Below, in pieces: positions 1 through 64,000 of a stretch of DNA of 64,000 nucleotides. The stretch is from Sulfurimonas sp. HSL-1716. GTDB lineage: Bacteria; Campylobacterota; Campylobacteria; Campylobacterales; Sulfurimonadaceae. The position numbers were made by a program, and so were the translations under genes. Under the pieces are notes generated by a model that searched no databases, was not told the DNA's origin, and was given only the letters and a program-made list of their open reading frames with translations. Position 1 is the first letter of the stretch. Every line of letters begins with the position of its first letter. Where the stretch lies: positions 434,001 through 498,000 of the forward strand of contig NZ_CP147918.1 of the NCBI RefSeq assembly GCF_039645975.1, written 5' to 3'.

Positions 1-837
1 TAACGGCTCAGTGTTAAATACAGTATGTACACCGATATAGTCTAGATCGTTTCCGTCAGATCCGTGTTTTGTATTGTGTTTACCGTAAAGTGAAGCATCC
101 CAATATGTTTTCTTTGTATCTTTTGTATTGTTGCCAAGAACATGGAATGTAAGTCTTGCTTCATAATCCATACCTTTTTTTGCTGCATAATAAGTACTGT
201 CATTAGAACCTTGTGCCGCATGGTAACCTTCACCGTTGTAGACACCGATCTCAGTTGAAACATATTTCGTATTAGTTTTGAAATCGACACCAAGGTCTGC
301 AGAACTGTCAAGATGCGCACCGTTACCTTGCTCAGCGAACGTTTCTAAGATATTACGGTAATGCCAAGAGTGACCCTCTGCATAATCCAACCAAGTAGTA
401 TGTGATTGACCGATCTCTACGCCTGTGTTTGGAAGAATTTTATCTAAGTAAAGATAAGCATACTTGATACGCATAGTTTTATCTCCGTCTCTGCTTGTTG
501 TATCTAAAGTGATACGGAAATAATCTTTAGGATTTTCTAAAAGATGAGCTTTTACCTGGAAGTACATACGTCTTAATTCAAATTGACTTTCGTCCGGCTT
601 TGTAGAATTGTGTGTTCTGTAATCAGTATTTTGGTATCCTACATATGCTAGCATACTAAAGTCAAGTTTGCCTGATTTAGTGAACAGAGAAGTTGCTTTT
701 GGCATTTCGATCGCAGTACGACCTTCGCCGCCTTTTGTGAAAACTTGACCGTTCGAGTCTGTATAGAATTGAGCATCTGCAGATGCAACTGTTGCGATTG
801 ACAATGCTGCCAATGTAGATAATACTATTTTTTTCAT
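1..837 (-). CDS. Outer-membrane porin, 5' part (runs off the window edge)
   Basis: Read on the reverse strand from an ATG at 837, the frame stays open for 279 codons to base 1, so the C-terminal half lies outside the window. The start is preceded by a good AGGAGAG ribosome binding site (about 845-851). The first 20 residues (MKKIVLSTLAALSIATVASA) form a typical Sec signal peptide with an AXA cleavage site. The mature part alternates polar and aromatic residues in short strands (for example FELRRMYFQVKAHL and MRIKYAYLYLDKI), as in porins of the phosphate-selective OprO/OprP type. Diffusion of small solutes across the outer membrane is the likely role. The family assignment is by recognition; substrate is not visible. 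A paired direct repeat lies upstream (885-903). Confidence 0.75.
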   Translation of the reverse strand, partial: MKKIVLSTLAALSIATVASADAQFYTDSNGQVFTKGGEGRTAIEMPKATSLFTKSGKLDFSMLAYVGYQNTDYRTHNSTKPDESQFELRRMYFQVKAHLLENPKDYFRITLDTTSRDGDKTMRIKYAYLYLDKILPNTGVEIGQSHTTWLDYAEGHSWHYRNILETFAEQGNGAHLDSSADLGVDFKTNTKYVSTEIGVYNGEGYHAAQGSNDSTYYAAKKGMDYEARLTFHVLGNNTKDTKKTYWDASLYGKHNTKHGSDGNDLDYIGVHTVFNTEPL

Positions 838-884
838 TTTTGAATCTCTCCTGTTTTTGTTACCGACATTTTAAAATCTAAAGA

Positions 885-903
885 TTACATAACGGTTACA
901 TAA
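885..903. promoter_or_regulatory. Tandem direct repeat, possible operator of the porin gene
   Basis: TTACATAA occurs at 885-892 and again at 896-903, an 11-base period that puts both copies on the same face of the helix. It lies about 50 bases before the porin start. Such spacing is typical of sites for dimeric response regulators such as OmpR/PhoB types. The regulator is unknown and the sequence does not match the published Campylobacter pho box. Confidence 0.35.
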
Positions 904-1003
904 AGACTGCGGTTAACACTCTGTTATCCTTATATATGTAAGCGTTTATGTTGTGGAACTTTTTTTGCTTTATTTGTCTAGATGCTTTAAAGAAGGGATG
1001 TAG

Positions 1004-1804
1004 ATGGAAATTGTACTGCAGAACAATCTCATTTTGATCCGTACCGATTTTAATACATTGAATCAGGAATGGATAAGAAGCTTTTTGATAGAACACTCGA
1101 AAAACATGCTCTTTTTGCCCAGAGCCGTTTTGGTGTTTCAAAACCAATCCCTGGTGGAAAGCCGAAAAGAGTTCTTAGAAGAGCTCGGTTCTTATCATGC
1201 CAAAAAACATGATCTTTCGCAGGAGTTTTTTAAAAGGTCGCTGCTCAAACTAAAAAACAAACCGATAAAGATAGAACTTTTAAGTATGCAGGATATCCAG
1301 GCCGTAAGCGTAGAGTTATACGCAAGAGACAGGTATACCGTAGACATCTCTTTGTTTTACCCTAATTCATGGGTTATGAGCTTTTTAATAGGACAGTTCG
1401 GCATATATGTATTAAACACTACCGACAGTTCCATATCTCTGGATGTCAGCGATTCGAGATCAAGGACAATGCTCGAGCGTGTGCTGAACAAAAAAAATGT
1501 CCTGCATTATGAGATTCAGTACAGTTATGACAGCGATTTTTTGCGGCGTCTGTATAACGGCTTTTCCATGTTTGATTATGATGAGCACAGTGATGAGAAC
1601 ATCGATCAGATGATTCACTTCTACAATGTTTTGGAGTGTCCCGTAGGGGCGTCATTGGATACCATAAAGAAAAATTACAAGAAACTTGTACGGGTATATC
1701 ATCCGGACCGAATTTTTCATACGAGCCCCACTATGCTCGATCATTATACGGAGAAGTTTCAGCTTCTTCAAGAAGCGTACAGTGCACTCAAGATCGTCAG
1801 TTAG
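1004..1804 (+). CDS. J-domain protein with an unrecognised N-terminal domain
   Basis: The last 60 residues (about 205-266) form a DnaJ J domain: helix II is IKKNYKKLVRVY, followed by the diagnostic HPD at 233-235 and helix III (TEKFQLLQEAYSAL). J domains stimulate ATP hydrolysis by DnaK/Hsp70. The J domain is C-terminal, whereas DnaJ and CbpA have it at the N-terminus, and there is no Gly/Phe region, zinc finger or substrate-binding domain. The first 200 residues are not recognised; they show no signal peptide or membrane segment. A client-specific Hsp70 co-chaperone is likely, but the client is unknown. The ATG at 1004 follows AGAAGGG. The stop overlaps the convergent neighbour by four bases. 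Confidence 0.8.
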   Translation: MEIVLQNNLILIRTDFNTLNQEWIRSFLIEHSKNMLFLPRAVLVFQNQSLVESRKEFLEELGSYHAKKHDLSQEFFKRSLLKLKNKPIKIELLSMQDIQAVSVELYARDRYTVDISLFYPNSWVMSFLIGQFGIYVLNTTDSSISLDVSDSRSRTMLERVLNKKNVLHYEIQYSYDSDFLRRLYNGFSMFDYDEHSDENIDQMIHFYNVLECPVGASLDTIKKNYKKLVRVYHPDRIFHTSPTMLDHYTEKFQLLQEAYSALKIVS

Positions 1805-2739
1805 ACATAAGGCGGTTCAAATCCTTGGATCAGATCGTTTGGCGAGATGTTTTTTAACAGGATAGAAAAATCATCGGCACAGTAAAGTGCGAGATTGGGA
1901 CTTTGGCTGTGTTGCAGTTCGTTTGAGAATCCGCGTTTTGAAAAAAGCAGAACTTTGTTGGGAGTTATCCCGAGTTTATTGCATTTTTCCAAAAGTTTGT
2001 GCACCTCTTTTTTATTTATTTTATGGTTCGTCCACTTGCATTCGCCAACATATATCTTCATGCTTTTTGTAATGGCCAGCAGGTCTATCTCTACGTTGGC
2101 ATCCCAATAGCTGCCGCTTGTAAGTATCTGATCGTCTCTTGTATAATAATCGAGCAGTAGTTCTGAAAGTTCTTCAAAGACCAGACTGGTGTAGCTGCTT
2201 TGGTGTGTCTGGAATCTTTTTAAGAAGTTTTCGTAGTTTCCGACTTCGATCTCTCTTGCAAAGGGTGTTATAAAGTAGAACCAAAACCTGATAAAAGGTT
2301 TTGTAAAGCGCATTTTGTGCGAGATACGGTGGCGGGCGATCTCACGTTTGAGCTTTTGGTCGGGATGTATTTCTTTGGGATGTCTTTCTCGTGAGTGCTG
2401 CATCTCCAAGATGTTGTTATTTTGTAAAAAATCCAGTGCCGCTCCGCCGTTGCCGTTGTTGAGTCCCGCACGGCTGAAAGCTTTGAATATGCGTCTGTCG
2501 CCGATGGCGAGGGCGTGAAGCAGACGCGAGTATTCGCTCTCGTCAAGCGAAAGTGCGGCGAGTTCATTATGCAGATGTCCGTAGTTCTCAAGGATCACGG
2601 ATACTATAAGCTCATCGAGCGGCTTGTCTATGTCTATCTGCCATCCCAGACCGCCGAAGATGGAAAAGTATTCTATCTGCTTTTCCATATCGTTTGGGTA
2701 GTGTCTGGCGTAAAATGACCTGAACTGTTCTAACAGCAT
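1801..2739 (-). CDS. DUF234-type protein with PD-(D/E)XK nuclease-like core
   Basis: A 312-residue protein. Residues about 140-270 resemble the DUF234 domain usually found at the C-terminus of archaeal-type DEXX-box ATPases. Within it, VEIDLLAI (D219) followed by VGECKW (E233, K235) fits the D...ExK signature of the PD-(D/E)XK nuclease fold. The Walker A/B ATPase domain that normally precedes DUF234 is absent; the first 130 residues are helical and unassigned. A DNA- or RNA-cleaving role is an inference from the fold signature. A reverse-strand TATAAT (2774-2769) lies about 30 bases before the start, back to back with the promoter of the permease gene. The 3' end overlaps the J-domain gene by four bases. 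Confidence 0.65.
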   Translation of the reverse strand: MLLEQFRSFYARHYPNDMEKQIEYFSIFGGLGWQIDIDKPLDELIVSVILENYGHLHNELAALSLDESEYSRLLHALAIGDRRIFKAFSRAGLNNGNGGAALDFLQNNNILEMQHSRERHPKEIHPDQKLKREIARHRISHKMRFTKPFIRFWFYFITPFAREIEVGNYENFLKRFQTHQSSYTSLVFEELSELLLDYYTRDDQILTSGSYWDANVEIDLLAITKSMKIYVGECKWTNHKINKKEVHKLLEKCNKLGITPNKVLLFSKRGFSNELQHSQSPNLALYCADDFSILLKNISPNDLIQGFEPPYV

Positions 2740-2768
2740 TTAGCTTCTATTTTCTTTTGCATGAGTTT

Positions 2769-2790
2769 ATTATAACGAATGTAGTATAAT
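2769..2790. promoter_or_regulatory. Back-to-back -10 boxes of the divergent 2739/2797 genes
   Basis: TATAAT is present on the reverse strand (2774-2769) and on the forward strand (2785-2790), only ten bases apart. The forward box stands six bases before the ATG at 2797. The two genes probably compete for or share polymerase. Confidence 0.5.
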
Positions 2791-2796
2791 ATTTTT

Positions 2797-3756
2797 ATGA
2801 TTTTACTGATGAAAAAAATATCATATCTTGTTTTGATGCTTCTTCTTATCTCCGTCATATCGTTCCTGGCGATCCACATCGCACCCAACAGTTTTTTCAG
2901 TGCTGGCGAATTAAATCCGAATATGACACCAGAAGCGCTGGCAAAGCTCAAAGCGGTCTACGGTCTTGACAAACCGCTTTTGTACCAGTATCTGGACTGG
3001 ATGAAAAATATTCTGACGCTCAATTTCGGCGTCTCTTTCGTGACGGGACAGGATGTGAGCGCAGAGATCGCAAAACGCATCCCCATAACGCTGAGTATCA
3101 ACATAGTCTCTCTTCTTCTTGTTTTTTTCATATCTATCTATCTCGGGATAAAAGCAGCTTTAAAAAACGGGCAGAAAAGCGATTATCTTATCCGTCAGTT
3201 CTCATTGTTCTCCTTTTCTATGCCCTCTTTTTATCTTGCTCTTTTGCTTATCATGCTCTTTAGCGTAAAGTTGAACATCCTGCCTTTTTCCGGGCTTCAT
3301 TCTATGGATGCAAAGAGCGGGATATACTATTATCTTGATATGGCGTGGCATCTTATTTTGCCCGTCGGGGTCATGAGCTTTGTAGGTCTTGGAAGCATGG
3401 TGATCTATATTCGTTCATTGACGCTTGAGATACTCAAAAGCGATTACTATTTCTTTGCCAAGGCCAGAGGTCTGAGCGAGAAGATCATATTGCGAAAGTA
3501 CATCATGCCAAATCTCCTGCCGCCCGTCGTGACGCTTTTAGGGCTTTCTCTTCCCGGGCTTATCGGAGGAAGCGTTATCTTAGAGTCGATATTCGGGATA
3601 GACGGAATGGGAAGGTTTTTCTATATGAGCGCGCTCAGCCGGGACTACCCTTCTATCATGGGGATACTGATGATAACCGCATTTTTGACGCTTTTGGGAA
3701 ATATGATCGCCGATTTTATACTTTTCAGATTAAACCCTTATGCAAAAAGAGGCTAA
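2797..3756 (+). CDS. Orphan DppB/OppB-family ABC transporter permease
   Basis: This 319-residue protein has six hydrophobic segments and the order typical of DppB/OppB permeases: a first membrane helix, an external region with the LYGLDKP-like motif (here VYGLDKPLLYQYLDWM), then the core with the EAA-type cytoplasmic loop (FFAKARGLSEKIILRKYIMPN). Such proteins form half of the channel for di/oligopeptides or nickel. The partners normally encoded next to it (DppC-like permease, ATPases, binding protein) are absent here, so it is orphaned or its partners lie elsewhere. Start: ATG 2797 would be leaderless behind TATAAT 2785-2790; ATG 2809 (MKKISYL) is an alternative; neither has a Shine-Dalgarno sequence. 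The stop overlaps the convergent NDH-2 gene by four bases. Confidence 0.82.
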   Translation: MILLMKKISYLVLMLLLISVISFLAIHIAPNSFFSAGELNPNMTPEALAKLKAVYGLDKPLLYQYLDWMKNILTLNFGVSFVTGQDVSAEIAKRIPITLSINIVSLLLVFFISIYLGIKAALKNGQKSDYLIRQFSLFSFSMPSFYLALLLIMLFSVKLNILPFSGLHSMDAKSGIYYYLDMAWHLILPVGVMSFVGLGSMVIYIRSLTLEILKSDYYFFAKARGLSEKIILRKYIMPNLLPPVVTLLGLSLPGLIGGSVILESIFGIDGMGRFFYMSALSRDYPSIMGILMITAFLTLLGNMIADFILFRLNPYAKRG

Positions 3757-4970
3757 TTCATAAGACTTTTTATTTTTTTAAGCCCTTTTTTGCATCTTTG
3801 ATGAAGCGGGTATCTGTAGCTCTTTTCTATAAATTTTTTTAAAAAATACGCTTTCTTTCCGCTGAATTTTAGAATGTTCATGACCTCTCCGCATCCGAAT
3901 CTGCCGCCTAAAGATGCAAAAAATCCCTGCAGTTTTATACTTTTTGTCTGAAGTTTCTTATCCGATATCTCTTTGAGTATGTTTTGCGAAACATAATCCG
4001 CACTGAGTTCTGCAGTCTGTGCTGTAGGAGGCAGACGGGTATCGGATGCCGGGTCGAACATATCGGCGTTGTCGCCGATGGCGTATACTTCTTTATGATC
4101 TATGAGTCTAAAAAACTCATCTACTGCAAGTTGCCCTTTTTTATTCTTTTTTGCATCCATGTTTAAGACAAGATCGCTGGAGGTTATGCCTGCCGTCCAG
4201 ATCAAAAAGTTCATATCTATTTTCTGTGAATTGTTCAGTATAACGCAGTCTTCCATCACTTTCGTGACACGGGCATTCTTTATGATGTTAATTTCAAGGT
4301 CGTTTAATCTTTTTTCGGCTTCCTCCTGCATAAAAGCGGAGTTTGAAGGTAAAAGTTTTTCATGGGAGTTGATAAGCGTGATGTTTATACCGCTGCAAAG
4401 ATAGCCTGTGTCTTTGTAGAACTCTCTTGAATAGTTCGCCATCTCGGACGCTATCTCGACACCGCTGAGCCCGCTGCCGGTTATCACTATGTTGAAGTTG
4501 GCGTCTAAAGAGCATTTTCCTTCGCTTTCTATTTTTTTATAGATAAAATACTCAAATTTCTGCTTGAATAAAAGAGCGTTCTCAAGAGATTTGATTCCGT
4601 GATAATGTTCTTTCAATCCTTCGATGGAGTCAGGCAGCAGAGTCTGTGCTCCGCTGGCGATGATAAGATAGTCGTATTTGTAACGGTTTTTGGTCGTTAT
4701 GATCTTTTTCTTTTCCAGATCAAAACGTAAAACCTCCTCATGTAAAAACGTTACTGCATCGTTATAGCTTGCACAGTACGTATAGAGATCGATCGCAATA
4801 TCCGAGAGGTTTATCTGACTGGTCAGATAGTCGTATACGTCGGTCTGAAGGTAATGATAGGAGTTCTTATCTAGGAGATAAAGTTCTATATCCTTACATT
4901 TGGACAGGTGAGAAACCGCTCTTATACCTGCATATCCGGCACCGATAATAAATAGTTTCTTTTTTTCCAT
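3753..4970 (-). CDS. Type II NADH:quinone oxidoreductase-like flavoprotein
   Basis: A 405-residue protein of the two-dinucleotide-binding family. GAGYAG at 10-15 is the N-terminal FAD-binding turn; TGSGLSGVEIASE (about 172-184) is the NAD(P)H-binding turn; YAIGDNAD near residue 298 is the second FAD contact. This order is typical of NDH-2, which passes electrons from NADH to quinone without pumping protons. The cysteines expected of sulfide:quinone reductase are not evident. The C-terminus is basic (KKAYFLKKFIEKSYRYPL), which could lie on the membrane. A reverse-strand TATAAT (4983-4978) is only seven bases from the ATG and there is no Shine-Dalgarno sequence, so the mRNA may be leaderless. 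Confidence 0.8.
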   Translation of the reverse strand: MEKKKLFIIGAGYAGIRAVSHLSKCKDIELYLLDKNSYHYLQTDVYDYLTSQINLSDIAIDLYTYCASYNDAVTFLHEEVLRFDLEKKKIITTKNRYKYDYLIIASGAQTLLPDSIEGLKEHYHGIKSLENALLFKQKFEYFIYKKIESEGKCSLDANFNIVITGSGLSGVEIASEMANYSREFYKDTGYLCSGINITLINSHEKLLPSNSAFMQEEAEKRLNDLEINIIKNARVTKVMEDCVILNNSQKIDMNFLIWTAGITSSDLVLNMDAKKNKKGQLAVDEFFRLIDHKEVYAIGDNADMFDPASDTRLPPTAQTAELSADYVSQNILKEISDKKLQTKSIKLQGFFASLGGRFGCGEVMNILKFSGKKAYFLKKFIEKSYRYPLHQRCKKGLKKIKSLMN

Positions 4971-5030
4971 AGAGACGATTATACATTATTAACGGGAAAT
5001 TTAATAGGAGGGTAAGAGAGATGAGATGTT

Positions 5031-5053
5031 GCGGGCAAGAAACTCTTGCCTGC
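5031..5053 (-). terminator. Hairpin after nusA
   Basis: A nine-pair stem with one mismatch (5031-5039 with 5045-5053, five-base loop) just downstream of the nusA stop. There is no clear U-run after it, so its strength as a terminator is uncertain. Confidence 0.4.
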
Positions 5054-5060
5054 AAAAGTT

Positions 5061-6200
5061 TTAGCTAAACAGAGCCTGAAGCGCGTCTACGCCGTCTTTT
5101 TGTTCACCCTCTTGAGTTGAAGCGTTTTGAGATGAACTACCGTCTTGTTCGATCAGTTCGATGGTCATTCCCGTCAGCATGGATGCCAGACGGATATTTA
5201 TCCCGCTTTTTCCGATCGCTTTGCTTTTTTGATCCGAAGGAAGAGTGACGATCGCTTTTACCGGTTCGCCTTTTTCATTTTTTTCGATCTCGATATGTGA
5301 GATGATGGCAGGACTCATAACACGGGCCATAAAAAGTTCGGGGATGGTTGTGTACTCGATACAATCGATGTTCTCGCCTAAAAGCTCTTCACTGACAGCA
5401 TTGATACGCACGCCTTTTACTCCGACGGTCGCTCCGACTGCGTCGACTTGCGGATGCATGCTAAGCAGCGCTATCTTCGCGCGCTCTCCGGGAATGCGCG
5501 CCGCTTTTTCGACCAAGACCACTCCGTCGGCAATCTCGGGTACTTCAAGTGTTAAAAGCTGCTCCAAAAATTTTGGCGAAGTACGCGAAAGTTCTATCTG
5601 AATACCGTTTTGTTTATCTATGTTTACACGGCGCACGACTGCTTTTAAAAGATCGCCCACTTTAAAATGTTCGCCTTTAATACGGTTTTTCATAGGCAGG
5701 ACCGCACGAACCTCGTCCACTTCGATATAAGTGTTCTGGTCCGAATCCACAAGTGTCACGCGTCCGGTCACGATGGTGCCTATTTTTGAGTTGTATTTGT
5801 TGTAAAGTTCATTTTCTACGAGTCTTTGTACATGATACTCGATTTCGTTATGCAGACGTCCCGCTGCGGTGCGTCCGTAATCTTCCAGGCTGTGGTCGAT
5901 CTGAAGCTGATCTTCAAGTTCGACATCCTCATCAAGTTTTTTCGCATCGCTTAAAGAGATATATCCACCCGATATCTCTTCGTCTTGTAATCTTTCGTCG
6001 TCGTCTGCTACGACGATGATGGTTTGAAAGAGGTGCATCTTTTTTGTTTTATTATCAATATCTGCTTCAAAAGTAAAATTAGGATTGATCACACGTTTTG
6101 CAGTTTGGACGAAAGCTGTTTTAAGCGCTTCGATAACATTGTCCGGTTGTAACCCTTTTTCGTGAGCAATTGCATCGACGATATCTAAAATTTTTTCCAT
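5061..6200 (-). CDS. nusA: Transcription termination/antitermination factor NusA
   Basis: A 379-residue NusA. The N-terminal RNA-polymerase-binding domain spans about 1-125, an S1 domain about 130-200 (KIGTIVTGRV... LPMKNRIKGEHFKVGD), then two KH domains about 225-345 (the GKSGINIRLASMLTG loop marks KH2). It stops soon after KH2 and so lacks the acidic repeats of E. coli NusA (495 residues), as in most bacteria outside the gammaproteobacteria. It binds elongating RNA polymerase and affects pausing and termination. The gene is not next to infB or rimP; it is alone and divergent from the HP0268-family gene and miaB, an arrangement I recall from Campylobacter jejuni. The start follows AAGGGA. 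Confidence 0.96.
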   Translation of the reverse strand: MEKILDIVDAIAHEKGLQPDNVIEALKTAFVQTAKRVINPNFTFEADIDNKTKKMHLFQTIIVVADDDERLQDEEISGGYISLSDAKKLDEDVELEDQLQIDHSLEDYGRTAAGRLHNEIEYHVQRLVENELYNKYNSKIGTIVTGRVTLVDSDQNTYIEVDEVRAVLPMKNRIKGEHFKVGDLLKAVVRRVNIDKQNGIQIELSRTSPKFLEQLLTLEVPEIADGVVLVEKAARIPGERAKIALLSMHPQVDAVGATVGVKGVRINAVSEELLGENIDCIEYTTIPELFMARVMSPAIISHIEIEKNEKGEPVKAIVTLPSDQKSKAIGKSGINIRLASMLTGMTIELIEQDGSSSQNASTQEGEQKDGVDALQALFS

Positions 6201-6262
6201 AAGTATCCCTTGTTTAGGTGGTTTTCATAAAAAATAGTATATTAAAAAGGAGGTTTATTTTT

Positions 6263-6328
6263 ATGAAGAGAATGATTATAGCAAAAACTTATTTAAAAAA
6301 CGTTTTAAATACTATGACAACTACTTAA
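6263..6328 (+). CDS. Possible 21-residue leader peptide
   Basis: An AAGGAGG sequence (6247-6253), a perfect Shine-Dalgarno, stands nine bases before an ATG that opens a frame of 21 codons (MKRMIIAKTYLKNVLNTMTTT). It lies between nusA and the HP0268-family gene, upstream of the latter's own -10 box (6352-6357). No similarity is recognised. It may be a real small protein, a leader peptide, or chance. Confidence 0.3.
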   Translation: MKRMIIAKTYLKNVLNTMTTT

Positions 6329-6351
6329 TCGAATATTTATTGAATTTTTAA

Positions 6352-6357
6352 TATAAT
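6352..6357 (+). promoter_or_regulatory. -10 box of the HP0268-family/miaB operon
   Basis: A perfect TATAAT in AT-rich DNA, 28 bases before the ATG at 6386. Campylobacterota sigma-70 promoters depend mainly on the -10 box; no -35 is expected. Confidence 0.55.
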
Positions 6358-6385
6358 GCAAATAATTATATAGCAAGGATTATAG

Positions 6386-6631
6386 ATGGAATTAAAATTA
6401 GCTCGTGTTGAAGTTGACCAAAAGCCGAAAAAGATCGATCTGAAAAAGATCGAGGAGAGTGCGCAAAAAGAGGGATCGGTGATCTTTTATTTTGATCGTG
6501 AAAACTCGCATAAAGATCTTTTGGCACTGCAAGATCATATAGAAGCTTCGGGAAGAAGTTTTTATATGCGCGAAGTAAAATACGGACTGGCAGACAACGA
6601 GTATATGTACGAAGTTCACATACTGGCTTAA
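6386..6631 (+). CDS. HP0268-family small nuclease
   Basis: An 81-residue protein (MELKLARVEVDQKPKKIDL...) that matches HP0268 of Helicobacter pylori in length, in the central VIFYFDRENSHKDLL segment and in the YMYEVHILA C-terminus. HP0268 has been described as a Smr-like protein with DNA-nicking and RNase activity. As in H. pylori, it stands immediately before miaB (nine bases apart), which suggests a role in RNA metabolism. AAGGA at 6375-6379 sets the start. Assignment is by recognition; activity of this copy is inferred. Confidence 0.7.
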   Translation: MELKLARVEVDQKPKKIDLKKIEESAQKEGSVIFYFDRENSHKDLLALQDHIEASGRSFYMREVKYGLADNEYMYEVHILA

Positions 6632-6640
6632 GGTATCGAT

Positions 6641-7942
6641 GTGAGTAAAAAACTCTATATAGAGACTCTCGGCTGTGCAATGAACGTTCGTGATTCCGAA
6701 CACATAATAGCCGAACTCAACGAGAAAGACGATTATACCCTGACCGAAAATTCGGGTGAAGCGGATCTTATCCTCATTAACACATGTTCAGTCCGTGAAA
6801 GGCCGGTGCAAAAGCTTTTTTCGGAACTTGGCATGTTCAATAAAGTAAAAAAAGAGGGTGCGAAGATAGGCGTATGCGGATGTACGGCGTCTCATCTGGG
6901 TCAAGACATCATAAAACGCGCACCTTACGTCAACTTCGTTTTGGGTGCAAGAAACGTTTCCAAAATAGGCGAGGTTCTGCATAAAGACAAATCCGTCGAA
7001 GTAGATATCGATTACGACGAATCGGATTTTGCGTTCAAGGATTTCCGCTCATCGCCCTATAAAGCTTATATAAACATCTCCATAGGCTGCGACAAGCAGT
7101 GTACGTATTGTATCGTTCCAAAAACGAGAGGCGAAGAGATCTCCATACCTGCGGATCTGATACAAAAAGAGGCGCAAAAAGCTGTTCAAGGCGGAGCAAA
7201 AGAACTCTTCCTGCTCGGACAAAACGTCAATAACTACGGCCGCCGTTTCAGCGGCGAGCATGAAAAGGTCAACTTTACGGAGCTATTACGCCGTATCTCC
7301 AAAATAGAGGGTTTAAGACGTATCCGTTTTACCTCTCCCCATCCGTTTCATATGGATGATGAGTTCCTAGAGGAGTTTGCCAATAATCCAAAAATATGCA
7401 AATCGATGCATATGCCGCTTCAAAGCGGTTCTTCCAAAGTCCTAAAAGAGATGAAACGCGGATACACGAAGGAGTGGTTTTTAAACCGTGTGGAGAAGCT
7501 CAAATCGATGGTGCCCGAAGTCAGCCTGAGCACAGATATAATAGTTGCATTTCCGGGTGAGAGCGACGAGGATTTTTATGATACGCTCGATGTCATGCGC
7601 CAAGTCGAGTTTGAGCAGATATTCAGTTTTAAATACTCTCCGCGCCCTTTGACCGAAGCTGCGGAATTTACGAACACGATAGACGAAGAGATAGGCTCTG
7701 AGAGGCTTTCTACGCTTCAAGAACTGCAAAACGAACTTCTGGATAAGAACGTTTTTAAACTGCTGGGCAAGGTCTATGAAGTTTATTTCGAAGAGCTGCG
7801 CGCCGACGGGTATGTCTCGGGCAGAAGCGATAACAATCATCTTGTGAAAGTAAAAGGGAGTGAAGAACTGCTCGGAAAGTTCGCGGACGTAAAAATAACC
7901 GAGGTCGGCAGAGTGTCTTTAGTCGGTGAAATAGTAAAATAA
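6641..7942 (+). CDS. miaB: tRNA-2-methylthio-N6-isopentenyladenosine synthase MiaB
   Basis: A 433-residue radical-SAM methylthiotransferase. The N-terminal UPF0004 domain (about 1-115) carries three cluster-binding cysteines (LGCAMN, NTCSVRE, CGCTA). The radical-SAM motif is CDKQCTYC near residue 150, and a TRAM domain ends the protein (about 368-433). It adds a methylthio group to i6A37 in tRNAs reading UNN codons. The start is GTG at 6641, because the overlapping ATG at 6639 hits a stop at once. It is probably cotranscribed with the HP0268-family gene and with the acyltransferase five bases downstream. Distinguished from RimO (14216) by the QN/NVNNYG region and by context. Confidence 0.95.
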
Positions 7943-7946
7943 AGTA

Positions 7947-8570
7947 ATGAAAAAACGAATATTGCGAGCGCTGTCCTTAGCAGTAGTCCCTTTTTTGGGT
8001 ATGCTGCTGATGCGTTTTTTATATCTTACGAACAAAAAAATCTTTCATCTCCCTCAGGAGATTCCAAGCGAACCCGTCGTCTTTGCTTTTTGGCACGGCG
8101 ACCTTCTTATGCAGCCGTATCTATATTATCAGTTTCGCAAAACCCCAAAGGCAAATGTTCTTATCAGCGATCACTTTGACGGAGCGCTTATCTCAAAGAC
8201 CATGCGCTATTTTAGTCTCGGAACGATCGCCGGATCGACAAACCGTAATGCGGCAAAAGTCCTTATTCAGGCAATAAAAAGCCTCAAAGAGGGGTATGAC
8301 ATCGGAATTACTCCCGACGGTCCAAAAGGCCCGCGCTACAGTGTCAGCGACGGTATCGTGGTAATGGCTCAGAAAACGGGTGCAAAAGTAATAGTGTATA
8401 ATTGTAAACCGACACGCTACTGGCAGCTTGGAAGCTGGGACAGGTTTGTCATACCAAAACCGTTTGGAACACTGGAGTTCTTTGCAAGCGAACCTATCGT
8501 TTTAGACGGTCTTGAGCTCGAAGATGCGAAAAAACTGATACAAGAGAGGTTGATGCAACATGTCGTATAG
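7947..8570 (+). CDS. DUF374 / lysophospholipid acyltransferase-family protein
   Basis: A 207-residue protein with an N-terminal membrane helix (about 7-24), then VFAFWHGDLLMQPY and GITPDGPKGPRYSVSDGIV, the two signature stretches of the DUF374 branch of the LPLAT acyltransferases. These act on membrane lipids or lipid A precursors; the exact acceptor is not known. Four bases separate it from miaB, and its 3' end overlaps the next gene by 11 bases, so it sits within one operon. Confidence 0.82.
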   Translation: MKKRILRALSLAVVPFLGMLLMRFLYLTNKKIFHLPQEIPSEPVVFAFWHGDLLMQPYLYYQFRKTPKANVLISDHFDGALISKTMRYFSLGTIAGSTNRNAAKVLIQAIKSLKEGYDIGITPDGPKGPRYSVSDGIVVMAQKTGAKVIVYNCKPTRYWQLGSWDRFVIPKPFGTLEFFASEPIVLDGLELEDAKKLIQERLMQHVV

Positions 8571-9021
8571 ATATCTTTGGCTGATCGCCAGTTTTTCTTT
8601 GATCTTGATAATGGCGGTCTATCTGATCGTGAACCCCTCATATGAAAAATCTTTTGAAGCGAAATACTACTATCATATGGGTGATTATAAAAAGTCGCTC
8701 TCTCTTTCAAAAGAGGCTTTTGACCTCAATGTCTACAACCGTATGGCATCCACGATAATGGCACAGTCGCAGATATCGCTGCAGTATACGCAGTATATCC
8801 AACAGGCAAAAAAGTATATGAAGGATATAGATTCTCTGGCACATAAAAGCACTCTGAGTAATGCCGATAAAGCGAAGATGAGACTGATGTCGCAGATAGT
8901 CGTAGACGGATATATAAAACTTTCTCCGAGTGTCGTGACCGATAAAAAACTGGTTGAGGAGGCAGCGCATTATCATCGCGAATTCGTAAAGCTCTATGAA
9001 AAAATCGATTCATCAATATAA
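8560..9021 (+). CDS. Small membrane-anchored protein of unknown function
   Basis: 153 residues: one N-terminal hydrophobic segment (about 7-25) and then a charged, mostly helical region (FEAKYYYHMGDYKKSLSLSKEAF) that reads like a single TPR-type helical hairpin. The N-terminus is probably anchored in the inner membrane with the rest outside the cytoplasm. I do not recognise a family. It overlaps the acyltransferase by 11 bases and the recombinase gene by 26 bases, so it is expressed with them. AGAGG before the ATG supports the start. Confidence 0.6.
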   Translation: MSYRYLWLIASFSLILIMAVYLIVNPSYEKSFEAKYYYHMGDYKKSLSLSKEAFDLNVYNRMASTIMAQSQISLQYTQYIQQAKKYMKDIDSLAHKSTLSNADKAKMRLMSQIVVDGYIKLSPSVVTDKKLVEEAAHYHREFVKLYEKIDSSI

Positions 9022-9841
9022 AAGGTCCTTTCTTATCTACCTGGAAAAAGCAAGGGGCTACTCGGATCTTACTTTAAAGACCTACGACGAAGCTTTGAGC
9101 GAAGCGTTTCAAAGTATTGTGATAGAGGAAAAAGCGGCAGGGACTCTGTTTGATCTTATGCCCTACCGTATAAAAATAGCTTCTTTGAAACAAAAGACCA
9201 TCGCAAAAAAGCTGAGTGCCGTTCGTTCGTTCGCGGAGTATCTCAATACGCAGGGTGAACATATAACCCTCAAAGCCGATGACAGCATAAAGGTCGCCAA
9301 AACGCTGCCAAAACCCATCCCTCATGAGCATATAATGGAAGCTTTGCAAACTGCGCAGACGGATGAGCGTCTTATTGTAATCATGCTGTATACTTTAGGA
9401 CTCCGTATATCCGAATTGGCAAACCTGAAGCTCGAAGATATAGAGAATGAATGGATACGTGTCGTGGGTAAAGGGAACAAACAAAGAGATGTCCCGTTGC
9501 TGGCTTCTACCTCTCGGATTTTAAGAGAATATGTGGATGAGATGCGGCCAAAAAAATATCTTTTTGAGAAAAATAGCCGAAAATTAAGCGAAAATAGTTT
9601 AAGATATAGCGTTACTAAGGTATTTAAAAGAGCAGCATTAAAGGTCACTCCCCATCAGCTGCGCCACTCGTATGCAACGGTGCTTTTAAATAATAATGCA
9701 AGAATAGCCGATGTTAGTGAGCTTTTAGGACACTCTTCCATGGCTACGACGCAGATATACACGAAGTTGGGCAGTGCGCTTAAGATGCAGAACTATAATA
9801 AGGCACATCCGTTATGCAAGGAGACAGATGATACTTTCTAA
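8996..9841 (+). CDS. Xer-family tyrosine recombinase
   Basis: 281 residues with an N-terminal SAM-like DNA-binding domain (about 1-90) and a complete catalytic domain. The active-site set is visible: R137 (LGLRISEL), K159 or K162 (GKGNKQR), H220 and R223 (HQLRHSYA), H246 (LGHSSMATT) and Y255 (the nucleophile in QIYTKLG). The size matches XerC/XerD better than the longer XerH (about 355 residues) of Campylobacter and Helicobacter. Resolution of chromosome dimers at dif is the likely job. No attachment site or mobile element borders it, so it does not look like an integrase. It is embedded in an operon and overlaps both neighbours. Confidence 0.85.
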   Translation: MKKSIHQYKRSFLIYLEKARGYSDLTLKTYDEALSEAFQSIVIEEKAAGTLFDLMPYRIKIASLKQKTIAKKLSAVRSFAEYLNTQGEHITLKADDSIKVAKTLPKPIPHEHIMEALQTAQTDERLIVIMLYTLGLRISELANLKLEDIENEWIRVVGKGNKQRDVPLLASTSRILREYVDEMRPKKYLFEKNSRKLSENSLRYSVTKVFKRAALKVTPHQLRHSYATVLLNNNARIADVSELLGHSSMATTQIYTKLGSALKMQNYNKAHPLCKETDDTF

Positions 9842-10853
9842 GATACTACATAGTCTGTATTTAAAGATATATATTAGTATTATCGTATCAAACTCCAAAA
9901 CGAGTGTTTGTGTTCATGCTTTAAAAAACGGTACGTTAAAAGAGAGTTTTTTTGAAACATTTCCGAGCCGGGATGTTTCAGAAGAGCTTATCGAATATGT
10001 TCAGTCTTTTATAGACGAAACACCGTTTTATTATATATCTTTACTCGATTACTCCATTAGTCAGGGGGCGATGCCTTCATGCGAAGGGAGCGAATTTTTC
10101 CTCTACAGTGATCTTGAAACACCGCAGAAGATCTGTCATGACGGCTGGAACAGTTTTACGTCAAAGGTCGATATCATAAATTTTGAAAAGAAATATTCTG
10201 CGTTCGGTCTGGATTTTATCTTTTCGCCCTACACCGTCATAAAGAATTTTTTTAAAGACAAGATAAGCGGAGAAGCGGCGTTGTTTATTTTGGTTCAGGA
10301 AGACTCTTTGATAGTAACGGTGTTTGAAAACTCAATGCTGAAATATTCGGAGTTTATCAACATGAGAACAGAGCAGCCCGATGAAAGTATTTCGATGTTG
10401 GATGACGACAAAGAGGAGTTGAACTTTGATATGGAAGATCAGCATTCCGTGAACCTCGAAGAGATAGATATTGACGACGGATTCGGAGATATCGATGATC
10501 TGACGGACATCGAAGATCTGGACACCATGGATGATCTGGAAGATTTTGCCGAAGTAAAAGTCAAAGAGCCCTCAAAAGAAGCAAGCAGACATTTTGAGCC
10601 GGATGACAGAGATGCTGCAGGTTTCAATGAAGATTACAGACGTTTTAGTGTTATTCAAAGTTCGTTAAATCAATACTACACAGATGAAAAATATGAAAAT
10701 AAATTTATCGAATCGGCGTATATCGCGGTGGCATGCCATGTGGATCATGATCTTAAGAATTACCTTGAAGAGGAACTTTTCTTAAAGGTCTATGTCCGTC
10801 AGCTGGAGATCTGTCAGGAGATTCTTGATCTGGCGAAAAGGGAAAACGTATGA
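9828..10853 (+). CDS. PilM-like protein with an acidic insert
   Basis: Start at ATG 9828 because AAGGAGA lies at 9819-9825; it overlaps the recombinase stop by 14 bases. The 341-residue protein has an N-terminal region with short beta strands (TSVCVHALKNG, IYISIIVSNS) like the actin-fold platform proteins PilM/GspL. Residues about 191-242 form a highly acidic stretch of Asp/Glu with Ile/Leu (EIDIDDGFGDIDDL). A helical tail follows. The assignment rests mainly on the next two genes, which read as PilN and PilO; sequence evidence alone is weak. Likely cytoplasmic platform protein of a type IV pilus, type II secretion or DNA-uptake machine. Confidence 0.5.
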   Translation: MILSKILHSLYLKIYISIIVSNSKTSVCVHALKNGTLKESFFETFPSRDVSEELIEYVQSFIDETPFYYISLLDYSISQGAMPSCEGSEFFLYSDLETPQKICHDGWNSFTSKVDIINFEKKYSAFGLDFIFSPYTVIKNFFKDKISGEAALFILVQEDSLIVTVFENSMLKYSEFINMRTEQPDESISMLDDDKEELNFDMEDQHSVNLEEIDIDDGFGDIDDLTDIEDLDTMDDLEDFAEVKVKEPSKEASRHFEPDDRDAAGFNEDYRRFSVIQSSLNQYYTDEKYENKFIESAYIAVACHVDHDLKNYLEEELFLKVYVRQLEICQEILDLAKRENV

Positions 10854-11368
10854 CGTATAGTTATATAAAACCCAGATTTAAAAAGATCGTTTCAGCAGAA
10901 CTGCAGCTCGTACTTATATTTTTTACGATATCGATCGCTATGCTGTTTTTGACCTACGGATTTTTAAAACTAAAGATATACACTTTTGAACAAAATGCAG
11001 TAAAAATACAACAAAAAAAGGTTGAGTTAAATGACGCGATCGTCAAAATGCAGCATCAGATATACCTGATAGAGCAGGAGAGTGAAAAAGCGGAGAAGAT
11101 CACTACGGAGAACAGCGTCTTAAAAGAGAGTATCAAAAACCTTTTCGATCTGGTTCCTGACAGGATCACTCTTTCTCAGGTAGATCTGAAGAAAAACTCG
11201 CTTGTCATTTATGGGACGACGCCGAGCAAAGAGGTGTATGAATTTTTGCTTCAAGCGCCGCTGCGTTCGATCTTCAACAGTACTTACACAAGTTTTTATC
11301 AGTTAGACAACGGATGGCTCAGTTTTGTTTCGACGAACAAGATGGATGATAAAGAGGTACTTAAATGA
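10850..11368 (+). CDS. PilN-like inner-membrane assembly protein
   Basis: 172 residues: a short cytoplasmic N-terminus, one membrane helix (about 19-42), a coiled coil (about 50-100) and a small C-terminal domain. The segment LVPDRITLSQVDLKKNSLVIYGTTPSKEVYEFLL is the characteristic ferredoxin-like domain of PilN (shown here only as it runs from about 105). PilN links PilM in the cytoplasm to PilO in the periplasm. An ATGA overlap couples it to the gene before, and another ATGA couples it to the next. Confidence 0.65.
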   Translation: MTYSYIKPRFKKIVSAELQLVLIFFTISIAMLFLTYGFLKLKIYTFEQNAVKIQQKKVELNDAIVKMQHQIYLIEQESEKAEKITTENSVLKESIKNLFDLVPDRITLSQVDLKKNSLVIYGTTPSKEVYEFLLQAPLRSIFNSTYTSFYQLDNGWLSFVSTNKMDDKEVLK

Positions 11369-11940
11369 AACCCTTTAAGCTTTCCCGTCAAAATCTCTAT
11401 CTTCTGATAATCACACTTTTTCTTCTTGTCTTCGTGCTTATTTTTGCATTTACGGTTTTGATCCCGTCGGGAAAAGAGTATAGACAGGCAAGAGCGGTGA
11501 CCAACAGACACTCTATGGAACTCGGCGAATATGAGCAGCTAAGCGATCAAACGCTTGGGGAGTTGAAATCCCTGCAGGAAAAATATAGAAACGTCATAAC
11601 CGCTTTTGACAACGATTTCGATGAAAACAGGTTCATATCCCAGAACAAAAAGTATTTTCAAAACTTGAAAGTCTCGAAACTATCAAAAATGGAAGAAAAA
11701 CAGCCTTTTGACCTTTATGAAGTAAATGCGACTTCAAAGATAGACTCGCCTGTCGTTTTTTATAATTTTCTGGATAGTCTGAACAAAAGCGACTGGGTCA
11801 TAGGCGTGAACTTCCCTATCCATTTTAAAAGAGACGGAGAGCTTATAAACTCATCGTTTACTATGAGAGTCTATGCGTTAAGCGAAGATAGAAACAAGAC
11901 GGTTTCTCTAAAAGAAACGAACACTACAAAGCAACAATAG
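11365..11940 (+). CDS. PilO-like inner-membrane assembly protein
   Basis: 191 residues: one N-terminal membrane helix (about 11-33), a predicted coiled coil (about 45-80) and a C-terminal domain of alternating strands and helices, the layout of PilO. Position after a PilN-like gene with an ATGA overlap supports the call. It would form the periplasmic heterodimer with PilN. No PilP, secretin, pilin or ATPase follows; the next gene, tilS, is on the other strand and overlaps the 3' end by 17 bases. Confidence 0.55.
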   Translation: MKPFKLSRQNLYLLIITLFLLVFVLIFAFTVLIPSGKEYRQARAVTNRHSMELGEYEQLSDQTLGELKSLQEKYRNVITAFDNDFDENRFISQNKKYFQNLKVSKLSKMEEKQPFDLYEVNATSKIDSPVVFYNFLDSLNKSDWVIGVNFPIHFKRDGELINSSFTMRVYALSEDRNKTVSLKETNTTKQQ

Positions 11941-12910
11941 TATCAAAAACCTTTTGATTCAAAAAAAGATAGGGGCGCAGTTTTGAGGGGATTTTCAAGA
12001 CTCTGCATCTCTCTTTGAACCCTTTGTCCATGGAGACATCCAAAAGATAAGGAGCTATAAAAACATACTCATCGGTTCTGCAGACCGCATATCTTCTTGA
12101 GACAACCGTATCGTCGCTCTCTTTTAGTTCATCTCTTGTATGAGAACTTATCATGACCCCGAGTTGCTTAAGTGTCTTGTCGATGTGATAGATGTCGCTT
12201 TTTAGATTTTTTGTACGTTTGAAATAGTAAAGCTCCTGCACCTGCAGGACTTCCGTGTTTTCTATGAGTTCGTCGGTATCGTTGTCGATATATTCAAAGC
12301 TTTTAAGGATCCCGTCTTTGTATTTTTTCAAAAGCGGTGCCGCATAGAGATGTCTGAACTCGTTTCTTTTTATGCTCATGTCTTGATTCGTCTCATCTTC
12401 GAACCATTTTTTCTCTTTAGCTTCAAGATAGGCGATAAGCTCGGATTTTTCTACATGCAAAAGCGGACGTATGATGTCATATCCCTCTCTTTTGGTAATG
12501 CGTTTCATAGAGTTCAGCTCGGCGCATCCCGCTCCTTTGCTCAACTGCATCAAAAGCCATTCGAGCCTGTCTCCCAAATGATGAGCGGTTAGAAGGTTGT
12601 TATATCCATGTTCAAAGATAAGCTCTTCAAAAAAATCGTATCTTACCGCTCTTGCCGTCGCTTCAAAGTTCTTTTCTATCGATTCGGAGGTAAAGACATA
12701 ACAGTTCTTTTCATGTTCTAAAGCCAGCTCCTGAGCATAAGAGACCTCCTCTTTGCTTTGTGCTCTGAGAGCGTAATCGATGATCGCGATATCAAAAGGG
12801 ATATCGTTTTGCAAAAGCAGGAAAAACAGGGAAGTGGAATCGGCTCCGCCCGAGAAGGCGAGAAGGTTTTTGGAGTTTTTTAAAAAGGTTACATCCTGAA
12901 TCTTAAGCAT
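11924..12910 (-). CDS. tilS: tRNA(Ile)-lysidine synthase
   Basis: 328 residues of the PP-loop ATPase family. AFSGGADSTSLFFLL (about 18-32) is the SGGxDS ATP-binding loop, and TAHHLGDRLEWLL is the TilS-specific motif. It attaches lysine to C34 of tRNA-Ile(CAU), changing its decoding from AUG to AUA. The C-terminal part is short compared with E. coli TilS, as is common. The start overlaps the rimO stop by eight bases, so both are read from one mRNA. The 3' end overlaps the convergent PilO-like gene by 17 bases. Confidence 0.92.
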   Translation of the reverse strand: MLKIQDVTFLKNSKNLLAFSGGADSTSLFFLLLQNDIPFDIAIIDYALRAQSKEEVSYAQELALEHEKNCYVFTSESIEKNFEATARAVRYDFFEELIFEHGYNNLLTAHHLGDRLEWLLMQLSKGAGCAELNSMKRITKREGYDIIRPLLHVEKSELIAYLEAKEKKWFEDETNQDMSIKRNEFRHLYAAPLLKKYKDGILKSFEYIDNDTDELIENTEVLQVQELYYFKRTKNLKSDIYHIDKTLKQLGVMISSHTRDELKESDDTVVSRRYAVCRTDEYVFIAPYLLDVSMDKGFKERCRVLKIPSKLRPYLFLNQKVFDTIVAL

Positions 12911-14216
12911 TTTCTACGGTACACAAAAGTTTGTTGCCGACAAGAGAGGTGATCTTGGCTTTATATATCCTGCCAAGTTCAAGATCTTCATCTACATCTC
13001 TGTCGTTTACGTAAAGTTCCCCGTCGATATCCGGAGCCCAGAGAAGCTCTCTGGCACTGAGGATAAACTCGGACTCCTCGCTCTCTCCGTCGATGACGAT
13101 ATCGACTGTTTTGCCGACCTCTTTTTCAAGACTTTTCAGTTCGCATTCTGTGGCGATTTTGCCCAAGATCTCTGCTCTTTTTTGGATAGTTTTTTTGTCT
13201 ATCTTTTCATCCATGCCGTATGCAGGGGTCGTTTCTTCGTCCGAATAGCTGAAGATGTTCATCCTGTCAAATCCAAAAGACGCGGCGAACTCGCACATCT
13301 CTTCAAACATAGCTTCTGTTTCATTTGGATGACCGACGATGAAACTGGTACGCACAAATGAGTTTGGAAGCGCTCTCATGGCTTCAAGCAGCTCGATCGT
13401 TTTCTCCTTTCCAAATCCGCGTTTCATCCTGTGAAGCATCTCGTCGTTGATATGTTGAATAGGCATATCGAAATAGTTGTGAAATATCTTCGATTTGCCA
13501 ATGTTGTGGATAAGTTTCAAGGATGTGGTCGAAGGATAAAGATAAAGGATCCTCGCACTTTTTACGCCTTCGATGAGTTCGATCCTGTGGATCAAAAGGC
13601 TCAGTCCGTCGATCGTTTTGCAGTCTCTGAGGTATGAACTGCTGTCTTGAGAGACGAAGCTGAAATCATAATACCCTTTTTTCACAAGAGATTCTACCTC
13701 CCTTACGACCGAATCTAGCGAACGGGACTGGAGTTTGCCTTTAAAAGAGGGGATGGCGCAAAAGCTGCACTGCTGGTTGCATCCTTCGGAGAGTTTTATG
13801 TAAGCATGGTATGTCGAGCCCGTCACTACGCGCTCGGCTCCGTCGATGAGGTAGACCTGTTCGCTGAACTGAGATTTTTTATCTGCCAAAAGCTCGTCTA
13901 TCTTTTCATAATCTCCCACACCCGTAAAAAGGTCGACCTCCGGCATATCCTTTGCCAGCTCCTCTTTATAGCGTTCGCTCAGACATCCCGCCATCACAAG
14001 AAGCGAATCCTCTTTTCTCGCATCATGCAGATTCAAAACGGTGTTGATAGACTCCTCTTTGGCCGCATCGATAAATCCACACGTATTGACGATGATGACA
14101 TCGGCGTTTTCTTGATCGTTTGTAAGTTCATAGTTTTGAAGGCGTCCCATCATAACTTCGGTGTCGACAAGATTTTTTGTACATCCCAAAGAGACGATAT
14201 GCAGTTTTTTGCTCAT
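12903..14216 (-). CDS. rimO: Ribosomal protein S12 methylthiotransferase RimO
   Basis: A MiaB-family enzyme with LGCTKN, NTCGFID and the radical-SAM motif CNQQCSFC, then a TRAM domain. LGCTKNLVDTEVM at the N-terminus and PSFKGKLQSR after the cluster motif are typical of RimO, which methylthiolates an aspartate of ribosomal protein S12; its substrate gene rpsL is also in this window. The frame is open further upstream, but the family start is MSKKLHIVSLG, so ATG 14216 is used (437 residues). It forms an operon with tilS. Confidence 0.93.
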   Translation of the reverse strand: MSKKLHIVSLGCTKNLVDTEVMMGRLQNYELTNDQENADVIIVNTCGFIDAAKEESINTVLNLHDARKEDSLLVMAGCLSERYKEELAKDMPEVDLFTGVGDYEKIDELLADKKSQFSEQVYLIDGAERVVTGSTYHAYIKLSEGCNQQCSFCAIPSFKGKLQSRSLDSVVREVESLVKKGYYDFSFVSQDSSSYLRDCKTIDGLSLLIHRIELIEGVKSARILYLYPSTTSLKLIHNIGKSKIFHNYFDMPIQHINDEMLHRMKRGFGKEKTIELLEAMRALPNSFVRTSFIVGHPNETEAMFEEMCEFAASFGFDRMNIFSYSDEETTPAYGMDEKIDKKTIQKRAEILGKIATECELKSLEKEVGKTVDIVIDGESEESEFILSARELLWAPDIDGELYVNDRDVDEDLELGRIYKAKITSLVGNKLLCTVENA

Positions 14217-14380
14217 TAGTTCCACTTTTAATATATTTATGCAATTATATCCAATATTGGATATTACTTTTAAGAAATGCAGGTTCGCAGAATAAAAACA
14301 CAAAGGGTAAGAAAGAGGCGGAGCAAACGGTTATTTTGAAAAGATAGTGTTTTTAGATACACACTTAATTCATTATATCG

Positions 14381-14386
14381 TATAAT
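14381..14386 (+). promoter_or_regulatory. -10 box six bases before the MsrQ-like start codon
   Basis: TATAAT with only six bases to ATG 14393 and no Shine-Dalgarno sequence. Transcription would start at or next to the start codon. Confidence 0.5.
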
Positions 14387-14392
14387 TGCGGC

Positions 14393-14995
14393 ATGAGAAC
14401 GATTATCTGGATTGCGGCGCTTATGCCGGTATTTTATATGTCATTTCGCTATTCACTGGGACATTGGTGGCAGTTGAATGAAGGGACGGCAAGGTTTTTA
14501 AACGATTATCTTCATCTGCATATCGGCGGACATCCTCGAAATATAGTGAAGTTTTTGGAAGATACGGCAGGCAAGACGGCTTTGAATCTGTTTATACTGA
14601 CACTCGCGCTTAGGCCGCTTCACACCTATCTTAAATTTGACCTTATCAAATATAAACGATTGATAGGACTGTTTGGATTTTTCTATGTCTTCTTGCATGT
14701 AGCGGTCTTTGTATGGCTCAAACATCATTTTGACATGGGTGATATCTATAGAGCGGCAAGCCATCATCTGTATGTCATATTCGGAATATCGGCATTTGCG
14801 ATCGTCTTGATGATGACGGTCACCTCCGTACCGTTTTTATATAAGAAATTTCACTCCTGGCATAAACTTTTTTACATTGCAATGGTCTTTGTCATGGTGC
14901 ATTTTCTGCTGGCTCAAAAGTATATCTCGTTTACGGATATTATCTATGCTGCGGTGATTGCCGGACTTTTGGCGCTAAAACTCTTAAAGCGTTAG
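14393..14995 (+). CDS. MsrQ/YedZ-like heme membrane protein
   Basis: 200 residues with about six membrane helices of the ferric-reductase-like fold. Conserved features of MsrQ are visible: GxxAL..F.LTLALRPL in helix 2 (TAGKTALNLFILTLALRPL) and histidines suited to bind heme (H at 'VFLHVAVFVW', 'SHHLYVIF', 'HSWHKLFY'). MsrQ hands electrons from quinol to the periplasmic methionine sulfoxide reductase MsrP. No msrP is next to it, so it may serve a distant partner or another acceptor. The mRNA may be leaderless. The flavoprotein gene follows after three bases. Confidence 0.72.
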   Translation: MRTIIWIAALMPVFYMSFRYSLGHWWQLNEGTARFLNDYLHLHIGGHPRNIVKFLEDTAGKTALNLFILTLALRPLHTYLKFDLIKYKRLIGLFGFFYVFLHVAVFVWLKHHFDMGDIYRAASHHLYVIFGISAFAIVLMMTVTSVPFLYKKFHSWHKLFYIAMVFVMVHFLLAQKYISFTDIIYAAVIAGLLALKLLKR

Positions 14996-14998
14996 CGG

Positions 14999-16156
14999 AT
15001 GTATGACGTACTTATCTTGGGCGCGGGTGCCGGCGGTCTTATGTGTGCGAGCGGACTTGCCGAGCATAAAACTCTCAAAATCGGCGTCATTGACGCGAAT
15101 CAGAGTATCGGAGCAAAGATAAAGATATCGGGCGGCGGTAAGTGTAATATTACAAATACCAAAGTCAGCGAAGAAAATTACTTAGGAGAGGCCGCTTTTG
15201 TGTCTTGGATCCTGTCGAAGTATACAAAAGAGGACCTTTTGGAGTTTTTAGAGGCAAACGGATTGTCTCCTGTCATCCGCAAAGGCCGTTACTATTTTTG
15301 TCCGAAAAGTTCGGATGAGATAATCTCCATCTTCAAAAGACTGACAAAGAGCGTCGATTACCGTCTCGGCGAGAATATCCTGTATGCAGAAAAAAAAGAG
15401 GATATGTTTTTTGTCAAGACCTCAAAAAGCACATACCGAGCGAAGAGTTTGGTCGTAGCCACGGGCGGAGAGAGCTACAAAAGTTTGAACGCGAGTGATA
15501 TCGGACTTAAGATAGCATCCGGTTTTGGAGTGCAGAGCATAGAGTTTTCTCCCGCTCTTGTCGGGATGACCCTTCAAAAAGAGCAGTTTTGGATGAAAGA
15601 GCTCAGCGGAGTGAGTGCCGAAGTCGAGATAACGGTCGAAGGAAAAACACTACGCGAAGATATGCTGTTTGCACATCGCGGCATAAGCGGCCCGGTCGTA
15701 CTTAGCGCTTCTCTTTATTGGAAAAAGGGCAGTATGTCTATAAATTTTTTACCTCAAAAAGATATAAACAAGCTTATAAACGGTTCCAAAAAAAACATCT
15801 CATCTGTGCTGAACCTTCCCAAGCGTCTCTCAAAAGGCCTGCTTGAAGTTTTGAATATAGAAGACAAACCGTGCAGCAAACTGACAAAAGAGGATATGCA
15901 AAACCTTCAAAATATTCACAAATACGCATTCGCTCCGGCAGGAAACTTCGGGTTTACAAAAGCAGAAGCTTCCCGCGGCGGAGTCAAAACGGAGGAGCTG
16001 GATAAAAATTCCATGATGAGTAAAAAGGTCGACGGTCTTTATTTTATCGGTGAGGTCGTAGATGTGACGGGAGAGCTGGGAGGTTACAATTTTCAGTGGG
16101 CCTTTAGCAGTGCGGTCGTTTGTTCGAAGTATATAAAAGGACGCTATAATATGTAA
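14999..16156 (+). CDS. BaiN/HI0933-family FAD-dependent oxidoreductase
   Basis: 385 residues. The N-terminal LILGAGAGGLMCA is the FAD-binding turn, and KIKISGGGKCNITN (about 40-53) is the signature of the HI0933/YhiN family. The family end motif GEVVDVTGELGGYNFQWAFSSA is present near residue 350. Members are flavoproteins of poorly known substrate. It lies three bases after the MsrQ-like gene, so both are probably cotranscribed and may share electron transfer, but this is inference. Confidence 0.85.
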   Translation: MYDVLILGAGAGGLMCASGLAEHKTLKIGVIDANQSIGAKIKISGGGKCNITNTKVSEENYLGEAAFVSWILSKYTKEDLLEFLEANGLSPVIRKGRYYFCPKSSDEIISIFKRLTKSVDYRLGENILYAEKKEDMFFVKTSKSTYRAKSLVVATGGESYKSLNASDIGLKIASGFGVQSIEFSPALVGMTLQKEQFWMKELSGVSAEVEITVEGKTLREDMLFAHRGISGPVVLSASLYWKKGSMSINFLPQKDINKLINGSKKNISSVLNLPKRLSKGLLEVLNIEDKPCSKLTKEDMQNLQNIHKYAFAPAGNFGFTKAEASRGGVKTEELDKNSMMSKKVDGLYFIGEVVDVTGELGGYNFQWAFSSAVVCSKYIKGRYNM

Positions 16157-16175
16157 AACGTCTGAAGGATCTTTT

Positions 16176-18737
16176 ATGAGTGACGAGATAATAGGATTAA
16201 CCGACAAAGATGTAGATGAACGTATACAAAAATATGGATATAACGAACTAAACGAAAAGACACAAAGTTGGGCCTTTCGTCTTTTTAAAAGATTCTGGGG
16301 ACCTATCCCGTGGATGATAGAAGCGGCCGTCATTCTCTCCGCCATAGCAAAAAAATGGGAAGATTTCGTCATTATAACGGTATTGCTTTTTGTAAATGCC
16401 GTTGTTGATTTTTATCAGGAAACAAAAGCATTAAACGCAATTGCGGTCTTAAAAAAGAGATTGGCGCGCAGAGCACTTGTTTTTCGCAACGGAGCTTGGA
16501 TCGAAACGGATGCCAAGATGGTGGTACCAGATGATATCATCAAGATAAAGATAGGCGATATCGTCCCTGCCGATGTGAAACTTCTCAAGGGTGACGACAT
16601 GCTGCTCGTGGATCAGTCCGCACTCACCGGAGAATCGCTTCCAGTCGAGAAGAATGTGGAGGACGAGCTTTACGCCAATGCCGTTATCAAGCAGGGAGAG
16701 ATGATCGCCCGCGTTACGAAAACGGGTAAAGACACCTACTTCGGCAAGACCGTAGGTCTTGTCGCAAAAGCTCAAAAAGAGGAGCACAGCCACTTTCAAA
16801 AAATGGTCATCAAGGTCGGAAACTTCCTTATTTTTCTTACCATAGCCATGATAGCCGTTATCGTATATCACGGTGTCAAAACGAATGAATCAATCTTAGA
16901 GCTTCTGATCTTTGCTCTGGTGCTTACCATATCCGCTATCCCCGTGGCGATGCCTGCCGTGTTGACCGTCACGATGGCTATCGGGGCAAGGGTCTTGGCT
17001 TCAAAAGATGCGATCGTGAGCCGCTTGGCCGCTATCGAAGAGTTGGCGGGGATGGATATCCTCTGTTCGGACAAGACGGGAACATTGACACAAAACTCCA
17101 TGAGCCTGGCACAACCCTATACGGTCAATGAGTACACCCAAGAAAATCTGATGCTTTTTGCAGCACTTGCGAGTAAAGAGGAAAACAGCGACCCCATCGA
17201 AAAACCGATCTTCGAGTATATCAAAAGCAATAAGATGGAGGACGATCTTTTAAAATACAAACAGACGAAATTTCTTCCGTTTGATCCCGTACACAAGCGT
17301 ACACAGGGGATATATAAGACCGGCGATAAAGAGATTGTGATAACAAAAGGTGCGCCGCAGGTCATCATAAGCCAATGCGACGAAAAAAAGTTTGACGAAA
17401 AAGAAGCGTTCAAGCAGATAGAACTTTTTGCATCCCGCGGCTTCAGGACTTTGGGTGTGGCATACAGAAATACCGATGAAGATCTTTACCATTTCGTCGG
17501 TCTTATATCGCTTTTTGACCCTCCGCGCGAAGACTCCAAAGAATCCATCGAAGCCGCACGGGCAAAAGGGGTGTCGGTAAAGATGATAACGGGCGACAAT
17601 ATCGCTGTGGCAAAATATATCGCAAGTCTGCTCAGCGTAGGCGAGAACATAGAAGATATCCATATCCTCAAAGGGGAATCCTTAGAAGAGTATCTTTATC
17701 TTTCAAAAGTTCTCTCCCAAGCGATCGTAAAAAATCTGAATCCGGAAGAATCCAAAGCGCAGGCGGAGCAGAGAGTCTCCGAGATATTGAAATATGTTCA
17801 AAGAGAACTTTATAACATGCCTCTGCCAAAAGGCAGTATCTTAAAACATGAATCGGAGATAATCTCCATCATTGAAGAAGCGGACGGTTTTGCCCAGGTT
17901 TTCCCCGAAGACAAATACTACATAGTCGAAAAACTTCAAAAAGCCGATCATATCGTAGGTATGACGGGTGACGGGGTCAATGATGCACCGGCCTTGAAAA
18001 AAGCCGACTGCGGCATAGCGGTAAGCGGTGCAACGGATGCGGCGCGCGCGGCGGCAGATATCGTTTTGATGTCGCCGGGTCTGCGGGTCATCATAGATGC
18101 CATCGAGGAATCCCGCCGTATTTTCGAGAGGATGAAAAGTTATGCCATCTTTCGCATCGCCGAGACGATACGCATCGTTATATTTATGACGCTCTCCATA
18201 GTGGTCTACGATTTTTATCCCGTTACCGCTTTGATGATCATTATTTTGGCACTTTTAAATGACATCCCGATAATGACCATCGCTTATGACAACACCAGGG
18301 TGAGAAGAAAACCTGTAAGATGGGATATGAAAGAGATATTCGTACTCTCCACATGGCTGGGAGTGGCCGGAGTCGCGTCGTCTTTCACGCTTTTTTGGCT
18401 GCTGGTAACGAAAGCACAGCTGCCTATCGACGTTATTCAAACGCTGTTTTTTGCCAAACTGGTTATAGCCGGACACGGAACGATATACAATACAAGGATC
18501 GACGATTGGTTCTTTAAACGACCGTTTCCCTCTTTCAAGCTTTTTACCGCAACGTTTGCAAGCCGTATTGCAGGAACTCTTATAGCGGTGTACGGGTTTG
18601 GCTTTATGACCCCTATAGGCTGGAAATGGGCAGCGGCGATGTGGGCTTATGCCCTCACTTGGTTTGTGTTCAACGATGTGATAAAAATGGGAGTCATAAA
18701 ATATTATAGAAAAAGATATCATATAGAGGTTATTTAA
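16176..18737 (+). CDS. Proton-translocating P-type (P3A) ATPase
   Basis: 853 residues with all P-type ATPase landmarks: TGES (151-154, actuator), ISAIPVAMP in helix 4, CSDKTGTLTQ with the phosphorylated aspartate D299, KGAPQ in the nucleotide domain and TGDGVNDAPALKKAD in the hinge. The short N-terminus without metal-binding domains and the sequence of helix 4 fit the H+-exporting P3A group known from plants and fungi and found in some bacteria. It would pump protons at the cost of ATP. Compared with the usual P3A nucleotide domain there is an extra charged segment (about 505-560). Start follows AAGGA. A terminator follows. Confidence 0.85.
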   Translation: MSDEIIGLTDKDVDERIQKYGYNELNEKTQSWAFRLFKRFWGPIPWMIEAAVILSAIAKKWEDFVIITVLLFVNAVVDFYQETKALNAIAVLKKRLARRALVFRNGAWIETDAKMVVPDDIIKIKIGDIVPADVKLLKGDDMLLVDQSALTGESLPVEKNVEDELYANAVIKQGEMIARVTKTGKDTYFGKTVGLVAKAQKEEHSHFQKMVIKVGNFLIFLTIAMIAVIVYHGVKTNESILELLIFALVLTISAIPVAMPAVLTVTMAIGARVLASKDAIVSRLAAIEELAGMDILCSDKTGTLTQNSMSLAQPYTVNEYTQENLMLFAALASKEENSDPIEKPIFEYIKSNKMEDDLLKYKQTKFLPFDPVHKRTQGIYKTGDKEIVITKGAPQVIISQCDEKKFDEKEAFKQIELFASRGFRTLGVAYRNTDEDLYHFVGLISLFDPPREDSKESIEAARAKGVSVKMITGDNIAVAKYIASLLSVGENIEDIHILKGESLEEYLYLSKVLSQAIVKNLNPEESKAQAEQRVSEILKYVQRELYNMPLPKGSILKHESEIISIIEEADGFAQVFPEDKYYIVEKLQKADHIVGMTGDGVNDAPALKKADCGIAVSGATDAARAAADIVLMSPGLRVIIDAIEESRRIFERMKSYAIFRIAETIRIVIFMTLSIVVYDFYPVTALMIIILALLNDIPIMTIAYDNTRVRRKPVRWDMKEIFVLSTWLGVAGVASSFTLFWLLVTKAQLPIDVIQTLFFAKLVIAGHGTIYNTRIDDWFFKRPFPSFKLFTATFASRIAGTLIAVYGFGFMTPIGWKWAAAMWAYALTWFVFNDVIKMGVIKYYRKRYHIEVI

Positions 18738-18768
18738 AAAGATAGTTAGACCCGTATATCTTTTTTTT
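18736..18768 (+). terminator. Intrinsic terminator after the P-type ATPase gene
   Basis: Nine-pair stem AAAAAGATA (18736-18744) with its complement (18757-18765), then an unbroken run of U residues to 18768. Confidence 0.75.
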
Positions 18769-18852
18769 GTCCGGCCGATCTTAGTAAAGAATTTATATTT
18801 TTCTTTAAAATATTGGTGGTATAATGAATTATCGCTGAAGGAGAATAATGCT

Positions 18853-19443
18853 ATGAAAAGATTGTTAAAGATTGGACTTGTTTCGCTGGCACTCGCCGGA
18901 AACATGGCGTATGCACAGGCGGATGATTTTACATACAACACACATAGTTTGATCGGAGTAGAAGGCGGTTTTGGCAGCTTCGATTTTGATCACGGTCTGG
19001 TAGGAAGCACCAGCAAAAACAGCAAAGGGTTCGGAGAAGTAGGGATCAAGATCGGTGCGCAGACCGATAATTATCGTCTTTTTTTAAGTGCCCGCCATTA
19101 CAGTATGTCGGATTTTGATTATGCCAACAGTATAGGTGCCGAAGGTCAGTATCTCATCGATGTCTCAAAAAAGATGAATATGTTTGTCGGTTTGAATATC
19201 GGTGTCATGAACTTTAAATACAAAGCCGACTCGTCGGTGGCTAAGATCAGCGATAAAAAAGATTACGTCGGCGGCGATATAGGCGTCAATTTTCATCTCA
19301 GAAAAGAACTGGATCTTGAAGTAGGTGCACGTTACATGTATTTAGGATATAGTTATACGAATACGAGTACGAACGCAACGGCAAATATAGATCATATGAT
19401 AAACGGATATGTCAGTTTGATCTATAAGTTTAAGATGGATTAA
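18853..19443 (+). CDS. Outer-membrane beta-barrel protein of unknown function
   Basis: 196 residues. A 23-residue signal peptide (MKRLLKIGLVSLALAGNMAYAQA) is followed by glycine-rich, alternating strands (GVEGGFGSFDFDHG, EVGIKIGAQTDNYRLF) and a C-terminal strand ending in aromatic/hydrophobic residues (GYVSLIYKFKMD), the usual pattern of small eight-strand barrels. No specific family is recognised. AAGGAG lies 11 bases upstream of the ATG. It is flanked by its own terminators and stands alone. Confidence 0.7.
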   Translation: MKRLLKIGLVSLALAGNMAYAQADDFTYNTHSLIGVEGGFGSFDFDHGLVGSTSKNSKGFGEVGIKIGAQTDNYRLFLSARHYSMSDFDYANSIGAEGQYLIDVSKKMNMFVGLNIGVMNFKYKADSSVAKISDKKDYVGGDIGVNFHLRKELDLEVGARYMYLGYSYTNTSTNATANIDHMINGYVSLIYKFKMD

Positions 19444-19445
19444 TA

Positions 19446-19475
19446 AAACTTTATCCGCTTATGCGGATAAAGTTT
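19446..19475 (+). terminator. 13-pair perfect hairpin after the barrel gene
   Basis: 19446-19458 pairs perfectly with 19463-19475 around a TTAT loop, three bases after the stop codon. There is no long U-run, but stem position and strength suggest a terminator or mRNA 3'-end stabiliser. Confidence 0.6.
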
Positions 19476-19560
19476 GTCTGATCTATATAGTATCTTCTCT
19501 TCTACTATTAAATATTTGTAAACTTTATCATTTTTACTTTTAATTTAGGTTATCTAAGTG

Positions 19561-19566
19561 TATAAT
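19561..19566 (+). promoter_or_regulatory. -10 box of pckA
   Basis: TATAAT in an AT-rich 145-base gap, 54 bases before the pckA start. No riboswitch-like structure is seen in the leader. Confidence 0.45.
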
Positions 19567-19620
19567 TTCACATTTAAAATGTTTACTAAAACATTGCATA
19601 AACTTTGAAGGCAAAATATT

Positions 19621-21207
19621 ATGGATTCTAAAGAACTTGAGCAGCTTGGACTAAAAGATATAGGTAACATATATTATAATTTAAGTTATGACGATTTAAT
19701 TCAACACGAGCTGGAAAACGGTGAATGTAGTATGACAAGCAGCGGTGCGACTGCGGTCGATACAGGTGTATTTACCGGTCGTAGTCCCAAGGATAAATAT
19801 TTTGTTTATCAAGAACCTTCGAGCAAATATATCGCTTGGGGAGATGTAAATCAAAAGATCGACAAGAAGATATTCGATGAGCTCTTCGAACTTTCGAAAA
19901 ATCAGCTTTCAGGCAAGGATTTGTATGTAACCGATGTGTTTACGGGTGCAAGCGCAGCGAGTAAGCGTTCTATCCGTTTCATTACGGAGATAGCCTGGCA
20001 ATCGCACTTTGTCAAGAACATGTTCATTCGTCCGACACAAGAGGAATTGAAAAGCTTTACGACCCATTTTACAGTCTTAAATGCGTGTAAGGCCGTAAAT
20101 AAAAAATGGCAGGAACACTGTCTGAACTCGGAAGTGTTTGTGTTGTTCGATATCGAGAACAATATGGCGATCATCGGCGGTACGTGGTACGGAGGAGAGC
20201 TGAAAAAAGGGATATTCTCGATGATGAACTACTGGCTGCCCTTAGAGGGTAAACTCTCTATGCACTGTTCTGCCAATATAGGCAAGAACAACGATACGGC
20301 TCTCTTTTTCGGTCTCAGCGGAACAGGGAAGACGACGCTTTCTACAGACCCTGAACGCCGTTTGATCGGTGATGACGAACACGGCTGGGACGATGAAGGT
20401 ATTTTCAACTTTGAGGGTGGATGTTATGCCAAAGTCATCAACCTTGACCCCAAAAGCGAACCCGAGATCTTCGGAGCCATCACAAGAGGGGCTCTTTTAG
20501 AAAATGTCGTCACCGATCATGAAGGTGTCGTCGACTACTCAAACTACACAAAAACAGAAAATACCCGCGTCTCTTATCCTATAGATCATATCAAAAATCA
20601 TGAGCCTTCTTTGACAGGCGGTCATGCGAAAAACATTATCTTCCTGACAGCGGATGCTTTTGGCGTCTTGCCTCCGGTGAGCAAACTTACAAAAGAACAG
20701 GCTATGTACTATTTCCTAAGCGGTTATACTGCAAAAGTCGCAGGTACGGAGCGCGGAATCACTGAACCGGTTGCAACGTTTAGTGCTTGTTTTGGAGAAG
20801 CGTTCCTGCCTCTGCATCCGACGGTTTATGCCAGACTTTTAGGCGAGAAGATAGATAAACATGGCGTGAACGTCTATCTGGTAAATACCGGTTGGAGCGG
20901 CGGCGGATACGGAGTGGGTAAACGCATGAGCATAAAAGATACCCGCGCTTGTATCAATGCCATACTTGACGGCAGTATCAACAATTGCGAATTTGATACT
21001 ACGAGAACTTTCAGGCTGGCAGTCCCAAAAACACTCGGCGAGATAAATCCGAATGTTTTAAACCCTCGTAACGCTTGGGCGGATAAAGATGAATTTGACA
21101 AAACCCGCGATAAGCTTGCTTCTATGTTCATACAAAACTTCAAAAAATATCAGAGTGCAGATTCTGAATTTGATTTCTCCGAGGCGGGACCGAAGATAGA
21201 GGCATAA
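19621..21207 (+). CDS. pckA: ATP-dependent phosphoenolpyruvate carboxykinase
   Basis: 528 residues, the normal length of the ATP-type enzyme. [11 protein letters not shown] near residue 52 binds the substrate, [11 protein letters not shown] (about 233-243) is the kinase-1a loop and [22 protein letters not shown] is the metal-binding kinase-2 region. It interconverts oxaloacetate and PEP; in an organism fixing CO2 by the reductive TCA cycle it would feed gluconeogenesis, though the cycle itself is not visible here. The gene stands alone between a hairpin and the convergent proC. Confidence 0.96.
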
Positions 21208-21213
21208 GCCTCT
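21198..21213. terminator. Small hairpin spanning the pckA stop codon
   Basis: AGAGGC (21198-21203) pairs with GCCTCT (21208-21213) around the loop ATAA that contains the stop. It could serve both convergent genes; a T-run follows 13 bases later. Confidence 0.35.
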
Positions 21214-21259
21214 TAACCTGTGAGAGCTTTTTTTACAGTGCTTGGCTACAAAGCAGAGA

Positions 21260-22021
21260 TTAGAGTTCTGTCGCTCTTTTATAAGCCGCTTCTACAGCCT
21301 TAATACAGCCGTTTCTAACACCGTTTTCTTCCAGTGCGCTATAACCTGCAGCAGTCGTTCCTCCCGGACTCATTACGGCATCTTTAAAGACTGCGGGATG
21401 CACGTCTTGGACCAGATCTGCAAATCCTGCGAATAATCCGCGCATCAGCTTCATTGCATCATCGCGTTTAAGTCCCTGTTTCACTCCGCCGTCTGCCAGC
21501 GCTTCGGCTATGAGGGCTAGATAGGCGGGACCGCTTCCTGCAACCGCCGTTGCGATATTGAGCTCTTTTTCCGATGAGACCCAAAGGGTATAACCGATTG
21601 AGCCGAATATATCCAGGGCCTCATCTTTGCAGGCAGTATCGCCTGTAAGCGTGGTCATGGACTTCTTGATGTTTGCCGCAAGATTGGGCATGGATCTTAC
21701 ATAGTTTTGAGCGTCAATGTTTGCTTTGAGTATCTCGATGCCTGTTCCCGCAAGGACGGAGTAAAGAGTTTTGGCTCTGCCTTTGATCAGTTCTTTCATA
21801 GATGTAATGTTTGCGGGCTTGACACAGAGTATCAGAGTTTTATCCTGTGCGTTAAAATCTTTATAAAGGGTTTTTTTGATATTCGTTTTCAATCTTGTTT
21901 CAAAATCATTCAGCTTGTTCATATCGCGCCCGACCACTTCCAAATCGTACGAAGAGATTAGTCCCGAAGCGATCGCAAAGGCCATGTTTCCGTTGCCGAC
22001 AAGTGTTATAGATCTTTTCAT
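21260..22021 (-). CDS. proC: Pyrroline-5-carboxylate reductase
   Basis: 253 residues. The N-terminal VGNGNMAFAIASGL is the NADPH-binding turn; the C-terminal VMSPGGTTAAGYSALEENGVR region is the ProC signature around the active site. It makes the last step of proline synthesis. The start codon shares one base with the fliW stop, so the two are translationally coupled, an unusual pairing of amino-acid synthesis with flagellar control that probably reflects only convenience. Confidence 0.94.
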   Translation of the reverse strand: MKRSITLVGNGNMAFAIASGLISSYDLEVVGRDMNKLNDFETRLKTNIKKTLYKDFNAQDKTLILCVKPANITSMKELIKGRAKTLYSVLAGTGIEILKANIDAQNYVRSMPNLAANIKKSMTTLTGDTACKDEALDIFGSIGYTLWVSSEKELNIATAVAGSGPAYLALIAEALADGGVKQGLKRDDAMKLMRGLFAGFADLVQDVHPAVFKDAVMSPGGTTAAGYSALEENGVRNGCIKAVEAAYKRATEL

Positions 22022-22407
22022 TATTGGTCTTTATGTAAAAAGTTAGAAAGCTTTTCCGCAACTGCATATGGAGAGTTGTCTGCCAAGATAACCTGTGCCA
22101 TCGTATTGTTGTCAAGATTAAACACCAGCGGTCCCACGAAATTCACAAAAGATTCTTCGATCGGAGTGTTGATGATCAGCATATTATATATTAGAAGATT
22201 AGAAGTCTCGTTTATTTCCATGAGCGTTTGAATGGCCGTGGGAATCTCAAAATCGTATTCGCGTAAAACAAATGGATTTATAAGCGTAAAAGACGGCTCT
22301 TGCGCATCTGTGACTTGAAGCCTTGCAAAAACATCGTCTATCTTTGTTAATTCCATTTTCGTGATGTTTTCAAAACCTAACAAGGGACTTTTTATCTCAA
22401 ATATCAT
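22021..22407 (-). CDS. fliW: Flagellar assembly factor FliW
   Basis: The frame is open upstream, but the family starts at MIFEIKSPLLGFE, so the ATG at 22407 (after AAAGG) is used, giving 128 residues, the usual FliW length. Conserved GFENITKMEL and the central FTLINPFVLREYDFEI are visible. FliW binds the translational repressor CsrA and flagellin, linking flagellin synthesis to filament export. No csrA or flagellin gene is in the window. Confidence 0.9.
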   Translation of the reverse strand: MIFEIKSPLLGFENITKMELTKIDDVFARLQVTDAQEPSFTLINPFVLREYDFEIPTAIQTLMEINETSNLLIYNMLIINTPIEESFVNFVGPLVFNLDNNTMAQVILADNSPYAVAEKLSNFLHKDQ

Positions 22408-22530
22408 AAATAAACCTTTATAATAACATTGGCAATATTGTAGCATATTTGCATTAATTTGGTAACCGATTAATGTAGTGTAACAATTATTTTCGATAAA
22501 ATACCAATCTAACATAGAGAAGGATTTATT

Positions 22531-23295
22531 TTGACACTGACAAAAACACTAGTATCTTTATTTTTTATCTTTGTCGTTTTTACCGGTTGCAGCAAGAACG
22601 ACGATGAATATAATAAACCGGCTATGTATTGGTACTCTAAGATCATCGAAAGTGTTTCTGACGGGAATCTGGAAAAAGCCGATAACTATTACAGTTCGCT
22701 TCAGGGCGAGCATATAGGCTCTCCTCTGCTTCGTGAAGCGACGCTTATACTGGCCGTTGCACATATGTATTATGAAGAGTATCTCTTAAGCGAGCATTTT
22801 TTGGACGAGTATGTGAAAAGATATGCCAACGCGAACGAGAAGGAGTATTCCGAGTTCTTGGAGATAAAGGCAAAATATATGGCATTGCCGAACCCGCGCC
22901 GGGATCAGGCTTTGATCGATGAAGCGATATCAGCGGCGAACGCTTTTAAAGCCAAGTATCCGCATTCAGTCTACTACCCGATCGTAGACACCATGCTGTC
23001 AAGACTTTATATGGCAAGAGCCGCTTTAAATGAAACTATAGCATCACTTTATGACAGGATAGATAAACCAAAAAGTGCCGAGTATTACAGAAAAGTCAAT
23101 CCTCAGCCTTGGATAAAATGGGATGAGGTGAACCGTGCAAACACGCCATGGTATAGAGAGTGGTTCGAAGGTAACGGAAAAGCCAGCTGGTACGGCTTCA
23201 TGATACCAAATACCCGCAGCGTCGTATCAAGAAACAGTATTCAAAGTGATGGAAACATAACGGATAATGGAGTACAAAATGATGCAGCTAAGTAA
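22531..23295 (+). CDS. bamD: Outer-membrane assembly lipoprotein BamD
   Basis: 254 residues. Start is TTG at 22531, chosen because GAGAAGGA stands at 22516-22523 and the signal peptide begins here. The lipobox is FTGC with the lipidated C20. TPR-like helical repeats follow (YYSSLQGEHIGSPLLREATLILA; AISAANAFKAKYPHSVYYPIVD). With BamA it inserts beta-barrel proteins into the outer membrane. Its 3' end overlaps lon by 17 bases, the same neighbour order seen in other Campylobacterota. Confidence 0.88.
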   Translation: MTLTKTLVSLFFIFVVFTGCSKNDDEYNKPAMYWYSKIIESVSDGNLEKADNYYSSLQGEHIGSPLLREATLILAVAHMYYEEYLLSEHFLDEYVKRYANANEKEYSEFLEIKAKYMALPNPRRDQALIDEAISAANAFKAKYPHSVYYPIVDTMLSRLYMARAALNETIASLYDRIDKPKSAEYYRKVNPQPWIKWDEVNRANTPWYREWFEGNGKASWYGFMIPNTRSVVSRNSIQSDGNITDNGVQNDAAK

Positions 23296-25699
23296 TTACA
23301 GCGAGTTTCCTACGGATATCCCCGTTATAGCAGAAGATGAAATATTTTTATACCCTTTTATGATATCTCCGCTTTTTTTAAGCGACGACAGTAACATTGC
23401 TGCGGCGAACAAAGCGATGGACGAGAACACTTTGGTGATAGTTTGTTCGACTAAACCCGAACAGGAGGGCAAAAGAGATTTTGATTCACTCTACAAAGTA
23501 GGGGTTATCGGTTCTATCATGAGAAAAGTCTCTTTGCCAGACGGCAGAGTGAAAGTCCTTTTTCAGGGACTAGCACGTGGTGAGATTCTTTCGCATGTGA
23601 GCGATTCTCCGCTTATAGCAAATGTAAATGTTCTAAAATCCAGTATTGCAAACGAACTTCGAATGGATGCGGTACTAGAAGTGGTCAGAGAGAAGGTGCG
23701 TTCGCTTTCGCAGGTGAGCAACTATTTTCCCCAAGATCTTTTGCGTACCATTGAAGAGAACCATGAGTACAACCGTATCGTAGATCTGATCTGCAGTACG
23801 ATAAAGCTGAAAAAAGAGCAGGCGTACAGACTTTTTGCCGAAACGAACATCGAAAACCGTTTCCTTATCCTTATAGATTATCTTATCGAAGAGATAGAAG
23901 CCAACAAGCTTCAAAAAGAGATAAGAAGCAAAGTCCACTCTAAAATAGAAAAGGTCAATAAAGAGTACTTTTTAAAAGAGCAGCTAAAACAGATACAGCG
24001 GGAACTCGGAAGCGATACGCAGCGTGAAGAAGAGATAGAGGAGTATCGTAAAAAGCTGGCTGCCAAAAAAGAGAAGATGGGTGAAGATGCATACAAGGAG
24101 ATCAACAAGCAGATCGAAAGATATGCAAGAATGCATCCTGATTCTGCAGATGCTGGGATGATACAAAGCTATCTGGAATGGACTCTGGATATTCCTTTTG
24201 GTGAACTTGCAAAAAAATCGCTGAAGATAGAAAAGGTCGAAAAACAGCTCGATGAAGATCATTTCTCACTTAAAAAACCTAAAGAGAGGATAGTGGAATA
24301 TTTCGCCGTCAAAGAACTGCTCGAGCTCAGAGGCAAAAAGGATGCACAAAGTGCAGGAGCTATTCTTTGCTTCAACGGCCCTCCGGGTGTGGGAAAGACC
24401 TCTTTGGCGAACTCGATAGCAATAGCGCTTCAACGCCCTTTGGTGCGTATCGCACTCGGCGGATTGGAAGACGTTAACGAGCTCCGAGGTCACAGACGTA
24501 CCTATATCGGTGCGATGCCGGGGCGAATAGCACAGGGTTTGATAGACGCCAAAAAGATGAACCCCGTTATCGTACTTGATGAAATAGACAAGGTCGCACG
24601 CTCGCACAGAGGCGATCCGACGGCAGTTTTGCTGGAGATACTCGATCCCGAGCAGAACAAAGAGTTTCGTGATTATTATCTGAATTTCAATATAGATCTT
24701 AGAGATGTGATATTTATCGCCACCGCGAACGATCTGGGCGGGATACCTGCACCTCTTCGCGACAGGATGGAGTTTATAACCCTCAGCAGCTATACACCTC
24801 AAGAAAAGCTTGAAATCGCCAAACGCTATCTGATACCTCAAGAGATAAAAAAACATGGATTAAAGAGCTCCGAACTTGTCGTTTCTAAAACGGCACTGCA
24901 GGAGATCATCCATAAATACACCCGTGAAGCGGGAGTCAGAAATCTAAGACGCAGGATCGCGGATATAACAAGAAAAGCGGCAAAAATACTGCTTCAAAAT
25001 CCAGATCAGCCGAAGGTTTCCGTTTCTATCAAGAATATAAAAGAGTTCTTTGATAAAAGTGTGTTTGAGATAGAAAAAACGGACAAAGTGCCGGTTATCG
25101 GGATGGTCAACGGTTTGGCATGGACGAGTGTGGGCGGTGATGTTTTAAAAATAGAATCGATCCGCATCAAAGGCAAAGGAAATATGCAGCTCACGGGAAG
25201 CCTCGGCGACGTTATGAAGGAATCGGCGAGAATAGCCTTAAGCGTCGTAAAAACTTTGATAGACGACGGCAAGCTCGAGATAGAGTCCTATAATATTCCG
25301 CTCAGCTACAAAGAGCAGGAAGAGAATATAGCGGTAGACCATAGCGAGGTATACAAAAGATATGATCTGCATGTTCACGTGCCAGACGGTGCTACGCCAA
25401 AAGACGGACCAAGCGCGGGAATAGCTATGACAACGGTCATGGCATCGATCCTTAGTTCTAAAAAGGTCCGTTCCGACCTGGCAATGACGGGCGAAGTCTC
25501 TTTAAGAGGTGATGTACTGCCTATCGGAGGATTAAAAGAGAAGCTGATCGCAGCGCATAAAGCAGGAATGACGACGGTCGTAATCCCGCAGAAAAACTAT
25601 GAAAGAGATTTAAACGATATTCCAAAAGAGATTCGAGACGATTTGGAGATAGTCGGAGTCAACAGAATAGAGCAGGTGCTTAAGCTGGCATTTGTTTAA
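23279..25699 (+). CDS. lon: ATP-dependent protease Lon
   Basis: About 806 residues. The N-terminal substrate-binding domain spans about 1-200, a coiled coil (KEYFLKEQLKQIQRELG) follows, Walker A is GPPGVGKTSLA near 367, Walker B VIVLDEIDK, and the protease dyad is S712 (GPSAGIAM) with K755 (GLKEKL). It degrades damaged and short-lived regulatory proteins. The frame opens at 23267, but GGAG at 23269-23272 fits ATG 23279 (MMQLSNY). It overlaps bamD and so is probably translated after it. Confidence 0.96.
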   Translation: MMQLSNYSEFPTDIPVIAEDEIFLYPFMISPLFLSDDSNIAAANKAMDENTLVIVCSTKPEQEGKRDFDSLYKVGVIGSIMRKVSLPDGRVKVLFQGLARGEILSHVSDSPLIANVNVLKSSIANELRMDAVLEVVREKVRSLSQVSNYFPQDLLRTIEENHEYNRIVDLICSTIKLKKEQAYRLFAETNIENRFLILIDYLIEEIEANKLQKEIRSKVHSKIEKVNKEYFLKEQLKQIQRELGSDTQREEEIEEYRKKLAAKKEKMGEDAYKEINKQIERYARMHPDSADAGMIQSYLEWTLDIPFGELAKKSLKIEKVEKQLDEDHFSLKKPKERIVEYFAVKELLELRGKKDAQSAGAILCFNGPPGVGKTSLANSIAIALQRPLVRIALGGLEDVNELRGHRRTYIGAMPGRIAQGLIDAKKMNPVIVLDEIDKVARSHRGDPTAVLLEILDPEQNKEFRDYYLNFNIDLRDVIFIATANDLGGIPAPLRDRMEFITLSSYTPQEKLEIAKRYLIPQEIKKHGLKSSELVVSKTALQEIIHKYTREAGVRNLRRRIADITRKAAKILLQNPDQPKVSVSIKNIKEFFDKSVFEIEKTDKVPVIGMVNGLAWTSVGGDVLKIESIRIKGKGNMQLTGSLGDVMKESARIALSVVKTLIDDGKLEIESYNIPLSYKEQEENIAVDHSEVYKRYDLHVHVPDGATPKDGPSAGIAMTTVMASILSSKKVRSDLAMTGEVSLRGDVLPIGGLKEKLIAAHKAGMTTVVIPQKNYERDLNDIPKEIRDDLEIVGVNRIEQVLKLAFV

Positions 25700-25702
25700 A
25701 AG

Positions 25703-25737
25703 ATAAGAAAACTGTCCTATATGGATAGTTTTCTTAT
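25703..25737. terminator. Bidirectional terminator between lon and the response regulator gene
   Basis: A 15-pair stem (25703-25717 with 25723-25737, one G-U pair, five-base loop) between two convergent genes. A-rich and T-rich flanks on either side allow it to act on both strands. The reverse-strand gene's stop lies in the stem. Confidence 0.7.
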
Positions 25738-26094
25738 TTGGTCCGTCAGATCATGAGCTCGGACGGGCTTCATCAAAAAGCCGTTCGCGCCGTTTTCCAA
25801 CGCTTCTGTTTTCTTTGTTTCATCGGTCGTGAGCATTATGACCGGCATCTGATGGAGATTCTCATCTGCACGTACGACTTTGAGCATTTCCAGCCCGCCC
25901 ATTACAGGCATGATGATATCTAAAAGAATGATATCGATATCGTTGGTTGATTTGAGTATCCCGATAGCGTCTGCCCCGTTTCTTGCTTCGAGCACTTCTG
26001 AGATGTTGTCATGTTTAAGCAGCATGGACTTAAGCAGCTTTAGATTGATCATATCATCATCTACCGCTAAGATTTTCAATTTTTTATTCGACAT
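25717..26094 (-). CDS. Single-domain (CheY-like) response regulator
   Basis: 125 residues, only a receiver domain. The acidic pocket is AVDDD near residues 10-14, the phosphorylated aspartate is in LLDIIMPVMGG near 56, the conserved Thr in MLTTD near 87 and Lys in FLMKPV near 108. No output domain. It is encoded 13 bases after the hybrid kinase gene, so it is the likely end point or a shuttle of that phosphorelay. Confidence 0.92.
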   Translation of the reverse strand: MSNKKLKILAVDDDMINLKLLKSMLLKHDNISEVLEARNGADAIGILKSTNDIDIILLDIIMPVMGGLEMLKVVRADENLHQMPVIMLTTDETKKTEALENGANGFLMKPVRAHDLTDQIRKLSI

Positions 26095-26107
26095 TTTTCA
26101 TCCTTGA

Positions 26108-29100
26108 TTAAACAAATTTTTCAAACACTAGGCGCAACAGATCTTTGTTCACGATATTTTTTATGATTTCGTGAACGAAGAGCGCATCGCTCTCCTCTTC
26201 TTTGCTGGACGGGTCTATCATCATTACGAAATAAACTTCCGAATCCATTTTTTTCATCTCTTCCGTCAGATTTTTTAGATCCAAACCGCGAAGTTCTTTA
26301 TCAAAGAGCGCAAGCTTATATCTGTTTTCTTTGAGTTTCTCTTTCATCTCTTCGACATTTTCTGCCGTCTCATAGGTATATTTCAGTTCATCGAGTATAT
26401 GAGAAAACAGTTTCGTTTCTATTTTATTCTTCTTTGTCAGAAGAATATCCGCTTTGTAGGGTTTTATCTCATTACTGTCGATATGATGATCTTCTACAAG
26501 CAGGATATTGTTTTCGTCTTGCATATGTTCTGTTTTTAGATCAGTTTCTTCTTCTTTTTCTTCATGTATATCGATATCGGCCGTTTCAACGATTTTTGTC
26601 TCCTGCTCCTGCTCTTGTGTCGACTTTTCGTCTTCTATCTGTTTTTTAATCTCATCATTCAGCGAAGAGGCAGCGCTGTCAACATCGATTTTTGTTTTGA
26701 CATCTACGATCAGATCGGCAAGAAAGTGGTTTAGTAATGAAATTATTTCAGAGCGTACCAGCGGCTTTGTCGTATATTCGTCAAGCCCATGGCTCAAGAA
26801 GCGTTCTCTGTCGCCTTTTAGAGCATTTGCCGTAAGTGCGACTATAGGAACGTGAGCGACATTGAAATCTTCTTCGTAGTCGAGTATCTCCTGAGTAGCT
26901 TCGACGCCGTCAAGGACAGGCATTTGAATATCCATGAAGACTATGTCGAAGTCTCCGTTTTTACGTTTTTGAAAGGCTTCAAGGCCGTTATTGGCTATAG
27001 TGACTTCCAATCCAAGGTCTTCCAAAGTCCTTTTAATGAGTTTTTGATTGATGATATTATCTTCTGCAACTAAAGCTTTCGCTGCAAATTTCGAGCTCTT
27101 TTCATCGAATTTTTTCTGGCGGGCTCTTCTATTTTTTTGTTCGTTGAACGAAGATGTATCGTAATTTTCTAAAACAAGTTTCAATTTACTGGAGTTTAGC
27201 GGTTCGTAGAGTGTTTTGAAGATGTTGAGTTCTAAAGTCTCTATCTTTTTCATATAGTATGATTTCGTGATGAGTATCATAGCCTCAGGTGATTTGCTGT
27301 AGTTTATGAGGTCCTTTTCATCCGCAAAATCATAATCTACAAACATCAGATCGTAGCTGATTTGCTGTTCAAGAGTGTTTAACTCATTGAGGTCTTTGAA
27401 CGAAGTATAGCTTACACCGTAAAAATCGAGATATTCACGCAGATATTTGCTTTGGGCTTTGTTCTTGTTTGTCGAATCGAGTATCAGTGCATTGATATTG
27501 GAGAAGGTTCCTTTGATCGTTTCGTTTAGCGTTTCTGCTTCTTCGAACTCCAAAGTAAAGAAGAAAGCGGTTCCATGTCCAACTTCGCTTTCCAGATCCA
27601 ACTGACCGCCCATCAGTTCAACGAAACGGCTTGAGATCGTCAGTCCAAGACCGGTACCGCCGTATTTACGCGTGATAGAAGTATCTGCCTGGCTGAATGC
27701 TTCAAAGATACGGGATTTTTGTTCGCTCGTTACTCCAATACCGCTGTCTTGGACCTGGAATCTTATTTTGACTTTACCGCCGTGTTCAGACTCGATGCGG
27801 CGGATATCGACGTTGATTGCACCGCCGCTGTTTGTAAACTTGACCGCATTTGAAAGAAGATTGATGACAACCTCTTTGATCTTGGTAGGATCTCCTTTGA
27901 TTGGGCGTTCGAGTTCAGGGTCGATGAAACATCCGAGATCGATATGTTTTTCGGATGCACGTACGGCGTAGACTTCGACCGCACTTTCAAACTCGTCGAT
28001 AGGGTTGAAGACAACCTCTTCTATCTCGAGTTTATTGCTTTCTATTTTAGAAAGGTCGAGGATATTGTTGATGATTTCAAGCAGGTTCTCCGATGATTTT
28101 TCGATAATATCGATAAACTCTCTTTGCTCTTCACTGAGATCCGTATCTTTTAACAGCTCGGTGAATCCGACGATTCCGTTAAGCGGTGTTCGTATCTCAT
28201 GGGACATATTCGCGAGGAACATGGATTTTGCTTCGCTGGCTTCCATTGCGTATTCTTTATCGCGGCGGGTCTGTTCGATGATATCTTCAAGAAGCTGATA
28301 TGCCTGAGCGGTTCCCGAAGCGGTATCGAGATTGATGTTTCTGTTGTCTTCTTCGTCTCCGGTATCTTTTGCGACGCGTCTTAATACGGATTCGAGATTT
28401 TTGATATTTCTCGCAATGTCGTTTGAAAGCAGCAATCCGAGAATACCGACGATAATGGATATTATCCAGATGGAGATCGCGATAACAAGAATTTGAATAG
28501 CATGCTCTTGAACGGTTTTTGCCTTTTTATCCATCTGTTCGAGGATGATCTCTTTTGCCTGTGTTATAACGTTCTCTTTTTCCGAAAGCATTGTGAACCA
28601 GATACCCGATTCCGTGTCGTATTCGCCTTTTTTTGCCGCTTCAAGAATATTTGAGCGCTCTTCGGTGATATCATTGCTCAGGTCGGTGTTGTCTTCGTTT
28701 TTAAATAGATCGTTCAGTTTTTTATATATATCCGGATCCACCTCTTCGTAATTGATGGAATCGGCTTTGCCGATAAACGAAAGCCATTTGTTTATAGCAT
28801 CGGATTCAAGAGGGATCGCCCGTGCCAGAGTATAGGAGATATAATCTCTTTCGGCTGCGGTGAACTCCTGTGCACGTACCAATGAAAGATATGCGGTCAC
28901 CAATGAAGATATCTTTTCATCGACATGGATATTGGCGATATTCTCTATTCTTCTAAGGATATCGTTTTGAGCTTTTCCGTAAGTGTTGTAAAAAACGTCG
29001 TTAAACTCTATCTTCTGTTCATCGACAAGAGCTCTTACATCCTGCGTTTTTTTCATGATGGCAGATACTGCGGCACTGTTTTTGCATGCCTGGCAGTTTG

Positions 29101-29434
29101 CCGCACCGTTGGAATGGTCATGCAGGTAATCGTTGTTTTGAATATGAGACAGATACTCCTGTGCTTTTTGATCGACCAGGGCTCTTTGTGCGAGAAGCGA
29201 TCTATGAGTCGTTGGAGAGGAGTTCCCAAGATACATAATGGTCATTCCGCGTTCACGCGATATATTGTCCAGCAACTGTGTCAAATATCTGTTTTCTTTT
29301 AATTTCGCCTGAAGCTGTTTGGCACTGTCGTAACTTATGTAAGCATTATAGACATAATATGAAGCTAATGAGAAAAGAATAATAATCGGAAATAAACTTA
29401 TAAGTCTGAGTCTATTTTTTAATCCTATTTGCAT
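26108..29434 (-). CDS. NIT-domain hybrid sensor histidine kinase
   Basis: 1108 residues. Membrane helices at about 13-33 and 312-336 bracket an extracytoplasmic domain of about 280 residues with the NIT-type start (QLLDNISRERGMTIMYLG, 53-70); NIT domains sense nitrate/nitrite in some proteins. It also holds CQAC at 114-117. Then come HisKA with H412 (MSHEIRTPLNG), the ATPase domain (NLLSNAVKF 525-533; DSGIG 563-567; GGTGLGL 592-598), a receiver-like domain (about 645-755), a canonical receiver with D835 (FMDIQMP), an acidic linker (about 905-985) and a third receiver-like domain with D1045. Tandem receivers suggest a branched relay to the HPt protein encoded just upstream (13 bases). Confidence 0.88.
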   Translation of the reverse strand: MQIGLKNRLRLISLFPIIILFSLASYYVYNAYISYDSAKQLQAKLKENRYLTQLLDNISRERGMTIMYLGNSSPTTHRSLLAQRALVDQKAQEYLSHIQNNDYLHDHSNGAANCQACKNSAAVSAIMKKTQDVRALVDEQKIEFNDVFYNTYGKAQNDILRRIENIANIHVDEKISSLVTAYLSLVRAQEFTAAERDYISYTLARAIPLESDAINKWLSFIGKADSINYEEVDPDIYKKLNDLFKNEDNTDLSNDITEERSNILEAAKKGEYDTESGIWFTMLSEKENVITQAKEIILEQMDKKAKTVQEHAIQILVIAISIWIISIIVGILGLLLSNDIARNIKNLESVLRRVAKDTGDEEDNRNINLDTASGTAQAYQLLEDIIEQTRRDKEYAMEASEAKSMFLANMSHEIRTPLNGIVGFTELLKDTDLSEEQREFIDIIEKSSENLLEIINNILDLSKIESNKLEIEEVVFNPIDEFESAVEVYAVRASEKHIDLGCFIDPELERPIKGDPTKIKEVVINLLSNAVKFTNSGGAINVDIRRIESEHGGKVKIRFQVQDSGIGVTSEQKSRIFEAFSQADTSITRKYGGTGLGLTISSRFVELMGGQLDLESEVGHGTAFFFTLEFEEAETLNETIKGTFSNINALILDSTNKNKAQSKYLREYLDFYGVSYTSFKDLNELNTLEQQISYDLMFVDYDFADEKDLINYSKSPEAMILITKSYYMKKIETLELNIFKTLYEPLNSSKLKLVLENYDTSSFNEQKNRRARQKKFDEKSSKFAAKALVAEDNIINQKLIKRTLEDLGLEVTIANNGLEAFQKRKNGDFDIVFMDIQMPVLDGVEATQEILDYEEDFNVAHVPIVALTANALKGDRERFLSHGLDEYTTKPLVRSEIISLLNHFLADLIVDVKTKIDVDSAASSLNDEIKKQIEDEKSTQEQEQETKIVETADIDIHEEKEEETDLKTEHMQDENNILLVEDHHIDSNEIKPYKADILLTKKNKIETKLFSHILDELKYTYETAENVEEMKEKLKENRYKLALFDKELRGLDLKNLTEEMKKMDSEVYFVMMIDPSSKEEESDALFVHEIIKNIVNKDLLRLVFEKFV

Positions 29435-29446
29435 TATCTGACTTCC

Positions 29447-31390
29447 TTATATTTGATTTACATAGTTTTTAAAACTGCTCAACAACTGCTCCGCTTTTTG
29501 GGTGTCTTCTACGAAAGTCAACTCTTCTAAAAGATGCGAGATCTTATTTAAACGAAGGTTGTCGGAAGTACCTTTTATGTTTATGGCAAAATTTTTCAAA
29601 GCAGTGAAATCGTTGTCGCGTATGGCAGCTTCCATGCCGTCGATCAGATCATTTGCCTGTTCTTTGAAGTCCGATAAAAGCTGATCGACAAACTCTTCAT
29701 CAAGTCCAAGCTCGTTTGCCGTTTCTTTTTTATCGTAGTGCATCGTATCTTCTGTGAGCGTGCTCGGTTCTTTTTGGCTTTCTTCCTCGGGCGCTTCGTT
29801 GAGAACATCGTTTGTTTGATCATCTTCTTTTTCGCTGAGATCGTACATCTGCGGCATTGCAAGATCGTCGTCATGCATCAGATGATCATCGCCATCTAAT
29901 ATGAAAGGTTCGGATTCATCTTTATGCTCTAAAAGATCATCATCGTCAAAGTCGTATTTATCCAAATCTTCCTGGATGTTGAAATCGTATGGTTCAAGGG
30001 TAATAGGTTCATCTTCATGGTATTTTATTCCAACCTTGTATATGTCGTCATCCGTCTCTTCGGTTTCGTTGAGCTCTTGAGGATGTTCAATGCCGTCATC
30101 CTCTTTGAGACCTATATGCTCTTTTATATTTTCCTCTTCTGATTCGCCGGGCAGTTCAATAAACTCTTCAAGTTCCTCTTTTTCGGCTAAAGCTTCGTTT
30201 TTTAAACCGATATCTTCTGTTATGTTCTCTTCTGAGGACTGATCAAAGAGCGGTTCTTCCTCCAAAGGGGTTGTTGTTGCGGCAGTTTCGACAGGTGCCG
30301 TTTCTGCTGTCTCTTTTCCTTCAAGTTTCGCGATTATTTTGTAAAAATGATCCAGATTTGCTTTTATCTCGTTGATATTGTCTGAAGCGTTTATAATGCT
30401 TAGTACCTCAAATGCATCTTCGATCCTTAAGTTTGCCGCTACACCTTTTAGCTTATGCGATAAAAGTTTTACTCCATCAAAATCGCTGCTTGCGATATGG
30501 GTATACAATTCATCTTTGAAATCATGCGACTGCTGTATGAAGTCTCCTATGAACTCATTGATAAGATCAACAGGCAGGCCCAGCTCATCAGAGGCTACAT
30601 GCGGATCATAAGTATAGTCTTGACTCACCTTCAGGTTATCAAGATATTTACTGTCGGCTGCGGCGGTGTAGTCGCCAAGCATAGGCTTGTTCAGTGGTTT
30701 TTTAACCTCTTTTTCTTCTATTTCTTCTGCTTCTGCTGTTTCGGCAAGGAAGTCCACATCACCTGTCTCTTTATGTTCGAACTCTTCCTCAAGGCTCGTT
30801 GTCTCTAAGGCTGCTTCCTCTTGAGGTTCCTCCTCGGACATATAGATATCATCGATATCCAAAGGAGCATTAAAGTCGAAATCATAAGGATCTTCTATGA
30901 TTTGTGTCTGCACCGGAGTTTCAAATACGTCGGGCTCGCTCAGTTCTACGGATTCTTCGTTCTCAAGGTCTGGCAACTCTTCATCTATGGACTCTTCAGA
31001 AGGCGTTGCTATAGGGATAGGAACCTCTTTTAAATCTTCTTCGAACACTTCGCTTTCGCCGCCGTCTAGAGCTCTCAAGTTCAAAAGCGTTATCGCATAG
31101 GCAGGCTGGTCGGGTGCATCAGAAAGGTATAGGGTCTGCAGTTCTATCGTAGCGGTGAAGTTTTTCTGCTTGGCGTTTATGATGACCTTTGCTTCGTGTA
31201 TGTCCGAATGCAGGATATAGTAGATCCAGTTAAAGTTTTTAAAATTGTGTATGTAGTTGGGTTTTTTTACGAAAAGGTCGGCAAAGTCGCTGCACTCAGT
31301 CTGCAGTTCTGCCAGGTTTTTAAAGCCTAATATTTTTAGATCTTTTTCGTCGATTCCGATAAACTCTTGTTTATGATTGTATATCAGCAT
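29447..31390 (-). CDS. Long acidic protein with PAS-like and two HPt domains
   Basis: 647 residues. Residues about 1-108 look PAS-like. Two HPt-type four-helix domains follow: HPt1 (about 260-358) has the phospho-acceptor H312 in SHKLKGVAANL; HPt2 (about 555-645) has the matching FAINIKGTSDNL, with I603 where the histidine should be. The linkers (110-255 and 360-555) are strongly acidic and low in complexity, with an imperfect repeat (ENITEDIGLKN at 389, ENIKEHIGLKE at 420). HPt1 probably moves phosphate from the kinase's receivers to the response regulator; HPt2 may only bind. First gene-neighbour of the kinase, same strand. Confidence 0.75.
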   Translation of the reverse strand: MLIYNHKQEFIGIDEKDLKILGFKNLAELQTECSDFADLFVKKPNYIHNFKNFNWIYYILHSDIHEAKVIINAKQKNFTATIELQTLYLSDAPDQPAYAITLLNLRALDGGESEVFEEDLKEVPIPIATPSEESIDEELPDLENEESVELSEPDVFETPVQTQIIEDPYDFDFNAPLDIDDIYMSEEEPQEEAALETTSLEEEFEHKETGDVDFLAETAEAEEIEEKEVKKPLNKPMLGDYTAAADSKYLDNLKVSQDYTYDPHVASDELGLPVDLINEFIGDFIQQSHDFKDELYTHIASSDFDGVKLLSHKLKGVAANLRIEDAFEVLSIINASDNINEIKANLDHFYKIIAKLEGKETAETAPVETAATTTPLEEEPLFDQSSEENITEDIGLKNEALAEKEELEEFIELPGESEEENIKEHIGLKEDDGIEHPQELNETEETDDDIYKVGIKYHEDEPITLEPYDFNIQEDLDKYDFDDDDLLEHKDESEPFILDGDDHLMHDDDLAMPQMYDLSEKEDDQTNDVLNEAPEEESQKEPSTLTEDTMHYDKKETANELGLDEEFVDQLLSDFKEQANDLIDGMEAAIRDNDFTALKNFAINIKGTSDNLRLNKISHLLEELTFVEDTQKAEQLLSSFKNYVNQI

Positions 31391-31399
31391 ACTTGTTCC

Positions 31400-31813
31400 T
31401 TACTTTTCAGCTTCGAGCATTTTTGCGTATAACGCGCTGGCTTCTTCGATATTTTTTCTGCTTGCAGGTTTACGTGCGGCTATATAGCCTGTTATGTTCT
31501 TATCATCGTCGAAAACGGGAGTTATTTCCGTTTCGACCCAGTAGTATAGGCCGTCTTTGCGTAGATTTTTTATAAATCCATGCCATGTCTGACCCGACTC
31601 TATATCTTTCCACATTTGAGTAAATACGGCTTTTGGCATGTCTGGGTGTCGTATGATATTATGAGGCTTTCCGATAAGCTCTTCTTTCGTGTATCCGGAA
31701 ATTTCACAGAACTTTCTATTTGCGAATATGATTATGCCTTTTTCGTCGGATTCACTTACGATAGCCCTTCCTTCAAAATGATACTCTTCATCAACCGCAT
31801 CTGGTCTATTCAT
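31400..31813 (-). CDS. PAS-domain sensor protein (Aer-like PAS only)
   Basis: 137 residues from the ATG at 31813, chosen because AAGG stands eight bases upstream; a GTG at 31843 is an alternative. Nearly the whole protein is one PAS domain: FANRKFCEISGYTKEELIGKPHNIIRHPDMP and the WHGFIKNLRKDGLYYWVETEITPV core typical of the FAD-binding Aer-type PAS. There is no kinase, GGDEF or methyl-accepting domain, so it must act through a partner. It lies nine bases upstream of the HPt gene and is likely the first gene of the signalling operon. Confidence 0.8.
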   Translation of the reverse strand: MNRPDAVDEEYHFEGRAIVSESDEKGIIIFANRKFCEISGYTKEELIGKPHNIIRHPDMPKAVFTQMWKDIESGQTWHGFIKNLRKDGLYYWVETEITPVFDDDKNITGYIAARKPASRKNIEEASALYAKMLEAEK

Positions 31814-31872
31814 TCTAAGAACCTTAAAATCTAAGTTGAGCACAATATAACATATTATTAACTAAAAAAGAC

Positions 31873-33669
31873 TTAGTTGTAAAGTAATTTTATGGTTTTG
31901 GCGTCTTTTTCATTTAATACAGAAACGATTTCATCTTCCCCTGCGGCCCTAATCGCTTCAAACGTTCCAAAATAGCTTAAAAGCTTTTTGATCTTTGCTT
32001 CAGATATGCCTTTTAGCGATAAAAGTTTACTTTCCTGGTCGAGTTTCAGCTTTGTTTTTTTATGAAACGTAACGGCGCTTCTGTGAGCTTCATCTCTTAA
32101 TCTTTGGACGAATTGAAGCCTTTTGTCGGTCGGCTTCAGGTTAAAGCTTGTATCTGCCGTGTGAATGATGTCTTTGGCTTCTCCTTTTGCTCTGTGGGCT
32201 TTTGCGTCTATCTTCTCTTTTGAGACGGCGATGACATCCAAAAAAACTCCGTTTGAATCAAGCAGATCGATAGCCAGTTTGAGAAGCGTTTCTCCTCCGT
32301 CGAGTATCCACAGGTCCGGCGGGGTGTTTTTCTCAAAGCTTTCGATCCTTTTTGTCAGCATCTCTCTCATCTGTGAATACTCGTCTTTGGAATCCAGATG
32401 GTACGTTCTGTACGCTTTTTTGTCAAAGATACCGCTTTCATATACTATCATCGCTCCGACAGTCGCCTGTCCGCTCATATGAGAGTTGTCGAATACTTCG
32501 ATGCGCAGAGGTGTTCTTTGAAGTTTGAAAAGTTCCTGGACTAAAAGGGCGAGCTCGTATGAAGTGTCGTTTTTAGTTTTGTTTAAAAGCTCATCGGCAT
32601 TGAGCATGGCAAGATCCGTCAATCTTTTTTTATCCCCTCGTTTGGGATTCGTTATTTGCGCTTTTTTGTTAAAAACGGCGGAGAGATACTCTTGGAGCAG
32701 TTTTTTTGATTCAAATTCATGGGCTACCAAAACAGGCGCGATTATCGGAGGTGCTTCGCTGCCGTAATACTCCATGACGGCACGGTAATATATCTCGTCC
32801 TCGTCAAAGCCTTCGTTGAGGTATATGAAGTCATGCGAGGATGAAACCACTTTGCCGTTTCTCATAAAGATTCTCACTACGATCGCACGATTCTCTTTAT
32901 GCGAGATGCAGAAGATGTCGTAATTGTCGTTCGTGGCAAGATCTATCTGGGAAACGATGTTGGACTTTTGTATGTTCTGGATCCTGTTTTTGATCTCGCT
33001 GGCTTCTTCAAAACGAAGCTCCTCGGCATAAAAAGACATCTTTTCCTGAAGCTTTTTTATAAGCTCTTTTTTGTTTTCTATGTAGTTTACGGCTTTGTCT
33101 GTCTCTTGACGATAGCGCTCGCTTTTGACATCGAACTCGCATGGTGCCAGACATTTTTTTATCTGGTAGTACAGACATGCTTTTTTGCCTTTGAGACAGC
33201 CTTTTTTCTGAACGAGCATGCACAGTTCATACACAGAATCAAGAATGTCTCTGGCTCCTACGGAATAGGGACCGAAGTATTTTACATCTTTGGCGTTTAT
33301 GATCTTTCGGGTTATCTCGAATCTCGGATACTCTTTTGAGTAGTCTATGTAGATATAGGGGTATGTCTTGTCGTCGCGCAGGAGAATGTTGTATTTTGGC
33401 TTGAGCTGTTTTATCAGAGAGTTTTCGAGTATGAGTGCGTCATGTTCGTTTTGAACGACTATGTAGTTTATGGATGCAGTCTCCTCCAGCATCTTTACGA
33501 TTCTTGGATTGAGAGAGGGATTCGGCCGTAGAGACGGAGTGAAATACCAGTAGCTCTTTACACGGTTTTTCAGGTTTTTGGCTTTGCCGATGTAAAGCAG
33601 CTGCCCTTTGTCGTTAAAATACTGGTATATTCCCGCTGAGGGCGGCAGGTCTTTAATCTTGTCTATCAT
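31873..33669 (-). CDS. uvrC: Excinuclease ABC subunit C
   Basis: 598 residues. The GIY-YIG nuclease domain is at the N-terminus ([25 protein letters not shown]), the UVR domain near 200-235, the RNase H-like second nuclease in the centre ([23 protein letters not shown]) and helix-hairpin-helix motifs at the C-terminus ([20 protein letters not shown]). With UvrA and UvrB it makes both cuts in nucleotide excision repair. Its start overlaps the DciA-like gene by 17 bases. Confidence 0.96.
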
Positions 33670-34099
33670 TTAAGATCCTGCGTATATCTTCGATGATCTC
33701 ATGCAGGCGTTCATCCTGCGCGCTGTTTATAAATTCTGCGTGCGCGCGCTCCGAAAATCTTTCATCCGTGCTGGAACCCTCGTGCAGAGCGGTTTCTTTG
33801 TGCTGTTTGAACGATACGTAAGCTCTGATGTCGCCAATATCCGTATTTTGACACTCGGGCGGGGGAAGCTGCTTTAAAGGTGTTTTAATAGATTGTATTA
33901 TAATATCGAATTCCTGTTTAGCCCAAGGATGGCTGAGTACAAAATTGAGGATATTGTTTTTTATATATCCGTAGATGATCATTTTTTGTAGATGCATCGG
34001 GAAAAGTTCTTGGATTTTTTTTATGCAGCGGAATTTGGATAATTTTGAAAATTGAGGTTTATTTTGCAAAGAAGAGATAATTTGGTTCGCCTGTTTCAT
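33653..34099 (-). CDS. DUF721/DciA-like protein
   Basis: 148 residues. The N-terminal part ([20 protein letters not shown]... [23 protein letters not shown]) matches the short DUF721 domain of Campylobacterota. DUF721 includes DciA, the ancestral loader of the replicative helicase DnaB; that role here is inference. The tail (90-148) is charged and probably helical. A reverse-strand TATAAT (34112-34107) is six bases from the start, with no Shine-Dalgarno sequence, so a leaderless mRNA is likely. The 5' end overlaps the divergent lipoprotein gene by about 36 bases. Confidence 0.62.
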
Positions 34100-34231
34100 A
34101 TCGCCATTATAGCATTGTTATCGTTAAATATGTTCGGATGCGGATACAAAGCCGCTCCCTATTACGAAGACGATAATACGACTGTAAAACCGGTAAAAAC
34201 CCTAAAGAGGATTGAAGTAGACTGCAAATGA
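34064..34231 (+). CDS. Small LptM/YifL-like lipoprotein
   Basis: A 55-codon frame absent from simple ATG-based gene finding. TTG at 34064 has GAGG six bases upstream; TTG at 34082 is the alternative. A basic n-region (QRRDNLVR), a hydrophobic stretch ([14 protein letters not shown]) and the lipobox NMFGC lead to a mature protein beginning CGYKAAPYYEDD, which resembles the CGxKGPLY start of LptM/YifL, the small partner of the LPS translocon LptDE. The frame ends in an ATGA overlap with nadB, so the two are translationally coupled. The 5' end overlaps the divergent DciA-like gene. Good match to family features, but so short that it needs conservation evidence. Confidence 0.68.
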   Translation: MQRRDNLVRLFHIAIIALLSLNMFGCGYKAAPYYEDDNTTVKPVKTLKRIEVDCK

Positions 34232-35673
34232 TGAAATATGATGTGATCATAGTGGGGGCCGGCATAGCAGGACTTTACGCCGCCGTAAACATACCAAAAA
34301 ATAAAAAAGTCCTTATAATCAATAAGCGCGAAACGTTCAAATGCAACAGTTTTTATGCACAGGGCGGTGTCGCTTTGGCGGTGGACAAAGAGGATATCCC
34401 CGTACACATAGAAGATACTTTAAACGCCGGAGACGGACTTTGCGACAAAGATGCGGTGGATGTGCTGAGCCAAAGTTCCCGTGAAGCCATAGACAATATC
34501 ATCAATATGGGATTCGAGTTCGACAAAGACAGCGAAGGCAATCTCTTATATACCAAAGAAGCAGCTCATTCAAGAGAGAGGATTCTTCACGCGGGAGGCG
34601 ATGCTACGGGAAGATATCTGCATCTTTTTCTGCTTGAACATAATCCCCACCCTATGCTTTTTAATGCAAGGGTGGTCGATCTGCTTATAAAAGACAACGA
34701 ATGTTACGGTGTCACGGTTTTGGATCACAGAGAACTGAGAAACATCTATGCCGAAAAAGTGATCCTCGCAAGCGGCGGTGTCGGTTCGCTTTACGAATAC
34801 CATACGAACGCTCCTACGATCAGCGGGGATATGCAGGGTCTGTGCGTGCTTAAGGGCATAAAACTGGAGATGATGGAGATGATGCAGTTTCATCCTACGG
34901 TGTACGTGACAAACGGCTCCGCACAAAAACTTCTTCTTACCGAAGCGCTCAGAGGCGAAGGTGCAACGATCGAAGATAAAAACGGCAAAAGGTTTCTTTT
35001 CGATTATGATCCGAGGGGAGAACTGGCTTCGCGGGATATAGTCAGCAAAGCGATCTACGATTATAAGAAAAAGACCGGTTCGGAAGTATACCTCTCTTTT
35101 AAAAACTTTAGTTACGAATACTTCATACACAGATTTCCAAACATCTATAAGAGCCTCAAAACATTGGGGTACGACCTGCCTCAAGACAGAGTCCCGATCT
35201 CTCCGGCATTTCACTATGCGATCGGCGGCATAAAGACGGATCTTAATGCAAAAGTCGAGGGAGTAGGTTCGTTGTATGCGATCGGCGAGGTTGCATCGAC
35301 GGGTGTTCATGGAGCGAACAGACTTGCTTCGAACTCTCTTTTAGAGGGGCTTGTCTTTGCAAAGCATGCAGTTGATGATATTTTAAAAGATAAAACAAAA
35401 AAAGAGTTCGTAGAGTTCGACGTATCGCATGACGTGATGAGTTACAAAGAGGATAAAGAGAAGAAAAACCTTCTTAGAAAGATAATGTGGGACAAAGTGT
35501 CCATAGTAAGGACAAAAGAGGGATTAAACGAAGCATTAGGGCAGATTAATGCTCTTTTAAATGAAAAAATTGGTAAACTTTTAAAATTTCGTTTATTGAC
35601 GGCGAGGGAGATAGTGACTTCGGCTTTGAAACGGGAAAAATCTATCGGTGTGCACACCATAGAAGAAAACTAG
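34228..35673 (+). CDS. nadB: L-aspartate oxidase
   Basis: 481 residues. IIVGAGIAGLYAAV at the N-terminus binds FAD; FYAQGGVALAV and HAGGDATGRYL are active-site stretches; GEVASTGVHGANRLASNSLLEGLVF is the family signature. It oxidises aspartate to iminoaspartate, the first step of NAD synthesis; nadA and nadC are not nearby. The ATG at 34228 overlaps the lipoprotein stop; ATG 34231 is equally possible. Confidence 0.94.
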   Translation: MMKYDVIIVGAGIAGLYAAVNIPKNKKVLIINKRETFKCNSFYAQGGVALAVDKEDIPVHIEDTLNAGDGLCDKDAVDVLSQSSREAIDNIINMGFEFDKDSEGNLLYTKEAAHSRERILHAGGDATGRYLHLFLLEHNPHPMLFNARVVDLLIKDNECYGVTVLDHRELRNIYAEKVILASGGVGSLYEYHTNAPTISGDMQGLCVLKGIKLEMMEMMQFHPTVYVTNGSAQKLLLTEALRGEGATIEDKNGKRFLFDYDPRGELASRDIVSKAIYDYKKKTGSEVYLSFKNFSYEYFIHRFPNIYKSLKTLGYDLPQDRVPISPAFHYAIGGIKTDLNAKVEGVGSLYAIGEVASTGVHGANRLASNSLLEGLVFAKHAVDDILKDKTKKEFVEFDVSHDVMSYKEDKEKKNLLRKIMWDKVSIVRTKEGLNEALGQINALLNEKIGKLLKFRLLTAREIVTSALKREKSIGVHTIEEN

Positions 35674-35682
35674 GAGAGCGTA

Positions 35683-36984
35683 ATGCACGAATTGGATTTA
35701 ACGACCACATGGGTCGGAATACTTAGTTTTGCTGTTTTTTTAATAGCTTACTACTTTATAGCAACAGAGGAAAAATATGAGATAAACAAAGCAAAGCCTG
35801 CTTTATTCGCAGGAACGTTCATGTTTATGCTTGTAGGTATCTACTATGCTATGCACGGACTTGATCCAAACGCGCTTCATAATGAGCTGGAAAAACTTAT
35901 TTTAGAAATAGCAGAGATATTCTTCTTCCTGTTTGTCGCAATGACCTATATCGAAACGCTTATAGAGCGAGGCGTCTTCGAGCTGATGAAATATAAGCTT
36001 ATATCAAAAGGCTATAGTTATAAAAAGATATTTTGGCTGACGGGGACATTGGCGTTTTTCATCTCTCCTGTCGCTGACAATCTTACGACGGCATTGATCC
36101 TTTCAACGGTTCTTTATACGATAGATAAAGAAAAACGATCGTTTTTGGTACCGGGTGCCATAAATATAGTCGTAGCCGCAAATGCGGGCGGTGCATGGTC
36201 TCCTTTTGGCGATATTACCACGCTGATGGCATGGACGGCAGGCAAAGGTGAATTCGTCGACTTCTTGTTCCTATTCCCGGCTTCGGTAATCGGCTGGTTT
36301 ATAACGGCATTCCTGCTCAGTCTTTCGGTGCCTAAAGGCGAACCTGAATTTGATGCGCAAACCGAGATAAAGCCGAGACTCAGAAAAGGCGGTATGGTCA
36401 TAGTCTATCTGGGAATACTGACGATCGTTATAGCGGTGTTGGGACATCAGTTCTTCCATTTCCCGGCAATGTGGGGTATGATGTTCGGTTTGGCTATATT
36501 GAAACTATATTCCTTTAACTTGAACCGCAAAAGTACTGAAGGATTCGATATTTTCGTAAATATGAAAAAAGTCGAAAACGATACACTTCTTTTCTTCTTT
36601 GGTATCCTTTCGGCCGTAGGTGCATTACACTTTTTGGGATTCCTGCACTATATTCATAATCTTTACGGTGCTATCGGAAGTACTGCTTCAAACGTCGGAG
36701 TCGGTTTCTTGTCTGCCATTGTAGACAACGTGCCTGTTATGAGTGCCATATTAAAATCTTCTCCTACAATGGGGATAGATCAATGGATGCTTGTTACGAT
36801 GACCGCAGGTATCGGCGGATCGCTTATCAGCTTCGGGAGTGCCGCGGGTGTCGGTGTCATGGGAAGAATGAAAGGGATCTATACTTTCGGCGCGCATATG
36901 AAACATGCATGGACGATTCTCGTCGGCTATCTTGCTTCTATTGCGATCTGGTATGTTCAATTTGAAATAATAGGTATTTACTAA
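35683..36984 (+). CDS. nhaD: Na+/H+ antiporter NhaD
   Basis: 433 residues with about 11-12 membrane segments. Conserved features of the NhaD branch are seen: FISPVADNLTTALILSTV, NIVVAANAGGAWSPFGDITTLMAW and SAIVDNVPVMSAIL. It exports sodium in exchange for protons and helps salt and alkali tolerance, in keeping with a marine or brackish habitat. GGAGAG precedes the ATG, nine bases after nadB. Confidence 0.9.
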   Translation: MHELDLTTTWVGILSFAVFLIAYYFIATEEKYEINKAKPALFAGTFMFMLVGIYYAMHGLDPNALHNELEKLILEIAEIFFFLFVAMTYIETLIERGVFELMKYKLISKGYSYKKIFWLTGTLAFFISPVADNLTTALILSTVLYTIDKEKRSFLVPGAINIVVAANAGGAWSPFGDITTLMAWTAGKGEFVDFLFLFPASVIGWFITAFLLSLSVPKGEPEFDAQTEIKPRLRKGGMVIVYLGILTIVIAVLGHQFFHFPAMWGMMFGLAILKLYSFNLNRKSTEGFDIFVNMKKVENDTLLFFFGILSAVGALHFLGFLHYIHNLYGAIGSTASNVGVGFLSAIVDNVPVMSAILKSSPTMGIDQWMLVTMTAGIGGSLISFGSAAGVGVMGRMKGIYTFGAHMKHAWTILVGYLASIAIWYVQFEIIGIY

Positions 36985-37081
36985 ATCAACTCTTAATATA
37001 ATTTATTGTATCCTTTCATAAATTGAAAGGGTGCACTTCCCTCTTAAACTTATTCATTACTATTTATTAAAGGCATTTATA

Positions 37082-38632
37082 ATGACAAATGTAAGCATTA
37101 TCGTTTTAGATTTTGGCTCTCAGTACACCCAGCTTATCGCTCGTCGTCTTCGTGAAGAAAAAGTTTATTGTGAAATTCTTCCATACCATACGTCAGTCGA
37201 TGAGATAAAGTCTAAAAACCCAAAAGGGGTCATTCTTAGCGGCGGACCCTCTTCCGTGTATAACAAAAATGCGTATGAAGTAGATCAAGATGTCTACAAG
37301 CTCGGAGTCCCTGTTTTAGGTATCTGTTACGGTATGCAGAGGATAGCCGTGGATTTCGGCGGTTCTGTCATCAGAAGCGATCATCACGAATACGGAAAAG
37401 CGGAGCTTACCATTCATCAGCATGACGGAAAAGTATCGCCTCTGTTTGACAGCTGCGACGATGACCGTATTGTCTGGATGAGCCATAGCGACAGAGTCGA
37501 TGTGCTGCCTGAAGGATTTACTCCTATTGCCGTGTCCGCAAACTCTCCCTACGCGGCTATCGCAAATGAGGAAAAGCGTGTTTACGCTATGCAGTTCCAT
37601 CCTGAGGTACAGCACTCCGAAGAGGGTTATCTGATGCTTCGCAACTTCGCCAGAAAGATCTGCGGTGTCGAAGAGAAGTGGAAGATGGAACACTTCTTAA
37701 AGGAGCAGATCAAACTGATCCGTGAGAAAGTGGGAACAGGAAAAGTTCTGTGCGGGCTCAGCGGCGGGGTTGATAGTTCCGTCGTTGCGGCACTTTTATA
37801 TGAAGCGATCGGTGATCAGCTGATCCCGGTGTTTGTCGATAACGGACTTTTGCGTAAAGGCGAGAGAGAGCAGGTCGAAGAGGTTTTCAAGATCAACTTG
37901 AAAGTGCCTTTGATCACCGTTGATGCAAGTGCGAACTTTCTAGGAAAGCTTGCGGGTGTAAACGATCCTGAACAGAAACGTAAAATCATAGGCCACACTT
38001 TTATCGAAGAGTTTGAAAAAGAAGCGAAAAAGCATGACGGTATCAAATTCCTTGCACAAGGGACGCTTTATCCGGATGTCATCGAATCCATCTCGGTAAA
38101 CGGTCCTTCAGAGGTCATCAAGTCTCACCACAACGTCGGCGGATTGCCCGATTGGATGGATTTCGAGCTTATCGAACCTTTGCGCGAGCTGTTCAAAGAC
38201 GAAGTACGCAAGCTCGGCTTAGAGCTGAATCTTCCCGAATCGATGATTAACCGCCACCCGTTCCCGGGACCGGGTCTTGCGATCCGTATCATGGGAGACG
38301 TCAATGTGCCTGATCTTAATCTTCTGCGCGAAGCAGACGTTATTCTTATCGATGAGTTAAAAGCGAGCGGATACTATACGAAGACCTGGCAGGCGTTCGC
38401 GGTTTTACTCAACGTAAAATCAGTGGGCGTTATGGGGGATAACCGTACTTACGACAATACGGTATGTATCCGTGTCGTCGAAGCGGTCGACGGTATGACG
38501 GCGACATTTGCTTATCTGCCGCATGATCTTTTAGAGAGGATATCCCGCCGTATCATCAACGAGGTCGACGGAATCAACCGTGTGGTTTACGATATCTCGT
38601 CAAAACCGCCGGCTACGATCGAGTGGGAGTAA
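37082..38632 (+). CDS. guaA: GMP synthase (glutamine-hydrolysing)
   Basis: 516 residues from ATG 37082 ([18 protein letters not shown]); the frame is open to 37031 but the family starts here. The class I glutaminase has GICYGMQ (nucleophile Cys) and [11 protein letters not shown]; the synthetase half has [13 protein letters not shown], the PP-loop, and [12 protein letters not shown]. It converts XMP to GMP. A CCTTTCA/TGAAAGG hairpin and a TATAAT lie in the 97-base gap before it; no purine riboswitch is visible. Confidence 0.97.
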
Positions 38633-38673
38633 ATTAAGAAAATTTCAGCACGCTTTGAAATGATCAAGGATCC

Positions 38674-38741
38674 AGCGTAGTGAACTACGCTTTAACCTTA
38701 AAACATTCCAAATCATACTAAACTTTCCACAATTTTGTGGA
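38674..38741 (+). terminator. Two small hairpins in the guaA-hemD gap
   Basis: 38674-38691 is a perfect inverted repeat (AGCGTAGT with ACTACGCT) followed by TTTAA; 38726-38741 is a second one (TCCACAA with TTGTGGA) followed by TTTG. Both are weak candidates for the end of the guaA transcript. Confidence 0.4.
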
Positions 38742-38770
38742 TTTGTTTAGCAGTACAGTAAAGTTATTTT

Positions 38771-39403
38771 ATGAAGCAAAGACCCATCTACCTTTTCTCT
38801 CTTACTTCCCATGACGGCGCTACGCATGTAAACTCTTTGCATGTAAGCTACTTTACGCCCGAAATAGATTTTAAAAAGTATGATTATCTTATCATCACCT
38901 CAAAGCAGGTTCTGCAAGCACTTGAAACATATAACGAAGAGTGGAAAAAGCTCGATGTCTTGGCCGTTTCGAATGTAACGGCAAAAGCTGTTAAAAACGA
39001 AGGCGGAAACATTTTGAAATACGGCAGCGGATACGGAGAAAATCTGGTGGAGATCATCTGTTCATACCCGAAAGAGAAGAGATGGCTGTATCTGCGTGCA
39101 AAAGAGGTCGCTTCGGATTTTGCTTCTGTATGTAGAGAAAAAGGGTGCAGTATAGATGAAGCCGTGATGTATGAGACCTCATGTTCGCATGATATCCTGC
39201 ATACGAAAGTGGAAGAAAACGCCACACTCATCTTCACTTCTCCTTCGAGCGTGAACTGTTTTTTGAAACATCATATGTTCAAAGATACACATAATATAGT
39301 CGTTATCGGTAAAACGACGGCAAAGGCAATGCCCTACCATGTAAACTATAAAATAGCGGATGTTCCGACGATGCAAAGCTGTATCCAAAAGGCAAAAGAG
39401 TGA
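38771..39403 (+). CDS. hemD: Uroporphyrinogen-III synthase
   Basis: 210 residues with the weakly conserved HemD layout of two alternating alpha/beta domains: DYLIITSKQVLQAL (first domain), YLRAKEVASDF (the L-R-A/G region), ATLIFTSPSSVNCFL and VVIGKTTAKAM near the end, the most conserved HemD motif. It closes and inverts the linear tetrapyrrole in heme synthesis. The stop overlaps the next start in GTGA. Confidence 0.85.
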   Translation: MKQRPIYLFSLTSHDGATHVNSLHVSYFTPEIDFKKYDYLIITSKQVLQALETYNEEWKKLDVLAVSNVTAKAVKNEGGNILKYGSGYGENLVEIICSYPKEKRWLYLRAKEVASDFASVCREKGCSIDEAVMYETSCSHDILHTKVEENATLIFTSPSSVNCFLKHHMFKDTHNIVVIGKTTAKAMPYHVNYKIADVPTMQSCIQKAKE

Positions 39404-40155
39404 AAGATTCAAAAGAGTATCTGGAGAAAAAAGCGTTTTTTGAAAGAGTCATAACCGTTTACGGCAGAAACGTGGTGGCAGAAGTGCTGCAAGATGAGAA
39501 CGTAGCTATCCATAAACTGCACCTTTCAACTTCAAATAAACCGGACGGCGTGATAAGTACTATACTTAAGCTTGCCGAAAAAAGAGATGTTGAGATAGTT
39601 TATCATGACAAGAACACTCTTTCGCGTATCTCTAAAAATGCGAAGCAGGATCAGGGAGTGGCGGCCGATATCATTGCAGATACCTATAAAAGTGCCGATG
39701 AGATAGCAAGTATGAAAAGTTATAGACTCTTAGCGCTTGACGGAGTACAAAATCCCCAAAATCTCGGCATGATCATAAGAAGTGCAGCTGCGGGTAATAT
39801 TGATGGAATCATTCTACCGAAAAAAAACAGTGCAAAAATATCTCCGCTTGTCATAAAAGCAAGTGCAGGGACGCTTTTTAAGATACCTATCTATTATTGC
39901 AATGCCTTGGAAGATGTTTTGCAAAGAATTAAAAACGGGTGTGATATATTTGCTCTTAGTTCTTACGCAAAAGATGAGCTTAAGAGCTTACATATAAGCA
40001 GTAAGGCAATTTTTGTTCTTGGAAACGAGAACGAGGGGGTAAGCAAAGAGGTACGTTCTCTTTGCAACAACTCCGTAAAGATTCCGATGAACAGAGGAGT
40101 GGAGTCGTTAAACGTGGCTGTGACGGCAGCATTGATCAGTTTTTTACCAAGATAA
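39400..40155 (+). CDS. TrmH/SpoU-family RNA 2'-O-methyltransferase (RlmB-like)
   Basis: 251 residues, GTG start overlapping the hemD stop. The N-terminal substrate-binding domain starts at VYGRNVVAEVL. The SPOUT motifs are complete: VQNPQNLGMIIRSAAA (motif 1), FVLGNENEGVS (motif 2) and IPMNRGVESLNVAVTAAL (motif 3). RlmB methylates G2251 of 23S rRNA; another rRNA or tRNA target cannot be excluded. Confidence 0.87.
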   Translation: MKDSKEYLEKKAFFERVITVYGRNVVAEVLQDENVAIHKLHLSTSNKPDGVISTILKLAEKRDVEIVYHDKNTLSRISKNAKQDQGVAADIIADTYKSADEIASMKSYRLLALDGVQNPQNLGMIIRSAAAGNIDGIILPKKNSAKISPLVIKASAGTLFKIPIYYCNALEDVLQRIKNGCDIFALSSYAKDELKSLHISSKAIFVLGNENEGVSKEVRSLCNNSVKIPMNRGVESLNVAVTAALISFLPR

Positions 40156-40248
40156 TATATAATTTTAGTAAGTGATAAAAAATATCAAAATTATTCAGCC
40201 TTAAAAGAGGCAGGTTTTAGCGTTATAATTCATGTAAAAGGAGTAATG

Positions 40249-40674
40249 ATGAGAGTAGTATGTCCACACTGTTTGGCAGTCAATAATGTCCCTGCAAAAG
40301 AGTCGTATAAAAAAGCAAACTGCGGAAAATGCAAGGGCTCTTTGCTTGATTCAAAACCCGCAAGTCTGAGAGCGACCACTTTTGATGAAGCTGTCGTAAA
40401 CAGCGATATTCCGGTAATCGTAGATTTCTGGGCTCCTTGGTGCGGACCTTGCAAGATGATGGCACCGACTTTTGAAAAAGTTGCAGAAAAGTTTCCTTTA
40501 AAAATGTTCTTTGCCAAAGTAAATACCGAGACCGAACAACTGCTCGGAGCAAGATTTGGCATAAGAAGTATACCGACGCTGATAATATTCAAAGGCGGTA
40601 AAGAGGTGCACAGAGTATCGGGTGCTTTAGATGAAAGAAGCCTTATGAGCCTGGCTTCGCAATTTAGCTCTTAA
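40249..40674 (+). CDS. Thioredoxin 2 (TrxC-like) with N-terminal zinc finger
   Basis: 141 residues from ATG 40249; ATG 40246 is only two bases from AGGAG and so less likely. Cysteines 5, 8, 25 and 28 form a zinc ribbon as in TrxC. The redox site is WCGPC (C65, C68), followed by the cis-proline region SIPTL. It reduces protein disulfides in the cytoplasm; zinc-finger thioredoxins are linked to oxidative stress. A TATAAT stands in the 90-base gap upstream. The recQ reading frame begins right after its stop. Confidence 0.9.
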   Translation: MRVVCPHCLAVNNVPAKESYKKANCGKCKGSLLDSKPASLRATTFDEAVVNSDIPVIVDFWAPWCGPCKMMAPTFEKVAEKFPLKMFFAKVNTETEQLLGARFGIRSIPTLIIFKGGKEVHRVSGALDERSLMSLASQFSS

Positions 40675-40676
40675 AG

Positions 40677-42461
40677 GTCAAAAATATCAAACAGGAGATA
40701 TTAGAGTCATATTTTGGCTACGGTTCTTTCCGTCCGCTTCAAGAGAAGGCGATAGATGCGATACTGCAGCAAAAAGATCTGTTGATGATTATGCCTACGG
40801 GCGGTGGAAAATCTTTATGCTATCAGCTTCCTTCGCTTATGATGGATGGTGTTACCATTGTCGTTTCTCCTCTTTTGGCACTTATGTACGATCAGGTGAG
40901 AGCATTAAAAACAAACGGCATAAAAGCAGAGATGATCTCTTCTATGCAAAATGAAGAGGAGATACAAAACGTTCGAGAGCGGCTCATAAATGCAGAGATA
41001 AAACTGCTTTACGTGGCGCCCGAACGTTTTGCATCTTTTGAATTTGTAAACTTTTTGAAATCTATAAAGATAAATTTCTTTGTCATAGACGAAGCGCACT
41101 GCGTCAGTGAATGGGGGCATGAGTTTCGTGCCGATTACAGAAAACTCGATCTTTTGCGTGAGAATTTTCCTACAACTTCCATAGCAGCATTTACCGCAAC
41201 GGCTACTTCTAAAGTGGCAGAAGATATCAAACATGCGCTTATGCTTCACAAACCCGTCGAAGTGCACGGAAAGATATTTAGAGAAAATCTTCATATCACC
41301 GTAGAATCGCGCATAAAAGACGGGAAGAAACAGCTGCTCGAATTTTTGTCCAGTTTTAAAAACGAAAGCGGGATCGTTTATGCGTTTTCACGTAAACAGA
41401 CGGAAGCCTTGGCGGTCTTTTTACATACGAACGGCATAAAGGCAAAAGCGTTTCACGCAGGGCTTCCGACCCATGTCAAGGAAGATACCTATAAAGCCTT
41501 TGTGCATGATGAGATACAAGTCGTCGTGGCGACCATCGCTTTTGGCATGGGGATAGATAAGAGCAATATCCGTTTTGTGGTGCATATGAACCTGCCAAAG
41601 ACGATAGAAAACTATTATCAGGAGATCGGGCGTGCAGGTCGTGACGGACTAAAAAGCGAAGTGTTCTTGCTTTACAGCGGAAGCGATGTCGTGATGCAGC
41701 GCGAGTTCATCGAGCAGCTCGAAGAATCGCCGTATAAACGAAATGCCTTTAACAAAATAGAGCAGATGTCGAGGTATGCAACGATGGAGGAGTGCCGCCA
41801 CCACTACATAGCGGCCTATTTTGAAGATGATATAGAGAATTGCAAAGATGTCTGCGACAACTGCATCGCCCCCGAGACTAAACACTCAGACATCACGGTA
41901 GATGCTCAAAAACTGCTCTCTGCCATATACAGAACAAACCAGACATTCGGACAGGCGTACGTCATCGATGTCCTTCGCGGCAGTACTTTGCAAAAGATAC
42001 TGGATAACGGGCATGATCAGCTTTCGGTTTATGGGATCGGTGAAGAGAAGTCGCGTGCCTACTGGGAAAGAGTAGTGGAAAGACTGATGGAACTCAGTGC
42101 CCTAAAAAGAGGCGAATTTCGTGCTTTGGTACTTGATGGTGCCGGGATGAAGATACTCAAAAACGAGTTGAAGGTCTTTATCAAAGAGGAGAGACTGAGT
42201 CTCAAGCCGAAAAAAGAGTTTGTCGTTCATAAAGACGAAGATGTAGACAGCGAAGTATTTGAGCGGCTTAGGATACTCCGCGCTGCGATTGCAAAAGCCG
42301 AAGAAAAGCCTGCGTATATCATATTCGGTGACAAGACACTCAAAGAGATGGCCAAAGCGCTTCCTAAGACAAAAGAGGAGATGCTGGAGGTAAACGGGAT
42401 CGGAGAGGTGAAGTACCAACGCTACGGAGAGCAGTTTTTGGAGTTATGCCGGACTTTATGA
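40677..42461 (+). CDS. recQ: ATP-dependent DNA helicase RecQ (start codon unclear)
   Basis: About 590 residues. Motif 0 (YGSFRPLQEKAI), motif I (MPTGGGKS), DEAH (VIDEAHCVSEWGHEFR), the SAT-like FTATAT, motif VI (YYQEIGRAGRDG), the RecQ zinc-binding cysteines (CRHHY, CKDVCDNC) and a C-terminal HRDC domain are all present. It unwinds DNA for repair. The conserved N-terminus is encoded from 40677 on, but no ATG, GTG or TTG occurs in frame until 40782, inside motif I's lead-in. Upstream the frame is closed by a TAG at 40665. Initiation is therefore at a rare codon, the protein is shortened, or the sequence has an error. See finding. Confidence 0.88.
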   Translation, partial: VKNIKQEILESYFGYGSFRPLQEKAIDAILQQKDLLMIMPTGGGKSLCYQLPSLMMDGVTIVVSPLLALMYDQVRALKTNGIKAEMISSMQNEEEIQNVRERLINAEIKLLYVAPERFASFEFVNFLKSIKINFFVIDEAHCVSEWGHEFRADYRKLDLLRENFPTTSIAAFTATATSKVAEDIKHALMLHKPVEVHGKIFRENLHITVESRIKDGKKQLLEFLSSFKNESGIVYAFSRKQTEALAVFLHTNGIKAKAFHAGLPTHVKEDTYKAFVHDEIQVVVATIAFGMGIDKSNIRFVVHMNLPKTIENYYQEIGRAGRDGLKSEVFLLYSGSDVVMQREFIEQLEESPYKRNAFNKIEQMSRYATMEECRHHYIAAYFEDDIENCKDVCDNCIAPETKHSDITVDAQKLLSAIYRTNQTFGQAYVIDVLRGSTLQKILDNGHDQLSVYGIGEEKSRAYWERVVERLMELSALKRGEFRALVLDGAGMKILKNELKVFIKEERLSLKPKKEFVVHKDEDVDSEVFERLRILRAAIAKAEEKPAYIIFGDKTLKEMAKALPKTKEEMLEVNGIGEVKYQRYGEQFLELCRTL

Positions 42462-42776
42462 GAACATGATCTCATAAGGCCTTTTTATCTCGTTTATAAC
42501 TTCTCCCACGCTCATATGGCGGCTTTTTCTTAAAAACTCTCTGCCGTCTAAAAACACTAAAACGGTAGGGATGGCAAAGACACTGTAGTGTGCTGCGATA
42601 TCCGCATCTGTCGAGATATCGATGCTGACGATCTCAAATGTTTCAAAGTTCTCGCTTACGGCTTCTAAAAGCTTTGGTTTTAAAGCATGGCATACATTGC
42701 ACGTAGGCGCACTGAAGTAAAGCATCACAGCCGGATTTTCTTTTATGATATTATTGATTGATTCTATATTCTGCAT
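42456..42776 (-). CDS. Thioredoxin-fold protein with CNVC active site
   Basis: 106 residues: one thioredoxin domain with VMLYFSAPTCNVCHALKP in the usual active-site place (CNVC instead of CGPC) and the cis-proline loop FAIPTVLVF. The active-site change points to a special oxidoreductase rather than the general thioredoxin. Start ATG 42776; a reverse-strand TATAAT (42787-42782) lies five bases before it and there is no Shine-Dalgarno, so a leaderless mRNA is possible besides readthrough from yaaA. The 3' end overlaps recQ by six bases. Confidence 0.82.
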   Translation of the reverse strand: MQNIESINNIIKENPAVMLYFSAPTCNVCHALKPKLLEAVSENFETFEIVSIDISTDADIAAHYSVFAIPTVLVFLDGREFLRKSRHMSVGEVINEIKRPYEIMFS

Positions 42777-42782
42777 AAGCAA

Positions 42783-43508
42783 TTATACTATATCGTAGGT
42801 GATTTCCGTTTGATTTTTTAGCGTTTTGATATCTCTTACATGCAAGCCTTCGATATTCAGTTTGTTAAACTCTTCAAGCGAGATCACATTGTGCTTAGCA
42901 GCTTCGCGCAGAACCATTCCGCGGTACGCTTTTGCCCAGTGGCTGAGGACTTTCCCCTCTTTTAAAAACTTCAGGGTCGTAAAGGGTTTGTTGGGTTTGT
43001 AGAACTTGTCGTAGTATCCCGCGCGCAGATCGAGGATCTCTTTATCTGCCAGATAAAGATCAAGCTGATAAGAAAATCTATCTTTGTAAAACCTGTCGGG
43101 TGCGATACTTCCTATATCGTTACCCTGCTTGACCTTGTAGTTCGCGATAGTGTCGCCGCCGAGGATAGGTCCGTAAAGATTTGAAAAGATGATGACGTTC
43201 TTTTTAAGATACTCTTTCGCGTCGGTTTCGAGCGACCCGTAATCGAGGTAATCGTACGCTACTCCGCTGTATCTCTGAACGGCGTACATGAGCGAGTCCG
43301 TGTCTAATCCTTTAAGATACTGTTCGAACTCTTTAGGGTTTTTTATTCCGAAAAGCTCTTTTAGCTCCTCTTCGTTTTGCCGCAAAATTATTTCATTGTA
43401 ACTGTTTAGTATCTCTGTTCTTGCTTTGTCTGAACAAAAAAGTTCTTTTCTTCGTTCGTCTCCACCTCTATTTTTGTTTTCGGAGGGTGAAAATAGTATT
43501 GCCAGCAA
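42783..43508 (-). CDS. yaaA: YaaA/DUF328 peroxide-stress protein
   Basis: About 241 residues from TTG 43508, chosen because AAGGCGG precedes it and the family starts at (M)LAILFSPSEN; the frame is open to 43535. Family stretches: ILFSPSENK, YSGVAYDYLDY and FSNLYGPILGGDTIANYKVKQG. YaaA limits DNA and protein damage from hydrogen peroxide by lowering free iron and binds DNA. Next to a thioredoxin gene, which fits an oxidative-stress context. Confidence 0.85.
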   Translation of the reverse strand: MLAILFSPSENKNRGGDERRKELFCSDKARTEILNSYNEIILRQNEEELKELFGIKNPKEFEQYLKGLDTDSLMYAVQRYSGVAYDYLDYGSLETDAKEYLKKNVIIFSNLYGPILGGDTIANYKVKQGNDIGSIAPDRFYKDRFSYQLDLYLADKEILDLRAGYYDKFYKPNKPFTTLKFLKEGKVLSHWAKAYRGMVLREAAKHNVISLEEFNKLNIEGLHVRDIKTLKNQTEITYDIV

Positions 43509-43585
43509 AATCCGCCTTCTATTTGTTTTTTGCAATTATATCGATATTCTTGCTATAATAGAGTATAAAAATGGGAGATGACGAT

Positions 43586-44311
43586 ATGCGTTTAATTATG
43601 TTCTTATTATTTAGTTCGATGCTCTCTTTTGCGATGTCCGCGGATAAAATTGCATCAGGCAGTATCGAAGGTATAGGTATTATCGAAAATGTTAAAGGCT
43701 CCGTTAAGATCATAAAAGAGGACAGTATAAAAAAAGAAAACGCAAAAAAAGGGATGAATATCTCCAAAGGCGATCTGATCAGTACTTCCTCTACCGCCAC
43801 GGCGCTTTTAAAGCTGATAGACGGTTCGTCGGTGATATTGGACAACTCCTCGTCCATCCATTTTACCGATACAAAGAATGTGGAGCAAAAAGAGGGTTCT
43901 ATCTTTTATAAGATAACCTCAAGAAGTGCAAAAAATTCGCTCAGCGTCAAGACCCCTTTTGCCATCATCGGCATTAAGGGAACGACCTTTATCGTCAACT
44001 CAAAAGATGAAGACAGGTCCGTTGCCTTAAAAGAGGGAAAAATAGGCATAGCCTCGATAAAAGAGGAGTTCGAGCTTTATAGAAAAAGAGTTCAAGAGGA
44101 GTTCACAAACTATAAAAATCAGCAGCAGGCCGCATATGAACAGTATTTAAAAGAGCTGGCGGGACAGAAGGCGGAGATGGTCAAAGAGTTTGAACTCGAT
44201 TCGGGGAACAGAGTCGTTTTTGACGATAAAAAAGTCGTAGAAAGCGAGTTCAATGACGATACAAACGCTTCGTTTAAACGTTTTGAAGATATCGCAAACT
44301 CTATGAGATGA
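43586..44311 (+). CDS. Secreted FecR-domain protein
   Basis: 241 residues from ATG 43586, which follows GGGAG (43572-43576) and opens a signal peptide (MRLIMFLLFSSMLSFAMSA). A FecR domain spans about 30-140: GIIENVKGSVKII, then KGDLISTSSTATALLKLIDGSSVIL and FAIIGIKGTTFIV. Here it lacks the sigma-regulator N-terminus of true FecR. A coiled coil (about 150-200) follows. FecR-domain proteins are often encoded with CHASE2 cyclases, as here (ATGA overlap with the next gene); a periplasmic partner for the sensor domain is likely. Confidence 0.82.
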   Translation: MRLIMFLLFSSMLSFAMSADKIASGSIEGIGIIENVKGSVKIIKEDSIKKENAKKGMNISKGDLISTSSTATALLKLIDGSSVILDNSSSIHFTDTKNVEQKEGSIFYKITSRSAKNSLSVKTPFAIIGIKGTTFIVNSKDEDRSVALKEGKIGIASIKEEFELYRKRVQEEFTNYKNQQQAAYEQYLKELAGQKAEMVKEFELDSGNRVVFDDKKVVESEFNDDTNASFKRFEDIANSMR

Positions 44312-46353
44312 AACAAAAACTTCTTTATCTTCTCATACTCTTTCCGATACTTTTAACGAGTCTTGCTTTATACCATTATAAGGTCGAGCCGTTTGAAAGC
44401 TTCTCTTTGCGTTTTAACGACATCGATTTTGATCTGCAAAAAAAGAGTCCCGATAAAAGGATAGTTTTTGTTGCCGTTGATGAGCAAAGTGTCAATGAGT
44501 ATGGAAGATGGCCTTGGGACAGGGAGATTTTGGCTAAAGGAATATCAAAATTAAATCAAGCCGACGTCGTTTTGATGGATATGATATTTTCAGAACCGAC
44601 CGAAAAACAAAAAGACAGAGCATTGGCGGATTCGTTATCGGGTCTAAAGAGCAGCGTGTGCGGTTTTTTCCTGCGGCACAATGCAACTCAAAAGATAACG
44701 CCCGATCAGGAAAACGTACTCGGTGATTCCTCTTTAGACCTTCTGCAATCACAAATAGCATCCTTCGGTGACCCTAAGTTCATCTCCGCGGACAATGCAG
44801 AGATGAATATTCTGCCTATTTTACAGAGCTGCAGTATGAGCGGCAGCTTTTCTACCCTTAGAGAGTCAGACCACCTTTTGCGCTCCTATCCGGTTGCGGT
44901 ATATTTTGACAATATGCTTTTTCCCTCACTTGCAGTGCAGGGACTCAGACTGATCTTGAACAAGGATATCAAACGGATCGATTCCCGGCATGTAAGCATA
45001 GGCGAGTACAGGGTAAATATCAATGAAAAAGGTTTTGTTCGGTTGAACTTCTACCAGCCAAAACAGTACAAAATAATCTCTTTTTTGGATCTGGTTCAAG
45101 GGAAGGTCAAACCGGATTACTTTAAAAACAAGATAGTGATACTTGGAATAACGGAAGTAGGAGCGGGGGATATCGCAGCAACTCCTATGGGCGCACTTTA
45201 CGGTCCTTTGCTTCACTATACCTTTTTGTCAAATCTATTATCACATCATCTTATAACCGAGCCTCCTTATATAACTTCGGTTTTGATAGTCATAATGGTG
45301 CTTTTGCCTTTTATTTTGCTGCTGTTTGTAAAAAAAGTCGTAAACAGGGTTGTTTTGGATATCGTCGGGTATCTGCTCGTCTATCTCTTTGTACGATACA
45401 TCTTTGTTTTTTACAACATATACAGCGATGCCTTCTATCCTCTTGTCGCTTTTATACTCAGTACCGTATCCGTTGAGGTTATGGCATTTACCATACAGGA
45501 AAAGGGCAGCAGATTTATACGAAACGCTTTTTCAAGCTATCTTTCGGCCGATCTGCTGGATAAACTGATAAAAAATCCCGAAGCGCTTTCTCTTGGCGGA
45601 GAGAAAAAAGAGCTTTCCATTCTCTTTAGCGATATCCGTGGTTTTACAACAATTTCCGAATCTATGGATCCGGTAAGTCTGATCAAACTTCTCAACCGCT
45701 ATTTTACCCCCATGACCGATGCGGTACTGCAAAACGGCGGGATGCTGGATAAGTATATAGGCGATGCTGTCATGGCATTTTTCAATGCTCCCGTTGATGT
45801 ACCCGATCATGCAAACGCCTCATGCAGAGCAGCTTTGCAGATGATCGAAGAACTCGACAAGCTAAACAAGGAACTCTCTTTAGAGGGGATAGATCCGATA
45901 CGCATAGGGATAGGAATAAATACCGATGAGGTGGTTGTCGGAAATATGGGCTCAAATACGCGCTTTAACTATACCGTCATAGGAGACGGTGTAAATCTGG
46001 CCTCGCGTGTGGAGGGGATAACCAAAAACTATGCGGTCAATATTCTTATAACGGAATTTACTTTAAAAAGATTAAAAGAGGGATTTTTGACAAGGGTTAT
46101 CGAACCTGTGAAAGTGAAGGGAAAAGATGAAGCGGTCCTCTTGTATGAACTGATGTCAAATAGCGACAGAAACGTAAATATTAAAAAAGATTATGACCGA
46201 GCCCTTGATTTATATAAAAACTCTAAGTTTGAAGAGGCTATAGTAATCTTTGAAAACCTGATCGGCGAATATGACGACAGCGTATCGAAGTATTTTTTAC
46301 CGCTGGTTAGAGAGAGACATCCATGGGGTGTTCACAAGATGACGACAAAGTAG
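44308..46353 (+). CDS. CHASE2-domain adenylate cyclase (class III)
   Basis: 681 residues. A first membrane helix (about 5-22), an extracytoplasmic CHASE2 domain (about 30-315; FDLQKKSPDKRIVFVAVDEQSVNEYGRWPW region is typical), three membrane helices (about 322-398), then the class III cyclase domain (about 432-595). Catalytic residues are complete: metal ligands D442 and D486, transition-state N563 and R567. The purine-selecting pair is K482 and T556, the ATP-specific pattern, so the product should be cAMP. A short helical tail (625-665) resembles TPR. Cotranscribed with the FecR-domain gene and the two phosphodiesterase genes. Confidence 0.88.
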   Translation: MKQKLLYLLILFPILLTSLALYHYKVEPFESFSLRFNDIDFDLQKKSPDKRIVFVAVDEQSVNEYGRWPWDREILAKGISKLNQADVVLMDMIFSEPTEKQKDRALADSLSGLKSSVCGFFLRHNATQKITPDQENVLGDSSLDLLQSQIASFGDPKFISADNAEMNILPILQSCSMSGSFSTLRESDHLLRSYPVAVYFDNMLFPSLAVQGLRLILNKDIKRIDSRHVSIGEYRVNINEKGFVRLNFYQPKQYKIISFLDLVQGKVKPDYFKNKIVILGITEVGAGDIAATPMGALYGPLLHYTFLSNLLSHHLITEPPYITSVLIVIMVLLPFILLLFVKKVVNRVVLDIVGYLLVYLFVRYIFVFYNIYSDAFYPLVAFILSTVSVEVMAFTIQEKGSRFIRNAFSSYLSADLLDKLIKNPEALSLGGEKKELSILFSDIRGFTTISESMDPVSLIKLLNRYFTPMTDAVLQNGGMLDKYIGDAVMAFFNAPVDVPDHANASCRAALQMIEELDKLNKELSLEGIDPIRIGIGINTDEVVVGNMGSNTRFNYTVIGDGVNLASRVEGITKNYAVNILITEFTLKRLKEGFLTRVIEPVKVKGKDEAVLLYELMSNSDRNVNIKKDYDRALDLYKNSKFEEAIVIFENLIGEYDDSVSKYFLPLVRERHPWGVHKMTTK

Positions 46354-46361
46354 GTTGCAGG

Positions 46362-47480
46362 ATGAACAATAACGTTGAATCATCGGAGTTTATCGAGATA
46401 ATCTTTTCATATATAACGCAGATCACCGCGGAGCGCTCTCCCGATGCTATCTTGATGCTTCTTGCCGACATGGGGCGTGTATTGGTTCGAGCGGATAGAT
46501 GTACGGTCTGGGTGGTATCACAGGATAAAAAACATCTGTGGACAAAAGCGGCGCATGGATTAAAGCACATAACGATTCCCATCAATTCGGGGATAGTAGG
46601 CGAAGCAGTAGTGAATAATAAAAGACTGATAATCGACAATGCGTACAGCGACGAGAGATTCAACCCGGAGATAGATAAGCAAACAGGCTATAAAACAAAA
46701 ACACTGCTGGTCATCCCGATGCACAATACAGAAGGCGAGATCATAGGCGCTTTTCAGGTCGTGAACAAGCTCGAGGGAAAACTTTTTACCAAGGATGATC
46801 TGCGTTATATCATGCTCGCGTCCACATATGCCGCCGAAACGGTTACGACTTCGCTTTTAATGGAGGAGATAGAACAAACGCAAAAAGAGGTCGTTTTTAC
46901 TATGGGAGCGATAGGTGAGACAAGAAGCAAAGAGACTGGAAACCATGTAAAGCGTGTAGCGGAGTATTCCTATCTTCTTGCAGTACTATACGGCATGAAC
47001 GAAGAGGAGGCTTTGCGTCTAAAAGAGGCTTCGCCGATGCATGATATAGGAAAGGTGGCGATACCCGATGCCGTTTTAAACAAGCCCGGTCCTTTCAACG
47101 AAGAGGAACGCAAGATCATGGATACGCATGCCGAACTTGGATACGAGATGCTAAAATCTTCCAACAGAGCCCTGTTAAAAGCTGCCGCAATCGTTGCATA
47201 TGAGCATCATGAAAAATGGGACGGGACGGGATATCCCAGAAGACTTGCAGGTGAAGAGATACATATCTACGGACGCATAACGGCTCTAGCGGACGTGTTC
47301 GATGCGCTTGGCAGCGACAGGGTATACAAAAAAGCGTGGGCAGATGAAAAAATATTCGAGCTTTTTAAAGAGGAGCGGGGAAAACACTTTGAGCCAAAAT
47401 TGATAGATATCTTTTTGCAGTATAAAGATAGATTTTTACTGATAAGAGAAAAATTCGCAGACAGGTTTGATCATGAATGA
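46362..47480 (+). CDS. GAF/HD-GYP phosphodiesterase
   Basis: 372 residues. A GAF domain (about 20-160; CTVWVVSQDKKHLWTKAAHG) precedes an HD-GYP domain: MHDIGK with H227/D228, HAELGYEML, and HHEKWDGTGYPRRL with G290-Y291-P292. HD-GYP proteins hydrolyse cyclic di-GMP, and some act on other cyclic dinucleotides. GAF domains can bind cyclic nucleotides, so this protein might read the cAMP made by its neighbour; that is inference. ATG 46323 (overlapping the cyclase gene) is an alternative start. Overlaps the next gene by eight bases. Confidence 0.85.
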   Translation: MNNNVESSEFIEIIFSYITQITAERSPDAILMLLADMGRVLVRADRCTVWVVSQDKKHLWTKAAHGLKHITIPINSGIVGEAVVNNKRLIIDNAYSDERFNPEIDKQTGYKTKTLLVIPMHNTEGEIIGAFQVVNKLEGKLFTKDDLRYIMLASTYAAETVTTSLLMEEIEQTQKEVVFTMGAIGETRSKETGNHVKRVAEYSYLLAVLYGMNEEEALRLKEASPMHDIGKVAIPDAVLNKPGPFNEEERKIMDTHAELGYEMLKSSNRALLKAAAIVAYEHHEKWDGTGYPRRLAGEEIHIYGRITALADVFDALGSDRVYKKAWADEKIFELFKEERGKHFEPKLIDIFLQYKDRFLLIREKFADRFDHE

Positions 47481-48249
47481 GATTACTATACTCGGAGCAT
47501 ACGGAACGAAAGGTGAAGATGTCGGGACAAGCGCATTTTATATAGACGAAAAGAATGTTTTGGATGCAGGCAATCTGCTGATCCCGCTAAAGGAGAGATC
47601 GGCGGAGATAGAGTTTATCTGGCTCTCGCATTCTCATCTTGATCATATCATAGACATAGCGTATATACTCGACAGCTATTTCGCGGCAAGAAAAAAGACC
47701 TTAAAGATACGAGGGCTGCCTCAGACGCTTCAAGCGGTAAAAGAGGATTTTTTAAATGACAGGATTTGGCCGGATTTCTCGTCTATCACTCTTTTTGGAT
47801 CCGATCTAAAATGCGTGGAATACGAAGAGATCGAGTTCAATAAAAAATATGAACTTTCAAGCGGTACGTATATAGAGGCATATAAAACGGACCATACCGT
47901 TCCAAGCTGCGGATATATCATCACGAAAAAAGGAAGTTCCGTCATCATATCTTCAGATACCTACAGCCTTGACAGCACTATAGAGATTATAGATTCAAGA
48001 GAGGATATAAAAAGTCTGGTGGTCGAGTGCTCTTTTCCCTCAAGAATGGAAAAGCTGGCAATCGATTCGAAACATTTAACGCCGAAGATATTATTTGAAA
48101 AATTAAAAGCGATGAAAAACAGAAAAATAGACATATATATTAACCATATCAAACCGCTTTTTTTAGAAGAGATGACAGAGGAAATAGAGCGTTTTCAAGG
48201 TGATTATAAAGTCAAAATATTGGAAGACGGAAGAAAAATTATTTTTTAA
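47473..48249 (+). CDS. Metallo-beta-lactamase-fold, class II cyclic-nucleotide phosphodiesterase-like protein
   Basis: 258 residues. SHSHLDHIIDIAYILDS (52-68; H53, H55, D57, H58) fits the class II 3',5'-cyclic nucleotide phosphodiesterase signature (HxHLDH, then small and hydrophobic residues, then S) better than general MBL-fold enzymes. The TDHTVPSCGYII and ISSDTY segments supply further metal ligands. It would hydrolyse cAMP or cGMP. As the last gene of the cyclase operon it would reset the signal. ATG 47473 is used; a TTG at 47467 is in frame. Confidence 0.8.
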   Translation: MNEITILGAYGTKGEDVGTSAFYIDEKNVLDAGNLLIPLKERSAEIEFIWLSHSHLDHIIDIAYILDSYFAARKKTLKIRGLPQTLQAVKEDFLNDRIWPDFSSITLFGSDLKCVEYEEIEFNKKYELSSGTYIEAYKTDHTVPSCGYIITKKGSSVIISSDTYSLDSTIEIIDSREDIKSLVVECSFPSRMEKLAIDSKHLTPKILFEKLKAMKNRKIDIYINHIKPLFLEEMTEEIERFQGDYKVKILEDGRKIIF

Positions 48250-48259
48250 TAAAAAACTC

Positions 48260-48288
48260 TTGACATTGAAAAATAATTTGTCTATAAT
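48260..48288 (+). promoter_or_regulatory. Consensus sigma-70 promoter of the tRNA cluster
   Basis: TTGACA (48260-48265), 17 bases, TATAAT (48283-48288): a perfect match to the general consensus, unusual for Campylobacterota where -35 boxes are rarely kept. The first tRNA starts 18 bases after the -10 box. Confidence 0.85.
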
Positions 48289-48305
48289 TCTGGCTCAAAT
48301 TCAAA

Positions 48306-48382
48306 GCCGGCATAGCTCAGTTGGCTAGAGCAGCTGATTTGTAATCAGCAGGCCCGGGGTTCAAGTCCTCGTGCCGGCACCA
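48306..48382 (+). tRNA. tRNA-Thr (UGU)
   Basis: Complete cloverleaf with GCCGGCA/TGCCGGC acceptor stem, anticodon TGT in the loop TTTGTAA, GTTCAAGT T-loop and encoded CCA. Confidence 0.96.
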
Positions 48383-48427
48383 TTGAATTTTGAATTTTGT
48401 AAGTAAAAATTGATCCAAATAATTATC

Positions 48428-48512
48428 GGTGAGATAGTCAAGTGGCCAACGACGGCAGACTGTAAATCTGCTCCCTATGGGTTCCCAGGTTCGACTCCTG
48501 GTCTCACCACCA
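48428..48512 (+). tRNA. tRNA-Tyr (GUA)
   Basis: Class II tRNA with a long variable arm, GGTGAGA/TCTCACC acceptor stem, anticodon GTA, T-loop GTTCGACT and encoded CCA. Confidence 0.96.
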
Positions 48513-48522
48513 CTAATTAGGT

Positions 48523-48599
48523 GCGGGCGTAGCTCAGTTGGCTAGAGCGTCAGCCTTCCAAGCTGAGGGTCGAGGGTTCGAGTCCCTTCACCCGCTCCA
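48523..48599 (+). tRNA. tRNA-Gly (UCC)
   Basis: Cloverleaf with anticodon TCC in the loop CTTCCAA, T-loop GTTCGAGT and encoded CCA after discriminator T. The acceptor stem GCGGGCG/CACCCGC has a C-A mismatch at the sixth pair. Confidence 0.93.
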
Positions 48600-48697
48600 T
48601 TATTTGGATTTTTTGATAAAATCACCCCAACAAATTTAAAATAAAATCATATAATTTTTATTATTATTTTACTACAATAAAGTGGTAGAAAAGATAC

Positions 48698-48772
48698 GCT
48701 GGTGTGGCTCAGGGGTAGAGCACTTCCTTGGTAAGGAAGAGGGCACGGGTTCAAATCCCGTCATCAGCTCCA
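48698..48772 (+). tRNA. tRNA-Thr (GGU)
   Basis: Acceptor GCTGGTG/CATCAGC (one G-U), anticodon GGT in loop TTGGTAA, T-loop GTTCAAAT and encoded CCA. A 98-base gap before it, with an AT-rich -10-like CATATAAT, may hold its own promoter. Confidence 0.95.
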
Positions 48773-48831
48773 GAGAATTATAAATTTTTTATTTTTATTT
48801 TTGTATAAGCAATAATTGAATAATTTTTGGG

Positions 48832-48837
48832 TATAAT
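48832..48837 (+). promoter_or_regulatory. -10 box of tuf
   Basis: TATAAT preceded by G-G, in an AT-rich stretch, 35 bases before the tuf ATG. GGAGG (48862-48866) is the ribosome binding site. Confidence 0.55.
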
Positions 48838-48872
48838 TCCATTTCTATTCATAAATACAGTCGGAGGACAAT

Positions 48873-50072
48873 ATGGCAAAAGAAAAGTTTGAGCGTACGA
48901 AACCGCACGTAAACATAGGTACAATTGGTCACGTCGATCATGGTAAAACTACTTTAACTGCAGCGATCACAGCAGTACTTGCAGTAACAAATGGTGCAAA
49001 ATTGATGGATTACGATGCAATCGATAACGCGCCAGAAGAACGTGAGCGTGGTATTACGATCGCTACTTCACACGTTGAGTATGAAACAGATAAACGTCAC
49101 TATGCGCACGTTGACTGTCCAGGTCACGCTGACTACGTTAAAAATATGATTACGGGTGCTGCTCAAATGGACGGTGCTATTCTTGTTGTTTCTGCTGCAG
49201 ACGGCCCGATGCCGCAAACTCGTGAACATATCCTTCTTTCAAAACAAGTCGGTGTACCGTACATCGTTGTTTTCATGAACAAAGAAGATATGGTTGATGA
49301 TGAAGAACTTCTTGAACTAGTTGAAATGGAGATTCGTGAACTACTAGATCAATACGAGTTCCCGGGTGACGATACTCCAATCGTTGCAGGTTCAGCACTT
49401 AAAGCTCTTGAAGAAGCTAAAACTGGTACTTTAGGTGAGTGGTCAGACAAAATCATTAAACTTATGGCTGAAGTTGATGCTTACATCCCTGAGCCGGTTC
49501 GTGAAACTGATAAAGAATTCTTGATGCCGGTTGAGGACGTATTCTCTATCTCTGGACGTGGTACGGTTGTTACTGGTCGTATCGAGCGTGGTGTTGTTAA
49601 GATCGGTGATTCAATCGAGATCGTTGGTATCCGTGATACACAAACAACTACAGTTACTGGTGTTGAGATGTTCCGTAAAGAGATGACTCAAGGTGAAGCA
49701 GGAGATAACTGTGGTATCCTTCTTCGTGGTATCGGTAAAGAAGAAGTTGAGCGTGGACAAGTTCTATGTAAACCGGGTTCAATCACTCCACATACAACAT
49801 TCGAAGCTGAGATCTATGTACTAAGTAAAGACGAAGGTGGACGTCATACTCCATTCTTCTCTAACTACCGTCCACAGTTCTACGTTCGTACAACAGACGT
49901 TACAGGTGCGATCACTCTACCAGAAGGTACTGAGATGGTTATGCCAGGGGATAACGTAAAAATTACTGCAGAACTAATCAACCCGATCGCAATGGAAGAG
50001 GGAACTCGTTTCGCTATCCGTGAAGGTGGACGTACAGTTGGTGCAGGTGTTGTTTCTAAAATCATCAAGTAA
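48873..50072 (+). CDS. tuf: Elongation factor Tu
   Basis: 399 residues. GTPase loops: GHVDHGKTT (G1), DCPGH (G3), NKEDMVD (G4; note NKED instead of the usual NKxD with C, still N-K-x-D type) and SALKAL (G5). Three domains of normal length. It brings aminoacyl-tRNA to the ribosome. Codon use is strongly biased (GGT, CGT, CTT), as expected for a highly expressed gene. A palindrome follows the stop. Confidence 0.98.
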
Positions 50073-50081
50073 TTGATGTCG

Positions 50082-50101
50082 CTTCCATAAATTTATGGAA
50101 G
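50082..50101 (+). terminator. Palindromic hairpin between tuf and rpmG
   Basis: A perfect 20-base palindrome starting 10 bases after the tuf stop, followed by TGAATTTTATATT. Likely a partial terminator or processing site, because rpmG follows directly. Confidence 0.5.
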
Positions 50102-50125
50102 TGAATTTTATATTAGGTTAACACT

Positions 50126-50278
50126 ATGAGAGAAAACATTCACTTAGGTTGTGAGAAATGTACTCGTCGTAACTATCACACAACTAAAAATAAAAAGACT
50201 CATACTGAGAAATTTTCAGTACGTAAATTCTGTAAATTTTGTCGCGAACACACTGTTCATAAAGAGATGAAATTATAA
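50126..50278 (+). CDS. rpmG: 50S ribosomal protein L33
   Basis: A 50-residue frame too short for many ORF filters. MRENIHLGCEKC and KFCKFCREH provide the four cysteines of the zinc-binding form of L33. Position between tuf and tRNA-Trp/secE is the usual one. Confidence 0.95.
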   Translation: MRENIHLGCEKCTRRNYHTTKNKKTHTEKFSVRKFCKFCREHTVHKEMKL

Positions 50279-50285
50279 TTCAACC

Positions 50286-50316
50286 TATAAGTAGAGAACT
50301 TCTACTTATAAGTTTT
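50286..50316 (+). terminator. Hairpin with U-run between rpmG and tRNA-Trp
   Basis: TATAAGTAGA (50286-50295) pairs perfectly with 50301-50310 over a five-base loop; AGTTTT follows. Eight bases after the rpmG stop and eight before the tRNA. Confidence 0.6.
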
Positions 50317-50318
50317 AC

Positions 50319-50394
50319 AGGCGAATAGCTCCAATGGTAGAGCGCCGGATTCCAAATCCGATGGTTGGGGGTTCGAGTCCCTCTTCGCCTGCCA
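50319..50394 (+). tRNA. tRNA-Trp (CCA)
   Basis: Acceptor AGGCGAA/TTCGCCT, anticodon CCA in loop TTCCAAA, T-loop GTTCGAGT, discriminator G and encoded CCA. Confidence 0.96.
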
Positions 50395-50462
50395 CTAGAT
50401 TTTCAATAAATGATTCTTTAGAGGTTTATTTATCGAAAATGTAATCGTAGATAGGATTGATG

Positions 50463-50645
50463 ATGAAAAATTTAAATAGTTATATCAGAGATGCGAAGCT
50501 GGAACTTAGTAAAGTTATTTTTCCAAGTAAGATGCAGGTAAAACAAGCTTACATCTCTGTTGTTATCGTTGTAACATTTGTATCGCTATTTTTAGCATTG
50601 ATCGATCTTATCATGTCTTCAACTGTTTCAGCTTTATTAGGGTAA
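50463..50645 (+). CDS. secE: Preprotein translocase subunit SecE
   Basis: 60 residues: the short one-helix type. An amphipathic N-terminal helix (IRDAKLELSKVIFPSKMQV) with the conserved W/F-P region, then a membrane helix (about 31-52). Part of SecYEG. ATG 50463 is six bases after AGGA; TTG 50457 and ATG 50460 are in frame. Confidence 0.94.
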   Translation: MKNLNSYIRDAKLELSKVIFPSKMQVKQAYISVVIVVTFVSLFLALIDLIMSSTVSALLG

Positions 50646-50654
50646 GGAATATAT

Positions 50655-51185
50655 ATGGCACATCAATGGTATTCGATTCAGACATACTCTGGAAGTGAAC
50701 GTAGTGTTAAAGCTGCAATAGAAAACATAATCGTCGAACAGGGTCTGCAAGAAGCCATTAAGGATCTTCTTGTCCCGACAGAAGATGTTATTGAAGTAAA
50801 AGAGGGTAAGAAAAAGATAACCGAGAGATCTTTATACTCGGGATATGTCTTTATCTATATCGATCTAAACAACGAATTACAGCATCTTATTCAATCCTTA
50901 CCTCGTGTTTCAGGTTTTGTAGGTGAAGCAAATCACCCGACTCCACTTAGTGAAAGTGATATCCAAGTTATTCTTGACCGTGCGAACAACCGCGCTGCGC
51001 CTAAGCCGAAAGTATTCTTTGACTCTGGCGAGATGGTACGTATTATCGACGGTCCGTTTGCGAACTTTACGGGAACGGTGGATGAGTACGATCTAGAGCA
51101 TGGAACGTTAAAGCTTAACGTTTCTATATTTGGACGTGCTACGCCTGTAGATATTTCGTACACTCAAGTAGAAAAAATAATTTAA
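50655..51185 (+). CDS. nusG: Transcription elongation factor NusG
   Basis: 176 residues: NGN domain ([20 protein letters not shown] ... [12 protein letters not shown]) and C-terminal KOW domain ([22 protein letters not shown]). It binds RNA polymerase and links it to the ribosome or Rho. Confidence 0.97.
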
Positions 51186-51204
51186 ATCAACAAAAGGAAG
51201 CAAA

Positions 51205-51630
51205 ATGGCAAAAAAAGTCACTGGTTACATCAAACTGCAAATCAATGCTGGTGCAGCTAATCCTGCACCTCCAGTAGGTCCGGCATTGGGTCAGCGCGGT
51301 GTCAATATCATGGAATTCTGTAAAGCATTCAATGAAAAAACAAAAGATAAAATGGGATTCAAAGTTCCTGTAGTCATCACTGTCTACAGCGATAAGAGTT
51401 TCTCATTTGTTACAAAACAGCCTCCGGCGTCACAGCTGATCATGAAGGCTGCTGGTATCAAAAAAGGTACTGACAATCCTCTAAAAAACAAGATCGGCAA
51501 AATAACGAAAGATCAGCTTATGGAAATTGTTAAGACCAAAATGGAAGATCTAAACACTACCGACGTGGAGATGGCGGCCAATACGATCGCTGGTTCGGCA
51601 CGTTCTATGGGTGTTGAAATCGTAGATTAA
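51205..51630 (+). CDS. rplK: 50S ribosomal protein L11
   Basis: 141 residues, typical start [28 protein letters not shown]-terminal rRNA-binding domain with GTARSMG-like [17 protein letters not shown] precedes the ATG. Confidence 0.98.
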
Positions 51631-51653
51631 TATCTACGAAACTGTGTAATTAA

Positions 51654-51712
51654 AGATCAACGACCGCATTGATCTGTCATAAAATACACGACCTGATGAC
51701 TTTAAAGTCATC
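51654..51712 (+). promoter_or_regulatory. Two inverted repeats between rplK and rplA
   Basis: AGATCAA (51654-51660) pairs with TTGATCT (51669-51675); GATGACTTT/AAAGTCATC is a perfect 18-base palindrome (51695-51712). The gap is 117 bases. An L1-binding autoregulatory site is possible but not shown. Confidence 0.4.
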
Positions 51713-51747
51713 TTAAATTTGCGGCAGAAATCTTAGGAGATATTCAA

Positions 51748-52443
51748 ATGGCAGGAAAACGTTATAAACAATTAAAAGAAAAGATAGATACAACTAAAGT
51801 TCATTCGATCGCTGATGCATCGGTGTCTGTTAAAGATCTTAAATCGGCTAAGTTCGATGAAACGGTAGAGATCGCATTAAACCTTAATGTAGACCCAAGA
51901 CATGCTGATCAAATGGTTAGAGGTGCGGTAGTGCTTCCTCACGGTACAGGTAAAGTCGTACGTGTAGCCGTATTTGCAAAAGGGGTAAAAGCCGATGAAG
52001 CAAAAGCAGCAGGTGCAGATATCGTAGGAACGGATGATCTGGTTGAACAAATCCAAGAAGGTGTCTTCAACTTTGATGTAGTTGTCGCCGCACCGGATTG
52101 TATGGGACTTGTCGGTAAGATAGGTCGTATTCTCGGGCCAAAAGGTATGATGCCTAACCCTAAAACAGGAACGGTCACTCCTGACGTAGCAGCAGCAGTT
52201 AAAAACGTAAAAGGCGGCCAAGTTGCATTCCGTGTTGATAAAAAAGGTAACATCCATGCAGGTGTCGGTAAAGTGAGTTTTGATGCAGAAAAACTAGCAG
52301 AGAACATCTCTGCGTTTGTTGCTGCAATCAACAAGCAAAAACCGGCTACGGCAAAAGGACGTTATATTAAAAACGGCGTATTAAGCCTCACTATGAGTCC
52401 GGCAGTTAAATTAGATGTAATGGAACTTGCTGATATCAGATAG
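51748..52443 (+). CDS. rplA: 50S ribosomal protein L1
   Basis: 231 residues with [26 protein letters not shown], the L1 signature, in the middle. L1 binds 23S rRNA at the exit site and in many bacteria represses its own operon. Confidence 0.98.
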
Positions 52444-52445
52444 TT

Positions 52446-52474
52446 TTTTTAACCGGGATCTTCTCGGTTAAAAA
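52446..52474 (+). other. Hairpin directly after rplA
   Basis: A 12-pair stem (52446-52457 with 52463-52474), T-rich on the 5' arm and A-rich on the 3' arm. Without a U-run on the forward strand, it is more likely an RNA processing or 3' stabilising element. Confidence 0.45.
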
Positions 52475-52477
52475 TGT

Positions 52478-52522
52478 AAGATCTTTATTTTATGATATTC
52501 TTTATCCTAAAATAAAGATTTT
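52478..52522 (+). terminator. Attenuator-like hairpin upstream of the rplJ leader
   Basis: ATCTTTATTTTA (52481-52492) pairs perfectly with 52508-52519; weak pairs extend the stem; TTTTCGTTTC follows. Likely partial terminator between rplKA and rplJL-rpoBC. Confidence 0.5.
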
Positions 52523-52539
52523 CGTTTCGGAAATCTGAA

Positions 52540-52637
52540 TTACTTGGACTAAAGACAGTTGGGGGCATCTGCTGTGCAGTAGCTTAATAGGCCTTTCCCT
52601 CCCCGCTTGAAGTTATGTCTGGAAAGGAGATAATACT
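52540..52637 (+). promoter_or_regulatory. Ribosomal protein L10 leader-like region
   Basis: A 100-base structured stretch (GGGGGCATCTGCTGTGCAGT, then AGGCCTTTCCCTCCCC) directly before rplJ and after a terminator-like hairpin. In many bacteria the mRNA here binds L10(L12)4 and represses rplJL. The sequence has the GC-rich segments and position expected; a covariance-model match was not possible to test. Confidence 0.5.
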
Positions 52638-53117
52638 ATGTTGAAATCAAAAAAAGCTGAAGTGATCGAAAAACTGGCATCTTCCCTTCAAAATTCTACT
52701 GCGGTTGTAGTTTGTGATTATAAAGGGCTGACTGTTTCAGAATTGGAAGAGTTACGTAAATCAGCAAAAGTAAAAGACACGAGTGTTCAGGTTGTAAAAA
52801 ATACTTTAGCTACTATCGCTCTTGAAAAAGCGGGTATGACTGGTCTTGATCTTAAAGATACGAATATCTTTGTATGGTCTGATGATGTTATTGCCGCTTC
52901 TAAAGTCGCATCCGATTTCGCTAAAGCCAACGATAAGTTTACGGTTAAATCCGGGTACTTGGATAAAGAACCTGCCGACGCTGCTAAAATTGCCGCATTT
53001 GCTAAACTTCCGGGACGCGAAGAGCTTCTTGGTATGCTTGCGGCTACTTGGATGGCACCGATTGCAAATTTCACGATCGGTCTCGATGCGCTTAGAAGAC
53101 AAAAAGAGGAAGCTTAA
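52638..53117 (+). CDS. rplJ: 50S ribosomal protein L10
   Basis: 159 residues: VVVCDYKGLTVSELEELRKS at the N-terminus binds rRNA; the C-terminal helix (PIANFTIGLDALRRQKEEA) carries the L7/L12 dimers. AAAGGAG precedes the ATG. Confidence 0.97.
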   Translation: MLKSKKAEVIEKLASSLQNSTAVVVCDYKGLTVSELEELRKSAKVKDTSVQVVKNTLATIALEKAGMTGLDLKDTNIFVWSDDVIAASKVASDFAKANDKFTVKSGYLDKEPADAAKIAAFAKLPGREELLGMLAATWMAPIANFTIGLDALRRQKEEA

Positions 53118-53164
53118 TCAAGCTTTTATAAATTTATAAAAAAAATAAAAAAATGGAGAACATT

Positions 53165-53539
53165 ATGGCTGTTACTAAAGAAGACGTATTAGAATTCATA
53201 TCTGGATTATCTGTACTAGAGTTGTCTGAACTTGTTAAAGAGTTCGAAGAAAAATTCGGTGTATCTGCACAACCTGTTGCTGTTGCTGGTGTTGCCGGTG
53301 GTGATGCAGGTGCTGCTGCTGATGACAAAACTGAATTCGACGTTGTTATCGTTGATGCAGGTGATAAGAAAATCAACGTAATTAAAGTTGTACGTGCTCT
53401 TACTGGACTTGGTCTAAAAGAAGCAAAAGATGCAACTGAAAACGTTCCTTCGACAATCAAAGAAGGTGTCGATAAAGAAACTGCAGAAGACGCTAAAAAA
53501 CAATTAGAAGAAGCTGGTGCTAAAGTAGAAGTTAAATAA
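53165..53539 (+). CDS. rplL: 50S ribosomal protein L7/L12
   Basis: 124 residues from ATG 53165 ([20 protein letters not shown]), five bases after GGAG; the in-frame ATG at 53153 is not used. Ala/Gly-rich hinge ([20 protein letters not shown]), then the C-terminal factor-binding domain ending in [14 protein letters not shown]. Confidence 0.97.
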
Positions 53540-53573
53540 TCATTTAACTTTGCTTGAAGGCATCTGCCTTCAA
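53529..53573 (+). other. Two hairpins at the end of rplL
   Basis: AAGTTAAAT (53529-53537) with ATTTAACTT (53542-53550) spans the rplL stop; TTGAAGGC (53554-53561) with GCCTTCAA (53566-53573) follows over an ATCT loop. Confidence 0.5.
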
Positions 53574-53581
53574 AAAGAAAT

Positions 53582-53628
53582 AGGCACTTTTGTGGTATGA
53601 TTTACATCATACTATAAAAGTGCCTTTC
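53582..53628 (+). terminator. 20-pair hairpin in the rplL-rpoB gap (attenuator or RNase III site)
   Basis: 53582-53601 pairs with 53606-53625 without a break (two G-U pairs), loop TTAC, then TTTC. In E. coli the same gap has an attenuator and an RNase III site that set the ratio of L12 to RNA polymerase. Confidence 0.65.
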
Positions 53629-53736
53629 TGTCGTTTATATCCATATTAGCCTTAATTATGGTTCTGTTCAAGGACGCTTGAACACGATATTAATGATCTA
53701 TGCTTATAGATTATGCACTAACTTACTTAGAGGTAG

Positions 53737-62395
<8,659 letters not shown>

Positions 62396-62404
62396 TTTTT
62401 CTCC

Positions 62405-62434
62405 TTGCATGTAAGCACATCCGCTTACATGTAA
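62405..62434 (+). terminator. Hairpin after rpoC
   Basis: A 12-pair stem (62405-62416 with 62423-62434, one G-U), ten bases after the rpoC stop, no U-run behind it. The rest of the 194-base gap is AT-rich and leads to the rpsL promoter. Confidence 0.5.
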
Positions 62435-62519
62435 ATAATCTAACCAACACTCTTGTATCAGTTTAATAAATACTTAAAATAAGCTAACTTTAATAGCTGA
62501 TTATGTAAAATTACGCGTT

Positions 62520-62525
62520 TATAAT
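62520..62525 (+). promoter_or_regulatory. -10 box of the rpsL-rpsG-fusA operon
   Basis: TATAAT preceded by TTACGCGTT, 65 bases before the rpsL start; AGAAAGGA is the ribosome binding site. Confidence 0.5.
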
Positions 62526-62589
62526 TCTCTCTGTCATATGGGACTGAAGAGGATTAAATTCTACTGGAACATTTTAAGAAAGGAATTGT

Positions 62590-62964
62590 ATGCCTACAAT
62601 CAACCAATTGATTCGTAATGAGCGCAAAAAAGTGGTTAAAAAATCAAAATCGCCAGCGCTTGTTTCGTGTCCACAGCGTCGTGGTGTTTGTACTCGTGTT
62701 TACACTACTACACCAAAAAAACCAAACTCTGCTTTACGTAAAGTAGCAAAAGTTCGTTTAACTTCAGGATTTGAAGTTATTTCATATATCGGTGGAGAGG
62801 GTCACAACCTTCAAGAACACTCGATAGTACTAGTTCGCGGCGGTCGTATCAAAGACTTACCGGGGGTTAAATACCATATTGTACGTGGTGCGCTTGACAG
62901 TGCCGGTGTTAAAGATCGTACTGTTGCTCGTTCTAAATACGGAACAAAAAAACCTAAAAAATAA
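62590..62964 (+). CDS. rpsL: 30S ribosomal protein S12
   Basis: 124 residues. [13 protein letters not shown] start, [18 protein letters not shown] with the lysine (PKKPNS) that is streptomycin-sensitive when Lys, and [17 protein letters not shown], which includes the aspartate methylthiolated by RimO (gene at 12903-14216). Confidence 0.98.
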
Positions 62965-63022
62965 TTTTTCACGAGTGTGACAGAAGCAGTAAAGCTTTTG
63001 AGTAAATTATCAAATTAATTGA

Positions 63023-63508
<486 letters not shown>

Positions 63509-63523
63509 TAGTTACTTTCCGTC

Positions 63524-63545
63524 GAACTTCACTTTTGTGAAGTTC
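63524..63545 (+). other. Nine-pair hairpin after rpsG
   Basis: GAACTTCAC (63524-63532) pairs with GTGAAGTTC (63537-63545) around a TTTT loop, 15 bases after the rpsG stop. Confidence 0.55.
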
Positions 63546-63554
63546 TTACATGAA

Positions 63555-63598
63555 AACCTCTTTCATAAACTGAGAATCATCAGTTTATGAAAGAGGTT
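63555..63598 (+). other. 19-pair perfect hairpin between rpsG and fusA
   Basis: 63555-63573 pairs without mismatch with 63580-63598 over a six-base loop (GAATCA). It is not followed by a U-run but by GGGCTCTCAAAT, so it is more likely an RNase III site or translational control element than an intrinsic terminator. Confidence 0.7.
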
Positions 63599-63636
63599 GG
63601 GCTCTCAAATAAAAAAAGTTTTTTAAGGTAAAATAA

Positions 63637-64000
63637 ATGGCAAGATCACATAAATTAGAAGATGTAAGAAACATCGGTATTGCTGCACACATCGATGCAG
63701 GAAAAACTACTACAACAGAACGTATTTTGTTCTATACGGGTGTTGAGCACAAGATCGGTGAGGTTCACGACGGTGCTGCTACAATGGACTGGATGGAGCA
63801 AGAGCAAGAGCGTGGTATTACGATCACTTCTGCTGCAACTACTTGTACATGGGCAGACAAACAGATCAATATTATCGATACTCCGGGCCACGTTGACTTC
63901 ACTATCGAAGTTGAGCGTTCTATGCGTGTGCTTGACGGTGCAGTTTCTGTTTTCTGTGCTGTCGGCGGTGTCCAGCCACAATCTGAGACTGTTTGGAGAC
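63637..64000 (+). CDS. fusA: Elongation factor G, 5' part (runs off the window edge)
   Basis: 121 codons to the window end. [30 protein letters not shown] has the G1 loop; [33 protein letters not shown] holds the switch regions; [18 protein letters not shown] is G3. It is too short for misreading with other GTPases because the EF-G sequence is nearly invariant. AAGG precedes the ATG. Confidence 0.97.

Follow-up and report, generated by a model that had tools for sequence, protein, structure and literature searches.

A conserved FecR, CHASE2 cyclase, GAF-HD-GYP and metallo-beta-lactamase gene unit in Sulfurimonas sp. HSL-1716 that may couple an envelope signal to cAMP and c-di-GMP

Results

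The window, a stretch of 64,000 nucleotides from Sulfurimonas sp. HSL-1716 (NZ_CP147918.1, positions 434,001 to 498,000), contains at positions 43586-48249 four genes on the same strand that overlap or nearly adjoin. Open reading frame calls and Pfam matches, all above curated cut-offs, give the order FecR, CHASE2 cyclase, GAF-HD-GYP protein and metallo-beta-lactamase (MBL) fold protein. The features, with positions counted from the first letter of the window, are as follows.

43530..43559, + strand: promoter-like site TTGCAA-18-TATAAT with extended -10; a consensus match only (10/12), 26 nt 5' of the FecR start
43586..44311, + strand: FecR-domain protein, 241 aa (PF04773, 2.3e-12)
44308..46353, + strand: CHASE2 class III adenylate cyclase, 681 aa (PF05226, 3.2e-41; PF00211, 2.5e-27)
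46362..47480, + strand: GAF-HD-GYP protein, 372 aa; proposed cAMP reader and c-di-GMP phosphodiesterase (Pfam, PmGH match)
47473..48249, + strand: putative class II-type cyclic-nucleotide phosphodiesterase of MBL fold, 258 aa (PF02112)
48260..48288, + strand: consensus promoter TTGACA-17-TATAAT for a downstream tRNA cluster (consensus match)

The FecR and cyclase genes overlap by ATGA, and the GAF-HD-GYP and MBL genes by 8 nt. The GAF-HD-GYP protein most likely starts at 46362, 8 nt past the cyclase stop, and not at the first ATG (46323), because its counterpart in a close relative (genome G116) starts likewise. At its 3' end the unit is bounded by the tRNA promoter at 48260..48288. Upstream, the TATAAT element and its flanks are retained 5' of FecR at three other loci (L092, L007 and L008). 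Terminator and promoter matches in the intergenic positions inside the group were background-like and were set aside. A first-pass annotation of this DNA had described a four-gene operon, naming separate promoters for each gene as evidence against it; the genes, their domains and their order are borne out by reading frames, Pfam and neighbours in relatives, and no separate promoters were recognized beyond the single conserved promoter-like site 5' of FecR. Against G116, dN/dS is 0.02-0.06 for all four genes (rough ratios, with dS near saturation), indicating purifying selection throughout, and selection on the HD-GYP gene is strong (0.02). These features support treating the four genes as one conserved group that shares its orientation and is preceded by a single promoter-like site.

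Residues 1-19 of the FecR protein are hydrophobic, fitting a signal peptide. Hydropathy of the cyclase (segments 3-26, 314-354, 343-371 and 375-397) predicts one N-terminal membrane segment, a periplasmic CHASE2 domain (~44374-45303), more membrane segments and a cytoplasmic catalytic domain (~45604-46134). CHASE2 thus sits extracytoplasmically between membrane segments, as in a CHASE2 receptor. The catalytic residues D442, K482, D486, T556, N563 and R567 are exactly those named in the first-pass annotation and place the enzyme in class III: D442 and D486 are the two metal-binding Asp, N563 and R567 the transition-state residues, and K482 with T556 the pair for adenine. Across 46 aligned homologues D442, K482, D486 and R567 are invariant and position 556 is Thr in 45, N563 having been checked in the window cyclase. 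A genome-wide search found this to be the sole class III cyclase of the genome. FecR-cyclase pairs lacking HD-GYP and MBL also exist (L023, L024), a point against the two-messenger reading discussed below.

The GAF-HD-GYP protein (GAF ~46440-46835, Pfam 1.6e-12; HD-GYP ~46926-47402, HD_5 2.5e-32) matches PmGH (4MCW) over its full length, its best match in the PDB (E 2.3e-99). All of the ligands E204, H208, H240, D241, H269, H295, H296 and D324 are present, as is G303-Y304-P305 (numbering from the 46323 ATG; ligand set as given in PMC4159591). The eight metal ligands, the E-T-G motif and the GYP place the domain in the tri-iron, PmGH-like HD-GYP subgroup. The sequence therefore supports a protein with every feature of a PmGH-type c-di-GMP phosphodiesterase, and 55 GGDEF matches in the genome provide a supply of c-di-GMP.

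The only PDB matches of the GAF domain were PmGH and the GAF domains of cyclases and phosphodiesterases (CyaB2, PDE2A, PDE5, PDE6 and PDE10A); two other GAF domains of the same genome had no PDB match. The cAMP-contacting residues R291, T293 and D356 of CyaB2 (PMC4411481) have their aligned counterparts in the ADRCT stretch and in the Asp of IDKQTGY. Pointing the other way, CyaB2 I308, T309 and N359 are not retained. Within the NKFDE motif the N, K, F and D are present and the final E is Leu, and in fusions in which MBL comes first the Arg of ADR is Gly. We infer that the GAF domain may bind cAMP.

The MBL protein scores 51 bits against PDEase_II (PF02112, 1.6e-13; cut-off 23.7) and carries the metal motif HSHLDH at 47629-47646, a score and HxHLDH motif that fit the class II phosphodiesterase family. 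H141, D162 and H225 are invariant in 54 homologues, and its structure model has a pLDDT of 96.9. Synthesis of cAMP by the cyclase and its breakdown by the MBL protein are both well-supported predictions from sequence.

The group is not limited to this strain. Comparison across Campylobacterota, as the first-pass annotation had proposed, found the gene order retained in 17 of the 19 relatives with enough flanking sequence. In a set of 298 genomes from Campylobacterota, 42 have both MBL and a class III cyclase, 10 have MBL alone, 4 the cyclase alone and 242 neither (Fisher p-values for this co-occurrence ignore shared ancestry). The two genes lie <=6 kb apart in 30 of the 42 genomes that have both, against 0.34 expected. 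The strongest evidence, invisible from the window alone, comes from relatives in which HD-GYP and MBL form a single protein. Many Sulfurimonas carry it as HDGYP-MBL (among them L093, L094 and L096); other families have the order MBL-GAF-HDGYP, and many of these fused genes adjoin the cyclase. A quick tree, used for architecture clustering only, implies at least two changes of domain order. Given this conservation and the many relatives in which the last two proteins are one polypeptide, the four gene products very probably act together.

Five cNMP-binding proteins were found in the genome, all outside the window. The best-scoring of these (L002), the one of the five for which tracking with the cyclase was followed, has no orthologue in cyclase-bearing G116 (41%) and has one in cyclase-less G341 (85%). 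It does not track the cyclase within the family and was rejected as best receptor candidate. A genome-wide search for PilZ gave zero matches. The first-pass annotation saw no cAMP receptor gene in the window and proposed looking for one elsewhere in the genome: a CRP-type gene is indeed absent there, but the GAF domain inside the operon itself appears to be the best receptor candidate, with no other obvious reader.

Discussion

Conserved gene order, co-occurrence of MBL and cyclase, and the HD-GYP/MBL fusions of relatives lead us to consider it somewhat probable that the operon is a module connecting a membrane signal to two messengers. FecR and CHASE2 would sense an envelope event and switch the cyclase on; cAMP would bind the GAF domain and alter the activity of the attached HD-GYP domain, so that c-di-GMP is lowered or spared; and the MBL protein, beside or fused to the GAF-HD-GYP protein, would hydrolyze cAMP at its point of use and reset the switch. 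By analogy with GAF-containing animal phosphodiesterases, the GAF domain may regulate the MBL enzyme too. The initial idea that both phosphodiesterases reset the same signal is probably mistaken, since HD-GYP is better seen as a c-di-GMP output arm. The junction of cAMP and c-di-GMP suggested at the same time fares better: the HD-GYP half has its PmGH-type features, whereas the step from cAMP to GAF is one that we infer. A broader proposal, plausible but short of probable, is that GAF-HD-GYP and MBL, fused in either order, form a dual-messenger phosphodiesterase fed by the receptor cyclase of the same operon. GAF would read cAMP, HD-GYP would destroy c-di-GMP and MBL would destroy the activating cAMP. 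In bacteria whose CRP-like proteins show no link with the cyclase, this would be the main cAMP output.

Other readings bear on each of the two hydrolases. The GAF domain could bind cAMP mainly to activate MBL, with HD-GYP a loosely coupled passenger, giving a feedback-controlled cAMP phosphodiesterase and a self-limiting cAMP source whose output runs through a receptor elsewhere, such as a CRP-like protein. Where HD-GYP is lost the GAF domain does persist, an observation that counts for the two-messenger module as well: L105 has an MBL-GAF fusion adjoining the cyclase, and in L104 a protein with GAF alone lies next to MBL and cyclase; one genome (G060, L095) has FecR-cyclase-MBL without HD-GYP; and the five cNMP-binding proteins could supply the receptor. 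We nevertheless regard this as rather unlikely, given that HD-GYP is the most frequent partner in these loci, that its catalytic residues are retained in nearly all homologues with dN/dS of 0.02, and that the best-scoring CRP-like protein does not track the cyclase among relatives. The HD-GYP domain might instead act on another dinucleotide, for example 3',3'-cGAMP, or be regulatory only. A 3',3'-cGAMP-specific HD-GYP (5z7c) is the second PDB match, but it is far weaker (1.1e-35) than that to the c-di-GMP phosphodiesterase PmGH, and with the wealth of GGDEF matches this makes such a role very doubtful.

The MBL protein could be RNase Z-like or another phosphodiesterase, its cyclase neighbourhood reflecting some other cyclic or linear nucleotide. 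Fold comparison leaves a tie (PDE1 Z 27.6; RNase Z folds 26.7 and 26.1), a search of its own genome found no full RNase Z, and there is a weak match to the RNase Z model TIGR02651. That match, at 50.5 bits, is far under the cut-off of 292.95, while yeast PDE1 comes out on top of a PDB profile search (4.5e-15 versus 1.2e-9) and the stretch FLNDRIWPDF resembles FNDLIWPDL of PDE1. Since relatives have both a separate RNase Z and MBL (G116, G129, G009, G037) or neither (G015, G027), and the TIGR02651 score is so low, a stand-in for RNase Z was ruled out as the main reading. MBL is retained in the 10 sampled genomes without class III cyclase and in several genomes is solitary between yaaA and tuf; it may therefore have another substrate, which is the main caveat to the two-messenger module. 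As an explanation of the locus, an RNase Z-like or other role of MBL is judged improbable.

Returning to the two-messenger module, a GAF-HD-GYP protein that reads cAMP would offer a compact, direct route from envelope signal to cAMP to c-di-GMP in GGDEF-rich genomes, and the HD-GYP/MBL fusions would be one-protein reagents for probing this link. The operon bears on the role of cAMP in Campylobacterota, a phylum in which, according to PMC9239204 (mBio 2022), few species have a cyclase and most have CRP-like proteins.

The core cluster of CHASE2 cyclase, phosphodiesterase, FecR and TPR is already known from Campylobacterota, and the authors of PMC9239204 propose a single pathway. That cluster shares with the window the phylum and the joint presence of CHASE2 adenylate cyclase, cAMP phosphodiesterase (putative here) and FecR, but has a separate TPR gene, which Pfam did not find among our four; the part of the text available makes no mention of GAF-HD-GYP or of fusions. 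A TPR/SlipAM gene is present in clusters of relatives (for example L097 and L103). The paper states that all Campylobacterota cyclases carry CHASE2, which disagrees with the HAMP and dCache-HAMP cyclases also found here. New in this work are the HDGYP-MBL and MBL-GAF-HDGYP fusions, of which no description was found in the open-licence literature.

To our knowledge, Lcd1 of Leptospira lies outside any known cyclase/phosphodiesterase operon, and its sensor is reportedly a GAF domain. Lcd1 is a cAMP-dependent diguanylate cyclase (doi 10.1016/j.jmb.2017.06.002, as cited in PMC12943098) and thus also places c-di-GMP metabolism under cAMP, but it makes c-di-GMP whereas the window HD-GYP is predicted to break it. 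In Bd1971 of Bdellovibrio, cAMP on a sensory domain controls c-di-GMP hydrolysis, as proposed here, through a CRP-type cNMP domain and EAL in place of GAF and HD-GYP; the abstract of PMC6717892 mentions neither a cyclase nor a cAMP phosphodiesterase within that unit. PmGH of Persephonella marina shares the GAF-HD-GYP architecture, metal ligands and E-T-G motif, and for this closest GAF match PMC4159591, in the text available, reports no GAF ligand. Yeast PDE1 and the atypical class II phosphodiesterases YhfI and Rv1339 have some of the closest solved folds, the HxHLDH motif and cyclic-nucleotide hydrolysis (putative for the window MBL), but are single-domain, with neither GAF-HD-GYP fusion nor receptor-cyclase link (PMC9293780). 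Finally, CyaB2 of Anabaena has a cAMP-binding GAF domain of the same sequence class; there tandem GAF domains control a cyclase, whereas in the window a single GAF domain is linked to two hydrolases (PMC4411481).

Architecture and conservation of the operon

A first-pass annotation read four genes at 43586-48249 as a self-resetting cAMP circuit in one operon, with a possible c-di-GMP link. These genes are intact and present at the following positions:

43586-44311, + strand, FecR-domain protein
44308-46353, + strand, CHASE2 class III cyclase
46362-47480, + strand, GAF-HD-GYP protein
47473-48249, + strand, MBL, a predicted class II-type cyclic-nucleotide phosphodiesterase of metallo-beta-lactamase fold

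The FecR and cyclase genes overlap in a shared ATGA, the HD-GYP gene starts at 46362, 8 nt past the cyclase stop, and the HD-GYP and MBL genes overlap by 8 nt. Upstream lies the divergent gene yaaA, and 11 nt past the last stop codon starts a consensus promoter of tRNA genes. Separate promoters were held by the annotation to argue against its reading; one promoter-like site was found, upstream of FecR, and is kept in the nearest relatives. All four genes are under purifying selection (dN/dS 0.02-0.06 against the close relative G116).

Using the cyclase to scan genome contigs, we recovered 24 close relatives, most of them recorded as Sulfurimonas or Helicobacteraceae MAGs; five of the contigs stop inside or just past the cyclase or HD-GYP gene. 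The order FecR-cyclase-HDGYP-MBL occurs in 17 of the remaining 19, mostly between yaaA and tuf, and the set is thus not confined to one strain. The cyclase has a patchy spread inside the family, with 16 of 61 sampled genomes giving a match at 50% identity or more. Two loci, L023 and L024, have the FecR-cyclase pair only, at a different genomic place. In L024 (9292-15993), a 1310-aa FG-GAP/cadherin-repeat protein directly follows this pair, which hints at surface-protein sensing. In other variants, the cyclase is preceded by a pair of FecR-like genes with a thioredoxin gene in between (L008, 1781-3715), or the HD-GYP gene is followed by a tandem pair of MBL genes (L136 of genome G007, 5171-6714).

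Signs of coupling between phosphodiesterase and cyclase

Among 298 Campylobacterota genomes, 52 carry MBL (E < 1e-20) and 46 a class III cyclase over cut-off; both occur in 42, cyclase alone in four (three of them weak matches) and neither in 242 (Fisher p = 8e-37, which ignores shared ancestry and has descriptive value only). The other 10 MBL genomes lack a class III cyclase, a weak point of the coupling model. The two genes lie within 6 kb of each other in 30 of the 42 genomes versus 0.34 expected by chance.

Many Sulfurimonas encode HD-GYP and MBL in a single open frame of 640-669 aa (HDGYP-MBL). Other families have the reversed order, MBL-GAF-HDGYP (about 640-820 aa), often adjoining the cyclase and preceded by genes for FecR and for a TPR/SlipAM protein (L097, L103); the HD-GYP of L103 (genome G166) is 54% identical to that of the window. 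At least two changes of domain order are required on a quick MBL tree. Genome G263 (L105) has an MBL-GAF protein without HD-GYP, convergent with the cyclase, G233 (L104) a GAF-only protein after MBL with HD-GYP missing, and G265 (L138) a broken HD-GYP reading frame and no class III cyclase match. The fusions, the GAF retained without HD-GYP and the broken HD-GYP in cyclase-less G265 are the pattern typically expected of proteins that are coupled both physically and in function. Separately, L097 (6756-9149) and similar MBL-GAF-HDGYP fusions carry a ~110-residue insert within HD-GYP, perhaps like the one reported for Leptospira LIC_11189 (PMC12943098).

Predicted activities

Residues K482 and T556 of the cyclase indicate ATP as substrate; Thr at the latter position is characteristic of the bicarbonate-responsive IIIb subclass. 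FecR and CHASE2 are also paired in the Burkholderia BiofilmReg operon, there together with histidine kinases (PMC5192318), which suggests a reusable input module. A second protein of this genome (L144, 982896-984182; 635-aa open frame) weakly matches the CHASE2 half of the cyclase (22%).

MBL scores over the class II family cut-off, with invariant metal ligands. The nearest folds to its predicted model (pLDDT 96.9) are yeast PDE1, YhfI and relatives, RNase Z and the cyclic-nucleotide-degrading Apyc1. PDE1 and RNase Z are indistinguishable by fold alone, but profile search ranks PDE1 ahead (4.5e-15 versus 1.2e-9 for RNase Z), and an FNDxIWPD stretch common to MBL and PDE1 also sets MBL apart from RNase Z. 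No full RNase Z gene was found in this genome; G116 has one.

In a PDB search, the HD-GYP protein matched over its full length PmGH of Persephonella marina, a c-di-GMP phosphodiesterase of solved structure (PMC4159591). Judged by the ligands given there, its set of metal ligands is complete (8/8), and it carries the E-T-G motif typical of the tri-iron subgroup. In most reversed-order proteins Tyr replaces this Glu, which by the same criterion would place them in the two-metal subgroup.

A candidate cAMP reader

Receptor searches proposed in the first-pass annotation gave five cNMP-binding-domain proteins and, despite 55 GGDEF matches in 2.26 Mb, zero PilZ family matches in this genome. The best-scoring cNMP-binding protein, L002, has a close orthologue in cyclase-less G341 and none in cyclase-bearing G116. 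In the PDB, the operon GAF found no match beyond PmGH and the cyclic-nucleotide GAFs that cyclases and phosphodiesterases carry (20 sequences); two further GAF domains of the genome had zero PDB matches at the same threshold. Several cAMP-contact residues of Anabaena CyaB2 (PMC4411481) are kept and others are not, and this imperfect motif is a weak point of the cAMP-reader reading. Together, the PDB matches and partly kept contacts make cAMP binding by the GAF plausible. A tandem pair of small GAF-only proteins elsewhere in this genome (L124, 4995-6103; about 93.0-94.1 kb, - strand) shares the ADRCS / IDxKTG class with the operon GAF; these are possible further cyclic-nucleotide sensors.

Model and comparison with known systems

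Judged from sequence, the most likely model runs from envelope sensing through cAMP, GAF and HD-GYP to a change in c-di-GMP. FecR and CHASE2 would sense an envelope condition, upon which the cyclase would produce cAMP; the GAF would read cAMP and switch HD-GYP, altering c-di-GMP in a genome with those 55 GGDEF matches, while MBL would clear cAMP locally. The operon makes the role of cAMP in these bacteria a directly testable question.

PMC9239204 already describes a Campylobacterota gene cluster in which the CHASE2 cyclase is accompanied by FecR and TPR proteins and a cAMP phosphodiesterase. Neither in that text nor in literature searches did we find GAF-HD-GYP as a regular member of the cluster, fusions of it with the phosphodiesterase in either order, or GAF as candidate cAMP reader. 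The same text states that all Campylobacterota cyclases carry CHASE2; at odds with this, the class III cyclases at L127, L130, L131, L132 and L133 gave no CHASE2 match and have HAMP, dCache-HAMP or no other domain. Bd1971 (PMC6717892) and Lcd1 (cited in PMC12943098) are works-like precedents for cAMP gating of a c-di-GMP enzyme.
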